From Dryococelus australis (Eukaryota; Arthropoda; Insecta; Phasmatodea; Phasmatidae), in the NCBI GenBank assembly GCA_029891345.1, contig CM056997.1, forward strand, positions 214,993,212-215,057,211: a stretch of 64,000 bases of DNA, in the 5' to 3' direction. Positions 1 through 64,000 of the stretch are shown here, one piece after another. The notes under the pieces were generated by a model. The model was not told where the DNA came from and did not search any database. It was given only the letters and a program-made list of their open reading frames with translations. The position numbers and the translations under genes were made by a program. Positions within the stretch are counted from its first letter, which is position 1. Each line of letters opens with the position of its first letter.

Positions 1-830
1 ACCACCCTCCGAGGTGAACGAATGTGTTTTTTTTTTGGGAGAGGTGCGATTTCATTATGCATGATAATCAATTAATTTATTTTAATGCGCGGTTTACGTT
101 TTTAAAGTTCGTGCATGTAAGGTATGTGGGAGAGGCATCATGTATATATATCTTGTTTGTTTAATTTATAGGGACATTTGCTTGTAGATTGTTAATTCCA
201 AACTCACGTAATTGTGTTATACTTCTCTCTCATTTGTAAGTTATATTTCTAAGCTCGAGACTCATGTTACTTTTAATTCCATAGTGGCGAGTCAAGTAAT
301 TCCACTTATTATTCACGTAGTCGTTTGAAATTTGCGATTCTATAGTGTAATTTATTCATACGTAAAACATTCTGAACTTCTCTTGTGTTTAAAGTTTAAT
401 TGCATTCGGAAACAGTTGTTAGTCGTTGGTCACTAACACATAAATCGCATTTTTCAAAGTCGCCTAACTCCCACCTCTGTCTACAAGCAATATCACCCAA
501 AACATAAAATTGACACATAGGCAACTCTTAGAAATCATTTAAATACTCTGAATTATTCTCATATGTTAAATACATTTGCAAAAATCGCCTATCTACCGCC
601 AATATGCCTACAAACACATCAAAATTATAAAAAATAAGAAACATTGCCCTTAGCACACCTCTTGCACTCAACTCAATACGTATATAACACATTGCAACTC
701 ACCATTCTGGTCAGTCGCCTCCAGGACACCACACCGCCAACATCGTACAGAGCCCCTACCACCCTCTCCCCCTACCCGGAAAGAAAGAAAGAAGATAAGG
801 TGTACCATACACAAAATAAAAAAATAATTT
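1..830. other. Anonymous AT-rich DNA
   Basis: No gene, RNA or repeat could be recognised. The short open frame near 644-832 has low-complexity, non-domain sequence and is not supported as coding. Confidence 0.5.
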
Positions 831-832
831 AA

Positions 833-1020
833 TCAAAGAGATTTGATCAAACTTTTTCATGAAATTTATTTTATCAAATTTCTTTGATCAAACACACCTG
901 ATTTAATCGGTTTAGGATTAATGATTAACAATTGTTTTTGATCGGATTAATACCGGATTAATGACTAACACTTTTGATATCAATTTGATATTAAAGGGTT
1001 AATTCGATTAATCAAAAGTG
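833..1020. repeat. AT-rich palindromic segment
   Basis: Two imperfect inverted repeats sit side by side. At 833-890, AATCAAAGAGATTTGAT pairs with ATCAAATTTCTTTGATC. At about 969-1018, CACTTTTGAT pairs with ATCAAAAGTG. The block directly precedes the hAT remnant and could be its terminal or subterminal sequence, but no matching right end was found. Confidence 0.4.
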
Positions 1021-1059
1021 GGTTAGAACGCCCCCGCCCTTTAGGGGAGAACCACTGGA

Positions 1060-2210
1060 GAAATTATAGTTAATGAGATTTCAAAACTTCTTTCCTCGAA
1101 AAGGGTAAGCGTTGCAAATATTGTATGTGTAACAACAGATGGAGCACCAGCGATGGCACGTGAAAAAGAAGGGCTGGTTGGAAAACTGAAGCAAATTAAC
1201 AGCTGTATAATTCCTCACCACTAATTTATCCACAATACTGTCCTCTGTGCCTTACTGAGTAAGGATTTTTTCCCTTGCTTACTGAAATTGCAAAACTAAT
1301 AAACTTTTTGAGGTCATGATTATCTCTTACGCATAGGAACCTGAAACAATTTTTAAATGGTCTTGATTCTGAATTCAAATATGTTATTCTCTATAACAAT
1401 GTTATGTGGCTAAGCAAATGTCAAATGCTAAAAAGAGTTTGGGATTTGAGAGAAGATATTGTTCTTTTCCTAGAACTGATGGACACAACTAAAAAGAGGT
1501 ATTATTTCTTAAATTTATTACGAATTCCAAATCAACTCGCAAGGCTTTCTTTTCTTGTTGACATTTTGTCATAACTCAATATTTTGAACCTAAGTTTGCA
1601 AGGTAAATATAACACTATGTGTGAGTTGTCAGAATCTGTCTTGTGTTTTAAGGAAAAGATAGAATTATTTATTCAAGATTCTCTGAGTGGTAGAAAAAGA
1701 AGAAGCGCGTATTGATAAAAATGAGATAAAAAACGTGACTAGCTGCTTGAATAATCTTAAATCTGAGTTCCAATCGAGATTCTTGAAAGTCGAAGAGAAA
1801 AATATTGTTTTTTTAATTTTTTTGGAGTCCTTTGACTACAGACATTACACCACAGTTAATTTATGAATTTAAAGATTGGTTTCCAATTTATAAAGTGAGA
1901 CTGAAACTATAAATGTGTGATTTCTCTGTTCAGGTAAGTGAGAATGAGATCTTCAAGACATCCACCGACCACATGAACAAGTTGCCATACATCACAGGAA
2001 TAGCAATCAAAATACTCACAATGTTTGGATCAACATGGATCTGCGAGAGCACATTCAGTGCAATGACTGTCATCAACTGCAAGAACATAAGTAGTTTGAA
2101 GGACGATACTCTTGATAACCATAATAGGGATTTCTCGCACCAGTCATGAGCCTCAGTACGCGGAACTTATGAAGAACAGAACCAGCCACTTTTCACACTA
2201 AATTCCTTGT
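1060..2210 (+). pseudogene. Decayed hAT transposase (ZBED5/FAM200-like)
   Basis: Broken remnant of a hAT-superfamily DNA transposase of the ZBED5/FAM200/SCAND3-like group. Translation of the plus strand shows the RNase-H-fold segment VTTDGAPAMAREKEGLVGKL (about 1126-1185), then an H-rich stretch and NVMWLSKCQMLKRVWDLRE (about 1400-1456). It ends with the hAT dimerisation region, where MFGSTWICESTFSAM is readable (about 2020-2065) inside the 78-residue open frame 1913-2149. The parts lie in different frames and are separated by stop codons, with a visible in-frame stop just after the IIPHH segment. The N-terminal BED zinc finger and first catalytic region are absent. No terminal inverted repeats or target duplication could be fixed. 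The protein cannot be functional. Confidence 0.8.
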
Positions 2211-3440
2211 CAGGTTATTTAACATGCAATTTGTCTTTTTTTTTTTGTCAAATGTATTTCCGGGAGCTTGGAACATGATGAATATGACGTAATAATGTGA
2301 TTTGTATCTCTGACAATTGTGTATTTTTGTTTGTTAAAAAAATTAAAAAGAGGTTCATTTAAATAATTTAATATTTGGCGCCTATAAATATATTGGGCAC
2401 TCGAGTACCTTAGATAATTGTAAAATTAATGCAAATGGCACGAAGGTAAATTTAATTGAGAAGGCCTGGTCTAGGTGTTGTCTAGGTGTCAATCTATTTC
2501 CTTTCGGACTCTACGGTACGTATTTTAGCGACATAAACATTAGACGTTTACTCATAGGGGCGTAGTCACAATGGCCGTGTTAAATAGGCAGTCTTAAGAT
2601 CACAAATAAAATGTAAAAGTACTCGTGCTTAAAGTATAACGTATATTCATAAGCAACGCGAAATTTGTAGCTTTCAACCTATGTGTAAGGACAGCCCGAT
2701 TTCTTTTTGCAAAAAGGGCTTCTGTCCGCTTGGATTTCAAAATACCTGAACTCAGATCCACTTTCGTGATTGGGTGATTTTTATCTGCTACGAGTCTCAG
2801 GTGACGTTTAGTACCGGAGTACTCTCAATCTGACTGGCCCGGTTGAAAACCGCAATGTCTTCCCACGACAAAAAAAAAAAATACACACACACAATTCATA
2901 GCTAGACACATGCAAATCCTTGTTAATATTTGAAGACAGAGCAGACTTTCGCGATAAGTTTTCATGACTAGCTGTACTTTCAATACACTTTAGCTCAGCT
3001 CTCTTTCCGTTGATAGATGATTTTAATCGTCCCCTGTCTTGCGTATCTGCTCGCTAATCATATACGTTCAGTATCCTGGCCAGAATCTCTTCTCACAGAT
3101 TAGCCTGCACAGAAATCTTTCCGCGGAAACCACGTGTTCCTACTTGTACTACAGTTCGTTTGAAATACCGTGGGCGGCTTTGAATCGGTTAGGAAAACAG
3201 TAACGACAAGACACACTTTGAGAAACGTTTGTCTCATGCAACATTTTCAACCGCATTCGAACCTCCTGGGAAATGTTTCTTCCGCCTATCCTTGTCCGAC
3301 AGCGCCATTTATTTTATGTTGGGATACGTAAAATATTGAAGCTGCTACGATGAGTTGCGCAAAATAAATTGCGATGTCGGGCAATGAATTCCCAAATCAA
3401 AAGAGAATAAGAATCCTCACTTTTTCAGATGCTCATAAAC
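2211..3440. other. Anonymous DNA
   Basis: No recognisable gene. There is a short A-tract followed by CA repeats near 2869-2893, and no domain-like open frame. Confidence 0.5.
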
Positions 3441-3750
3441 ACGTATACACAGAGTATATAAGTACACAGAGAAGGAACGGCGTAGCGGTCCATTTGGTGT
3501 GGGCGTACCCGTTCTCTGATTGGATACGCGAGGCTGCGGGATCAGGCCTGCAGTCTGATTGGTTACTGCTTGCAGTGAAATGTTCCCTACTGTTTGGACT
3601 GCCGGATGACAAGTAAGTTCCCAGGCGCTGTTTGGTGAACGGCGTTCAGACACGTTTCTCGCCAGTGACGCCATCTTGTTGGCGTGTGTGGCTGGAGTTC
3701 GCAGAATTTGGGCTCGCTACACCTCAACATTCTTAAACACTCTGTAGTAT
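3441..3750 (+). repeat. Dispersed repeat Rep-B, copy 1
   Basis: One of five related segments in the window. Shared landmarks in order are a CACAGAG..CGAAATGGCGT-like start, a GTACCCGTTCTCTGATTGG block, a GACAAGTAAG-like middle, and the core GTGACGCCAT..TGCTGGCGTGTG followed by GGAGTTCGC. No open reading frame or Pol III boxes were seen. It may be a non-autonomous element or an LTR piece; its class is unknown. Confidence 0.7.
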
Positions 3751-3867
3751 GACACCGACTGGAATTTTTACACGACTATGGAGTTAGCGCTTTGCCAGAT
3801 AATAGTTCGAAACTTGTACGTCCCTCAGTGACCAAAGATAGCGCTGAATATGTTTGTAATCTTAACA

Positions 3868-4089
3868 TCGGGGTCTCGAGAGCCTATGAGGGAAAAGTCA
3901 GGCGATTATGAAGCAGCGCAGGAATGCAAGGGGCGGAGAAACGGGAGATCCCCGAGAAAACCCACCGACCAGCGGCATCGTCCAGCAAGATTCTCACGTG
4001 CGAAAATCTGGAAGCGACCCGCCGGGAATAGAACCTAATTCGCCTTGGTGGGAGGCGAGTAGTCTGCCCACTACATCTCCGCGGCCCCT
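3868..4089 (-). mobile_element. tRNA-derived SINE (SINE-1), minus strand
   Basis: Read on the minus strand, a tRNA-like head (GGTTCTATTCCCGGC resembles a B box) is followed by the family body: GGACGATGCCGCTGGTCGG, then TTTCTCGGGGATCTCCCGTTT, ending near GGCTCTCGAGACCCC. The same head-plus-body order recurs at six other places in the window, which is the main evidence for a SINE. No poly-A tail or clear target duplication was found. Confidence 0.8.
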
Positions 4090-4720
4090 AGTAGCAAAAT
4101 AAAGTCTGCAGTTGTGCGCACAGGACGTTGAAGCGTAGCTTGCGTGGAACATTATTTGTTCAGGGAACTCGGTCGCTGGGGGAAAGTGAAGAGTAAAATA
4201 CAAAGTGTGTGTTTGCTGGGCACGTGGCCGCATCAGCCGAAGATGTGAGCTTGCGCCCCAGGAGGGGAATGGTGGTCCCACACGCGAGGTATCAATTACA
4301 CCTGCCACGCGCTGACACGTACGTGCTCTCCCTGACTGCGCGGAGCTGCAGTGTCCACGCGCCGCCGGAATTCATCAACGTAAAAGCATGCGCGCCGGAT
4401 ACAGGCGCGTGAAATTAATTCCTGCGCGTATTTCAATCTAATATTCTCTCCCCGCTCCCATCCCATGCCCTCCAGACTCGGCGAGCGGATTTATGGCGGC
4501 TAAATATAGCGTGGACGCGCAGGGGGTGATATGTTGAAGTATGGGCACGGAGGGGCTGTCATGCCTTGACGGGGGTTGAAGCAGCTGTAAGGGTGGGGGC
4601 AGATATTTTTTTAATCTCGATAATTTGAAACAGGAACGAGGTCCTACTATCTCCATTCTTCATGAAGTTTTGTAACCGCGGGGGGAGCAAAAGCGGTAGG
4701 GCAGCTAATTTCAGGCGAAC
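4090..4720. other. Anonymous GC-richer DNA
   Basis: More GC- and CpG-rich than its surroundings, with several short overlapping open frames but no recognisable protein motif. It leads into the promoter-like stretch that follows. Confidence 0.4.
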
Positions 4721-5065
4721 GTGAATATTTAGGAACGGGGCTATTTTTCGATTTGTACAGTCGGCACGTTATAGTGGACACAGCCGCCCCGCATTATGAG
4801 GCACTCCAGTAAGCAGGCGACGAGGTAGTTTACTCAACACCACGCATATATAAGATGCAGGCAGGGCGCCCCCCCCCCCCCACATCCTCTATGTCACTCT
4901 CACCGACGGCGAGCTCCCGAGGCTCCTGCCGTCCGAAGGAGGTGTGGCGCAGAACAGCAGAGGGGCTGCGATCCAGAGGCGAGACCAGCGAAGACTGCAC
5001 GACATCCGCCATCGAGAACTGGGGCTAGAGGAGCTTCTGCCCGTTCGACATAACACACAGTGGTG
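4721..5065 (+). promoter_or_regulatory. Promoter-like stretch with TATA box and donor-like site
   Basis: A TATATAAG box lies at 4847-4854 in a GC-rich setting. About 210 bases downstream is a good splice-donor match, G|GTGAGA at 5063. Together they would fit a TATA-driven promoter with a non-coding first exon on the plus strand. No coding exon follows, so this could equally be chance or the promoter of an old mobile element. A poly-C run lies at about 4869-4881. Confidence 0.3.
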
Positions 5066-5299
5066 AGACGACTCCATCTACCACGCTAAATTACCATTAT
5101 ATTTGAAGGTAACTTACGGGGAGGATGTCTGCAAATACAATACTTATTTTAATTTACCCCATTAAATTTGTAATGATTTTTAGTATAAAACACGTATTTA
5201 ATGGTTACGACGTTCAGTAGGGATACGAGCTGTGATGTAGCCCATGCCGACTAGCTTCCCACAGTAGGTGAAGATCCTACCATTTGTGGTTAGAAGACG

Positions 5300-5455
5300 G
5301 CACAGTCCTACCAGAATGGCCTAACTGGCCACGAAAACGTCGGAATGCCATTCGCCGCCCAGTAACTTACATGCCAGTCGGCATCACAGCCAGTATCACA
5401 GCGCACAGTAGCCTTTCAGATACAAGGCGCGTTTCAGAACCTCTCGCAGCCATTG
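5300..5455 (+). repeat. Possible dispersed repeat Rep-D, copy 1
   Basis: Loosely similar to 18150-18285. Both contain GGCCA, then TAACTT, ATGCCAG, and a closing block CCT(A/T)TCAGA(C/T)AC(A/C)AGGC(A/G)CGTTTC. The match is by eye over about 130 bases with gaps. Nature unknown. Confidence 0.35.
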
Positions 5456-5469
5456 GCGTGCCCACATCA

Positions 5470-6295
5470 AAATAACAACACCATTTCGCTTCTTTATAAT
5501 GACGTTTTCTGTGTCGTCATGCTAGTACTCGCAGGCAGTTTTTTTACTAGAGATCGGATCATTTTGTCCATTGGTTTCTGACACAGACATAGATTATTCT
5601 CCCGTATAAAACAACAACGTGGGATTAGGCGATGCACAAAGTCTACGTTCCTATTGGTTGAGATAGCAGCAGGGCGTGTCGGGTGAGCGATGGTACAAGA
5701 CACGCGAAGCAAACATAACATACAATTATCTCATCTAATGTGTCGACGAGCTATAACTTGAAACATGGGTATTTCGCGAGTTCAAGGGTGCTAAGACAGT
5801 CTTAAGGGTAGTCTCTAGTAAACAATATGGCACGCCTCAAGTTCAGGAAGGGTCGCAACGGATACGGAAAATTGCATAAATAATCATCGCGTATGTTCTG
5901 TTTCCTTAGAATTGATTATAAGAGGTGACTATAGGGATTTTAAGCAGCAATCCCTCAGGATAGATACAGAAATGTCCCTGTAGTACTAACACTTTTACAG
6001 AAAATTAAAAATATAGCCGACAGGGATTTTTTCTACCTTTGACACATTTCAAGAACAAAATTTATGTTTCAATAACCAAATTTATGAAAAAGCGGCAAAA
6101 TATGGACATTTATTTCTGTCCTGAGAAAAAAATTTTCACTGGAATATTCCACACTTAGAAAAAAAATTACTATAGATACAACTGCTTGCAACGACACTCG
6201 TAAGACAACTTCCCATGTAGCAAGCCACAGTCGGCCGACTGCAGTTTTACTGCTGGCACTGCCGGATGACTGCTTGCACTGAACACTTCTGGGTT
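5470..6295. other. Anonymous DNA
   Basis: No gene or repeat recognised. Short open frames on both strands carry no motif. Confidence 0.45.
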
Positions 6296-7211
6296 TACAC
6301 TAGTGGCCCTGTTATGGCTGACTACTGGAACCGGGACACTTGGCATGCCATTTATAGACCACTGAGGGAATGTTGATGGAAATTAAATTGATGGCTGAGA
6401 GTAGGTGACCTAAAAATGGCCCATAGATGGCATACCAACTGTATTCCAGCAATGACCGCACGTATGGATAGCCATCTATAGACCATTTGATGGCTGTGAA
6501 GTGGTACATCAATGGACCATTGCTGGTGAAATTTGGCTTATTATGGGTATTTTTATGGTTCCCACTTTTTACAGATAGCTTCTTCAAAATAAGCATACAT
6601 ATATATGTATATAAGCGTGTGTCTAATATAATTATAGATTATTTTTAAAAATATAGCTTTGGAAATGTCAATGCCAAAATGCTGTAAATACAGTGATTGG
6701 TATTGAATAATCTGACATATCTATTGTTTTCCTTGTATGACTGTATATAATTAAAATGAGAAGTTTAAAAAAAAAAAACAACAACATATAAACAGTTTTA
6801 GAAAATTAACATTGAAGGGCTTTTGCTGTTTCATATAAGTAAAATATCCATAACTGGCCACTTCTTTTCAAAACAGATGAATAGTATCCAGGTGACATGC
6901 GTTCTGCATAACATTACACTAAAGGCAAGTTTATGGGTTAATATCAAAATTCATGTAGGGAGATATCCCTCAACGACAGTAGTTTTTTTATCTGCATTTT
7001 TAAAAACTGATTTGTTCACATGGTAAATTTTAAGGTTATGTAATAACTGGTGTAATTTATATTATATTAATGTTCGTTAATAATTGAAGTACAAATTTTT
7101 ATAAATTAGTTATTATAAGCACACGAATACATAGTGGAGTAATGTATAGCATGCCGGGCTGTCACTTCAAAGGTCGTAGGTTCGACCCCCATATCCTGCA
7201 CTGGTAGTGTA

Positions 7212-7780
7212 CACTATCTACAAAAAAGTAATTGGGCACCCGTGAAGATAGGTAATTCAGTACATCAGCTGACTTGTGTTTCACGGCCTTCAGCGTAGGA
7301 CCGCTGGTGTTTGTCCGTGGTAGCATGAACACAGAGGCCTATTGTAACATTCTGGATAATGAAATGTTCCCAACATTGTGGCGTTTTTACGGAATGGACC
7401 TTTGTTACTTCCAGGGTAACACTGTCAGATGCCATGTTTCAAGGGCTAATATGCAGTGGTACGCCGACAACAATGTTCGCCGATCGGTCTGGCCCACCCA
7501 GATCCCTGACCTCAACCCTATAGAACATCTTTGGGACGAATTGGATCGCCGGGTGAAGGCTCGTCAGGCGCGGCCAAAATCCATTGCTCAACTCGTGGAA
7601 TGGTTGCAAGAGGAATGGCGACGAATCCCCGTGGATGTCCTGCAAACACTCGTAGCGAGCATGCCAGACAGGGTGGCTGCTGTTATAGCCCCAAGAGGTG
7701 GTCCTACGAGATTCTAACAGGGTGACAACCACCGAGCAAACATTGTGGACAGGTGCCCAATTACTTTTTGGTAGATAGTG
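7212..7780 (+). mobile_element. Internally deleted Tc1/mariner element with intact terminal inverted repeats
   Basis: Inverted repeats of about 29 bp bound the element. CACTATCTACAAAAAAGTAA at 7212 continues to GGGCACC at 7240, and the mirror image occupies 7752-7780 with one mismatch. At 569 bp it is far shorter than a full Tc1 element of about 1.6 kb. It keeps only the 3' half of the transposase frame. TA dinucleotides lie near both ends, but the exact target duplication is ambiguous. Confidence 0.88.
7274..7717 (+). pseudogene. C-terminal half of a Tc1-like (DD34E) transposase
   Basis: A 147-residue open frame corresponding to the C-terminal half of a Tc1/Tc3-type transposase, the cut-and-paste enzyme acting at TA sites. 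Diagnostic features are NTEAYCNILDNEM (about residues 19-31), CHVSRANMQWYADNNVRR (53-70) and the catalytic block IPDLNPIEHLWDEL (77-90), in which E84 is the third catalytic acid. The second catalytic aspartate of the usual QDNA(R/P)xH motif aligns with N49 here, giving the correct 34-residue spacing to E84 but an inactive site. The N-terminal paired-type DNA-binding domain and the first catalytic D are missing. The frame is open but the product would be inactive. Met 1 is only the first ATG in the remnant, not a true start. Confidence 0.88.
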
Positions 7781-8041
7781 CATAATATTTTCATGTCATA
7801 TAATGTGTTTAACAGTGAAGTAAAGGAAATTAAAAACATAGAAAATGTTGATATTGATAGTCAAAGTAGTTATTTTTATGAGATACAGTTAGGCATGATG
7901 AAAGTATGGCTAGCTATCAGTAGGCAATCTGATGGCTGTGAAAAGGTACATCGATGGACCATTGCTGTTGTAAGCATATGGCCATGCTTGGCTCATTTGT
8001 GTTCAACACACCTAGGCCAGTTACGGGCAGAAAATGGCTAG

Positions 8042-8379
8042 TAGGGATGTTCGAGATATCGATACATCGATAATTACCGATATGAAAAATAACTCATAGA
8101 ACAATATGTAACTTAGAAAAATATCGGTATATAGACGTTTCGATATTTATCGAAGTTTTGTGTATTATCTACCTGTTCGGTTCTATCGGAATTTTTGGTA
8201 CCAACCAAATTTTCGGTATTATTGAAAGTTTCGGTATTATCGACATTTTTGGTATTATAGAAATGTTCCGTACTATCGACATTTATAATATTATCGACAT
8301 TCCTGATATTATCGAAATTTACAATATTATCGGTAATATAGGCATTTACCATTTTATCACAATTCTTCATATCGTCTAG
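8042..8379 (+). repeat. TCGAT-rich element end with 18-bp tandem repeats
   Basis: It opens with TAGGGATGTTCGAGATATCG, followed by ATCGAT palindromes. From about 8177 to 8345 it runs into roughly nine diverged 18-bp units of the form TTCGGTATTATCGACATT. The inverted terminus TATCGAACAGCCCTA is found at 11436, next to the same 18-bp unit. This is either one end of a long element or a damaged MITE. The open frames on both strands come from the 18-bp periodicity, not from a gene. Confidence 0.6.
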
Positions 8380-8464
8380 TTATTAAGTTAAAACATTTTG
8401 TCACCTGAAATTAAGTCTCTTTTTGTTGTGTGGAAATAAGAATAAAATATGGCATGATTGGTGG

Positions 8465-9230
8465 TAGAAGTCAGTAATGCTTGTTGACTTTTATGATTTT
8501 TTCTCGAGTTTTTTCAAGTTCATTAAAGGTCATGGAATCAAGGACAAGGTCACCTGCATCCAATATAGCAAGAGTAGTCAGTAATGTAATATCCTTTCTG
8601 ATCTTCATGATATTTTCTTCGAGTTTTTTAAAGGTCATTCAAGGTCATGATGTCAAAGTCAAGGTCACCTGCATCCAATATACTGGCAGTAGTCAGTAAT
8701 GTATAATATGCTTGTTGACGTTTATACATTTTTCTCGAGTTTTTGTTTTCAACATCATGTGGTCAAGTTCGAGATCACTAGCTTTCAAGATGCCGGTAGT
8801 AGTCATTGACATAATATGTTCATTAACATTTATGAATTTTTTACAATTTTTGGAACTAAAAAAAATGGAAATTTTAAGAGATAAAAGTGAAATTGTTAAG
8901 GGAAATGAACGCCAGGGAAGTAAAATTTAAAAGTAATTTTTAAATAATTTTAATAATAATCTTTTTAGAAATTTTTGGAATTTTCTGGAGTCAAAGGGGT
9001 CATGGGTCCTGAGTCCTGCTATCCTGACTTAGTCACCTGCTCGGTAAAAAATGGGTATTTTCTGGAGGTTGTTGTTTTGCAAATATGGAAAACGTGAAAT
9101 AGTTAAGGAAAAAATGAGTTTTTTAAAGGAAATTTAGTCAATATTGAGTGAAAAAATTTAATTTTTAAGGAAAAAAGGCAAAGGGGAATTTACAATTTGG
9201 CGGACACCAGGCGCCTGGCTCCTACTCCGG
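8465..9230 (+). repeat. Fragment related to the arms of the 50.6-56.2 kb foldback element
   Basis: About three units of roughly 107-112 bp, each with a GTAGTCAGTAATGT-like start, TTTTCTCGAGTTTTT, then AAGGTCA and a GTCACCTGCATCCAATAT-like end. The same unit type, with a period of about 115 bp, fills parts of both foldback arms (51480-51990 and 54890-55260). The A- and T-rich tail at 9030-9190, with AAGGAAAAAA-like runs and GGCGGAC, also echoes the outer arm. No terminus is preserved. Confidence 0.6.
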
Positions 9231-11190
9231 AATCCGTTGGCCCCGGACATACATTTCTCTTTTACTTATGAGCTATATATCGGCGCGTATGTCACTCGTT
9301 TTGAAACAATATCGCCATGAAAATATTTTGCGCTGCACGTGAAACAATGCGCTTAGGTTAGGATTACATTAAAATAGTTATAATGTCTGTCCTAACGATT
9401 TAATATGTATGAGCCGATACATCAAACAAAGTAATCTTATATTGCAGTGTGCGGTGTAATGGACATTCCCTCTCTCTTTCCAATATATGGTTTCTGTCAG
9501 TAACTCTATCCTTGTTCCTGCGTGCACTGTTTCCTGAAGTGTTATCTTTATCCAGCCTAAAAAAAAAAAATACCATTTTCATTGCATGCGCGCCATGCAA
9601 TCACATTGATAGGGTTTCTCACAGGCTTCATTTTCAAAGGAGTCGCTTAGCTTTGCGTCGCAGGACTGGATTCCTTTACGAGTTGGCAGGGAGGTAAACA
9701 GATAAAAATTATCTTAACCAGGCCTTTTCCTTCACCGCCCATTTGTTTCACAACTTGCCAGTTACGTCACAAAGCTGAAGCAATCTGTGTGCCATAAGCC
9801 CTGTATTGCAATCTAAGCGTGAGACGGACTATAGCTTCTGCACGACTAACCTTCTAGGTAAGTATTTTGGGGGCAAATTAGATTAAGCATTAAATGTTCG
9901 TAGGCAGTATCATGGAATATATTGTCATCGGCTAGGTGCAGTGTCATTAGTATTCTGGTGAAGTTTCTTTAATATCAGTACAGGCATGTAAATTTTATAA
10001 GCTAAAAGCATTTTTTTCATAAGCAAAGCAGTATGCCTTACCAAACGTTAGCGTTATGTACTTTATAAACTGCATGGCTGGACGAATTTTCACGAAACTT
10101 GCATTGAGTGACAAATATCATTGTGAAAGTATGGTGTAAAATTTTGGATTAATGCTGTGTAGCCATTGAGTTTCAAGAAAAAAGTTTTCGTTTTCTCATA
10201 ATGTGATAGCAATACCTGTCATTGGCTTGTGAGTGATTTTGTATTAAGATATTGATTTTTGAAGTATTAATGCAATATTAGTCTATTCTAATTGTAAATG
10301 TTGATAAAAATAATTAGTCATTTAAATGTTTAAGGCACGTTGTCTTAGGTGTGAAGCAATAAATACATCGTTATGACTAAAAGCGTGCTTTCGTTTAATG
10401 GACGAGCATTTCAGCTATTCAGCACTTTTTAAAGGCGAACGTTCGAAACGTCTTGGCGTGGTTTTTATAACGGAAAAAAGAATAAAGTTCGACATTTCTG
10501 TTATTCTGTTGACAGCTTAAACCAAATATATTTTCTTATGGCCTCGGAATGGTTGGCCACAGTCGACGGCATTAATTTATGTCTAAACAGAATAATAATC
10601 GTGAACATCAACCAATTGGCCGATTCACAAACCAATATTATGTAAAGAAATTAACGCGTACATATTTATAGTGTTGATATATATATATTTTTTTGTGTAA
10701 TGAATATAATAATGAATAATAATAAAATAATAAAATAATAATGAATAAATGAGCCAGCTGTCATAAACACCAGTTTATTTTATATGCGGGAAGATACGCT
10801 ACCAACGGGCTGAAAGTAAAAACTTAGCAGGGCTTTCAAATGCGCTCTCTTCACTGTGAACAGCCTTTAGCAGCTAGTTTGCATGTTACTTCAGATTGTC
10901 TCAGTTCTCACATTAAGATATCAGCATAGAAATCTTTGTCACAACTCGCTACTCCATCCGCCATCAAACCACCGTTGACATCTAGTGAGAAGTGAGGTCA
11001 TACTTGGTTTCTCATATCCACGGAACATTTTTTTGCCGTGAGAGTTGGTATCGGACATATATTGACAAACACTGACTTATTTTGCTTAGAGGGGATCACT
11101 AGTGTTTCTGTGTGGCTGACTGTCGCTGTACTGCATTACATGTGTTTTCTTCACATGGCAATGGTAGTTGACAATTGTTGAAAGTATTGA
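9231..11190. other. Anonymous AT-rich DNA
   Basis: No gene recognised. A good splice-donor match, AG|GTAAGTATTT, lies at 9858 after a stretch without domain-like coding sequence, so its meaning is unclear. AT/AAT microsatellite-like sequence lies at about 10677-10750. Confidence 0.45.
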
Positions 11191-11204
11191 TACATAATCA
11201 CATA

Positions 11205-11436
11205 AATGTTTTCAGTAATATCACAAGTCAAAAGATACAAATATTTTCAACGATACTGGAATTTATATGATACTGACGATAACGATATCAACGATAGTAT
11301 TAATTATTTTGAAATTATCAACGATTTCGGTACCATCGATTATTTCGGTACCATCGATTGTTTCGGTGTACCGAAAATACCGACTAATTGTATGGAAAAA
11401 TACGATATTAAATTTTTATAATATCGAACAGCCCTA
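11205..11436 (+). repeat. TCGAT-rich element end, right terminus
   Basis: Contains 18-bp units of the form TATTTCGGTACCATCGAT (about 11322-11360) and ends at AATATCGAACAGCCCTA (11436), which is the inverted partner of the terminus at 8042. The family also leaves a trace at 44517-44610. Whether 8042-11436 is one element or two halves of separate copies cannot be settled from this window. Confidence 0.55.
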
Positions 11437-13230
11437 TGCCAAGCCGGCAAACATTTTGCCAACAGCTGGCATGCACCCGACACCAGAGCCATATGTGGTT
11501 TGCTCCATGAAACAGGAGACGGCCCCTTAATAGCTAATATTATATTACTTATTCGATTAGACCGCACTCTCCATGACACGCCCTGTAGTATTGTCAACCA
11601 GTATCACACACGTAGAAAAAGAAGGGCGAATCACTTACAACCTAGTACACGTGATAAACTGCTCATCCCGAAAGATCCAGCCAAAGAACAAATAATGGTG
11701 CCTGGGGGGGGGGGGGGGGAGAGAGATACAGAACTGTCGAGTTTAGTCTCATTAGTCAAATAAACTCACGAAATTTTCGGGTATTTACCTATAATGCGAA
11801 ACGGTACGGTGTCTTTGCAGCGGAATGTTGCGTAGCAAAACGAGATAGGAACATAAGCGATTTTCCCACATAGCGATTCGTTCGCCAACCGTGTTCCATG
11901 CCGATATGACTCAAACTTGTGGCATCCGCCAAAACTTCGTTGTCACTTAGGTGCCGGCTAGCTCAAGGAGTCTGATAAGTGATCATAAAGTGGCCACGTT
12001 TAATTATTAAAAAGTCGCTGCTTTTTATCGTGTGCCCATACCAACGTTTTCTGTGTCATTTCCCGTTTCGTTAACGACTTTTCTCTTTATGGTGAATAAT
12101 CCGGACAGGAACTTTAATTGCTGATATATAATTATTCAGAGTTCCGATAAATGTTCGTCACTGCCAGGACCAACAATTAAAATAATTTCTACACACCTTT
12201 CGGAGGATGTATTCCGTCTTCCTCTCACTGTATTCTAACATCCCTACACCGCGACCTCACAAATCCATCAGGCGAATCCTCCATCTCTCGCCTACACCTT
12301 CAGAGACAATTCTTGTGGGCACCAATTTTATATTACAAATGTATATTACATAGACCATATTTATTTCTCTTCTACAAGCAGCTAGGATTGCTGACGATAG
12401 TTCTGATGCTGCTGGAGTCACAGATGGGAGTTGTTTCGGCGTCTGGGTTGGAACTACACTTCCTGCTGAGACCACTGATGCGCGGAACGTATAGGGTAGT
12501 CTCAGAAGTAGCAGACGAACAATCATGGCGGCGGTACTATAATTCTAACCGAGAAGTTGTATTTCTGTTATTTGCCGAGAATGCGACGAGGTTAAGGCTG
12601 GGTTAGTACTTAATCATTTTCCCCTGAATTAAATGTCTATTTTATAATTTTTACAAATAAATGTTCCTTGTCATGGAAATTGCTAATGACATGAGTAGTC
12701 TCTACAATTTTGAGTGTCACAAATGTAGATAGTTTTCACTGGAAGTGGATTGAAGTTTCACTTGATCACTAACTTGTATGCTAACATTCACAATGACATA
12801 TCTCCTCAGACAATACGGTTTTGCTCATTGGCTGCTACATATTTGCTCATCTTTCATTCCTACTGTTGGTAGAGGTTCATTACTGGCCAATAATTCTACA
12901 GAGCTTGTCCAAATTTTCTGTGGCCCAACTGAAAAAGTGACCCGAATATGCAAACTTTTTAAGAATACCATTGCACCGACTGACCTTACAAATATTTATT
13001 TTTCAGTCATCCGTATTATGATCTTAAGACAATTATTTTTTTTTTTTAAATGATTCTCTTAGGAGGGCACAAAACATGTAAGTTTGTCTAAAGCTTTTCA
13101 CTTGCTTCGCGAACCCTGTTTATTATGCCTTGATAGTTGAGGGCTTATCAGTTAGGCGCTGCTGAAGCCTCCGAAAACCAACAATGGTTTTTAAGGTGAG
13201 CACAACAGACTCATGATTTTAGCGATACTA
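11437..13230. other. Anonymous DNA
   Basis: No gene recognised. A poly-G run followed by GA repeats lies at 11705-11726. Overlapping open frames at 12257-12606 on both strands were examined and show no domain I can name. Confidence 0.4.
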
Positions 13231-13249
13231 ACTTTATGGCGCTCGCCTA

Positions 13250-13370
13250 CGTCGAGATTTTTTGCGCTTTTGACGTACAAAAAACGGGAAGCGATAAGGA
13301 CGACTTTTCCAGGCGTATAAAACGCTGCATTGCCTCTACGCGCAAGGCATTGTGTTGGCGTGAAGATTTT
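13250..13370 (+). repeat. Possible dispersed repeat Rep-E, copy 1
   Basis: Shares AGCGATAAGG(A/G)CGAC, an approximate middle, and GC(C/A)(T/C)CTACGCGCAAGGC-like sequence with 40505-40600. The surrounding 85-residue open frame has no recognisable motif and is not called as a gene. Confidence 0.4.
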
Positions 13371-13639
13371 CTAGTTAGATTACGTTTAATTACGCGAATT
13401 AGAAAGTGTTTTATGGGTGAGAAGCACGCGACAAAGTTTAACGCAGGGCTTAACAAGTTTCTATTATATATACACATGAGAAGTATATTATGAGAGTGTC
13501 GTTTTAGCTATGTTGGAGTGTTTTGAAATGTGCGTGATGACATGAAATAACCCGCCCTGTACCTCGTCGGGAATGTGGGTTCTTTTGATAGATCACTACC
13601 CTGTGTAACAAAAAAAAAAAAAGTAAAAATCTCGCAGAA

Positions 13640-13815
13640 ATGTTTTTGTATATAGAGCACAGCGTACGTAAGTACACAAGCGCGAATGGTGTGGCTGTAC
13701 CTTTGAAGAGGTTGTACCCATTCGCTGGCCAGTGACGCCATTTCGCTGGCGTGTGCGACTCAAGTCTAAGTAACACGCAACTATTTTTTCTCTGTATTGT
13801 TAAGGACTGTATAGT
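13640..13815 (+). repeat. Dispersed repeat Rep-B, copy 2
   Basis: Shortened copy. It keeps the start (AGTACACAAGCGCGAATGG) and the core GGCCAGTGACGCCATTTCGC followed by TGGCGTGTGCG, then a TATTGTTAAGGACT-like end. The central part seen in copies 1 and 5 is missing. Confidence 0.65.
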
Positions 13816-14790
13816 CTGGCCAATGTTCGCTGTTCCTGCTTCTTTCTACAGTCTCGTTGAATGCTTGTGTTTCAATCTGTTTATACGTTTTCCAGTGCAG
13901 TACATGACGTTGTGATGTGATTGTTCCATTCACTCTGTTAATAAAGTGTGCATTTTTTAAAGAGACCCTCAACTCTGTGGTTACTAGAGACGTTTCAAAA
14001 TTCCTCTTATTATTAGAGACAAGCGATAATTTTTTGAGCCAACACATTTTTTTTTTTAAATGCCGCACCATCATGATTATTTTATAAATGGATGATACTT
14101 TTTTGACTCGGGTTGGTACTTTTCAGCTCAGTCATAGAAGTTTATTCTAGAGTGTTATAATTCTCACTGGCCCAGAGAAATGGGAAAGCTGACTCACACA
14201 CACGCGAAAAATATGACGAAAGAAACTTTCTGACATAATATACTCACACATCACGTTGAAACCTAGAAAAGTGTTAACTTTCCTCTTGACTAACCATTGT
14301 TAGAACCTGCAAAGTTCCCGTTATTATTTGGGGATATATTGAACTTCAAAATTTTCACCTTTGCAATATACGTTTGTCATTAGACCATAATTAATCTGGC
14401 ACACGCTGGGTAACTCTGCGCCAATATATGAACACTTCACAACTGTGTGTCCCAATCACGTGTAGTTCTGTAAGAAAGGGCGTAGCCTCACATCTTTTCA
14501 GCACGCAATGGGCAAACGACGCCGGCTCCTGTATATACAGTACAGTGCAGTTCAGCCAGATGCCAAATAATAACGCGAATTTTGCACGTCTCTAACCATC
14601 GTCTCTAGTTATCATTTGGAGACAGACTTTACTTCAAACACATGCATTTCAGGATAGTGTTTGTCACTGGGACATATTTGTCCGACACGCACTGGAAAAT
14701 TTCATGGAAATGAATAACCACACAACATTAGTGTAATCCAATAAAGTGCAGTGGAGTGTGGTGGAGTGGAGAAATTTGCATAGCTCTCAG
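13816..14790. other. Anonymous DNA
   Basis: No gene, RNA or repeat recognised. Confidence 0.45.
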
Positions 14791-14794
14791 CAAG

Positions 14795-14930
14795 GAGTTC
14801 TCAGAGATGACGAGGGTGAAGCACGGTGGATAAGGAGCAACGCCGGAACGAAAGGTCAGACGAAGCGGGAGATCCCTCAGGAAACCCGCCGTCCAGCGGT
14901 ATCGTCCGGCACGATTTACACGTTCGGGAT
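14795..14930 (-). mobile_element. SINE-1 body fragment, minus strand
   Basis: Read on the minus strand it shows TCGTGCCGGACGATACCGCT and GGTTTCCTGAGGGATCTCCC, ending near CACCCTCGTCATCTCTGA. The tRNA-like head is missing. It lies directly before a second SINE-1 copy in the opposite orientation. Confidence 0.7.
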
Positions 14931-14950
14931 ACCAGACGTACCCCTCTGGG

Positions 14951-15190
14951 AGGGGGTCGCGGTGGCTGAGCGGTTAGCCTGCTCGAATCTCAGCAAGGCG
15001 AACCGGGTTCAATCCCCGGCTGGTGTAATTCCGGATTTTGGTATGCGAGAATCGTGCTGGACGATGCCGCTGGGCATCTTCCGTTTACCCCGCCCTTTAA
15101 TTCCCGCGTGCTTCATATTCATCTCAGTCACCCTCATCGGCTCTCAAGACTTCGATGTTCAGAGCCACCCAAATCTCTTCAGTACATTTC
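14951..15190 (+). mobile_element. tRNA-derived SINE (SINE-1), plus strand, best-preserved head
   Basis: The clearest copy. The tRNA-like head has an A box, TGGCTGAGCGG (about 14963), and a B box, GGGTTCAATCCCC (about 15006), spaced as in a tRNA with a long variable arm. The body follows: GAATCGTGCTGGACGATGCC, CCGTTTACCCCGCCCTTTAA, CCCTCATCGGCTCTCAAGAC, and an AGCCACCCAAATCTCTTC end. The boxes are the internal Pol III promoter known for such SINEs. The 177-residue open frame crossing it is accidental. Confidence 0.85.
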
Positions 15191-15194
15191 ACCC

Positions 15195-15272
15195 CTCCGA
15201 TAATCGAATCCGGTTTGCCTTGGCTAGAGGCGAGGGCTCTAGCCGCTGTTCCACCACGGCTCTCCATCAAGT
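15195..15272 (-). mobile_element. tRNA-like SINE head, minus strand
   Basis: On the minus strand it reads GAGCCGTGGTGGAACAGCGG, then CTAGAG and a B-box-like GGATTCGATTA. Only the tRNA-like head is present, directly abutting the plus-strand SINE-1 copy. Confidence 0.5.
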
Positions 15273-15860
15273 GCAGTGAACAACCGATCGCTGCTGGAGT
15301 AAGCATATGACTGTCAAGTCTAGCAAGACGCAAGGAAATAAGGGTAATTTTGCAGGTACCTAATGGTTAGTTTCTCTGAGTAGGAGCCAGCAAGGTATTG
15401 CCTTCTCACCGTGGAGCGTGGTAGAAGGAAGGCTGAGGGCATTCACCTCCTCGCTAAAAGGAGGCGGTACTACCAGGGCGTGTTAAGGTTCTCGTAGCAG
15501 CGAAGTAACGCCCCGGGCACGCCCTTAATTGCAGGGTGAGGCGAGGCAAGGCATGACGGGGGGAGAGCTGGGGAATGTCTGGAGGGGGTGAGGACCACGA
15601 ACATACATTGCCGCGAGTGCGGTCCGCTAAATGAGGTACAGTGTCCCGCACTCCGCGGCAACTCCTGCCTTGCCACGAGGAGGATGCAGGGGGAGGTGGG
15701 TGTGAATAAGGGCGCAGCGAGCAAGTCTTGGCGTCGAGGCTAGGGGGTTGTAGCCAGGGGAGGAGATAACTTGTGCATCTCGCGACAAGCCGAGGTCGCC
15801 GCCTCTGTACATTTACACCCTTCCGTTCTCCTCCGCTCCAGGGTTACCACCTAACGAATT
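15273..15860. other. Anonymous GC-rich stretch
   Basis: GC-rich and CpG-containing, with several overlapping open frames on the minus strand that show no motif. It may be an old regulatory region or a degraded element; I see nothing decisive. Confidence 0.35.
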
Positions 15861-17611
15861 CATTGTAAACTTTTTACCCTTTCAGTCTCAGCTAAACACG
15901 TGATAAATATTTAAATGTTTTTAAAGTCTCTCGTTGGAGCTAAGTTTTTTTTAAGAAGATCGGAAGTTTTAATTAAGGGCGCTAGTCATACAAAAAATCC
16001 AGTATTTTATATTTGTATGGAACATTCTTCAACTTGTACACATTACTTCCTTGTACTATTTCTTCGTATAAAGCAATTTAGTCTGCATATTTTGTGCTGA
16101 AGTGCATGTCGAAATCACAGTTATGGTGTTTTTCAGACGTGCAAATAGTAAGAATTAACACACTTACCGAAATGAGACAATTCACGTCAAATAAGATGCT
16201 ATGAGTTACTTCAAGAAATATTTCAAATCACGCTATAACGATTTTAAGAAATCGCTCAAGGTAATAAAAATTTTTGCGTAGTTTTGATTCTTAGCAGTCT
16301 ATAATTTTTTTTTAAAATGTAAAATCACCTCTGCTAAGCAATTCTAAAACTGAATTAAAACATTACCTTTCAGTCACATTTAATTTTTTCCAAAATGTTC
16401 TTTTATGTTATTTGTAACTTCCAAAAACCTTAAATATGAGATTTTGGTGTGCTATCATTTTATTATACAAAGGAAATATTTATACCTTTATATAAACATT
16501 ATTTACATAAACGTGCGTTACCTAACACATATTGATACAATACAATATAGAGTTAAAACCAGTCTAGTTTATTAATATCCATTGAATTACTATTACTAAT
16601 TATATATTAGTTATCTGACAATTCCAGTATTTACAGTCAATTTATATAGTGTTGTCAATTCAGGCACACATTGTTTGAGTCCAGATGTGAGCGCTGTTTC
16701 CTGTCTGGAATGTTCTGGATTGTCCCGAGCACACCCATACACAGTAGCCCTCCGCTAGCCGGATATCTCGCCCTCGTCAGCTCTCGTTCATAGTCGCCAC
16801 ACAAACAAACCAGTTCGCCACATTATAACGCACCCTCGTTCGCCGCCGGTCCTTTTTTAAATCTCTCGGTGCACCGCTCTTCTCTGGGCACTTGTCGCAT
16901 TCAATACAGATGACTTTCACTAACTGCCGGAACCTCCAATAGCCTTATCACGGCACGCGTCAGTATTCCGCGGCGGTCTGTTTGTAACTAGATATTCTTT
17001 TCTCTAGTTACCGGTAGTGAGATTGGAACATTACACTTGGCACGCTCGAGGGCCATGTGCAAAGGAAAGGACGCAGGATGGCTGCATATAATATATATTT
17101 ATGGTTATAAATATTCCGCCTAGTCGGTAATCATCGCCTTAAAAAAATTGTACTATGTAAAAGCGTAGACCTTTATTTATTTAATTATTATAATGAATAT
17201 ACAAATGGATATTCAGTTCACAGTAAGTCACCACACATGACGGAAGCTCTTGGGTGCCAACTTGGTACTCATAACCTTTGTGTAGAGCCACCTGTTTATC
17301 GCTAAAAGATTAATGCACAGGCTATACTTCAACATGCTGCGTGCACAGTTGCAAATTTCCTTGTGTTATTAACCGCGTACTTATGCGAGAATATATTTTA
17401 TACCTTACTAGGCCTATCGAAATTAAGTAACTCTAACACTGAACGTCCGTCGTTTGCTTGCAGATAACTAAGAAGTGTGACAGTTAAAACCACCCAAAGA
17501 CAAAATTAGTTCTGAACTAACGTGTGTTGAAGTCTTGGAATTTTTTCGCGAACTTGCGGTCTCTGGTTTGACCTCGTCGCATGAGAGTAACGCCACATAA
17601 TAGTGACATCC
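15861..17611. other. Anonymous AT-rich DNA
   Basis: No gene recognised. A GC-richer island at about 16680-17000 carries no recognisable promoter motif or coding frame. Confidence 0.45.
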
Positions 17612-17868
17612 ATAGAAGCGAAACGAAATGTGATGTCTTTGATGTGGGGACACCCGTTCGTTGAATGGCCAAATGCGGCTCTGATTGGCTATTGCTGGGA
17701 ATGATAACCTATTGGCTGGACTGCCTGCTGACAAGTAGGCTACCAAATGCTGATCGGCGAAACGGCATACCAGCACGATACTGGCTAGTGACACCATTTT
17801 GCTGGCGTGTGCAGCTGGAGTTGGCGGAATAAACGGACGTTTTTCAACTCTTAATGGTTAAGTATAGG
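17612..17868 (+). repeat. Dispersed repeat Rep-B, copy 3
   Basis: Contains GAAGCGAAACGAAATGTG, CACCCGTTCGTTGAATGG, CTGACAAGTAGGCTACCAAA and the core AGTGACACCATTTTGCTGG followed by CGTGTGCAGCTGGAGTTGG. The order matches copies 1 and 5. A MITE follows immediately. Confidence 0.7.
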
Positions 17869-17871
17869 CTA

Positions 17872-18037
17872 TTATTTTGTCCTTAGACTTTTTCCGTGTG
17901 CGGTGGAATATACACACTGTGTTTATTACTTACACGGCAATATTAATTTTAAAATATGGATAAAGGATTACAAATGGCTCAAAGGAAAAAATAACTAGGC
18001 ACTCAAAAGTGCTTACTTTAACGTGAACGGCCTATAA
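17872..18037 (+). mobile_element. TA-flanked MITE family, copy 1 (5' part lost)
   Basis: The right end CAAAAGTGCTTACTTTAACG followed by TGAACGGCCTATA and the internal GGAATATACACACTGTG match the complete copy at 30086-30317. The left end is reduced to TATAGGCT. Confidence 0.7.
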
Positions 18038-18149
18038 TCTGTGACACCACGGAGGATATCTGAATAAATACACAGACACGAAATTACCCCACTCCGCTTG
18101 CACGCGAGGACGAGTATTCAGAAAGCATGCATGGCGTAAGGTCACCCGG

Positions 18150-18290
18150 CCAATTAACACCGGCGAGATTAACTTGCGGTATGCCAGGCGGACCAACAGG
18201 CAGAATACACTCCTCAGAGCAACGCCAGCGCAGCCTATCAGACACCAGGCACGTTTCCACAGCATCACTTTGCAAATCAACTATCGAGTT
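18150..18290 (+). repeat. Possible dispersed repeat Rep-D, copy 2
   Basis: Partner of 5300-5455; see the shared blocks described there. It lies just upstream of the Harbinger element. Confidence 0.35.
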
Positions 18291-18345
18291 TGTTCAGATC
18301 ATAGAGACCGCTAAGCCAATTAGAGCCCCCGCGCACTAGAGGACC

Positions 18346-18720
18346 ATGGTCCCAGTGACCAACGTCTTACATTATGTTATATGTAATCGCATCTTACTAC
18401 GCGACCACGACCAGCTGGTCGCGGAGATCACTCATGCGAATCGCGACCAAGATCATTCGCGACCATCGAGTTACGTGCAACTAAACGCAATCCCGCAGTT
18501 GGTCGCGAGACCAGGTATGGGACGGACGCACTGTGCTTGCGTACAAGTCGCAATGGAAGACATCGAACCATTAATAACCGAAATAAAAAGCCGCCCTGCT
18601 ATTTGGGACTTGTCTTCTGATAGCTACTGTGACAGAAAAGAGAAATATAAACAATGGGACGAAATTGTTCAAATGTTTGGAGGAGAGAACTGCGAAAGTG
18701 TCAAAGAAAAAATATGAGCT
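18346..18720 (+). pseudogene. MADF-domain part of the Harbinger partner protein
   Basis: MADF (Myb/SANT-like) domains bind DNA; in PIF/Harbinger elements a second protein of this class helps bring the transposase to the ends. In the frame starting at 18346, the likely real start is the ATG at 18553 (MEDIEPLI), because the domain begins there. The domain reads EIKSRPAIWDLSSDSYCDR, then WDEIVQMFGGENCESVKEKI, after which a stop occurs where families normally continue with a WKNLRD-like helix. A splice-donor match, GGTGAGTAAA, follows at about 18720. The C-terminal BESS part lies at 20000-20414. The 69 residues upstream of Met 18553 have no domain and come from GC-rich DNA containing a hairpin. 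Confidence 0.75.
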
Positions 18721-18775
18721 TGGTGAGTAAAAAAAGTTGAAATGTGTGAATCTGTGTACATAATATCACACATGA

Positions 18776-19593
18776 CTATACAGGCACAGTTACAAATGTC
18801 ACTGTTTTCCATACGAACTTGTTTTGCCATGGCACTTCTCCTTCACCAACACAATAATCCGCAAATACATTTGTATAATCTATACTGGACCCGTTTGGTC
18901 TTCGATTTGATGTGATTATGTTATATGTAACAAATGTATGTAATATGTCTTCAAACTGATAGCCATCGCGGTCACACACAAAATTGTGTGGACTACAGCA
19001 GGCCTTGACCATGTCAACAGCAAACGCATACTTAACATCCAGAGGTCTATGTATAAACGTCAGTTTAATGGTCTCATTATCCTATCGCTCAAGGAAAATG
19101 CCACATCGGCAACAATGACAAGCGGCATAGGAGTAGATATTGTTTGTGAAATTGGCTTATCTTCCGGAATGTTGAGATCGTTGGATTCAAGTCGTCTAAA
19201 AAATTCCGTGTGTTGCAAAATACTTTAATCGCCGTATTTTCCGTACGCACCAACGTCAATGAACACAAACTTGTAATTCGAGTCACGTAGTCCCAGCAAG
19301 ACTAAAGAAACGTAGTGTTTATAATTGTAGCATATTGAAGTACTGTGTTCAGGTTTTATTATGAGCACGTGCTTGCCATCCAAGGCTCCGATGCAGTTGG
19401 AAAAGTTAGCTCTGGATGCAAATTTCGCTGATATGTTCAACCACATATCTTCTGTCGGTGTTGGCATACAAACATCTTGTAATTTCAACCAAATGACTTT
19501 ACAAACTGCATGCACTACTTCTCTTACTGTATTCTCACCACGTCGAAAGGAAAAAAGCAGTTCAGCAAATGTATATCCTGTAGCGAGATACCT
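18776..19593 (-). pseudogene. PIF/Harbinger transposase (DDE_Tnp_4), inactive
   Basis: DDE nuclease remnant on the minus strand. An acceptor-like tract ending TTTCAG at 19592 precedes YLATGYTFAELLFSFRRGEN, the usual conserved start of this exon. Next come NFSNCIGALDGKHV (first catalytic D), YNYKHYVSLVLLGL, and FVFIDVGAYGKYGD (second D), after which the frame stops at 19225. A different frame continues with FFRRLESNDLNIPEDKPIS and LVIVADVAFSLSD, where valine replaces the usual catalytic glutamate. The expected RARRxVE-type segment is deleted before KYAFAVDMVKACCSPHNFV and the end of the protein near 18776. At least two frame changes, one internal deletion and a lost active-site residue make it inactive. 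The upstream exon was not identified. Confidence 0.85.
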
Positions 19594-19989
19594 GAAATAT
19601 ATAAAAAAACATACATTTTGTATACTATACATAGACAATGTTATTTATACATAATGTGTAGATATTAACAGACAATGTTTAATTTGTAACAGTTTGTTCA
19701 GAACAAATAAGTGGAAATACATCAAAGATAGTTTCAACAGAGAAAATAGGAGAGTGAAACACCTTAAAGGTATATCGGACACTTCCCGTAATACGCCATA
19801 CATATACTACCATCAACTGAGTTTTTAAAATAAAAATAACGCAGTAAATGAAACAGCCACGAATATTGCAGGAGATAATACTCAGGATGACAATATCGAC
19901 GGCCCTTATTCATAGCAAGACAGGTGTCCCGAAAAGAACAAAAAGTGATAGAAAAACGAAGAGAGAGGTGATATAGGAAAATCACTCGT

Positions 19990-20414
19990 GGAGATTTTGA
20001 AGACACAACATGCGCCCAGTCAACTGAATGACACGGAAATGTTCTCGCTATCTCTACGTAAGGAAATTGACAAGATTCCAGAAGATTTGAAACTACAAAC
20101 CAGAATGATTATATTAGATGTCATTTACAACACAAAAGTTGGTATCGCATGAATAATGTGCATCCAAGTGAAAGAGACTATTTTACCCAACCTCAAGCCT
20201 TGAACAGTTGTACTCCTTTTTATCAACCAACAATTTGCATCAGCATGCACAGCCTGGACCATCCAACAGCTTAAGTACATCGAGGTTTACATCAATACAA
20301 TCGCTTGCCTCTACAGTGTCTTCTAATGATTCAAGTTATTCTGAATATTTGGATATGTTGAGACACCTGTCTCAATATACAGCAAAATTCGCCCAACATC
20401 ACGTACCTGTTTGA
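19990..20414 (+). pseudogene. BESS-motif C-terminal part of the Harbinger partner protein
   Basis: Plus-strand translation gives KSLVEILKTQHAPSQLNDTE, then FSLSLRKEIDKIPEDLKLQT and RMIILDVIYN (about 19980-20130). This is a typical BESS motif, which mediates protein contacts in MADF-BESS proteins. Upstream, DNTQDDNIDGPYS in the same region looks like an acidic linker. A stop follows VGIA, and a different frame (20208-20414) continues with a Ser/Thr-rich tail, QPGPSNSLSTSRFTSIQSLA, ending in SEYLDMLRHLSQ. Such tails are usual after BESS motifs in Harbinger partners. With 18553-18720 it would form a two-exon gene whose intron holds the antisense transposase. It is broken by stops and at least one frame change. 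Confidence 0.7.
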
Positions 20415-20556
20415 CCAAGACATCTACATAAAGACTGCATAAGTTTACCGTTTGTGATGTTTGTGAACTTTAAAAATGAATACGATAGCATGTGGACAAA
20501 TACCTGTGCCAATAACAAAACACACACTTCCTAAGATTATAATACGACTAACCTAT

Positions 20557-21437
20557 TGTTACGCGATGCTGCCCGGCGCTGTGGTGGTGGCCCCACCTCA
20601 TCCCTCTCCTTCCCCCGAGGTTGCCACCTGACCACCCTTTCTGGGAATCCCGTGAATAATTGAAGGCGTCAGGCTGTTGCGCTGCTCGGCACCTTGCATG
20701 CGTCATGAACCCTCTCCCCTGCTGGAGGTTTCGATGGGCCTGGCGACGACGCAAGAATGTTCTGGTGAGACTGGCTGACGCCTCGTCCCTCCGCGACGCA
20801 TCACGCTAGTTGGGGAAGATTCTAGGTGGCCGCCTAAGACACTATATATACTGCTACAACCCAGTGGCCGGCAGTCTTTGGTGGAGGTCGTCTGGCCGTG
20901 TGTGAGTGAGCGAAATGATGTGAGGACAACGACGGGAGATTGCGGGACGACGGCGAGTGAGGTGTTCGTGGCTTGATTGGATGAGAGGGCGTGAAACCGA
21001 CGAGTGAAGCCTACTGTGCGTGAGGGCGCTTGGAGGACTCTAGAACATTGCAAACTGGCGGGACATGGACTGAATTGAGGTGGGACGGAATGGAAGTGTA
21101 GTACGGATTTTTTATTGTAAATATTCGAACTATACATTTGGACACATATTTTACAGAATATCTGAATAGGTTGATACACTGTCTATTGGGACTGATCTTT
21201 AATTATTTAGTATAATTAATTTATTTGTGGTATTCATACATTGTATAAAATTGGAATAATTAGTTGTGAACAGTAGGTGATATCAAGTTATTGTGAAATT
21301 TATAGTTCAGATAATTTTGCTGTAGTAAGTGCAATAAAAGAAGGAAATTATAATTAATTATTTTATTTGATTAATACCTCCTTCCCTTAACGAACTTGGT
21401 ACAGCCCACTTAATTTCTAGAAAGTGAAATTGTAACA
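20557..21437 (+). mobile_element. Solo LTR of an LTR retrotransposon (fossil)
   Basis: An 881-bp segment begins TGTTAC and ends GTAACA, an inverted terminal pair of the TG..CA type. It is flanked by a perfect 4-bp duplication, CTAT (20553-20556 and 21438-21441). A TATA-like CACTATATATACTG lies near 20850 and an AATAAA signal near 21333. There is no internal region, so this is a solo LTR, the usual product of recombination between two LTRs. It interrupts the Harbinger remnant and is younger than that element. Family unknown; the 4-bp duplication would fit Gypsy-type elements. Confidence 0.8.
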
Positions 21438-21441
21438 CTAT

Positions 21442-22620
21442 TTTCCATGTCCATCGTTGATTCTGCGTAGAAACGTTTCTTGTTGACTGCAGGATAATAC
21501 AACATTGCTATTCTCGGAGCACAGTTAACATACTTCCTTCGTGTATCACGGACTGCCCGACTCTGAAAACGAGTAACTCAGGTGTTTCACCCAGATGTCA
21601 CCGTGTGGCGCTGTCATCGCGGAACGGTAGTTCGCAAGCACAGAGCATGCGCAACGTGACGCAATTTCCGCTAAGTGACTGTTGGTTTTAAAAAATATTA
21701 AAAACTGGTGGAACCTTCCACGCATCCTGATTGGACAAGGAATTAGTGGAACCCCACTAGGGGTTATTGTAAGAATTTTTGTATAAATAGACGTGTGACG
21801 GCCTCGGCAGACCAGACATGGACAGCCTGAGGTCTCTGACTAGAAGCTAAGTATTTGCATCAGTAATGTTGTAATTAACATAGAGTCATGGCCCATCTGG
21901 CCGGAAACATATCATATACTGGATATTTGTAGGAGCTTTAGATCATGGCGCAGATATATTGAAAATTTATGCATTGCCTATAAATCGGCATTTTTAATAA
22001 TTGTTAATATTTAGTATTTGCCGAAAGTAATCATTAAAGATAAAAGGTTTTACCCACGTGGTTTTAGATTGGGTACAGTTTTGAACATGTTATGGTTCAT
22101 TGTGTCCATATTGGACTTTGTGCTAAATTAATGTCAACTTACTTAGGGGAAAATGATCTTTAAAGTTTTTTTTCCATAGTAGTAAAATTGTTAAAGTATC
22201 AATGCCTATGGTTGGTTGGCCATTATTATTATTATTATTTTTTTAAGTTACACCGCGCCCTGGCGAGCATATAGATTTTGGACCTTAGTAATTTTCATAA
22301 TAATCTCTGTTAAAGTGCTCACGTATCATATGTACTTATATAAAAATCAAGATCACAAGTTTGTCCATGTGGGACGGTATTAAACAATTTGTAAAGGATT
22401 GATATTTGCACCGCGCCCTGGCGTGCATATAGATTTGATAATGAATAGTAGAACAAAATAAATTTCACATGCTACTAATTTTTTTTGTATGATGTTATTT
22501 TGAACAATATTTCAAGCAAAGTAAATGAATCCAAGGCGAGTTCTTTTCCTTCTTTCAGTAATTGTATATTATTTTGGACAGAATGCAGGTTTACACTCCT
22601 TTGAAGTTTGCATTGAGAAA
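21442..22620 (+). other. Anonymous DNA with retroelement-like promoter features
   Basis: A TATAAATAGACG box lies at about 21782, with GACCAGACATGGACAGCCTG beginning at 21811 near a plausible start site. The segment CACCGCGCCCTGGCG followed by GCATATAGATTT occurs twice, at 22251 and 22410, about 160 bases apart. An AAATAAATTT run lies at 22457. The layout recalls an LTR, but no inverted ends or target duplication were found. On the minus strand, 21450-21560 has a short open stretch that could be leftover Harbinger sequence. Confidence 0.35.
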
Positions 22621-22650
22621 GTTTTTTTTTTTTTTTTTTTTTTTTTTTTC
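22621..22650. repeat. Poly-T tract
   Basis: About 30 uninterrupted T bases. It may mark the tail of a minus-strand retroposon, but no adjacent element was recognised. Confidence 0.8.
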
Positions 22651-23240
22651 AAATATAAAGTTTTGTTCTTGCTTGAATTTTGGGCAGTGTTATGCTCCTT
22701 TGCCACGTCCTTAGGACAAGGGGGTCGAAATGCACAATACAGAAACTTGATTTTAAAATATAGTATTCCGTGTTATGAACAATATTGAAGATTATTGACA
22801 GCCTATAGTTTCTTCTTTGGCATGGACAATATAGATTATTATTACTTATATAATTAGAGTGTAGTTACAATCATATTAATCTTACCTTATAGTAATCAAC
22901 AGTTTTTTCTCCACTCCAATACATAATCTCAGTCGTGTGTTTTGTCCTGTTATACTAGGTCGTATCGTTTCGAGTAGTTCATCGCAGGGAGTTATAGGTA
23001 TTCTTGTATAGTTCATAAACTTTTCTTCGTGTTGTCGCAGTTCACCGTAAAAACTACAGAACGTTTATTTGATAAAACGCCTGTCAGTAAATGGATGTAC
23101 CCAAAACCGTATATTTTAGTTTTTCCTGTTTTTTCGCCATCGACAATACAATAACTAGTACGATACCACAGCTAACTCGGTGCCATCCATGTTTACAACT
23201 AAATAAAGCCGCTGTCGCGTCGCTCTGGTCTTTTCTTGGT
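22651..23240. other. Anonymous DNA
   Basis: Nothing recognised. Confidence 0.45.
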
Positions 23241-23244
23241 CGCC

Positions 23245-23278
23245 CACTGGACGACCGTGACCACGCGGTCGTCCAGTG
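23245..23278. repeat. Perfect 13-bp hairpin
   Basis: CACTGGACGACCG (23245-23257), an 8-base loop TGACCACG, and the exact inverse CGGTCGTCCAGTG (23266-23278). The flanking GC-rich bases extend the pairing with a small bulge. It shares GGTCG/CGACC character with the hairpin at 18400-18423 near the Harbinger partner gene. Confidence 0.8.
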
Positions 23279-23338
23279 CGCGGGCGGCCAATCTCTGAAT
23301 ACTTACCTGTTCTGTGCTCGTCTTTCCTCTGTTGCTGC

Positions 23339-23339
<1 letters not shown>

Positions 23340-23392
<53 letters not shown>
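23340..23392. repeat. (GA)n microsatellite
   Basis: About 26 GA units. The long open frames crossing it on the plus strand are artefacts of the repeat. Confidence 0.95.
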
Positions 23393-23397
<5 letters not shown>

Positions 23398-25755
23398 TAG
23401 GGATAGGCTTATGCAACCCGGCCGACAGCGGCGTGGAATGGGTGGTAGCTATGTGTACCTACCAAACCCGAGTTACAATGTCCACCTTATTTTGCGTTAG
23501 AGAACTGAGTGTTGGGTACACGCAAATAAATCTTTTAAAAAAGTTTCATACATTTGAGAGTAAGCTAGGAATCGCATATATTCGTATATCTGTCTCATTT
23601 TCGCAGTTGTTCCATGGCTTGACACGTGATGAATACTTTGATCCAATAATAAATAAACAGCAAACTGAGAGCCCAATCATGACCACCAACTGCGGCTGAA
23701 AGCTGCCTGAGCACCAGACCACTTTGATTTCTACTCTATAGCTCACTGAACACACCACGACTTTTTCCAGAGTCTATAAAACCAGAGTGGAAATTTTGTA
23801 GACCTTAAATACCAGTACGCTAGCCTACAGTGTCCGCTTTGCACTCGAGTCGAAGCCACTCGTTCGTTATCTGCTACCGTTAAAAGTGGCCATTTTTTAT
23901 TGCTACATTATTTTGTTTATGATTAGATGATCTAAATGTATTTTGGAAGCTGTTCCTTTAAATGTGCATTTCCAGACATTTTGGTGAAACCAACTCTTGT
24001 TATTATATTGTTTTATTGCTACGCATTATAAGTGGCTGCGAAAGAATCGCTTATGTTCAGCATCGGAGTAACCTAATCCTTATTTGTCCATTAAAACACC
24101 GAAAAGCCTCTCACAAGAATAAGTGGCCGTTAGCCAAAGAAAAAAATAACTATAATTGTTATTTTAGGACATTGTTGAAATCTTGCATGTTTTCCGTGAT
24201 AATCATTCCTTGGTCTTTACCCGCCATTAGCATTGCGTGGTGTGCAATGATTCGTACACTGTAAAATAGATACAGTTAAAACTGCTCCAACTCATCTAAT
24301 TTAACTGCAGATCTGTTAGTACTGCTCCAATTGGATTAGTAAAATTTCTACTGATCTTACTGGTTCGTCGTGTTAACTGTTTAAAAGTGATTTTCACTGA
24401 TTCTTAGTGAATTGCACTGGCCTGGCAATAAAACTGTGGCTTTCTTATTAATATACATATTCGAATAGGAGGGTCGATTGATTGGAGAAATCGCTACGCC
24501 TCTATAAATAAATGATTAAATTACTGAAAGTGGAACAGTTCGTGAAGTAAATGTTTTCATTCGCAACTCAAAGGAGGTTTGCAACACCGGGATTATGGAT
24601 TGAACTTACTCGGTTACTCAGAGCCCAAGAAAAAGTATTGGATACAAACTCTCACTCCCTGGACCAGAATATGACGCCAGTCATTCCAATGCCTGTTTGA
24701 TATGCGCCACTGTCCCAGGCAACATTCTTACTGGGCATTCAAGTTACAGGAGCTGCAAAACGTTTTTTAGGGGTGCATAGAATTAACATTTACTTGAGTG
24801 TAATTTACAGTTGTTCTTATTTTATTTTGGACTATCTCGGTTAGATTATGCATGTCTATTAATTTTAACCCTTTCTGATCTTGCGTTGATGAAGGATGGC
24901 ATGATTTTATAGACCATTTCTGGTCACAGCAAGGAGTGAGAACCCATTGCTTTGTGCGCCTTATTGGTCGGGGATTTGATGTGAGAAAGTTTCTGCAAAC
25001 TTGGGATCTGAATAGTTAACCCGATATCACCGTGCTCGTATCAGTTGGTTTTGCGAGGAGCTCGCATGACACACGTATATTATATTATATTATATTATTG
25101 GAACAATTGGATTCTTAACTGAATTCAGAACCTAACAGTTGAAAATAATATTATAGAATTTTCTTGTGCGCCACGAAAGGCGAGGAATTTCACGTCACCC
25201 GTAAATACATTTGAAAGTTTCAAGGGTACGCATAAAATTTTCTCATTTGCAACATCGAAACAATTGACCAACGTTTGATTAAAATGGCTATACTAGATAT
25301 GCGTGGCGAAGCCAAGTTCGTAGAGCTTTGCCCCAAAATTGATCATGCATATCACGCTGGAAGTGTTATGAATGGAATCAGTATCTACTGCAGGACTTTT
25401 ACACGAGGAGAAACTATGTAGTGTGCGTGCCGCTGTACATAATGGCCTGGCTCCGCCTGTTCGCACCAACTACAAATACGGCCTCAGGTTTGTGCATACA
25501 CTCTCCCAACTCGAGCACCGTACGTTTCGGCGAGTCTGCTGCGCACGCGCTGGAGCCGAGGACACGCCACTTCGCGTGAGGCGGTCTGACTTCCGTGGTG
25601 ATTGAAGAGTTTGTAACAGGGGTTGGTGAAGGGGCCCGGGACAATTGGTGGTGGGGGGTGGAAGGGGAGTATAATAGTGAAATGAGTAGGCAATGGACGA
25701 TAATGCAGAAGAGAGGGGAGTGTATTGGGATATCGCTGGATCGTCGAAGGGTCTG
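23393..25755. other. Anonymous DNA
   Basis: No gene recognised. A segment at about 24250-24420 (CACTGTAAAATAG, then TTTTCACTGATTCTTAGTG) resembles the subterminal motifs at 48930-49940. A short TATTA-type microsatellite lies at 25077-25099. Confidence 0.4.
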
Positions 25756-25759
25756 GAAT

Positions 25760-25800
<41 letters not shown>

Positions 25801-25835
25801 AAGAGAGAGAGAGAGAGAGAGAGATAGAGAGAAAG
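25760..25835. repeat. (GA)n microsatellite, interrupted
   Basis: GA repeats with AAAG and GATA interruptions. They generate long Arg-Glu or Leu-Ser open frames in several phases on both strands, none of them a gene. Confidence 0.95.
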
Positions 25836-26004
25836 CACAAGGCTCGTCTGTCACGCCGTTGCTATGTATGCACGGGCGCTACTACGATGTGCCCAACCCA
25901 CGTTGATCGTCAGGCGAAAATTAATTGCGTCCGAGGCGGCACGCCAGCGGTAGTGAGTCTTTTAACACCGCATTGGGTACTTTGCTCGACTGGGGGAAAG
26001 GCGT

Positions 26005-26391
26005 AATGCCCAACGGCGTTATGCCTATATCACTTTTTAGGCACTATGTCATTAGAGGGGGGAGGGTACAATGGAAAGATTTGGATGGTTCTTAACATCG
26101 AGATCTTCAGAGCCGATGAGGGTGATTGAGGTGACTATGGAACAGAGCCGGGGAATGAGGGGGTGGAGGAAACGGTAGATCCCCGAGAAAACCTTCCGAC
26201 CAACGGCATTGTCCGGCACGATTCCCACATGCGAAAATCCGGAGTGACCAGGCCCTTGGATTGAACCGGGATCCACTTGGTGGGAGGCGAGCAGGCTAAC
26301 TGCTCGATTCACCGTTAGGCATTACGTTATGAGACATTACGCAATTAGGCATTACGCCATTATGCATTACTTAGTTAAGCATTACGATGTG
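26005..26391. repeat. GCATTACG short repeats around a SINE
   Basis: At 26316-26391 there are five units of about 15 bp, each with (G/T/A)(G/A)CATTACG or a near variant. On the other side of the SINE, at about 26005-26050, the inverse sequence GGCGTAATGCCCAACGGCG occurs. The SINE therefore sits between inverted members of one repeat type. Confidence 0.55.
26076..26312 (-). mobile_element. tRNA-derived SINE (SINE-1), minus strand
   Basis: Minus-strand order: a degraded head near GAACCGGGATCCACTTGGTG (plus-strand reading at about 26263), then GGAATCGTGCCGGACAATGC, GGTTTTCTCGGGGATCTACC, CCTCATCGGCTCTGAAGATC and a tail related to AACCATCCAAATC. Both head and body are recognisable, so the copy is close to full length. 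Confidence 0.8.
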
Positions 26392-27109
26392 TACTCGAGT
26401 GTTGCTCAAGCGAAGTAAATTTGGGAAATAATATGTCGACTCTTCAAGCAAAATATCTCACCAATATAGGTTCATTGTTTACATTGTTTCTTATCATGAC
26501 TTACATGTACAGTTGAACAGAGAACAATAGAACTAATATTTTATAGCATGTCTTGGGTATATGTAAATATGTCCAGAGCTTAAAGTGTTCCGTCAATGAC
26601 CCGCAGCGTTACATGCACCTCCTGTAAGCGGCCAGTCCAGTTTACGTGAACACACCGAGACAGTCGATACCAAGTAAGCGAACCGCCAGCCAGAAGGAAG
26701 AGAATCTTCTGCGCGTGACTGGAAAGTTCCCTTGCCGGCCGGCGAAATGGCAGGAAGTCACTCGTCAATTAGGGCGTAGATACGAACTTGTCGGTCGCCT
26801 GTCTAACCCACATGGAAGCTTCCGCCACCTGACGTATCTGATTAGACATGAGGTCAGCGTCCTTAGAGTCACGAAGCTAGTTAGAGAATGGTAAATGGAA
26901 TACATGACCAGTCACTAAATTTCAACATAAATTATTTGGTCAAATTTTTCAGTCCGAAAAGTTATTTACAAATTTCGAAATCACAGTCGTTGACATCTCA
27001 AAGTGAAATACTACTACTAACGAAGCAAGATTTTTCATTACTCTAAGTCCTAGATGTAACATTTCCTACTCAGGTCATTCAGCAGAGACGTGCAGTGATA
27101 ACAGTGTGT
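26392..27109. other. Anonymous DNA
   Basis: A moderately GC-rich stretch at 26580-26890 has short open frames on both strands without a recognisable motif. Confidence 0.4.
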
Positions 27110-27215
27110 TCACACAGCAAATCCATACACAGAGGCGAAATGGCGTGGTGGTTCATTCGACGAGGGCGTACTCATTCTCTGATTGGTTGTATTTTCACCC
27201 GCGGCAAGAGCTGGT
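27110..27215 (+). repeat. Dispersed repeat Rep-B, copy 4 (5' part only)
   Basis: Contains CACAGAGGCGAAATGGCGTG, GGGCGTACTCATTCTCTGAT and TGGTTG, matching the first third of copies 1 and 5. The core near GACGCCAT is absent. Confidence 0.6.
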
Positions 27216-27723
27216 GTAGCAGTAGTCTCTACCCGATGACGTCATAGGTGGCCGGCGGCATCACTCCTGCCAGTCGGAGGAGTAAACGACTTGGGAGACA
27301 CGGAGGGGATCGTCTCTATCGACGGGACTCGAGGTGCGAAGAACATGCTGGGTGAGGACGACTCAGCTTTGAAAGCCGTGGCGTGCATGTGTGTCGGCAA
27401 TCTTGAATGGCCATTTGCGACGGGTGTATGCGCTGCAGTGACGAGCGAGTGCGTAGACTAAAGACGAGGTAGACCGCTTATTCGTCTGCAGCGCATGTGC
27501 CCAACACTGACCTACCCGAAAGGAACACGTCTGTCAAAGTCACATGGTCAACAGTGATGATTATGTATATTTATATCTTAATTTTTAAATGACGAGCACT
27601 ATTACACGAATAAAATACCTTTACCGATTTTAATTTAATCAATCTGGATTACACATTAGTTAGAGGAAGTATACATACATCTCAAAGCATTTGTTTATAA
27701 ATCAGTCTATGAGCGAGTGCACT

Positions 27724-27909
27724 GTGAGACTATTGGGAGAGAAGAGACCGGAATTGACTGGCTGTAACGTGAGACTATTGGGAGAGAAGAGACCGGTATT
27801 GACTGGCTGTAACGTGAGACTATTGGGAGAGAAGAGACCGGTATTGACTGGCTGTAACGTGAGACTATTGGGCGAGAAGATACCGGAATTGACTGGCTGT
27901 AACGTGAGA
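27724..27909 (+). repeat. 45-bp tandem repeat, four units
   Basis: Units start with GTGAGACTATTGGGAGAGAA and end TTGACTGGCTGTAAC, at 27724, 27769, 27814 and 27859. They are nearly identical, implying recent expansion. As 45 is a multiple of three, the array is open in frame as VRLLGEKRPELTGCN-type repeats, but there is no start context or flanking coding sequence. Confidence 0.9.
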
Positions 27910-30085
27910 AAGTGGCACTGTTTTCGTGAATGTCGGGCATTTCGAATGCTGTAAATGTTTAACATTTGACTCGCATATTAGCAAATGATGAGTGATAATT
28001 AAGTGTGTAGGTAGTATAAAGGCAATGATTATGATGGTTCATAATTAACATTACATACAAACTGCTCTCATTGACGAGCGTAATAGGTGATAAAACTAGG
28101 GATTAACATTTCCGATTTGTAAATAATAACTGAATGCATTTTTCATACCATTGGAAATAAATTAGGGAATTAAATTAATTTATCTTATATTATCATACCT
28201 CTATCCCTTACCAACTTGCATGCGCTCTTGACGACTAATAATACGCGTGCAATATTTATGATTCTGTATTTTAGTGTATTCTGGTATTTATCTTTTTGAA
28301 ACGAGGTCAATGGGCGTAGTTTATAAGAAAGAGTAGACGTGGTTACCATAGCATCCATTTTGTGACATCGTACCAAGTGGTATTTTTATCCTCACTGACG
28401 TCTTTCCACGCGGGACTGAACCTGAAGAAATAAATTGCACTTATTTTTATATATTTTCTTCCTGGAGTATCATTTACGAATGATTCGTATTACTTTAAGT
28501 CTTACTTCTCGCTGAGCAAAAATCTAGCAGAAGAATTGAAAAAAAGTGTTTTACATAATATGCTTAAGCTTCTTCTTTCAGACGTGAATCACAATTTATT
28601 TTACGTTATTATTTTTTATCGTTCCTGCTGTGTGTCATCAAACTATCTTATATTTTTAATATATTCCTATGTTTAGAAAAGGAACGTGAATGCATTACTG
28701 TTTTCATCGCTTGATTTGAATTTTGTGTTTTTAAGCTCAAAAATAATGTTTTGTATCGTCTGCATCGTTTCGTAGTTTTTGGGAATGTTTTGGTTGTGCA
28801 AAATGAAAATTGATATAGAGTTGATTTCCATATGTATGTGTAGGTTTCTCTCTACTATAGAACAACCACCACTTGGAGCTGGGAGTACTAAAAGATATGC
28901 TTTGATTTATTGGATGTGGTACAACGTAAGGATATGTATTGAATATAAAAATAAACCAAGAACATGGTGTATTTAAAATTGTATTTATTTCGTCCACGTG
29001 AGTTACGTTATTATAAATAAATGTATAAAATCCAACCTGACTTATTTTCATTGAATGGGAGCAACCGACACAATAGCACTATGTGGGACAATTCAAAGCA
29101 TCGTAAATATAAAGCTCACGCATGAAAAAATTTTAATGAAGCCCTACCAAAAAATCTTGGGGCATATGTCCACTCGAAAAAATTCTTAAATTCACTCTTT
29201 AAAGCTCTCGTGTTGTTCACAGCGTAGAGTAACTTGCGCCCATGTCAATTTACATTCCATCGCTACGTTAAAACTTACAAACTCTCATGCCCTATATCAC
29301 CTGTCACGTCAACTTGTAGGTGTCAGAAATAAGGAGGCATTGTTTATAGTAGTTAAACAGTAAATGTAACTGTGAATGTTATCTTGCATTATATTTGATA
29401 ATGTTAATGAACTAGTGATTGAAGGCATTGTATATTGCTTCAACGTCATTTACTAAGGCTGTTACATATTTTATTTACACTACCGGTTTTATAGATGGTT
29501 TCGTTTATTATTTTACATTCGTTTTTGCTAACTTATGCTGCTATTCGGATTACAACCCATATTAAAGAGAAGGTAGTTTGACTATGGCAGATATAATTTT
29601 CATTTGTTGGTACTTATATGAAATTGTGAAATGTCACAATGATTATGTTCAAACAGGCGTATTCAGAAAGTACAAATAGTAAGTTTTCACCATACATTCA
29701 TGGTAGATTTCCCTCGTTTTAAATGAGAGAGCCTATTGCGTAGCAATGTTTCCAACTTCGTATAGTAGTTCTGTATTTACAGCCTGATAAATGGAACAAT
29801 TTACATACTATGGATAGGTTAAAAACCTCCATTACAGTTTCGAAAATTAGGTGAAAACTAAAGTGACAGTGTAATTTACCTCATGATCTACGCAAGTAAA
29901 TTTGAAGTAGATTTTATAAGGCGAAAGAGCATTTGTTATAAATGTAAAAGTCTAATTCACTTCTCACCCATGCAATTCCACATGCCTGAAACGGATATCC
30001 ATTCTTTTTTACCATAGGACGTCACTGACACGCGTCGGCAGAACTGCCATCACTCCAACAAGCAAAATACTGTAGTACACTCTTG
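27910..30085. other. Anonymous AT-rich DNA
   Basis: No gene, RNA or repeat recognised in this stretch. Confidence 0.45.
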
Positions 30086-30317
30086 TATAGGCTGTTCAAG
30101 GTAAAGTGAGCACTTTTGAAAGTTCTCGTTTGTAATAATAGTCAATAAATACATTTTATTTTAGCCTCAGACGTTTAATTCCGAGTGAGGGGGAATATAC
30201 ACGCTGTGTTTATTACTTGAATGTCATTATTTATTTAAAATGGTGGACAAAAAATAGGTTGAAGGAAATGGTAACTTGGCCCTCAAAAGTGCTCACTTTA
30301 CCGTGAACAGTCTATAG
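30086..30317 (+). mobile_element. TA-flanked MITE family, copy 2 (complete)
   Basis: About 232 bp. Inverted ends: TAGGCTGTTCAAGGTAAAGT followed by GAGCACTTTTG on the left, and the inverse AAAAGTGCTCACTTTACCGT then GAACAGTCTA on the right. TA lies at each junction, as expected for Tc1/mariner-type insertion. The internal GGAATATACACGCTGTGTTT is shared with the other two copies. No coding capacity. Confidence 0.85.
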
Positions 30318-31041
30318 ATCTATGTCGTACAGAGTGCTGTCATGAAACTTCCCTATTTACGGCGAAACAAAGGACGATAATTGGCTGCGAGTAAATTTAA
30401 TTTATTAAAATTCGTATATTTGCTATCCCATTGCTTAACATATACTCATGATTGTAGAGATTTTACGGCGAAAAATATTTAGAGACTTGAAAAATTCAAA
30501 GAACTTAAAATTTTTTTAAATATTATTATTAACATTATTATTATTGTTATTATAGGTGCTTGGTAATACATCGGCTCTCATATAAACGGGTTACATAATT
30601 AAATTAAAAATATATTATTTCGGATGATCACCAGAATATAACACGAAGGCAGCTCCAGAGCACTGAATAATCATATTCTCACCTCACAGAATAATATTTA
30701 CCATTAGGATATGCAAATAACAGTTGGATTCCTAAAGCTCTGCCCGCAAGTAGAAATTAGAAAAGTGTTGTATCCGATAATACGTTAGCAGATTGCATCT
30801 TCGGTAACCTGTGTTTCGAAGCGAATTTCCACTAGTGTTGTGGCATTCAATTGAGTGGTCTTTCTGTTTTGGAATTTCTGTCACGAGGCACAGCTTCCGA
30901 TTAGAAGGGTTCGTCCGATCATGCTCTCTAAATTACAACACTAGTCATCAAACCAGACACGAAACATGTTTTAAACATAGCTGGGTAGTAATAAATATTG
31001 AAAAAACTTTACGTCGCAGAAATGAAAATATTTATTATCCT
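30318..31041. other. Anonymous AT-rich DNA
   Basis: Nothing recognised apart from an ATT-type microsatellite at about 30521-30555. Confidence 0.45.
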
Positions 31042-31086
31042 TACCCAGCAAACACAACCTGTACCGGCAAAGTGTCGGCAAATTGT

Positions 31087-31206
31087 CGGCCCGATACCTG
31101 TACTGTCGGCCTGTACCTGTACTGTCGGCCTGTACCTGTACTGTCGGCCCGTACCTGTACTGTCGGCACGATACCTGTACTGCCGGCCCGATACCTGTAC
31201 TGTCGG
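31087..31206 (+). repeat. 19-20 bp tandem repeat, six units
   Basis: Units of the form CGGCC(C/T)G(A)TACCTGTACTGT. The 19- and 20-bp versions differ by one A. The array occupies the left subterminal region of the enclosing element. Confidence 0.9.
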
Positions 31207-31229
31207 CAACTGTCGTTTAAATGCCAGAA

Positions 31230-32310
31230 GATAGCCATCTGACAACGGCGTGATGTCTTTTATGAGACAGATTGCTAGCCGTTAGAAAAAAGACAACGGC
31301 CCACTGTATTTTTTAGAGTAACAGATAGATATCAGCAAAAATATGTCGGCATGATATCGCAGAGAAAACATGCTGCAAGCATATTAAAAATGTTTCTGGG
31401 CCGATACCCATACAGCATCTTTGTCTTTTCGATATTCTGGCCATTATCTTATTTATACCGGCCCAGTAACGTTTTTGAGACAAGGCACTTTATCACAATA
31501 AAGATATAAATATGATCTCTTTTTACCGACAAACTTTTTGAAAGTGTTTTGAATAGGCAAGATGTTAGCAAGCTCTTAACGGCATCATGTCTTTTTTGAG
31601 ACCGAATGTTTGCCGGTAGAAAAAAAGACAATGGCTGTATGTACTTTTTTGGATAACAGATGAATATCACCGAACATATATCGGCTTGATATCGCAGAAC
31701 AAAGATGTTGCAAATATCTTTAAAATGTTTTTTGGGCCGATTCCCATACAGCGTCTTTTTTTTTTTTTTTTTTTTTAGGTAAGCTGGCCATTGTGTTATT
31801 TATTCCGACCTGGTAACGTTTTCGAGGCAAAGCTCTTTATCACAATAAAGATTTAAATATGATGTCTTTTTGCCTACAAACTTTTGGAACGTGTTTTGAA
31901 TAGACAGGTTATTAGCTAGCTCTTAATGACATCGGTGTCTTTTTGAGACAGAGTGTTTGCCATTAGAAAAAAGACAATGACATACTGTATGTTTTAGGAT
32001 AACATATGGATATAACCGGAAATATGTCGGCATGATATCCCACAGCAAACATGTGGCAAGCATTTTAAAATTGTTTCTGGGCTGATTCCCATTCAGCATA
32101 TTTGTCTTTTTTGTAAGCTGACCATTATCTTATTTATTTCGGCTTGGTAAAATTTTCGAGACAAGGCTTTTCAACACAATAAAGATATGCCTATTAAGAT
32201 GATGTTTTTTTGGAGACAAACTTTTAGAAAGTGTTTTGTATAGGTAAGATGTTAGCTTTTTGTTAATGGCATGATGTCTTTTCTGAGACCATGTGTTAAC
32301 CTTTACCATG
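31230..32310 (+). repeat. About 340-bp tandem repeat, roughly three units
   Basis: The landmark ATGTCTTTT..GAGAC recurs at about 31250, 31585, 31932 and 32272, giving periods of about 335, 347 and 340. Each unit also contains AGAAAAAAGACAA(T/C)G, ATGTCGGCATGATATC-like sequence, CCCATACAGC and ATCACAATAAAGAT. The units have diverged by substitutions and small indels, so the array is old. Confidence 0.85.
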
Positions 32311-32577
32311 TTTTTTTTCATGATTATATGTGTCACGTAGTAGCCCGTGGCATTTGTTTACATTTAATTTTTTTTTTTTTTCATTTCTATAACCATCCGA
32401 CAGATATATTAAAAACTATCAAAAATATTTTGTTTGCAAGCCTCTGAAGAAATAGTTTTTAAATAATCAGTGTTAAAAAATATTTGTTAAATTGATCATG
32501 GAATTTATACATTCCTTTATAATAATTTTTGTTGTGATGTATTTTAAATTACTGGAGAGTATCAGCAGCTTACCCCG

Positions 32578-32700
32578 TGGTGCATAGGTTAGCATGCTGT
32601 ACTGTCAACTCAAGGGGCCTTAGGTACAAATCCCGCACTTATCAAGCAAAATGTTTAAATTTCATATAATGTGTTACAAAGTAAATGAAATGGATATATG
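32578..32700 (+). mobile_element. tRNA-like repeat (SINE-2), uninterrupted copy
   Basis: GTGCATAGGTTAGCATGCTG resembles an A-box region, and GGTACAAATCCC lies where a B box would be. It runs into TTCATATAATGTGTTACAAA and GTAAATGAAATGG, which match the right half of the copy split by Tc1 at 7783-7840. It may be an integral part of the enclosing element rather than an insertion. Confidence 0.55.
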
Positions 32701-32774
32701 TAAAAGTAAATAATCATTACTAAAATTCTTAATCGAAAATCTAAGGTTCATTTTCGTTATACTGCTTATTTCTG

Positions 32775-33000
32775 GACATCATGCTACTGTAAGCACGGCA
32801 ACGTAACGACATCCAGCCGTCGCAGGCCCGGCATCGTAACGACATCCAGCTGTCACAGGCCCGGCATCGCAACGACATCCAGCCATCGCCGGCCCGGCAT
32901 CTTAACGACATCCAGCCGTCGAAGGCCCGGAATCGTAGCGACATCCAGCTGTCGTAGGCCCAGCATTGTAACGACATCCAGCCGTCGTAGGCCCAACAGT
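32775..33000 (-). repeat. 33-bp tandem repeat, six to seven units
   Basis: Units read CGACATCCAGCCGTCGCAGG followed by CCCGGCATCGTAA, with a few changes between units. The period is a multiple of three, so the minus strand is open as RCRACDGWMSL-type repeats. The array is the right subterminal part of the enclosing element. Confidence 0.9.
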
Positions 33001-33635
33001 TAGCCGGCAGTCCATATTTCCATCGGGTTGCTTCCGGCATAAGACAGCGGGCCAGTGTCGACTGGCCGGAGTTTGTCCGCTAGTTTTTACCGGCCCGATT
33101 CTGGCCCGTATTTTCCGTTTTTGCTGGGTACTTTATGTTTTCGAGATATAATTTTGTCTTCGCGCTGCCTTTCGGAATAACAGGTTTTCTCGGGGTACTG
33201 CCCGGAACTGTGCCGCCCCGAGTGAAAACCCATAGTCGGATCATCTTGCGAAGTGGTTCCTCAAGGTAAATCTGATTGGTGAATTTAGAGTGGGTTTACC
33301 TGTAATTGGTAGAAGGTGATGCGGCACTGTGCTCTCCGCCTCTGCGTGGCCGGGCAGAGTAATATGCTACAAGGTCATCAGTCCACTGGTCTCGTGCAGG
33401 AGTTTGTGCATGGCCATAATTTTCTTTGAGATTCCTTGTAGATTGCGTTGAGGAAGCAAAAGAACAGATCTGGCCTTGGGGTAAGGCCCTTGGCCCAGGT
33501 GGTTGGGTCCTCCCGGAATTGGCAGAAGGACAGAGTGAATTTTACATGTGTGCTGTATAATAGAATTAATTGAACTTAAACTATGTATTGTGTTATTGTG
33601 ATTTGTGTCGTGCAGGACTATGACGAAAGTACACG

Positions 33636-34949
33636 ATGGCGCCAGGTTCAAGCCCATTTAAACATGTGACGACTTCAATGAAGGATGTTCTTTTGTTGAG
33701 TATGAGTGTGAAGCCGAAGCCTTTAAAAGAAATACGAAATTACTTGGAGGGGCTTCTTGGTCAGGGCAATGTCCCAAAATCTCTGGCTATGGCGGCAGTC
33801 AGTCACCTACTGGACACTGAGTTTGATTGGAGGCAATTTGAAATGACATCAAAAGGCAAGAAATGGCGCCAACAAATTTGGTATGCCATTAATGGTATCG
33901 AAGATAATGTACTATATTCCTGGCAGTAGGAAATATCCGAGGAAGTGGAGGAACATGAAGGATTTGAAGGCAAAGGAAAAGGAGAACCTGAGCATATGGA
34001 AGTGGTGCCTGGTAAAGGACCAGGAGCCGTTGAAGATTCTTCAGATGAAGAATCAGACGAAGATGCTGATCTAAGATCAGCAAGAAGAAAAGCAAAGGAG
34101 TTCACCCTGGTCGGCAAGAAGGGGAAACTGGCAAGACCGACGATGATGACACCTGCCAAGACGGCTGCTCCAGAAGTGGTTCCTGATACAGTACAAGACG
34201 ATGCGGCAAGGAAAGAAGTGGCTCCTTATCCTGCTCCAGGTATCTTGAAAGGGGAAACGTCTAAGGCCAAGAAGCAGTTATGCTTTGAAGAAAGGGAAAA
34301 TGGGAGTGACTCATTGGCGGAGGATGATTTCATCCAACAGATAGAAAATAAAATGGAAAGTACACATGAGGAAGCCAGACAGCTTGTCTCAGCTATGATA
34401 GAGTGGCTATTGAATAAGAATATCAAAATTAATAGCACATAGGCAAATTGGCTTGTCCCACGACTTACCTATCTGCAAGGGTACGTAGACAAAATGCTGA
34501 TAGAAAATGGTAAACTAATTGGCACATTGCAACATGAAAAGTCCATACAAGCAATGACAACAGAGATTCCTAGGCATATACAAAAGTAAGTACAAGGAAT
34601 CGAAAGTTATGAGCAGGTAACAGGCAGAGAAAGTATTCAGCCAAAACCTGTAAAGAAAGTTTTGCTGGTTTATCGACAAAAAGATGGTACTTCGAATACT
34701 GAAACCAGAGACAAATTAAAACAAAGATTTTATCCAAAAGTCGAATGGCTTCAGATCAGGAATTTGAGAGGAATAAAGAATGGCGGCATCCTAATTGAAG
34801 CAGGAGGCGATAAGACCCTAGAAATGTTGAAAAATCAGGAAAAGCTCAAAGAACTGGGTTTAAAACTTGAGGCCTCCAAGAGAACTGTCTGTAGATTTTG
34901 CAAGAATAGACTATGGACTGTAATAGCACTCCCAGATGCAGGCAGTTGA
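33636..34949 (+). pseudogene. LINE ORF1 (gag-like nucleic-acid-binding protein)
   Basis: One frame of about 437 codons from the ATG at 33636, interrupted by three in-frame stops (near 33927, 34440 and 34587). The N-terminal part, KPLKEIRNYLEGLLGQG, looks helical. The middle is acidic and Ser-rich (EDSSDEESDEDADLRSARRK), as in many R1-type ORF1 proteins. The C-terminal part has KVEWLQIRNLRGIKNGGILI and a CRFC pair near residue 425. The CCHC zinc knuckles expected at the end of R1-type ORF1 are missing, so the 3' part is probably deleted. In intact relatives this protein coats the RNA. Confidence 0.75.
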
Positions 34950-35634
34950 ATATGCAGCTGTCAGGAGTGGTCGCTGCAGAGCTGAACAGGATCGTGATGG
35001 AGCAGAAGTTGGACATAGTCTTGTTCCAGGAGCCTTATGTACTATTTGATACTGTTGTGGGACTGTGAGGTACTGTATCCACAAGTGGTAATCGTCCCCA
35101 GGCTGAGGTTTTGAGGGTCAACATGAATATGGATATATCTATGATGGAAAGTGTATCCAACACTAATAATGTGTGTGTACAAGTCATCAAGGGCAAAACA
35201 GATTGTTGGCTGTTTTCTTCATACTTTCAGTATGGGGATGAACCAAATTTGCACTTGGATAGATGGGAAATAAAGACTGATACATTAAGAAGCAAGCCAT
35301 TGTCTCGCAGGCACATTATACAGAGTCATATTTGGACATAACAGTGACAAACATGAAGACTCAGGACTATGTTCAGAGCTAGAGAGTTATGGATGAAATT
35401 TCTAGTGACCATAGAATCATTGTTTATGAAATACCTGGTGAAAAAAGGGAGAGACCTTCAATAACAGACCAAGAAATCATATATGTACACAGAATCGCAC
35501 ACTGGCCAACTTTCGACCAGGCCCTGCTGAGTAAGCTAAGGGCGAGTCCTGAGTTGCAAGATGAAGATGTACGAACAAGAGTAGCAGTGCTCACGAAAAT
35601 TATTCAAGACACCTGTGAAAGGGAAAGGAAGGAT
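34950..35634 (+). pseudogene. LINE ORF2, endonuclease region
   Basis: An AP-type endonuclease remnant, which in intact elements nicks the target DNA. The start MQLSGVVAAELNRIVMEQ leads to KLDIVLFQEPYV, carrying the conserved QEPY. A later frame shows ISSDHRIIVYEIPGE (about 35398-35440), the SDHR motif of the active site. Stops follow the QEPY block and occur near 35341 and 35380. The last residues before the hAT insertion, CERERKD, join directly to LRRDKKTLHRLW after it. Confidence 0.78.
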
Positions 35635-36503
35635 CAGTGGCGCTACTGCTGGGGGGGGGGGGGGGCAGCAGGGGCAGTTGACCCCCCCCCCCCTCGTTTT
35701 GGAGATGGGACAAAACATGTATATTGCCCCTCTACTTTTTGTGTACACAAGTTTCGAAAAATTAACCCCGTAACGTTCCTTCAATTCTGCGCCTTCACTA
35801 CGTAATAAAAGACCAAGATGCCATGCAAGTTTTTATTTTAGCATGTTGGCCCTGGCAACAATGTGCGCTGCCGATAGAATAGTCTAGTCGTGAAGAAGGG
35901 AGCAAGATGGCGGTTGACTCGACACAAGTCGCGAGCAGTGCCGTGACTGATCCCTTCCCCTTTTCTCACGCCGTCACATTGGCGTCCGCGTATTATCTAC
36001 TTCACATATATCGCGTGCTTCGTAACTCCCCTCCTGTGTAAAAATACTATTCTTTCAGCAGGTGTGAACTACAGCAATTCGTTTGTCTGTGTCCGCCCGG
36101 CCTTCACTCCTCTTCTGTTTGTAGTCGATGCAGACGTACAGTGTAGTGTAAGTATACAATGAGTATTATATAGTGCAGAACGAGAGTGCGATCACTTATT
36201 TTATTACTGTCCAGTTTCTAACCTCCGCCGCTTGAATACTTATCTGCGGGTCACCATGAAGCAGCAACGTCTAACGCAAGTGATGCTACTTCATGACCAC
36301 TAAGAGAGAACTAGTATACTATATCTTAATGATATAATGAGAGAATTGATTTTCCGCAAGGACGAAAGAAAGGCCTTATTTCGGAAAGTAGTGGAGTAAA
36401 TATTCAGTGTATTTATTAAACACTTGTCATATGTCTTTAGGTTGATGCCAAGTGATGTTTTAAGTAAACATGTGACTGTTCTATATAATAATGCCTCAAA
36501 CAG

Positions 36504-36582
<79 letters not shown>

Positions 36583-37145
36583 ATTTTAAATTACAAAAAT
36601 CTATTAACGAAACAATGAACATTATACATTTAGGTTCACATGTTCAACATAACTTTACATATTAAAATTTTGTTTTGTTTTTATTACCATTATTGTATCT
36701 AAATATATTATTTCATGAGAAATTACTTGTAAATGTTGTTAATTGTTATAATATTCCACACGGTGATCATGAAAAAAAATCATATGTCAAACATGTTGCA
36801 GCTCGTCTTTAGTGAAACGAACTTTAGACATTGTGCTTTTAAATGATGTAAAATCTACTCCAGTCTTCAATGTACTCACGGCTATGAGGTGTTTCAGTTA
36901 TTAATAATCTGAAAGAGGAAAAAAATGTTTATTAATCACTGTGTACATTGACTTACCATGAAGTAACACAGACAATAATGTGCGACATGTAATTTGTAGA
37001 GAAAAAAGATATATATATATATTTGCAACATGTAATTTGTAGAGAAAAAAAAATATATATATATAGTCCTTCAGAAAAAATATATTAGTTTCTTGGGTTT
37101 GCCCCCCCTCCCGGCCCAACTCAACAGTTTGCTCCGGAGTGCCTG
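35635..37145 (+). mobile_element. hAT-derived non-autonomous element inserted in the LINE
   Basis: A 1,511-bp insertion bounded by a perfect 8-bp duplication GGAAGGAT (35627-35634 and 37146-37153), the target length typical of hAT. The left end CAGTGGCGCTACTGCTGGGG and the inverse of the right end, CAGGCACTCCGGAGCAAACT, both start CAG and lead into G-rich runs, like hAT elements of the ZMYM1-like group. Removing it restores the LINE reading frame exactly. Inside, a start MKQQRLTQVMLLHDH in good context (CACCATGAAG at 36252) resembles the N-terminus of such transposases, but the rest of the gene is missing. A (TA)n run occupies 36504-36579. Confidence 0.85.
36504..36579. repeat. (TA)n microsatellite
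   Basis: Nearly pure TA repeat with one G, inside the hAT derivative. Further short TATATA runs lie at 37009-37021 and 37052-37063, flanking a duplicated CATGTAATTTGTAGAGAAAA. Confidence 0.95.
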
Positions 37146-39116
37146 GGAAGGATCTTCGGAGGGATAAAAAGACGCTTCATAGGCTATGGAGTGAAGAAAG
37201 AGAGCAGTTCGCCCGAAGCTATAAGGCAAAGAAGCAAGCTTACTTCGGCAGGGTCCATAAGAAGAAAGCCAAATCATGGGAGGAGTTTGTGACACAGGCC
37301 GGTAACGAGGATCCATTTGGCTTTGTGTACAAACTGGCAGCAAATAAGATCAGGAGGACGACTCCTATGCCATGTGTAAAGGTCAATGGAGAGATGGTGT
37401 CTGATTTAAGTGAGTCGATGGAGGTTCTTCTGCTCCACACACTCCTGCCAGATGACTCCCTGGTTGGAGAGGGCGAGGAGCATGCCGAGAAGAGACAGTC
37501 AATGAATATATTTCCAGATGTTCAGGATATTCCAGAATTCGACATGGAAGAACTAACTGCAGTAATATATAAAATGAAAAATGGCAAAGCCCCTGGATTT
37601 TATGGGCTGTTACTCCAGGATTAAGGACAAATTGTTGAAGATTTACAATGGCTGTCTTCGGATCGGCGTGTTTCCTGCCCCCTGGAAACAAGGGTGCTTA
37701 AGAATACTGTATAAAGACAATGATAATAACCTGATGACCCTAATTCATACCGGCCGCTGAGGTTGCTTCCAAGCTAGGCAAAGTTTTCGAAAAATTGTTC
37801 AACAGAAGGTTGATTATGGCCTTGGAAGCTGAAGGCACTAATAGCGAAAAACAGTATGGATTTCGCCAAGGAATGGTTACGGACTTCGCAATGTACGACG
37901 TCATGAAGACAATACTGGAAAGTATGGCGAAGTACATGATGGGGATCTTCCTTGACATCTCTGGTGCCTTCGACAATACCTGGTGGCCGGAAGTGATGTA
38001 TCAGTTTAAAAAGAAAAGATGTCCAGCGAACATCTATAGGGTTATTCAGAACTTCTTTAGAGAAAGGTGGAGACTTAATATGGCAAAAACCATACAAGTA
38101 AGGAAGAGGTAGACAAAGGATATCCCCAGGGGTCGTTCCTATGACCGATCTTATGGAATATCCTCGTTTATGGATTTTTTGAGTTGGGTTTTCTGCCGGG
38201 GTGTGAGGGGTTTTTCGACTATGCAGATGATGGATTAGTGGTCATTACTGGTGACTCTAGAAGACAAGGCTGAAATAATAGTGCAGAAGATATGGGAATG
38301 ATCTGCAAAGGTAAAGCTAAGGTTCTCAATCAAGAAGACCAAAACAATGATGTTAAAAGGAATATTGAAGAGACCACCGACCGTGTGCTTCTGGGGGAGC
38401 TTAGTGAAAAATGTGCATGAATATAAGCACCTGGGAGTCATCATGGATGACAAGATGAGCTTCATCAAACACATTGAGTATGTGTCAAGAAAAACAATGG
38501 TTGTGTTTCAAAAACTGAAGAGAATTGGGAATATGTCCTGGGGACTTAAATGCAATACCTTAAGAACTATATACAGATAAGTGTTTGAAACCATACTTAC
38601 TTACAGAGCTGTGATCTGGTATCACAGGGCAGAGCTGGTATATCACAAGAGGAAGCTCATCAGTGCTCAAAGGGCGGCAAGGCTGGCTGTAACTAAGGCA
38701 TATGAAACTGTGCCAAATGAGTCACTCCCGGTGATTTTGTGGGTATGCTACTTGCAGATTTGCTGGTGAAGTACAGAGGAAACAGAATGGAGAGAGCATG
38801 TGTTGCAGTACTGACACATGAAGATATGGAAGATATCATGAATGATATCTTGCTAGAATGGCAGGACAGATGGGATGGTTCAGATAAAGGAAGAACCATG
38901 TATGAGTTGCTGCCCAACATAAGGGCAAGAATGAAGAATAAGTGGATCAATGTGAATCATTACAGCATGCAAATCTTTACTGGCCATGGTAACTTCAAGG
39001 CAAAGTTACACAGCTTCCGACTCATGCAATCTCCACTGTGTGATGTCTGTGGAGTGGACGACACAGTCCAACATGTAATCATACAATGTCTCATTACCGA
39101 AGACATCAGACAGTGA
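37146..39116 (+). pseudogene. LINE ORF2, reverse transcriptase and C-terminal zinc motif
   Basis: The segments run in order. LRRDKKTLHRLWSEEREQFA opens the RT lead-in. YKMKNGKAPGFYGL is the conserved KAPG motif, KQYGFRQGMVTDFAMYDVMK follows, and GIFLDISGAFDNTWWP (about 37945) carries the first catalytic D. FDYADDGLVVITGD (38214-38255) holds the YADD catalytic pair. KHLGVIMDDKMSFIKHI is the HLG motif region, and the C-terminal zinc-binding motif is CDVCGVDDTVQHVIIQC (C-x2-C-x8-H-x4-C, about 39038-39088). These segments fall in at least three frames, with stops near 37622, 38110, 38578 and 38767. The catalytic motifs are intact but the frame is not. Confidence 0.85.
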
Positions 39117-39531
39117 CTGCATGGCATAGCGGAGAGAAAGGGCATTCTTCCAGAAAATGTTATGGTTGATAAAGTTCTCCATAAGATCTGGGAAAAGTTT
39201 GCCACTAAGATTGGTAGAAGAATGGAGAGTGGCAAAGAGAGCAAATTTCCGATGACCCATGATGGGATACTCGGGTAAAGGCTTCAATAATACGAAGTCG
39301 GAATATTTCAGATTGGCGATGAGGGCAGATTTTACAGAGAGAACCGGTAGAATACCATGTAATGGCACAACAGAATAGTGAATGGCCCGAAAAGAGAAGA
39401 GGAGAAAGTGCTGAGCACTGTCTTACTCATAAGAGTACAGTGACAGTGCGGGAGGATGGAGGGAATGCCGGCCTTCGGGCCGTAAAACCTGCCTTACGGA
39501 ATATTTTAAAGGTATAGAAATTAAAAAAAAA
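39117..39531 (+). other. LINE 3' end, A-tailed
   Basis: After the last ORF2 segment come a GGCCTTCGGGCCG stem-loop (about 39471) and a short A-run at 39523-39531. A possible 5-base flank match (TTCGA after the tail and near 33143) is too short to count as a target duplication. Confidence 0.6.
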
Positions 39532-39647
39532 TTCGATGGAGCATAACTAACACATATTATGATTAGTGATATCAACTGAATGCGAGATATTTACATGCAT
39601 GCAGTTGCGGACGAAAGGGAGTAATGCGGACAGCTCTTCACAGCATA

Positions 39648-39860
39648 GTCTCAGAGGCAGATGAGGGCGAAGCGACGTGAGAATGGTGTTGCGCCTAAAT
39701 GCAAGAGCGGGGGAAACATGAGATCCTCGAGGAAACCCGAAGACCAGCGGCATCGTCCGGAACGATTCCCACGTGCGAGAATCTGGGAGCGACCCCACCG
39801 GGAATCGAACCCGGTTCGTTTTGGGAGGCGCACGCTCTATCCCATCACCCTATTTCGTCT
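39648..39860 (-). mobile_element. tRNA-derived SINE (SINE-1), minus strand
   Basis: The minus-strand head includes CGAACCGGGTTCGATTCCCG, a very good B box, then GTGGGAATCGTTCCGGACGA, TGCCGCTGGTC, and a GTTTCCTCGAGGATCTCATG variant of the body. It sits about 115 bases after the LINE tail. Confidence 0.85.
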
Positions 39861-40490
39861 CTGTGTCTTTAATTACTATGTGATATCAGTTAGTACGAGT
39901 ACAGGATACTGAATTCAAACAGTATGCTCGGTAATAAAGCGAATAATGTAGGTCTTTACGAATAAGTTACCACCTGAACGAGACTGTCAGCCGAGAGGAG
40001 CAACGCTCATATCTCCTTGCATGCGCTACATTTTCCCGTCTTTAGTCTTCTTCGCTTTCGTTTGATCCAACATTCCTGAACGTGACAAAACCTCTCACCA
40101 CCCTCCTCCCTTTCCTTTGGCGTTTCCCACCTCCCTTTTGCGATGTTGAATTTTTCATTCCGCCCGATATCTCTCCGGATAGCTCCTGGACCTCGGCGAT
40201 TTCGATTCCACCTTTGGTTTTTTTTTTTTTTTTTCGAACTCGTAAAATAAAACTCCCGATATCTCTTCCAGCGTGTATGGTCAGGACAGCCTGGTATCAT
40301 CAAAAAGACGGCGAAATCTGCAGTTCTGCTTGCTTCAGATTTCTATCCGTTCAACTGTGCTGGTGCTTGCCATAGCTCTTATTAAATTTTCAGTATACTG
40401 CTTTCTGAAGATGAAAGATTCTGTCATGAGAAACTCATTTCATTGTGTGAGCCAGTAAAGGTACGTGGGCCTTAAGATATAAGAATTTTT
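39861..40490. other. Anonymous DNA
   Basis: Nothing recognised apart from T-tracts at 40218-40234 and 40487-40499. Open frames on both strands have no motif. Confidence 0.45.
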
Positions 40491-40499
40491 TTTTTTTTT

Positions 40500-40605
40500 C
40501 GCGTTAGAGGCACAGCGATAAGGGCGACATAACCACTGGCGACCAGCGGTACATCGCCCCTACGCGCAAGGCGCGGAACCTGCGTACAGTGCTCCATCGA
40601 CCCTC
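40500..40605 (+). repeat. Possible dispersed repeat Rep-E, copy 2
   Basis: CGCGTTAGAGGCACAGCGAT followed by AAGGGCGAC and CCCCTACGCGCAAGGCGCGG match 13250-13370 in order and approximate spacing. A T-tract precedes both copies' first block. Confidence 0.4.
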
Positions 40606-41431
40606 TTTCATGAGTAAATTGCATCTTAACTGCAGGATTTCATTACACACGATGAAAACCCACAGATGCGACAACGATTATGGAGTTGTACTTTCTTCTG
40701 CCTCTTAATAAACCTGCACAGGCAAGCTCAAAAATGCGATATTCTACTGTTTTATTTACACGATTTTATTTATTTTTGAATACACTTAACACGATAAAAA
40801 CAAAACTGGAAGGTCTTAGATAAAAAGTTTGTATATTATCTGGCGAAAATACTTATTCCCATGATCTTTATATGCTCAGATATGCGTAAACGCTTTAACA
40901 GAGAATGTACAGAAAACATGTCTGGGCAAATAACTCGTAAAATGCGGCTGAAAGCGCCCGAAGTCTTTCCGGGATAGTTTGGTTCGCTACAAGATAAGGA
41001 ATGACGAATTTTTAGAGCCGGCGCTATACACGAAATTAATTTACTAGAAAGCTACAGTTTCTCACTTTGAGACTGTACATTTTTAAACTTCATTGTCTTC
41101 TATGACATGATCATAGCTCTTTTGTTTATTATGAAATGACTTAGTCAAATTTCTCTATCATACATGACTCGGCCACAAGAAAAAAAGCTACATTAACGTT
41201 AGATATTACTTTTGGTTCAGAGCTATACATGGCAGGTAGAATGAGAGGATATACAGAAACAATTGAAAATAAATTTTCAAACGTCAAGCCTTTTGCCGAA
41301 CTATAACGCGAAATTGCAGAGTTCCTAACAAGTGGTTAATGTGGTTTATAGCGACGCAGGCAAATCTGGTTTACGAAATATTGAAACCGATACTGCTTAG
41401 TAGTTCGATAATTGCGGGTGAGTGAAGAGTT
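40606..41431. other. Anonymous AT-rich DNA
   Basis: No gene, RNA or repeat recognised. Confidence 0.45.
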
Positions 41432-41668
41432 AAGACATTTAGGTGGCTCTTAAAAACGAGGTCTTGAGAGCCGATGAGGGTGAAGTGAGGTGAGTGTGCG
41501 CCATTACCAGAATGAAAGGGCGGAGTAGACGGGAGATCCCCGAGAAAACCCGCCGACTAGTGGCATCGTCCGGCACGTTTCCCACTTGTGAAAATCCGGA
41601 GTGAGCCGGTCAGGGATTGAACACTGTTCGCCATGGTGGGAGGCGAACAGTCACTGAGGCCCCTCGAT
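41432..41668 (-). mobile_element. tRNA-derived SINE (SINE-1), minus strand
   Basis: On the minus strand it has a degraded head (GGCGAACAGTGTTCAATCCC), the body GTGCCGGACGATGCCACTAG, GGTTTTCTCGGGGATCTCCC, CACCCTCATCGGCTCTCAAG, and a tail related to AGCCACCTAAATG. Near full length. A MITE follows a few bases away. Confidence 0.8.
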
Positions 41669-41673
41669 GGTTG

Positions 41674-41952
41674 CACTTAGAGAAAGGTTTGGTTGAGCCA
41701 ACCAAATGTGTGTTTGCATGTGGCGAAACAAAGATATAGTTTCTCTAACGAAATATTTAGTTGAGTCACCAACTGTGAAATTGAACAAAACTGATTTGTT
41801 CCAGCTAACAAAATATGCACTTGAGCCAAATCATGTTTTTGAGTCAAAAAATTTACCAGACAACAAAATATTTTATTCAAACAACCGTATAAATTTGTTC
41901 AGGTATATACAAACAAATATTCCGTTAGCTTAACACAATCTTTCTCGCAGTG
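41674..41952. mobile_element. 279-bp MITE with long inverted ends
   Basis: Left end CACTTAGAGAAAGGTTTGGT then TGAGCCAAC; the inverse of the right end reads CACTGCGAGAAAGATTGTGT then TAAGCTAAC, about 22 matches in 29. The interior is AT-rich with GTTGAG/TTGAGCCAA motifs and short open frames but no protein. Superfamily not assigned. Confidence 0.7.
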
Positions 41953-42224
41953 TGAGAGAAACAAATTATAGACAAGTACGATTCTCACGAAAATTGTATT
42001 CAGCTCCAGAAGATCAATTTGAGGCTGTAAGCATACGTATTTGTGCAAATGACGAGTATGGCTATTGTATTGTAAAACGTATCCTCGAATAACATTTACA
42101 TTACTGTGCACGTTTATTTACACGCATTATAAAATACGAACTCTTGGTAATGAGACTAGTCCAAACATGCGTGGGGCTTTCACACACCGCCTGCTTCGTG
42201 GCAAGTCGCAAGTGACAGTTTTGT

Positions 42225-42535
42225 CACAGAATAGATAAGCACACAGAGACGAAATGGCGTGGCGGATATTTTGATGTAGGCCTACCCATTCACTGATTGA
42301 TTGCGCGTTGTGTCTGGCTACTACGAGTTCTCCTTATTGACTGGGCTGTTTCCTGGTGATTAGGATACCAGACTCTTATTGGCTGGGCTGTTCCCTAGTG
42401 AGTGGGATACCTGACGGGATTGGCGAACGACGTTTCCACGTATTGCTGGCCAGCCACGCCATTTTGCTGGCGTGTGCGGCTCAAGTTCGCGGAATAGGCG
42501 GCTGTTTTGCTTCTGTATTCTTAAGACTCTGGACT
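42225..42535 (+). repeat. Dispersed repeat Rep-B, copy 5
   Basis: The most complete copy. It has CACAGAGACGAAATGGCGTG, CCTACCCATTCACTGATTGA, two tandem variants of ATTGGCTGGGCTGTTCCCTA (GGGCTGTTTCCTGGTGATTA and GGGCTGTTCCCTAGTGAGTG), and the core GCCAGCCACGCCATTTTGCT followed by GGCGTGTGCGGCTCAAGTTC. It ends near TATTCTTAAGACTCTGGACT. Confidence 0.75.
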
Positions 42536-43787
42536 GGCCACCGAACGCCGTTGTGTACAGCACTATGTGAGATTTCATTTGCAACAGGTACTCAATCGTT
42601 GACATTGGGATTTAATGGGTTAAGTCGTCTCTTAGGAAGTGTTTGGCGAATGGCGTCATTCCCTGTTGCTTGCAGGTAAGGTTATTTTCCCTGGCCCATG
42701 TAGATGGAGTTAGTAACACTCGCAATCGTTTCGCGTCTGCGTTCTTTGCTATTTTGTGACAGGACGCAAATGACAACACTATCTGCTTCCTGATCGTGGA
42801 GGTAACTGGGACTGAGGTTGTACCTGGGTGGTCCAAGGGGAAAACTCGCTGCTTTATTGTTCGCCATCGGCGATTCTTGAAAAGGGAAGCGGTGGGAGCA
42901 AAGTTAGATGGGAAGGGGGTAGGCGCCCAGCTCCCTCAGGCAATTAGTCAGCATGCAGGAGCTCGGATCTGCGTTATTCTCGTAGACTCCTCCATTATCA
43001 CTCCCCCTCTTGTTGGGGCAACACACCCTCCTCGCTGCCACCCTCCTTCTCTCTTCTACCCTTCGGCTGATTAACATTCGCGTCACACCAGCCCTAGCGC
43101 GTGGCTAGGCAGGGGTGTGGGCGGCGCATGTAAAAATGACGTCACTCGTGAGAGAATGGACCCTCCCCTTCGATTTACCGTGTCCCGGCAGGGGCGGGAA
43201 CATATGAGGGCGCGGATGGTCGCCCTTTTGTGCCGTCGAGGAAGGGTTTTGCCTCGCGCTCCCTCCGAGGGGCCGGGGTCGCATCGACACATACTGATCC
43301 GCATTAAGCCCTCTCCCTCCCGCCTTCCAATGGTTCCACAACCTGTATTCAACAGAGGCAGAAGGAAAAAAAAAACATTTCAGCCCGGAATACCGGGTCG
43401 GACTTCTTGAAATGACTCAGCGGCTCCCAATGGCCAAGAGGGGTTTAATGAACCCACCGGACTTTCAGCTGGGGGGGGGGGGGGTTCTTGCTGATCACTG
43501 ATCGTCTATCTCCAGGATTTTTCACTTGACGCTCCACATTGTACACGTTTACTGCCCTCAAGACAAGCTATCATCGTGTGATTTATATTCTAAATTATAA
43601 GAACGTCTTGCTTGTAGGTCTTTACTTTCCCTGCTACTACTGTTACTTGTCGCTGGTCTGCGTTGACCTTAGCCCGTTCCGCGAGAGCGAGCAGAAAAGG
43701 AGGACACGGAAGTTATATAATAATGGGCGGCAAGTCAATGTAATGTTTTAAATGGCAGGCGAGCGATAAACGAAGAAGCGCGTATCT
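42536..43787. other. Anonymous, partly GC-rich DNA
   Basis: GC-rich at 42780-43420 with overlapping open frames on both strands but no recognisable protein. A poly-G run lies at 43472-43485. Confidence 0.4.
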
Positions 43788-44420
43788 GTTACACACAGGA
43801 TCCCACCGCACGCTCCTGGCCTGGATTGTATTAAATTTCTGGGTTTATCTGGAAAATGCTCTGGATTACTGACCTCGTTTCTCTCAGCGTGACTCGGGGT
43901 GCGCTGAACCTTCCAGATGATCAGGGCGACTGACATAAAAGTGTGATAGTCCTCCTAGTCGGGAGTTGATGAGTGAAGTTCAATAGAGAATTCATGTGAG
44001 TCTGGAGTTTGGGCGGTTGTGCGGCATCGTGTGAAATACGACGAGCGAGAAGACCAACGGGAGGCTTCGGAAGTAATTAGCGGGAGAAAAAACTTCGACT
44101 GCGAACATCAGAGCAATGAAGATTACGACTGGCTGGCTGGACTATTGGACTGGATGGATTAGTAAAAGTCATTATGATGGCAACAGATAGACTGAACGTG
44201 TGTTAATGATAAGCATGCGTTAATTGACTATAACGAATCAGAAACATTAAGAAGGGCATTGATTATAGTTTAAATATACACTAAATATCGAGCTCACTGA
44301 GAAATAAAGAGTAATATTGGAGATAGGTAACTTAATGCTGTAAAATAGCTGAGGTCAGAGCATGCATTTATTAACAGTGCTGTGCTGTGGACAGAGTAGG
44401 AACCGCGTAATAGGTATAAC
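43788..44420 (+). mobile_element. Possible solo LTR (fossil), weak
   Basis: Starts TGTTACACACAGG and could end TATAACA, with an ACATAAAAGTG TATA-like box near 43934 and AATAAA near 44303. The general layout recalls the LTR at 20557-21437. No target duplication is visible, so the call is tentative. Confidence 0.25.
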
Positions 44421-44516
44421 ACCGCTGAGCCCAATAAGAATTGCTAAATGTAGAAAGGGAACATGTCGACATTTAAAGAAAACAACGTTAGCCAGATGAA
44501 TTAGGAATGTTAAATT

Positions 44517-44615
44517 AAATATCGATATATCGAAATGATTTTATGTCAACGAGATTTCGGTATAAATCGTCGATATATTTCAACGATATTTCAACCTAAT
44601 CAATATCTTTTTCCA
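44517..44615 (+). repeat. TCGAT-rich element, third trace
   Basis: AAATATCGATATATCGAAAT, GATTTCGGTATAAATCGTCG and CAACGATATTTCAAC recall the repeats at 8042-8379 and 11205-11436. No terminus is preserved. Confidence 0.45.
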
Positions 44616-44949
44616 GGTATCGGATACACATATATTAATCCGTTCTTAATAATCTCTGTTTTTTATGCAAAAATGGAATTAAAAATCACTATTTTTTTAC
44701 TTTGGCAACATACACCAAAAAACCGGAGCCACATCATACTGCAATGCTCCGTGTCCACAATATATAATATCCCAAGCAATGTTACATTCCGATTTACGAA
44801 AATCTATATTTTCCTTTCGGTGTATCGTTTAGTAAAAAACCATGCTTTTATAAATAACAAATATAAATAATGACGATATTTGTTTACGATGTGAAGATCC
44901 CTTCGACGACTGCGCATCTCTTCTACGCACCACCGATCACCACCACACC

Positions 44950-45232
44950 ATGTTGGCAGTCGTCCCAATACTTGTGTCGTGTCGGACCGGTGTATGGCCT
45001 TGTTCTTTGTGGCAGTCGTCCCAATACTTGTGTCGTGTCGGACCGGTGTATGGCCTTGTTCTTTGTGGCAGTCGTCTCAATACTTGTGTCGTGTCGGACC
45101 GGTGTATGGCCTTGTTCTTTACGGCAGTCGTCCCAATACTTGTGTCGTGTCGGACCGGTGTATGGCCTTGTTCTTTGTGGCAGTCGTTCCAATACTTGTG
45201 TCGTGTCGGACCGGTTATGGCCTTGTTCTTTG
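44950..45232 (+). repeat. 56-bp tandem repeat, five units
   Basis: Units beginning CGTCCCAATACTTGTGTCGT recur at 44961, 45017, 45073, 45129 and 45185, exactly 56 bases apart, and contain GTCGGACCGGTGTATGGCCT. As 56 is not a multiple of three and the unit has no stop in any forward phase, all three plus frames stay open across the array. The unit order is nearly perfect, suggesting recent expansion. Confidence 0.95.
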
Positions 45233-46722
45233 ATCACGTGAAGTTGCTGTACTTCCGATATCAGTGTGGGCGCCGACACCGAATTTTATATACACACGCG
45301 TATGCGTGGCCTAAAGAAGGGCTAAAGAAAGTACACTTCTCAATTGTCCTACTAGGCTTATTTCCAATGGGACTTGTGAAATACAGTTCTAAATAAGCGA
45401 ATGTTACATAGTTTTTCAAAATATCAGAAAAGTGTAAGACCCCTAAAGTATAGTTGTCAATCACATTTATAGATAACATTTTTTAAGTTCAACTGAAACA
45501 TATTAATGCTCTGGCTTTTATCATTTCCTCGCACTGATGCTATTTGTGTAATAAACAACATTTTGTTATTTTTTTATTTAAAGAAATTGGCATCTTCCTA
45601 TATAATTTATAACTATTCTGTAAAAAAAAAATAGTCGAAAAAAATATTTTCAGTTACGTTTGGACTGCATTATTTTGTGTTAATAATGCCACAAATGTGT
45701 GTAAGTATTAGGATGACTGGTTTATGCGTGGATTAGCACAAGAGTTAATGCCAGTTATCTCGCAGCGAACAGCTGGCGTACCGGGGAAATATACGTGGAG
45801 CAAGTTCAGGTGTCTGCTACTAGATAGCAGCAGCGCGCCCGGGCACTCCTCGCCTCGACGTGGTCTGGCGCCGCGCAGTCTGCCCTTGTGATGACACATG
45901 GCTGCCTTCAGACGTGATGGATGGCAAGTAAAGGAGAGTAAGGACCGCCGCGCTGTCTCCCTACGTTCCGTCTAAACCTGGAAATACGAGGGAAGCAGTG
46001 GCATCCCCGTAGGAACGCTCAGGTTATAGGCAAACTTGCAGGAGGAATAAGTGGTGATACAACTGAAGTGTGTCCTGCTAATTGCCATGAAACAAGATAT
46101 TAACAGACAGTTTTCCGATACGTGTTTCATTTAATACACTAAAATTAACTGTGTGTAAACTAAAATGTGGAATAATGAAGCCAGATTTCAGGTGGTAACA
46201 ATATTCATTAGCTTAGGAGTTTATACAAGGTAAAATTTCATTGCTTATAAGATTTCTACTATTCGAACTGATTTTAAGGAAATATTATGGCTAGCATTCA
46301 AATCAAATTAAGTCTATAATACTTTTTTTTTGTGATTCTCAACGAATAAAATTAGAAAAATTGACCTAACACTTGATTTACATTACTAGCAACAACTTTT
46401 ATAAGAGGAAAAAACATTCAGATCTATTGCATTTTTTGCTTTGAAAATGTTTAATTTTTAAGAATCCTCCCCCCAGTGAAGAATTGGAATAAGGTTATTT
46501 TAATGACTCTACTTGAGAATGTTAATAAGTTAAATGCGTAAAATAACATACTAATTGCAGAGCATTTAATTAGCCAATTTCCGAAGGAAAAATGTACATA
46601 GACCGATAAAATTAAAAAATAAAATAAAAAATAAAGTTTTCAAGAATACGGCATGCTGTTTCCAAAATTGTGGCAACTAAACATATTTTAAGTGCTTTCA
46701 TATATCGACGCATTCAACCTAA
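45233..46722. other. Anonymous DNA
   Basis: No gene recognised. A GC-richer patch at 45760-45990 has no recognisable promoter element. Confidence 0.45.
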
Positions 46723-46872
46723 TGGTGCCGGACGATGCCGCTGGTCGGCGGATTTTCTCAGGATCTCTCGTTTCCCCCGCCCGATTATTCCAGCGCTGCT
46801 CCATACTTACCTCAGTCACGCTCATAAGCTCTCAAGACCTCGCATTTAAGAGCAGCCCAAAAATCTTCACAC
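46723..46872 (+). mobile_element. tRNA-derived SINE (SINE-1), 5'-truncated
   Basis: GGTGCCGGACGATGCCGCTG followed by GTCGGCGGATTTTCTCAGGA, CTCTCGTTTCCCCCGCCC, CAGCGCTGCTCCATACTTAC and CTCTCAAGACCTCGCATTTA, ending with AGCCCAAAAATCTTCAC. The tRNA-like head is absent, as expected from incomplete reverse transcription. Confidence 0.8.
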
Positions 46873-47602
46873 ACGCCAGACTTTTTACAACAAGCAGGTA
46901 ACCCACAGTTAAAATTACACACAATTATATATTAATTAGAAAACGCATTAAATAAAAATTTTCTAAAATCGTTCCTTGTCAGTAATTACTATCTATTAAT
47001 CCAAAATGATGACGCGAAACGAAGAATTTGTGCAAAATAGACGACGCCCAGCTTCAAGTAGACAAATAATCTTCTTTTTTAAAGAACACATAAAGCTCTC
47101 GTAAAATTAAATGGCAGAGGCTGCCTGAAACTGACAGGTCGCGGTCAAGTTTTTAAGCGCGTCTGGTTCACTCTGCCGAATTTGTGCGCGCGACAAAGTA
47201 TGACATCACGCTTAACTTTTCCAGTGTTGCCACTTCTTTACTTCACCCACCTTCAATTGTCCTGTGATGGGAAGCGGAAGTGAATTTGTGTACAACTAAC
47301 TGTTTTACAATAAAAGTGTTCGCAACTCTTTTTACAGAGAAGGAAATTATTTCAGAAATGAAGAGAATAAAAATATTTTATATATTGCCCCTGCAATATG
47401 TTATTTTTTTAAAGCTAGAAACCTTAGGGTGGCGTGTGGCAAGCGCCACGAGTATTTCGCGAACCCATTCCTTAGTGAGATAGTCTTCAAACACTGCTTA
47501 TTTTCCTCCATTATTATTATTATTATTGTGATTTGACCATAGTTTTAAAGATACGACCCGTTTAACTATCAAGCAAGAAGCAATAGTGTGAGTAAACGTT
47601 GG
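46873..47602. other. Anonymous AT-rich DNA
   Basis: Nothing recognised apart from an ATT-type microsatellite near 47511-47526. Confidence 0.45.
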
Positions 47603-47843
47603 CATAGGCTGTTCACGGTAAAGTGAGTACTTTTGATGCCCTGGTTACTTTTTACTTTCAGCAATTTATTGTCTTTTAACCACCTTTTTTAAAATAAGCA
47701 CTGCTCTGTAAGTAATACGCACAGTGTGTTTATCCCACTGCACTCGAAAGTTAGCGTCTGACGCAAAATTTATATAAATTTATTTACCATTATTCAACAT
47801 AAGAAAACGTTCAAAAGTGCTAATTTTCCGTGAATACCCTATA
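47603..47843 (-). mobile_element. TA-flanked MITE family, copy 3 (inverted)
   Basis: Inverted ends CATAGGCTGTTCACGGTAAA then GTGAGTACTTTTG, and CAAAAGTGCTAATTTTCCGT then GAATACCCTATA. The internal GTAATACGCACAGTGTGTTT is the reverse complement of the internal block in the other two copies, so this copy is inverted relative to them. Confidence 0.8.
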
Positions 47844-48929
47844 TCCCTGTATAAAGGCCTCACTTGATCGCAGCAACCAATAAACAAAGGAGAGTGTCTC
47901 GAGGCTTCCCCATGCGATCTCGTAGTGGAAATACAAATAAAATTCAGTTCAACCCATGCATAATTTTTTTTATTCAGGTATGAACAGGTTGGAGAGTTTC
48001 TTGACTGCAAGTAGTCGGGCCTGTACCGGAGATAAGGTCTTGTCGTGTCAGTTGTGAGTTGGAGACAAGCTACAGATGACGTGTCTAACACGTTATGCGT
48101 TTTTTTTTTTAAGATTTAACATTTTGAACCCGTTTTATAGTGTTGCGTGTATTTTGATGCTCGTTCTTGATCATGAAGATAGAGGTATATTGCGTTATTA
48201 CGTGAAAAATGGTAATTTAAAAAACATTGGAAAAGTTATTCATGTGTAAGGAGATTTATTAAAAGCCAACTAACATCCATCAAAATACTCATGAAAATAC
48301 AATTCTTTGTGTTCTTTCTACCGTCAGTTAATCTTAGAGACCTAAAAAATTCGGCAGTTCAATGACCTGTAGGCTATACTCCATTGCCGTATGTAAAATA
48401 ACGCAAATTTCACTTTCATTGGTTGTTTGTTGTATTAATGGAAGACGGTGATGGGGGGTCTGCATTTTATTGCGTGTTTATTATTGGCTTAGAGGTATCT
48501 AGGATGTAAGTGTAAACTAACAGATGGGCCGATAGCATACGCAATACAAACGTACGAGGTTTTGAATGTTAGCTTGTTTCAAAATGAAACCGCGAATTAT
48601 TTCTGCTCTCTAGTAATTCTACATCTCCGAATGCAGAATGTGTCTAGTAATTTTTATGAATTGAATCTCTGTAGAGAGATTTTTTTTCTTTTTTCAAATG
48701 TAAACCTCGCATATGCTGTTTTGTGGTAAAACTGATAGCCGAGAATCGTTTGTACATTTATGTTCAGGTTTTTATCCCCGTTTGCTTAGCCAAAATGTTG
48801 ACTTCTTTTTTTGCCCCTCAGACGCTCTGAAACAGTTTGTGATCCTCCAGTATACAGTCGACTCACGGTCACAAAGGACACCGAAGTACTTCATTTCAAA
48901 CATGTTCAGATCCGTTAAGGTTTGTTTTA
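47844..48929. other. Anonymous DNA
   Basis: No gene, RNA or repeat recognised. Confidence 0.45.
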
Positions 48930-49945
48930 ATCACGCTATACATTCGAATCAGTGGGTAACCACTGATTCGCAGTGAATTCAACTACTCTAATCAGTGAAA
49001 ATGGTTCCAATTAGAATCATTGGAAAATCACTGATTGTTTCAGTGAAAAAATTTCACTGATTGAATAAGTGACGGCCCACTGCAGTAGCGAATTATATAT
49101 TGCTTTTTTGTTAATGTAGGCAACTAGTCAAGTGAAATTAACATATTTACGATAGTTTACTATTTATATTGCGCAATTTTCAGTAATTCAAAAAATCAAA
49201 AGAAGTTCCGCAGGTAGACAACGCGCACCCTTCGACTCCAATTCGTTGCCTTGCCATCTGAGCTACCACACAAAGATGAAATTACGAGAGGAAAATACAT
49301 GTCTTATACTGAAGATTCTAAATCGTGTAGTTTGAAGATGTATGTTTATAATTGTCGTGTTCGGTTTGATTGGTACCGTTAGGATAGTTAAAACAAATAG
49401 TAAGTTGTATGTGGGCACTCTCTTCGCCACGTAATAAGCAGTTTAATCATTCAAACAGAGCGCTGTGACGATTACATTGACTCGGAATTAAAAACATAAA
49501 AACGGAGTGAAAGGCTGTGTGTTGATATTACCTCGTAAAGGGCGTTTTGGAAGACGAAACACATTTTAGAAAGTATTTCGAATTATTTTTATTCGTTTAA
49601 TCGTTGTTACTTCACTTGATACTCTTTGTTTAACGGCCATTTTTAAACGATGTTCGACGGTCATTTTTGCACGCAGTTTCACTGATACATGAGTAATAAA
49701 TAATTAGAGACGGAGCAAGTTGCTCAGATGTTTCACTGATCCATCGGTCAAAAAATAAACCTCTGAGAATAAAGTGGAAAAAATGACCGACGAATCAGTG
49801 GGAAACGTCACTGAATCAATCGGTAAAGGAAATATGGCATTTTTTCCATTGGTTCACAGTTAAATTCACTGTGGTGAATTGTTGTATCAATCAGATCCGT
49901 TTGACTGATTGAAGCACTGAAATTCTCACTGTTTCAGATTTAGAA
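48930..49945. mobile_element. Possible non-autonomous element with CACTGATT subterminal motifs
   Basis: Both ends of this 1-kb region are dense in short AATCAGTG/CACTGATT motifs in both orientations (48930-49090 and 49735-49935); the middle has none. Clustered subterminal motifs at two ends are typical of transposase-binding sites in DNA transposons. Exact terminal inverted repeats were not found. Confidence 0.4.
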
Positions 49946-50630
49946 TGGAGGTTAAGAACAAAACGAGATGGTTTGTGGTAGAGTTTGGCTCAGGGGAAAT
50001 GTCTGCCGCTAGATGCGCTGATATTTCAAAGAGGTCACTTTTAAACTGGCGGCCAATGGAGAAATTATATTTATCTGTATATAAAAGTTCGTGTTTGGCT
50101 CGAATTGTGGCATACACTTGCGCAAGCCAACATTTTATGTATTAACTTTTTTTCGTGACTGTTAATCAAGCCCGGCAATGGTATTTACAAAAGCAAACAG
50201 CCAAAAAAATTGGGTTTGGTAATTAATGCTCATAAGCAAGCATAAATCTGTGGCGAAAGTTACGAATCAATGTACGAATAAATATAGCTGACATCGAAAT
50301 AAACTTTGTATTTTTCTCCTTCAACTTAAGGAAACTGAGCAGGAAAGCTGTAAAAATGATACTTTAAAGTAATTTTCTCTTTCTTTTTAAAATAAAAAAA
50401 TTTAAAATTTAAAATTTAAATTAATTAAGAGTTTAAGCCAACGTTTTACACAACCCACTTGTACGACATATTATTAAACATGTGGGCATATTTGCTATAC
50501 CCAGTGCTGAAGAACAATTTTATTCTTTACGTAGTTTCTAACAAAATACAGATCGGAAGATTTTACACACTTATATTTATCCTATGAAAACGGCAATTTT
50601 CCAATTTACCTAGATACGTATCAGAAAACT
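49946..50630. other. Anonymous AT-rich DNA
   Basis: No gene, RNA or repeat recognised. A TTTAAAATTTAAAATTTAAA run lies at about 50401. Confidence 0.45.
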
Positions 50631-51479
50631 CTGGAGTAGTAGGGAAAAGTAGGTTGGCAGCCAAGGGGATCGGGGATAGGATGGCTGGATGCGAGAAGCT
50701 GACATGTTACGTCACCCATTCGCCCAGTATTTGCCTTTTTTTTTTTTTAGAATTTCCTTTTCCCCTTAAAATCAACTAAAATACCCTAAAAAGTCCCATT
50801 TCCCTAAAAAATTTCCCTTTTCCCCTCAAAATTTCCCCTTTTCCCTAAAAAAAAAGAAGCACCGAATATGGCAGAAGCTCCCCATGTGCAGAAAGAAGTC
50901 CTTGAAATCCAATTTTCTCCCAACTTAAGTCCCTCAGGACCGTCAGAGCAGTGGCAGGCATACTGATTTTATACGCATAGACTATGCTAAATCGATACAA
51001 GGGATCCAGGATCAGTATCAGACATAACCGTCACCTATCTTGGTAAGGTCAATCATCTTGTCAACAATTTTGTGTTCAGGTGACCTTTGACATCAACCTT
51101 TACCCTTGACCTCGAAAATCCGAAAAATAAATCAAATACACATCAGGTTCAAAAAATCTCAAAATATTTATTATAAAAAATTATTAATAAATTATTTAAA
51201 AACATATAATTTTTTTTTAAAACTTACATATACTAGGGCTCCGCCCAGCACCAAGCCCAGCAGAAGATTGACTTCCTCGCCCTCACCCCGTCACCTATAC
51301 TAATTCCGCCATCTTGATTTATTTTTTTGTACCTTACTGGAGGTCACCACCTTAATAGACGACCGCCATCTTGGTAAGCGACCGCCATATTCGTAGGTGA
51401 CCACCATCTTGGTATATATCACTTGTCTGTCATCTTGGAAGCCAATGCCCATTAGCAATTAAACTTTTACCTGTAATCC

Positions 51480-51990
51480 CAGACCTTGACCTTGACCCCA
51501 TGATATTTAATGACATTGAAAACAAAAAAGTCGAGAAATAAAACATCAAAGTTAGCAAGCATAATACATTAAGGACTACCACCACCATGTTAGATGCAGA
51601 CTACCTCGACCTTGACCACATGACACTGAATGGATTTGAAAACATAAACTCGAGACAAAATATATAAACGTCCGCAAGCATAACACATTATAGACTACCG
51701 CCGCCATATTAGATGCAGACTACCACGACCTTAACCCAAAGACTTTGAACGACCTTGAAAGCAAAAACTCGCAAAACAAAATATAAAAGTCAACAAGTAT
51801 AATACATTTCAGACTACCACCGCAATATGAGATGGAGACTACATCGACCATGACCCCGCGAACTTGTATGCAATTGTAAACAAAAACTCGCGAAAAATAC
51901 ATTTAAGTCAGCAGTATAATACATTACACACTAACGCCGTTAAATTAGATGCAGACTAACTCGACCTTCACCCCATGAACTTGAATGAAC
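51480..51990 (-). repeat. 115-118 bp satellite in the left foldback arm
   Basis: About four units marked by AGACTACC(A/G)CC..AGATGCAGACTAC followed by GACCTT, spaced about 117 bases. They are the inverse of the units at 54935-55260 and related to 8465-8830. Confidence 0.8.
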
Positions 51991-52464
51991 TTGAAAACGA
52001 AAACTCGGGGAAAAATTATAAATAATTGCGGAACATATAACGTCAAACCCGCTTCCCTTGCTGGCCCTTTCCCCACTACCCCAGCCTTGACCGTCCCAAA
52101 ACGCATCGACCGCCCCCACACCGCCCTCTTCTTCATTCCTACTGACTGCAGGCTTCACCTCTTTCCACACTGTCTTGCCCCATCACGCCTGCATCAACCT
52201 ATTCCCTTTTAACTCCAAATCTGTTACATCCAACGTGCTTAGAATATATTAACAAAATTAACCCAATCTAATTTTTGGTACACTTCTTTCCAACATATAC
52301 ATCTGTTACCATAGCATTTATTATGCCTATAAAGTGATAGACCATTACAGCAGATACTTTAATTATAATATACTTTGACACTTCATTTGATTTTTATTAT
52401 TGTCCTATTTTCTATCTTGCAGAGGCTGAGGCAGAGGCGGAGGCAGACTCGTTTGTAATTGCTT

Positions 52465-52890
52465 GAAGATCTGTCCGTTACCACAACTATCGTAGGAAGG
52501 CTGAAGCTGAGGCTGAGGCGGAGTCGATTGTACTTGTATGAAGATCTGTCTGTTATCACAACTGTAGTAGGTAGGCTGAAGCTGAGGCTGAGGCGGAGGC
52601 GGAGTCGATTGTAATTGCTTGAAGATCTGTCTGTTACCACAACTATCGTAGGAAGGCTGAAGCTGAGGCTGAGGCTGAGGCTGAGTCGATTGTACTTGCT
52701 TGAAGATCTGTCTGTTACCACAACTATCGTAGGAAGGCCGAAGCTGAGGCTGAGGAGGAGTCGATTGTACTTGTATGAAGATCTGTCTGTTACCACAACT
52801 ATCGTAGGAAGGCTGAAGCTGAGGCTGAGGAGGAGTCGATTGTACTTGTAAAAAGATCTGTCTTTTTACTACAACTATCCTGGAGAGGCT
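52465..52890 (-). repeat. 75/81-bp tandem repeat, six units, open on the minus strand
   Basis: Units begin GAAGATCTGTCTGTTACCAC at 52465, 52540, 52621, 52702, 52777 and about 52852, giving periods of 75, 81, 81, 75 and 75. All are multiples of three; length changes are whole 6-base GAGGCT/GAGGCG steps. On the minus strand the array is open as 25-27 residue repeats with TIVVVTDRSSYKYNRLRLSL. It adjoins the zinc-finger-like piece of the left arm. Confidence 0.9.
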
Positions 52891-52929
52891 GTGGTCGAGG
52901 CAGAGGCGGTGGCGGAGACGGAGTCGATT

Positions 52930-53340
52930 ATGTTGCTGAGAACAAATGCTACATGTTTCAGAATGTATGTTGAAAATGTCACCCCGTGTAAATTGCTTGT
53001 TACAGAAATCGCATTCAATTTTCCATTCGAATATTTAATCTTGCAGGCCGTTATTTCGTTTAGCCGCAAATTCCGAAAAGCTGTCTATGTTTTACCGCAG
53101 TAACGACCCAGCAGATGCATCATTGGCATTTTTATGTCTGTACTGGTCCAACTCGTGAATGATACTGAAACGAAAATTCATGAAAGGCGCATATTTATAC
53201 TTATGTGGAAACTCGATCTCAGAATCGACACTGGCGACAACCAGTTAGCCATGACGCTGGGTCCACGACCCTATGATCGTCAACGTCATAGGCAGCCCTT
53301 CATATTCGCAATTCATCTTTGTGGTATAGGAGCACTTTGA
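52930..53340 (-). pseudogene. Zinc-finger-like coding remnant, left foldback arm
   Basis: On the minus strand, about 53030-52955, one frame reads ECDFCNKQFTRGDIFNIHSE, a C2H2-like finger pattern, continuing toward the 75/81-bp array. A related stretch is on the plus strand of the right arm. Upstream on the minus strand a shared block begins KMNCEYEGL (about 53310). Protein family and function are unknown. Confidence 0.45.
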
Positions 53341-53380
53341 GAAAACCCGAGTACTTGTTCGACCAAGTAAAAACGCAGAT

Positions 53381-53979
53381 TTTATAATATATGATAGGGA
53401 TATATAAATTATGTTTTATATGAAATGGGAATATAAAATATATGCTTATTTAGATAAATATATATTTATATTAATATGTAAATGTATATAAGTTTGTAAA
53501 TAACAATTTTTTTACAATTTAATTTATATATAAGTATAATTGTATAAGCATGAAAATTTAAAATTATTTACTATGTATTTGAAATGTAAGTGTAATTATA
53601 TAAGATAGGAAAATAAAATTATTTGTAAGGTTATATAAATATGCATAGGTATATAAGTAAGTAAATAAAAAGTATTTTAAATTTTTCTGATACATATGTA
53701 TACGTAATTAAGTATGTAAATATATAATTATTTTTAATTTAATTTATATGTTTATGTTAGGATATATTAATGTCTAAATATGAAAGTATTAACAATTTAT
53801 TTTATATATAAGAAGAGGTATATATTTATGTAAAAATAGAATAATTTTGAATTTAATTTATACATAATTACATATATGACTACAAAAATTATAACAATTT
53901 ATATATATATATATATATGTTCATGTAACTATCAACAAATGAAACTATTTTAAATTTAATTTATGTAACAAAACAGATT
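53381..53979. other. AT-rich centre of the foldback element
   Basis: Very AT-rich, with TATATA and TAATTTAATTTAT-type repeats; no gene. A degraded ATTTTAAATTTAATTTAT motif recurs about every 60-120 bases. Confidence 0.7.
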
Positions 53980-54044
53980 GTTATGTAAGTACCTGCGTGT
54001 TTTCTTGGTCGAAAGAGTATTAGGGTTTCATCAGAGTCCCGCGA

Positions 54045-54490
54045 AGATGAATTTCGAATATGAAGGGCTTCTTTTTGACCTCGACGATCATGGAGCCGGG
54101 AACCCTGCATCATCGCTATCTAGTTGTTGCCAGTGTCGATTCTACGATAGAGTTTCCTCCAAAGTATAAATACCCGCCTTTATGCATTTCCGTTTCAGTA
54201 CCATTTACGACTCGGAAAAATGCGGACATAAAAATGCCAATGATGCATCTGCTGTAAAGGTTCAGCGGTAAAACGTTTACAGCATTGCAGAATTTACAGC
54301 GACACGAAATATCGACCTGCAAGATGAAAACTTCGAATGTGACATTTGAATGCGATTTCTGTAATAGTCAGTTTACACCGAGCGATATTTTGAGCAGGCA
54401 CTCTGAAACTTATACCACTGGTTCTAAGCAACTACAATCGGTACCGCTTCCGTCTCCATCTCCGGCTCTGCCTCCTCCTCAGCATCCGTA
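54045..54490 (+). pseudogene. Zinc-finger-like coding remnant, right foldback arm
   Basis: The start KMNFEYEGLLFDLDDHG (about 54045) is shared with the left arm. Downstream, 54285-54491 reads MKTSNVTFECDFCNSQFTPS followed by DILSRHSETY, matching the left-arm finger at ECDFCNxQFTxxDIxxxHSET. It ends in a Pro-rich tail (PLPSPSPALPPP), where the left arm has the tandem array. Function unknown. Confidence 0.45.
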
Positions 54491-54889
54491 AGATGGAATG
54501 GAGCAAAATAATAAAAATCAATTGATGTGTCAAATTATGTTATTACTTAAATAATTGCTGTAATGGTCTATCATTGTATGTGCATGATCAATCATATGGT
54601 AACAGGGGCATATGTTGAAATGAAGTGTACAGAAACGAGAGTTGGTTAACATTGTTACATTCTAAGCAGTTTGGATGCAACATGCTTGGAGCGAGGAGGG
54701 AAAAGTTCTAGGCAGGCCAGATGAGTAAGTCAGTGTGGAAAGAGGTGTTAGCCAGCAGTTAGAAGTGATGATGAAGAGGGAGGAGGGGTGTGGTTGGTCG
54801 ATGATTTTTGTGACGGTCAAAGTTGGGGTAGTGGTGGAGGGGCCAGCAAGTGAAGGGGGTCTAATGTTATATTTTCCTAAATTATTTAT

Positions 54890-55330
54890 AATTATTCAAC
54901 GAGTTTCGGTTTTCAAGGTCATTCAAGGTCTTGAGGTGAAGATCGAGATAGTCTGCATCTAATATGGCGGTGGTAGTCTGTAATGTATTAAGCTTGCTGA
55001 CTTCTATGTCTTTTTCTGGATTTTTTATTTTCAAGGTCATTCAATGTCACAGGGTCAAGGTCGAGGTAGTCTGCAACTAATTTGGTGGTGTTTGTCTGTA
55101 ATGTATTATACTCACTGACTTTTATGTATTTTTTCTCGAGTTTTTCAAGGTCATTCAAGGGTACGGGGTCAAGGTTGATGTAGTCTGCATCTAATATGGC
55201 GGTGGTAGTATGTAATGTATTATGCTTCCTGACTTTTATGTAATTTTCTTGAATTTTTTGTTTTCAAGTCATTCAAGTTCATGGTGTCATGGTCAGGGGT
55301 TTGGGGTCATGGTTCACAGGTCAAATTTCC
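54890..55330 (+). repeat. 115-bp satellite in the right foldback arm
   Basis: TAGTCTGCATCTAATATGGC-type starts at 54949, 55067 and 55181, each unit with TTTTTCAAGGTCATTCAAGG and GGGTCAAGGT. This is the inverse of the left-arm array. Confidence 0.85.
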
Positions 55331-56167
55331 ATTACTAATGGGCATTGTCTTCCAAGGTGACAAACAAGTGAAATATACCAAGATGGTGATCACCTAAAAA
55401 GATGGCGGTCGCCTGCCATATGGTGGTCGTCTACCAAGATTGTGACCTCCAGTAATGTATAAACAAATAACAAACGAAAAATCAAGATGGCGGAATGAGT
55501 ATAGGTGAGAGGGAGTGGTGGCGAGTGTGTCAATCGTCTGGGGAGCGAGGAAGGGGGGGGGGGGTGCCCCTTCGGAAATGTAAGTTAGAAAGAAATGTTA
55601 TAAAATAATTATTTATAATTTTTAATAATTAATTCTTAATAATACATTTTTTTGAATTTCTCGAATTATTTGTGAATATGTTTTAATTTTTCGTATTTTC
55701 AAGGTCAAAAGTCAAGGATAAAGGTCACCTGAACCCAAAATGGTGGACAAGAAGGTTGACAAAACCAAGATAGCTGATGTTTAAGTCTGACTCTGTTCCT
55801 GGATCCCTTGTATCGATTTGGCATACCCTATCCCTATAAAACCAACATGGCCACCACTGCTCTGACGATCCTAAGGAAGTCCCCAAATTACTTGAATTGG
55901 GCGAAAATTGGTATTCGAGGGCTTCTTTGTGCACATGGAGGCTGCTGCCATTTTGGGGGCTTTTTTTAAGGGAAAAAATGGGAGAATTTGAGGGGAAAAG
56001 AGATATTTGTAGGGTATTTTGGTTGATTTTGAGGAAAGAAAAGAACATTTTGAGGAAAAAAAGGGATAAAATGGCGGACGGGTGACGTAACAACATGGCG
56101 GCTCCTCGCATCCTGCCATCCTATCACCAATCACCTTGGCCGTCAACCTACTTTTCCCTACTACTCT

Positions 56168-57980
56168 CCCGTACACGTGCGAAACCAGTGCACCTTCGCG
56201 GCGAAAATGGTTAGTTGCCAAAGTAAAAGCATTGAGTTTCCCAACTTGAGTAGAATACACCTTGCTTCAGTATACAGTTACATCGCCTCCGAACATGTTC
56301 CTATCGCAGTCACTTCTTGTTAAAAGTCAACTTTCGTGTAAGTACATCACAACGACTTTTCTTCTGTGTTTTACTTCGATCGGCTGCTATGATGTTTAAA
56401 AAACAATACTATTAAAATGGCAGAAGTGAGTGGGGATTGTCTGCTTTCGTCGAAAAAAAAAATTCAGGGCTATTATCTATTTGCATTGTACTATTACATT
56501 ACAAGTAAGGTAAACTGTATAAAAAAAACTTTACATTAATATTGGCAGGAAGCCATTTGAAATAATTACGGAAGCTTGTTTTTGAGGTTAGGTTTTGCTT
56601 TTGTTTCCAGTCAGTTTCAGAGGTGTGACCACGCAAACATGTTCACTTTGGTAGCCATATAATAGAACGTGTTTAATTTGTTGCCGCAGTAACATGTTCA
56701 CATTAATAAGTCAGCTTTGGTGTAGCCGCAATGTCAACAAGTTTGCTGTGACACTTCCAGCGTGCTAATGCTGGCGGAATTGCAACGGTGTGCATTCTCC
56801 AGACATCCAGACAGTAATCCGATCACGAAGACTGTTAATTGTCTGAGTGCTGAGTGCTCAGGCCCCCATCTCGCCCCAGAACTAGTTACCCAGGCTACCA
56901 TACTCCGAATATAGTACAGTTATCCGCCTTTACTGACGTACCTCAAGCACTGCAATGACGTGCAGTTTCCACACGGCTGTCTGCTAACTGTCGAAAAACC
57001 AGACATTTTACCGTCCAACGGCATTTTAATTTCAAGGCATCGCTTGGTAATCTCTAGTCCTGGTTGTTAAGGTTTTATCTCCAGTACGTGTAGCCTATGT
57101 TCCTTGTTCGAACCTCGGATAAGTCAAGGATTTGTGTGTAGTTTTTGGGTGTAAGGCTAACTTGGTTTATAATGAAGGGTGTCTACTTATTAATATATAA
57201 GTATGAAATTCCAATAAAAATATCCATAACCCATGCTAGTGATTTATTCACTACTAAGCTTTCAGCGTTGCATTTCTTGTAACCACTTTTACTCGTGTAT
57301 GTGCACAGTCGGAAGTATTTCCTTAAAGTCTGGAGTACAAATTCGATAGAGTTTTTAGTTAATATTTCATTTTCTAGATATCACTCAAATATGCGTTAGC
57401 CATAGAAATATTTTGTAATTTTTCTCTATGTTTAACAGATTGACTATTTATTAATTTAAATCGGAGCAGTTTCTAAATGCCTACACAATTATGAAAAGCA
57501 AAAGTTCTAATTTATTTGAGAGAGAAATACAGTATTTTTGAGAGTGAAACACCATTCTTGTACAGAGAAGAGTTGTATATTTTCCAGGTTATTACCAAAC
57601 AATCCGTAAAGTGGAAAACTAACAATTTGATATTTCAATGAAAAAGCCAACAAAAACTGTAAATGATTAGGCATAATATGTTGAACATACTGTTCTGGTC
57701 CCTCGATCAGACTCTTGTTACAATCTTAATCTCTACTATGTTAAACTCTCAGTTATCTGTATAAATACCTGGGAGCGAACTTGATGGCGTCAAATAATAA
57801 TTCAGATAATTTACAAAACTACTAATTTAATTTAAGCTTGAATTACAATAAATTATAGAATACTATAAGAACAAAATGTAGCCAGTTTCTTGAACGGAAT
57901 CCTCAGAATGTTTTTGCAAGAAAAAGGACAATATACTATAGCTGATATACTACTTTACATTAATTTAGGTTATACTTTTA
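56168..57980. other. Anonymous DNA
   Basis: No gene, RNA or repeat recognised. Confidence 0.45.
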
Positions 57981-58860
57981 GATCGTGGCGCATAGCTTTC
58001 CCTAACTGAACCGGCCTGCACTGGGAAACGAGATTCACCTACCACTGAATAATTTATCGACCACGCACAAAGCTCCTCCGTCGTGGGAGGATATGTCCTC
58101 GAAGCTGACTGGTCGATGTCCTCCGTCGTCCAGTGTATCTTGGTCGCCGGCTTACAGACGCCCTGCCCTGCAGTCCGTCACGTCTGAGTATCGCAGAGAG
58201 AGAGAGAGAGAAGTCCCACCGCCCCGGAACCGAACGCCTTTGTATATGTGCCTCTGATGACGTCGTTGCCACTCTGCAATTCGTCCTGCCCTCCTCCACG
58301 GTGCTATGATCTCGACCGCGTGGCCGGTGTAGGACACACCTACCAGGGTGCCGTAGGTTCGGGGCCTGGTGCTCACAACAACACGTCATTGCATCATGTT
58401 GTATTCGTATAGTTACGTTTACGACATTACAAGCGAGTCCAAACTCAGCGGGAATGCCGCCAACGCTTGTTTTGTAAACTACAACTTCAGATAACGAGGA
58501 CAATGGCGCATCGGCGGAAAGTGCTGTGGGCTACAGGAGTTAGCAGGAAATGTGGGTCTGGCTGACTTAGAGGATTGGGACAATTCCATCAGTAATAGTC
58601 TCAGTAACTCCGCCCAGGCGTGTCGTGGAAGAGGCAATGGGAACAGAGGATTTCGGCGAAGGTGGGGCGTGAACGAGAAGTGTGGTGGTCGGAACAGCAC
58701 TGGGCCAGGGTATCAGTCGGCGACGGTCCACAGAGGTATGCGGGTCCCGAGCGATGATCGGGGTGAGTGTCTTTCAGCTAGGGTGAGAGGACTTGCCCGA
58801 TCCATAGTCCTTTATCCATCCAGCTCTGTCCTCAGCGTACTCTAAATTCAACTCTTTTTA
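57981..58860. other. Anonymous GC-rich stretch
   Basis: GC-rich with a (GA)n run at 58194-58211 and overlapping open frames on both strands (149 residues on the minus strand, 97 on the plus strand) with no recognisable domain. The GATCGTGGCGCA motif at 57982 resembles GATCATGGCGCA near 21944. It may be a promoter or a decayed element. Confidence 0.35.
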
Positions 58861-59110
58861 ATTACATTACAATAATTCATACAGTGAATGGTGTTAGCAA
58901 AATTCATTTACGTTTGTTAATTGGGAGCTTTTTCACAATCACATAAATCCCTAACCACATCAATCTTTGTCAGGCTCTCAAGTTTATATACCACCAAAAG
59001 GGGGTATATAACAGTATGTTCGAAATATTGTAATTAATTATTTCACCCTATTGTAAGAATCTTTCAACAACTTAAATACTGTGAACTTTTTATGGTAGTT
59101 AGAAGCAGAG

Positions 59111-60820
59111 TTGGTGGGCTATAGTAGCATTGGTAAACTATAGTTGCAATGTTGTGCTATAGTAGCAATGGTGGTTGATAGTAGCAATGGAGGGTGATTG
59201 TAGCAATGGTGGGATAAAGTGGCAATTGTGGGTGATGGTAGCAATGGTAGGTGATAGTAGCAATGGTTGCCTATAGTAGCAATGGTGGGTTATAGTAGCA
59301 ATGTTGGGCTATAGTAGCAATGGTGGGTGATAGTAGCAATGAGGGCTAAAGTAGCCATGGTGGGCTATAGTAGCAATGGTGGGCGATAGTAGCAATGGTG
59401 GGCTATAGTAGCAGTGGTGGGCGTTAGTAACAATGGTGGGCGTTAGTTGCAATGGTGGGCTATAGTAGCAATGCTGGGCTATAGTATCAATTGTGGGTGA
59501 GAGTAGCAATGGTGGGTGAAAGTAGCAATGGTTGCCTATAGTAGCAATTGTGGGCTATAGTAGCAGTTGTGGGTGATAGTAGCAATGGTGGGTGATAGTA
59601 GCAATGGTGAGTTATAGTAGCAATTGTGGGGTATAGTTGCAAGTGTGGGTGATAGTAGCAATGGTGGGTGATAGTAGCAATGGTGGGTGATAGTTGCAAT
59701 TGTGGGCTATAGTAGCAAGTGTGGGTGATAGTAGCAATGGTGGGTGATAGTAGCAATGGTGGGTGATAGTTGCAATGGTGGGTGATAGCAGTAATGTTGG
59801 TCTATAGGATCAATGTTGGCCGATAGTAGTATAGATGGGCGATAGTAGCAATTGTTGGTGATAGTTGCAATGGTGGGAGATAGTAGCAATGGTGGGCTCT
59901 AGTAACAATGGTGGGCGATAGTGGCATTGGTGGGCTCTTGTAGCAATGGTGGGTGATAGTAGCAATGATGGTATTAATATCAATGGTAGGCGATAGTAGT
60001 CATGGTGGTCTATATTAACAATGGTGGGCGATAGTAACAATGGTGGTCTATAGTAGCAATGGTCGACTATAGTAGCAATATTGTGTTATAGTAGCAATGG
60101 TTCGTGATAGTAACAATGGTGGGTTATAGTTGCAATTGTGGGCGATAGTAGCTATGATGGTCGATAGTAGCAATGGTGGGTGATTGTAGCAATCGTGTGT
60201 GATATTAGAAATGATGGGCGATAGTAGCAATGTTGGACGATAGTAGCAATGTTGGGTGATAGTTGCAATGAAGGAAGATTGTAGCAATGGTGGGTGATAT
60301 TTGCAATGGTGGGATATAGTTGCAATGGTGGTCTATAGTAGCAATGGTGGGCTATAGTTGCAATGGTGTACTATAGTTTCATTGGTGTGCTATAGTAGCA
60401 ATGGCGGTTGATAGTAGCAATGGTGGGTGATAGTAGCAATGGTGTGCTATAGTAGCAATGGTGAGCTATAGTTACAATGGTGGGTGATAGTAGCAATGGT
60501 GGGTGATATTAGCAATTGTGGGCTATAGTAGCAATGGTGGGCTATAGTAACCATGGTGAGTGATAGTATCAATCGTGGGTGATAGGAGCAATGGTGGGAT
60601 ATAGTATCAATGGAGGGCGAAAGTAGCAATGGTGGGATTTAGTAGCAATGGTGGGTGATAGTAGCAATGATGGGATATTGTAGCAATGGTGGGCTATAGT
60701 AGCAATGATGGGTTATAGTAGCAATGGTGGGTGATAGTAGCAATGTTGGGCTATATTAGCAATGGTGGGTGATAGTAGCAAAGGTGGATGATAGTAGCAA
60801 TGGTGGGCGATAGTGGCAAT
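59111..60820 (+). repeat. 19-bp minisatellite, about 90 units
   Basis: Units of the form GGTGGGCTATAGTAGCAAT, with common variants GGTGGGTGATAGTAGCAAT and TTGGGCGATAGTTGCAAT-like changes. It covers 1.7 kb with a nearly constant period. No spacers intervene, so it is not a CRISPR array. Since 19 is not a multiple of three, the minus strand shows several long Ser/Pro/Tyr-rich open frames in shifting phases, none of them genes. Confidence 0.97.
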
Positions 60821-63228
60821 GCGCGGTTCAAAAAAGTTTCAAACCACTAAATGAGAAATGTATGACTTCATGTACCGTCTTGCGGGCTAATCACGGGAGT
60901 TCTTCTCAGCTACAGACAAAAGAGAAATTTTTCTCACAAAAACGATTTATATAATAAACGCCACTATCACGTATACATTTCATTCAAGTCTCCCGAAAAT
61001 TGATATTTTTATCATTAATTCACTGTGTTATCGACTCGCATTGACGGGGAGATTGAATCTACCACGTGGAGTCTGTGAGTGAGAATGTTTTTTTCCTCTC
61101 GGGAATTGTAGCCTCGAAAATACAGTCCTCGCTGCTTCCGACACGGACGCTGATACCTCTACAAATTTCAGGTCGTTAATTTCTTGCATAACACATTTCC
61201 CTCTCAGACATTTCAGTTAGCCGGCGCGGAGGCGTCGAGCTACTCTACTGGCAGACATCGCCTCTAGCGGGAGTGAAATTAGGTGCTGAATATTTCATAG
61301 CAGCGTTTGTCTGCTGCCTTAAAGAGGAGCGATTGCGCGCTCCGCGTCTGCTGAAAACGAGAAGCAGTCGAAAAAGTAGCTTTAAAGTTTTCCTTGCCGC
61401 CTCCTTATACGGAACGCGTATTTGCAATTTTGTTTCGCAGCCTTTAAATACAGCTCGCTCACGGAGTTTTACATATAGCTGAGTATGTAATGAAATTTGG
61501 CAAGCGATGATACGTTTTTGGCTAAGTGTTATGCGATCGTAAAAATAACGCTAGCAATTACTCTTCATGTTGTACAAATGAATGTATTTAAGCACGGACT
61601 ACAAAAGAGTATATTATATGACAACGTAGCTCTCAGTCTGAAAAGAGATGGTTCGTTGAAGTCTGAAAGACATGGTGTCCTTTTGAAACATGTCTTCGGT
61701 TGATTACTACAGCGCAAGTACGCGAAACCACATCTGTGAAAGGCTGATTACGTCTGCGCAGAAGGAAAAAGAAAGAACTTACCTACGCGCCAGTCTACTA
61801 GATGCAGTTCTGTGGTGATGGTGCATACTAGCAACAGAAGTGTTATGGATTGCACTGATACGCGTACTACATAGTCGCACGTCTCTACAAGCAAGCCTTT
61901 GAACTGGCGTAACGCTGATCGTCAGTCTGTGCCTGGTAACCTTCTTGTTTGAATAATCGATATAAACCAAGTGGGTACTCTCCCCAGGCCATTTTGTTGG
62001 TATGATCTTACAAGGTCCAATACATTTATATGGAATAAATGCACGTTTCAAAAACCGATTATGCTTCTTTTGAACCTTGGAATACTGGTTACAGTGTTCG
62101 GGAGTGTTAAAAATACACGTTATCACACGTGGGATTATTGAAATAAAAATGAACGTTTTGTTTATACGACGAACAAAACTTAAGAGGGTTTGGCATGTAA
62201 TTCGAATGTATTGTATGCTTGACGGTAAATAAATAACAGGTACGCGTATATAAACGAATCCGAACCCATTTTGGTGCTGCCATGCCAGTTTATATTGAAA
62301 ATGTATTTATCTTCTGCTAGATAAGCAAGAAATGCATTGTGTGTCACGATATCATTTGTATAATGTTTGCAACGAAAACGCATTTTTCTTCTTCGTAATA
62401 ATTCTAGTACCTTATTTGTAGCAAAATAATAAAATAACTACAAGTGCAAAAAATGTATTTTATAGAGAAGAAATAAAAATTTTAAAAACCATTTTCTAGT
62501 TTTATTAGTTTAGTCACAAGCTCACGCATTAAGAGTTTTAAGGTTAAGTATGATATAAATTTAAGTAAGTATTTTGACAGGCATATTACTGATGATAATT
62601 TTTATAAATTTTTGGTGACAATGGATGGCATTGTGTGGTACATTTTTATCAAACATAATTAAGTTACTTAGATATGTGATATGACAGTAGTTTCGTTATG
62701 CGACAGCTTCTTGGACGCTGTTATTTATTCAAGTACTGTGAAATAAATAAGTAACATAAGCTGAACTATTACATTTATTTAAAATACCGGAATCTGGCAA
62801 TTTAGGACCTTGCCCAAGAATGGCAAAAAAAAAAAAAAAACATTTGAAATTGCACGTGGCCATGCTTATACGTTGAGATAAATGTATACTTACTAAATGA
62901 TAAATTTCAATTACTTACAATATTTTTTTAAAAATAATTTTACTTAAATACGTGTTAGGTTATTTGAACATAAACATAGTGGGGAAAAAAACGGCGTATA
63001 GAAAATCATATTAATGAAAATTCACTTGGAAAGCTACAAAAATCAAGATGATAATCGTAAAAAATTATTAATTTCGTTTTCTTCAAGTGTTTTTTTGAGT
63101 CCATCATAAAAATGTTTACTTTACTCGCGAGAGAGATTAATTGTAGTGTAAACAAATGGGAAACTGGGTAGGGGTTAATTTTACATCATAAACAAAAAAT
63201 GCATACATAACACATTCACGGTCAACAT
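60821..63228. other. Anonymous DNA
   Basis: No gene recognised. The 115-residue minus-strand frame at 61779-62126 has no domain I can name. An A-tract lies at 62824-62840. Confidence 0.45.
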
Positions 63229-64000
63229 GTTACGCCCCTTTAGGGCGTAGCAGGGCTAAAGGAAGGCAAGGAGAAGGACGCACGCCATTAAAAAAATCAA
63301 GAAAGCATGGACACAAAAATTCCAAAATCAATACAAATATATTGAAGCCCATTTATACATCATCGCCAAGAACAACTTTGCTACTTGATTTGAAAAATAT
63401 AAAATTGCATCTTTAAATTCCTGTTGCTTGCTACCAATCGGTGAACTAGAGGAAGGAGAGAGCACACATGCGCTGGAACAAACAGAAAAACAACAATATT
63501 AATATATCCTGAGAAATCACCCAACCTGAATAAACACTCGTGAGATCCCATTAAAAAAGGTAACATGACTCCGTGAGTAAAGCAAGCACCATTTCAACTT
63601 TAAATTGAAAGTACGCCTGATGATTCACTAAAAAGTACAACATGGAATATTAATTTCAAGAATACCACTGGGAAGGAGCAAAAACCCTCATTACACTTTA
63701 CAATGAGCATATAGGCAAGCCATAAAATATCCACCCTGCTCCTTAACATTAAAATTCTTTTGGCAAATCTTAGTCCAGGAGACCATTGCTACAGCACGCC
63801 AAAAAAAAGGAAGAATCCACTTCTTACAAACATTTCCATAAAAACACCACATCGAAAATTCACACAAGCAAAACAGTGAAGAAACACTTCCCTACTAAAT
63901 TCCATATACATAAAAATCGCTATAAAAAAAACACTACTAAAAGGAAAAACTCTACCCCCAGAATAATAACTACGTTCATTGCAATACTTAACTTGTGCAC
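63229..64000 (+). mobile_element. Possible LTR retrotransposon start running off the window (fossil), weak
   Basis: TGTTACGCCCCTTTAGGGCG starts like the solo LTR at 20557 (TGTTACGC). From here to the window end the plus strand becomes strongly A- and C-rich, unlike the sequence before it. The end of the LTR, if it is one, is outside or not recognised. Confidence 0.25.

Follow-up and report, generated by a model that had tools for sequence, protein, structure and literature searches.

Two long DNA arms lie inverted around an AT-rich centre in a 64,000-nucleotide stretch of the Dryococelus australis genome (the whole stretch analysed, hereafter the window), which raises the question of whether they form one mobile element and, if so, of what kind. 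An earlier note had drawn the edges at 50632 and 56167 and had proposed a single foldback element as a candidate for an undescribed type. A single palindrome was indeed found, with its edges redrawn to window positions 50635-56165 (no strand assigned; 5.5 kb; ends AGTAGT...ACTACT).

Extent of the palindrome and a third arm

The left arm (50635-53378, plus strand, 2744 bp) and the inverted right arm (53993-56165, minus strand, 2173 bp) are separated by an AT-rich centre of 614 bp (53379-53992, no strand assigned), with a loose 53-58-bp periodicity and a GC content of 14% over 53401-53989. Aligning one arm against the reverse complement of the other, as had been proposed, gave 79.1% identity over 2123 aligned columns (K2P 0.245); the local alignment score was 1175, compared with a maximum of 39 for controls comprised of 60 random window segments of the length of the right arm. 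A previous alignment that included some flanking DNA had given 77.9% identity over 2206 columns. Identity per full 100-column block ran from 0.67 to 0.85 without interruption, and this evenness is expected if the arms started out identical. The inner homology ends at 53378 on the left and at 53993 on the right. Inverted arms of more than 2 kb are thereby confirmed, and their divergence agrees with an old foldback element and not with a recent duplication.

From the outside towards the centre, each arm consists of a terminus, a subterminal part bearing AGGTCA, a satellite with a unit of 114-119 bp, and an inner part. The satellites, previously described as 115-bp repeats, have a 119-bp unit in 4.6 copies on the left (51483-52022, plus strand) and a 114-118-bp unit in about three copies on the right (54910-55294, minus strand). 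The terminal 156 nucleotides, folded as DNA, showed nothing special in structure (z 0.78), and Rfam returned no matches at the gathering threshold.

A related fragment had been reported at 8465-9230. It is real, and is better described as a single arm at 8459-9266 (minus strand) that carries a terminus (at 9266), part of the subterminal region and the satellite; the claim of a dispersed family is accordingly supported by at least one further arm within the window. This arm is shorter than those of the palindrome and has no match to their inner gene-like part, and its terminus is in register with theirs, giving three termini in register. No partner arm was found for it in the window, and the arm profile gave no match at E 10 against the reversed window, used as a control. 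Two one-mismatch copies of the outer 6 bp plus AG upstream were considered as a partner end; neither was exact and they were judged unconvincing. Mean identities between satellite units were 0.761 within the left arm, 0.738 within the right, 0.763 between left and right, and 0.746 between the single-arm units and both; these values do not reveal which units are orthologous.

Termini, candidate target duplication and gene-like units

The inverted outer ends were verified, AGTAGTAGGGAAA being exact at both; the terminal motif AGTAGT lies at 50635-50640 (plus strand) and 56160-56165 (minus strand, ACTACT on the plus strand). The terminus at 9266 reads AGTAAA, not AGTAGT, and shares AGTA with the palindrome. 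As it opens with AGTA next to a different flanking base, the position of the edge does not depend on the palindrome alone.

The motif (AGT)2//(ACT)2 is the commonest end motif of the vertebrate Mavericks described in PMC8097293. The ends of the palindrome match it, although the published motif is short, comes from vertebrate elements, where it stands beside two other types, and was compared once the ends were already known. The fraction of window positions lying within 1 bp of a plus-strand AGTAGT start is 0.0009. Immediately outside the ends are CTCTGG (50629-50634, plus strand) and CTCCCG (56166-56171, plus strand), a candidate target duplication of 6 bp, the Maverick length. Four of the six bases agree, and about 4.7 would be expected from the 79% arm identity by the authors' own arithmetic. 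At a fixed edge, agreement in at least four of six bases has a chance probability of 0.043; if any length between 4 and 10 bp is allowed, 0.142 of random pairs show a two-thirds match. At the AGTAGT edge no other pair of flanks agrees at 60% or more, and none does so at 7-10 bp; the one 8-bp match (5/8) requires the edge to be moved 2 bp inside AGTAGT. The 6-bp duplication is the best fit.

The inner part of each arm holds a decayed, outward-facing gene-like unit with TATA, TCAGT, ATG, a finger relic, a Pro-rich tail and AATAAA, and the order TATA-TCAGT-ATG-finger piece-AATAAA is kept in both arms. The left core-promoter-like block with its start codons (53109-53199, minus strand) contains TATAAATA at 53192-53199, TTTCAGTA at 53163-53170 and ATGCCAATGATGCATCTGCTG at 53109-53129; in its right counterpart (54165-54254, plus strand) these lie at 54165, 54193 and 54234-54254. 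The TATA-TCAGT pattern has six matches over both strands of the window, two of which are the arm units. On the left, the decayed finger piece (CDFCNKQFTRGDIFNIHSETC) is followed by a six-fold Pro/Gln-rich repeat of 24-27 residues (52405-53034, minus strand); on the right, a decayed finger piece with a Pro-rich tail has a second, degenerate finger-like stretch ahead of it (54258-54491, plus strand). Blocks bearing AATAAA follow at 52389-52401 (minus strand) and 54507-54519 (plus strand).

The outward finger-like pieces noted earlier are therefore present in both arms, but as weak matches. Translation of the window in six frames gives two occurrences of the strict pattern C-x2-C-x12-H-x3..5-[HC]; one of them is in the left arm, and the right arm, with its last ligand changed, has none. 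The right piece matched Pfam zf-C2H2_4 with an E value of 3.4e-4 and the left piece with 0.8, neither of which reaches the curated cut-off. Both units are broken, and arm identity over them is not raised. Arm mismatches by codon position are 7/49, 10/48 and 15/49, which points to little or no constraint on coding. The Pro/Gln repeat likewise lends no support to constraint, as variable columns are alike across codon positions (7, 7 and 8). A second frame of this repeat is also open, and a repeat unit whose length is a multiple of three may be all that keeps the frame open. GTAAGAT in the right arm was considered as a splice site and rejected, since this sequence is not shared by the left copy and is followed by a stop and AATAAA.

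All 30 stop-to-stop ORFs of at least 55 aa overlapping the element were scanned with Pfam. None matched the Maverick core genes (PolB, rve integrase, capsid, packaging) or a transposase domain, in keeping with the earlier statement that no mobilising gene is recognisable. The element is consequently not classed as a Maverick proper, only as a probable non-autonomous derivative. In a viral contig collection, DNA probes for the terminus, the start-codon block and the satellite had no matches, and protein probes had 2 and 273 pattern matches, among which no relative was confirmed. The satellite probe had three matches in a genome contig collection, all of them on bacterial contigs that are rich in GC and in which TTCAAGGTCA forms short tandems; these were attributed to chance, as the arm profile there did no better than E 0.01, over some 30 columns.

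Comparison with known elements and alternative origins

The (AGT)2//(ACT)2 ends and the terminal inverted repeats (TIRs) resemble those of Maverick/Polinton elements as described in PMC8097293, and 6 bp is the best-fitting length for the candidate duplication. In contrast to the elements of that source, the palindrome has no PolB, integrase, ATPase, protease or capsid gene in its ORFs of at least 55 aa, measures 5.5 kb against 12.7-24.6 kb, and carries satellites and a gene-like unit within its arms. The TIRs of the intact vertebrate Mavericks described there span 46-1447 bp, a range exceeded by the present arms, which make up nearly the whole element. Among the openly searchable literature, most subscription papers being outside the search, no paper was found with the phrases “non-autonomous/nonautonomous Polinton/Maverick” or “Maverick-derived”. 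The phrase “Polinton-derived” does occur.

Long TIRs, internal tandem repeats and a middle domain place the element in the foldback structural class. Tetris of Drosophila virilis, compared here by layout, is described as non-autonomous, with TIRs composed of a flanking domain, ~220-bp tandem repeats and an inner domain around a non-coding middle domain; it differs in its 8-10-bp duplications and in complete copies reported to lack conserved ORFs (PMC4079207). Galileo, of the P superfamily, has long TIRs whose internal tandem repeats are described as secondary transposase sites, but it encodes a THAP/P-type transposase, none of which was seen in the ORFs scanned (PMC3688188). The Tm1 Mutator/Foldback elements share composite multi-domain TIRs with tandem repeats, and a gene in some members, whereas their duplications are given as mostly 9 bp and their repeat motif as ~14 bp (PMC3169594). 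With a layout found in these foldback transposons and tips bearing the Maverick motif, the element is best interpreted as a non-autonomous offshoot of an already described kind, and the claim of an undescribed type is not sustained.

These comparisons suggest, at about even confidence, a dead, non-autonomous, foldback-shaped DNA transposon with Maverick/Polinton-type ends. A less probable alternative is a non-autonomous foldback from one of the cut-and-paste superfamilies (P/Galileo-like, Mutator-like or other), in which AGTAGT would be coincidental and the duplication lost. The long arms, tandem repeats and middle domain described for Tetris, Galileo and Tm1 fit this origin, and sites for a transposase might lie in the satellite, as reported for Galileo; against it, the 7-10-bp duplications described for those families (7 bp in Galileo) have no match at 60% or better at the AGTAGT edge, and no transposase domain occurs in the 30 ORFs.

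It is quite improbable that a one-ended or short-TIR element inserted twice in opposite orientations to give the two arms, or that they result from host DNA duplicated locally in inverted form. The lone arm without a partner in the window would suit separate insertions, as would a 5/6 match of the right flank CTCCCG at 54036, close to the inner end of the right arm (best matches in the controls averaged 4.06 and reached 6). The inner-edge flank matches are nevertheless inside the control range at the two lengths controlled, 6 and 8, and the arms share both their inner stop and their outer terminus, so that the independent insertions named in the earlier note as its refutation are unsupported; the terminus shared with 9266 favours a mobile end over host duplication.

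Short sites were also considered. AGGTCA/TGACCT exceeds all 200 shuffles in four of nine parts (the satellites of the right arm and the single arm, and the two outer parts that lie outside the satellites), exact TCAAGGTCA occurs seven times in the three arms and nowhere else in the window, and CCGCCAT occurs four and six times in the two palindrome arms against shuffle means of 0.17. A domesticated regulatory palindrome, with paired finger genes of the host and with AGGTCA and GCCAT-type sites that are presumably bound by host proteins, would accommodate these counts but is very improbable: a single site is multiplied whenever its satellite is copied, five of the nine parts have no AGGTCA excess (including the left satellite, whose count is reached in 43 of 200 shuffles), CCGCCAT is absent from the single arm and occurs nine times in the remaining window, and the gene-like units are broken.

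A possible Maverick-derived origin

If the element is a Maverick-type derivative, an autonomous Maverick would have supplied in trans the rve-type integrase that cut and joined the (AGT)2 ends, and integration would have given a 6-bp duplication, by now decayed. By analogy with the Galileo repeats and transposase, the satellite and the AGGTCA-bearing subterminal part may have served as repeated sites for an end-recognising protein. On this view the parent element carried the outward finger unit at one end as an accessory gene, and mirroring of that entire end would have left two copies. Speculatively, the mirror could have arisen by snap-back of the displaced strand in protein-primed replication, which would explain the mirrored terminal gene. 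Symmetric defective genomes, the analogue of such a palindrome, are known from adenovirus. The fuller proposal, of a chromosomal fossil of a Maverick snap-back defective genome in which one parent end (terminus, satellite and outward finger gene) was copied onto itself during strand-displacement replication, so that a palindrome with a doubled origin and a doubled terminal gene spread at the expense of the parent, is improbable.

Were the Maverick reading true, virus-like giant transposons would also yield foldback-shaped parasites, and a source would be available for some orphan foldback elements and for TIR-borne satellites. The mirrored terminal gene would then be genomic evidence for protein-primed replication, testable by sequence alone.

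Inverted arms, satellites and a related single arm

One palindrome spans window positions 50635-56165. Its left arm (50635-53378, forward strand) was aligned end to end with the inverted right arm (56165-53993, reverse strand), giving 79.1% identity over 2123 columns with 201 transitions and 242 transversions (K2P 0.245). The local arm score was 1175, compared with no more than 39 for random segments (n=60). The inner limits of arm homology, 53378 and 53993, enclose 614 bp, with a GC content of 14% over 53401-53989; the alignment bears out the inverted arms around an AT-rich centre described in an earlier note. The satellite claimed for each arm was recovered by Tandem Repeats Finder, with a 119-bp unit on the left and a 114-118-bp unit on the right.

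The window contains other tandem repeats: a 1.7-kb array at 59112-60821 (approximately 90 copies of the 19-bp unit TGGTGGGCGATAGTAGCAA, 79% matches); a 347-bp unit at 31244-32289 (approximately three copies, 76% matches), adjoined by a 19-bp array at 31084-31207; and a 56-bp unit at 44954-45232, in five near-identical copies (96%) with several open frames.

The left (AGTAGTAGGGAAAAGTAGGTTGG) and right (AGTAGTAGGGAAAAGTAGGTTGA) termini are in register with each other and with a third terminus, AGTAAAAGAGAAATGTATGTCCG, at 9266. The base just outside is G, G and A, respectively, and because that of the third terminus differs, the element edge was placed at AGTA. In a window search, a profile built from the outermost 200 bp matched the 9266 end with E 5e-10. 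The runner-up in the window had E 1.6, and nothing in the reversed window scored better than E 0.65. The related fragment proposed for this region is a shorter arm (9266-8459), colinear with both element arms: its terminus is followed by a portion of the subterminal region and then by satellite. Inward of this satellite, no further significant match was found. An 18/36-bp array of TTTCGGTATTATCGACATT type lies at 8207-8332, approximately 130 bp past the inner end at 8459.

AGGTCA/TGACCT exceeded 200 of 200 shuffles in four of nine parts, namely the satellites of the right and single arms and the outer non-satellite part of each element arm; the left satellite, the inner part of either element arm, the centre and the outer part of the single arm showed no excess. 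Exact TCAAGGTCA, which we take to be an FTZ-F1/ERR-type nuclear receptor site, occurs once in the left arm, four times in the right and twice in the single arm, and nowhere else in the window. By analogy with the Galileo TIR repeats, which PMC3688188 describes as bound by the THAP domain of the transposase, we read these as putative end-recognition sites.

Outward gene-like units and coding capacity

The outward order in each arm is TATAAATA, TTTCAGTA and ATGCCAATGATGCATCTGCTG, followed by finger pieces and a Pro-rich tail, with an AATAAA block last. The spacing from TATAAATA to TTTCAGTA is 20 nt in the right arm and 21 nt in the left; TCAGT is presumably an arthropod-type initiator. The left arm's clear finger reads CDFC...H...C, its right-arm counterpart has an altered last ligand, and in both arms the second finger-like stretch preceding it is degenerate. 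Across six frames of the window the strict finger pattern has two matches, one of them in the element. Pfam zf-C2H2_4 matched both arms under its curated cut-off (right E 3.4e-4, left E 0.8). The outward piece noted earlier stands in both arms, but its zinc-finger character is weak.

Both units are disrupted: an in-frame stop and a length change interrupt the left one, and in the right one a stop separates the ATG codons from the fingers. The left-arm tail has grown to six Pro/Gln-rich repeats of 24-27 residues each. Coding constraint on the unit was not demonstrated by mismatches between arms per codon position (7/49, 10/48, 15/49), variable Pro/Gln-repeat columns per codon position (7, 7, 8) or block identity (0.74-0.82, not above the 0.79 average).

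Thirty stop-to-stop ORFs of at least 55 aa overlapping the element were Pfam-scanned, one minus its first residue. All matches, finger models included, were under curated cut-offs, and no Maverick core gene or transposase was found among them, in keeping with the earlier reading that no known mobilising gene is visible. No relatives were found in viral or prokaryote collections. Three of seven Pfam-scanned window ORFs hold relics, which suggest a eukaryotic host: a C-terminal Tc1-type DDE transposase fragment (7256-7717; DDE_3, E 5e-6, slightly under the curated cut-off), a LINE-like reverse transcriptase piece (37744-38112; RVT_1, E 3e-11) and a MADF DNA-binding domain piece (18340-18717; E 6e-8).

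Element ends, target duplication and origin

For vertebrate Mavericks, PMC8097293 gives three end-motif types, (AGT)2//(ACT)2 being the commonest, and reports duplications of 6 bp and TIR lengths of 46-1447 bp. The element ends exactly in AGTAGT//ACTACT, a suggestive pointer to Maverick from a comparison made post hoc against three published motif types, with the ends already known. An AGTAGT start lies within 1 bp (forward strand) of 0.0009 of window positions.

The flanks were scanned for duplications at seven edge shifts and lengths of 2-12, keeping matches of at least 60% and at least three bases. Two passed: CTCTGG/CTCCCG (6 bp, 4/6) at the AGTAGT edge, and CTCTGGAG/CTCTCCCG (8 bp, 5/8) with the edge shifted 2 bp inwards. 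The candidate 6-bp duplication is weak, matching at only 4/6; the chance of at least 4/6 at a fixed edge is 0.043, or 0.142 for two-thirds identity at any length of 4-10.

The best explanation, to which we give an even chance, is a now-dead, non-autonomous element whose ends are of Maverick type, which a trans-acting integrase inserted in one piece and which is folded back through mirroring of a parent end. The main rival, which we consider appreciably less probable, is an ordinary cut-and-paste foldback element resembling Tetris (PMC4079207) or Tm1 (PMC3169594); the duplication length argues weakly against it. Two independent inverted insertions are improbable; inner-edge flank matches, controlled at lengths of 6 and 8, stayed inside the control range, the best being 5/6 for the right flank (control mean 4.06, maximum 6). 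Under the Maverick-type explanation, the integrase would insert the whole element as a single unit, and mirroring of one parent end would give the foldback shape; snap-back during protein-primed replication could account for this mirroring and leave both arms with a terminal gene.
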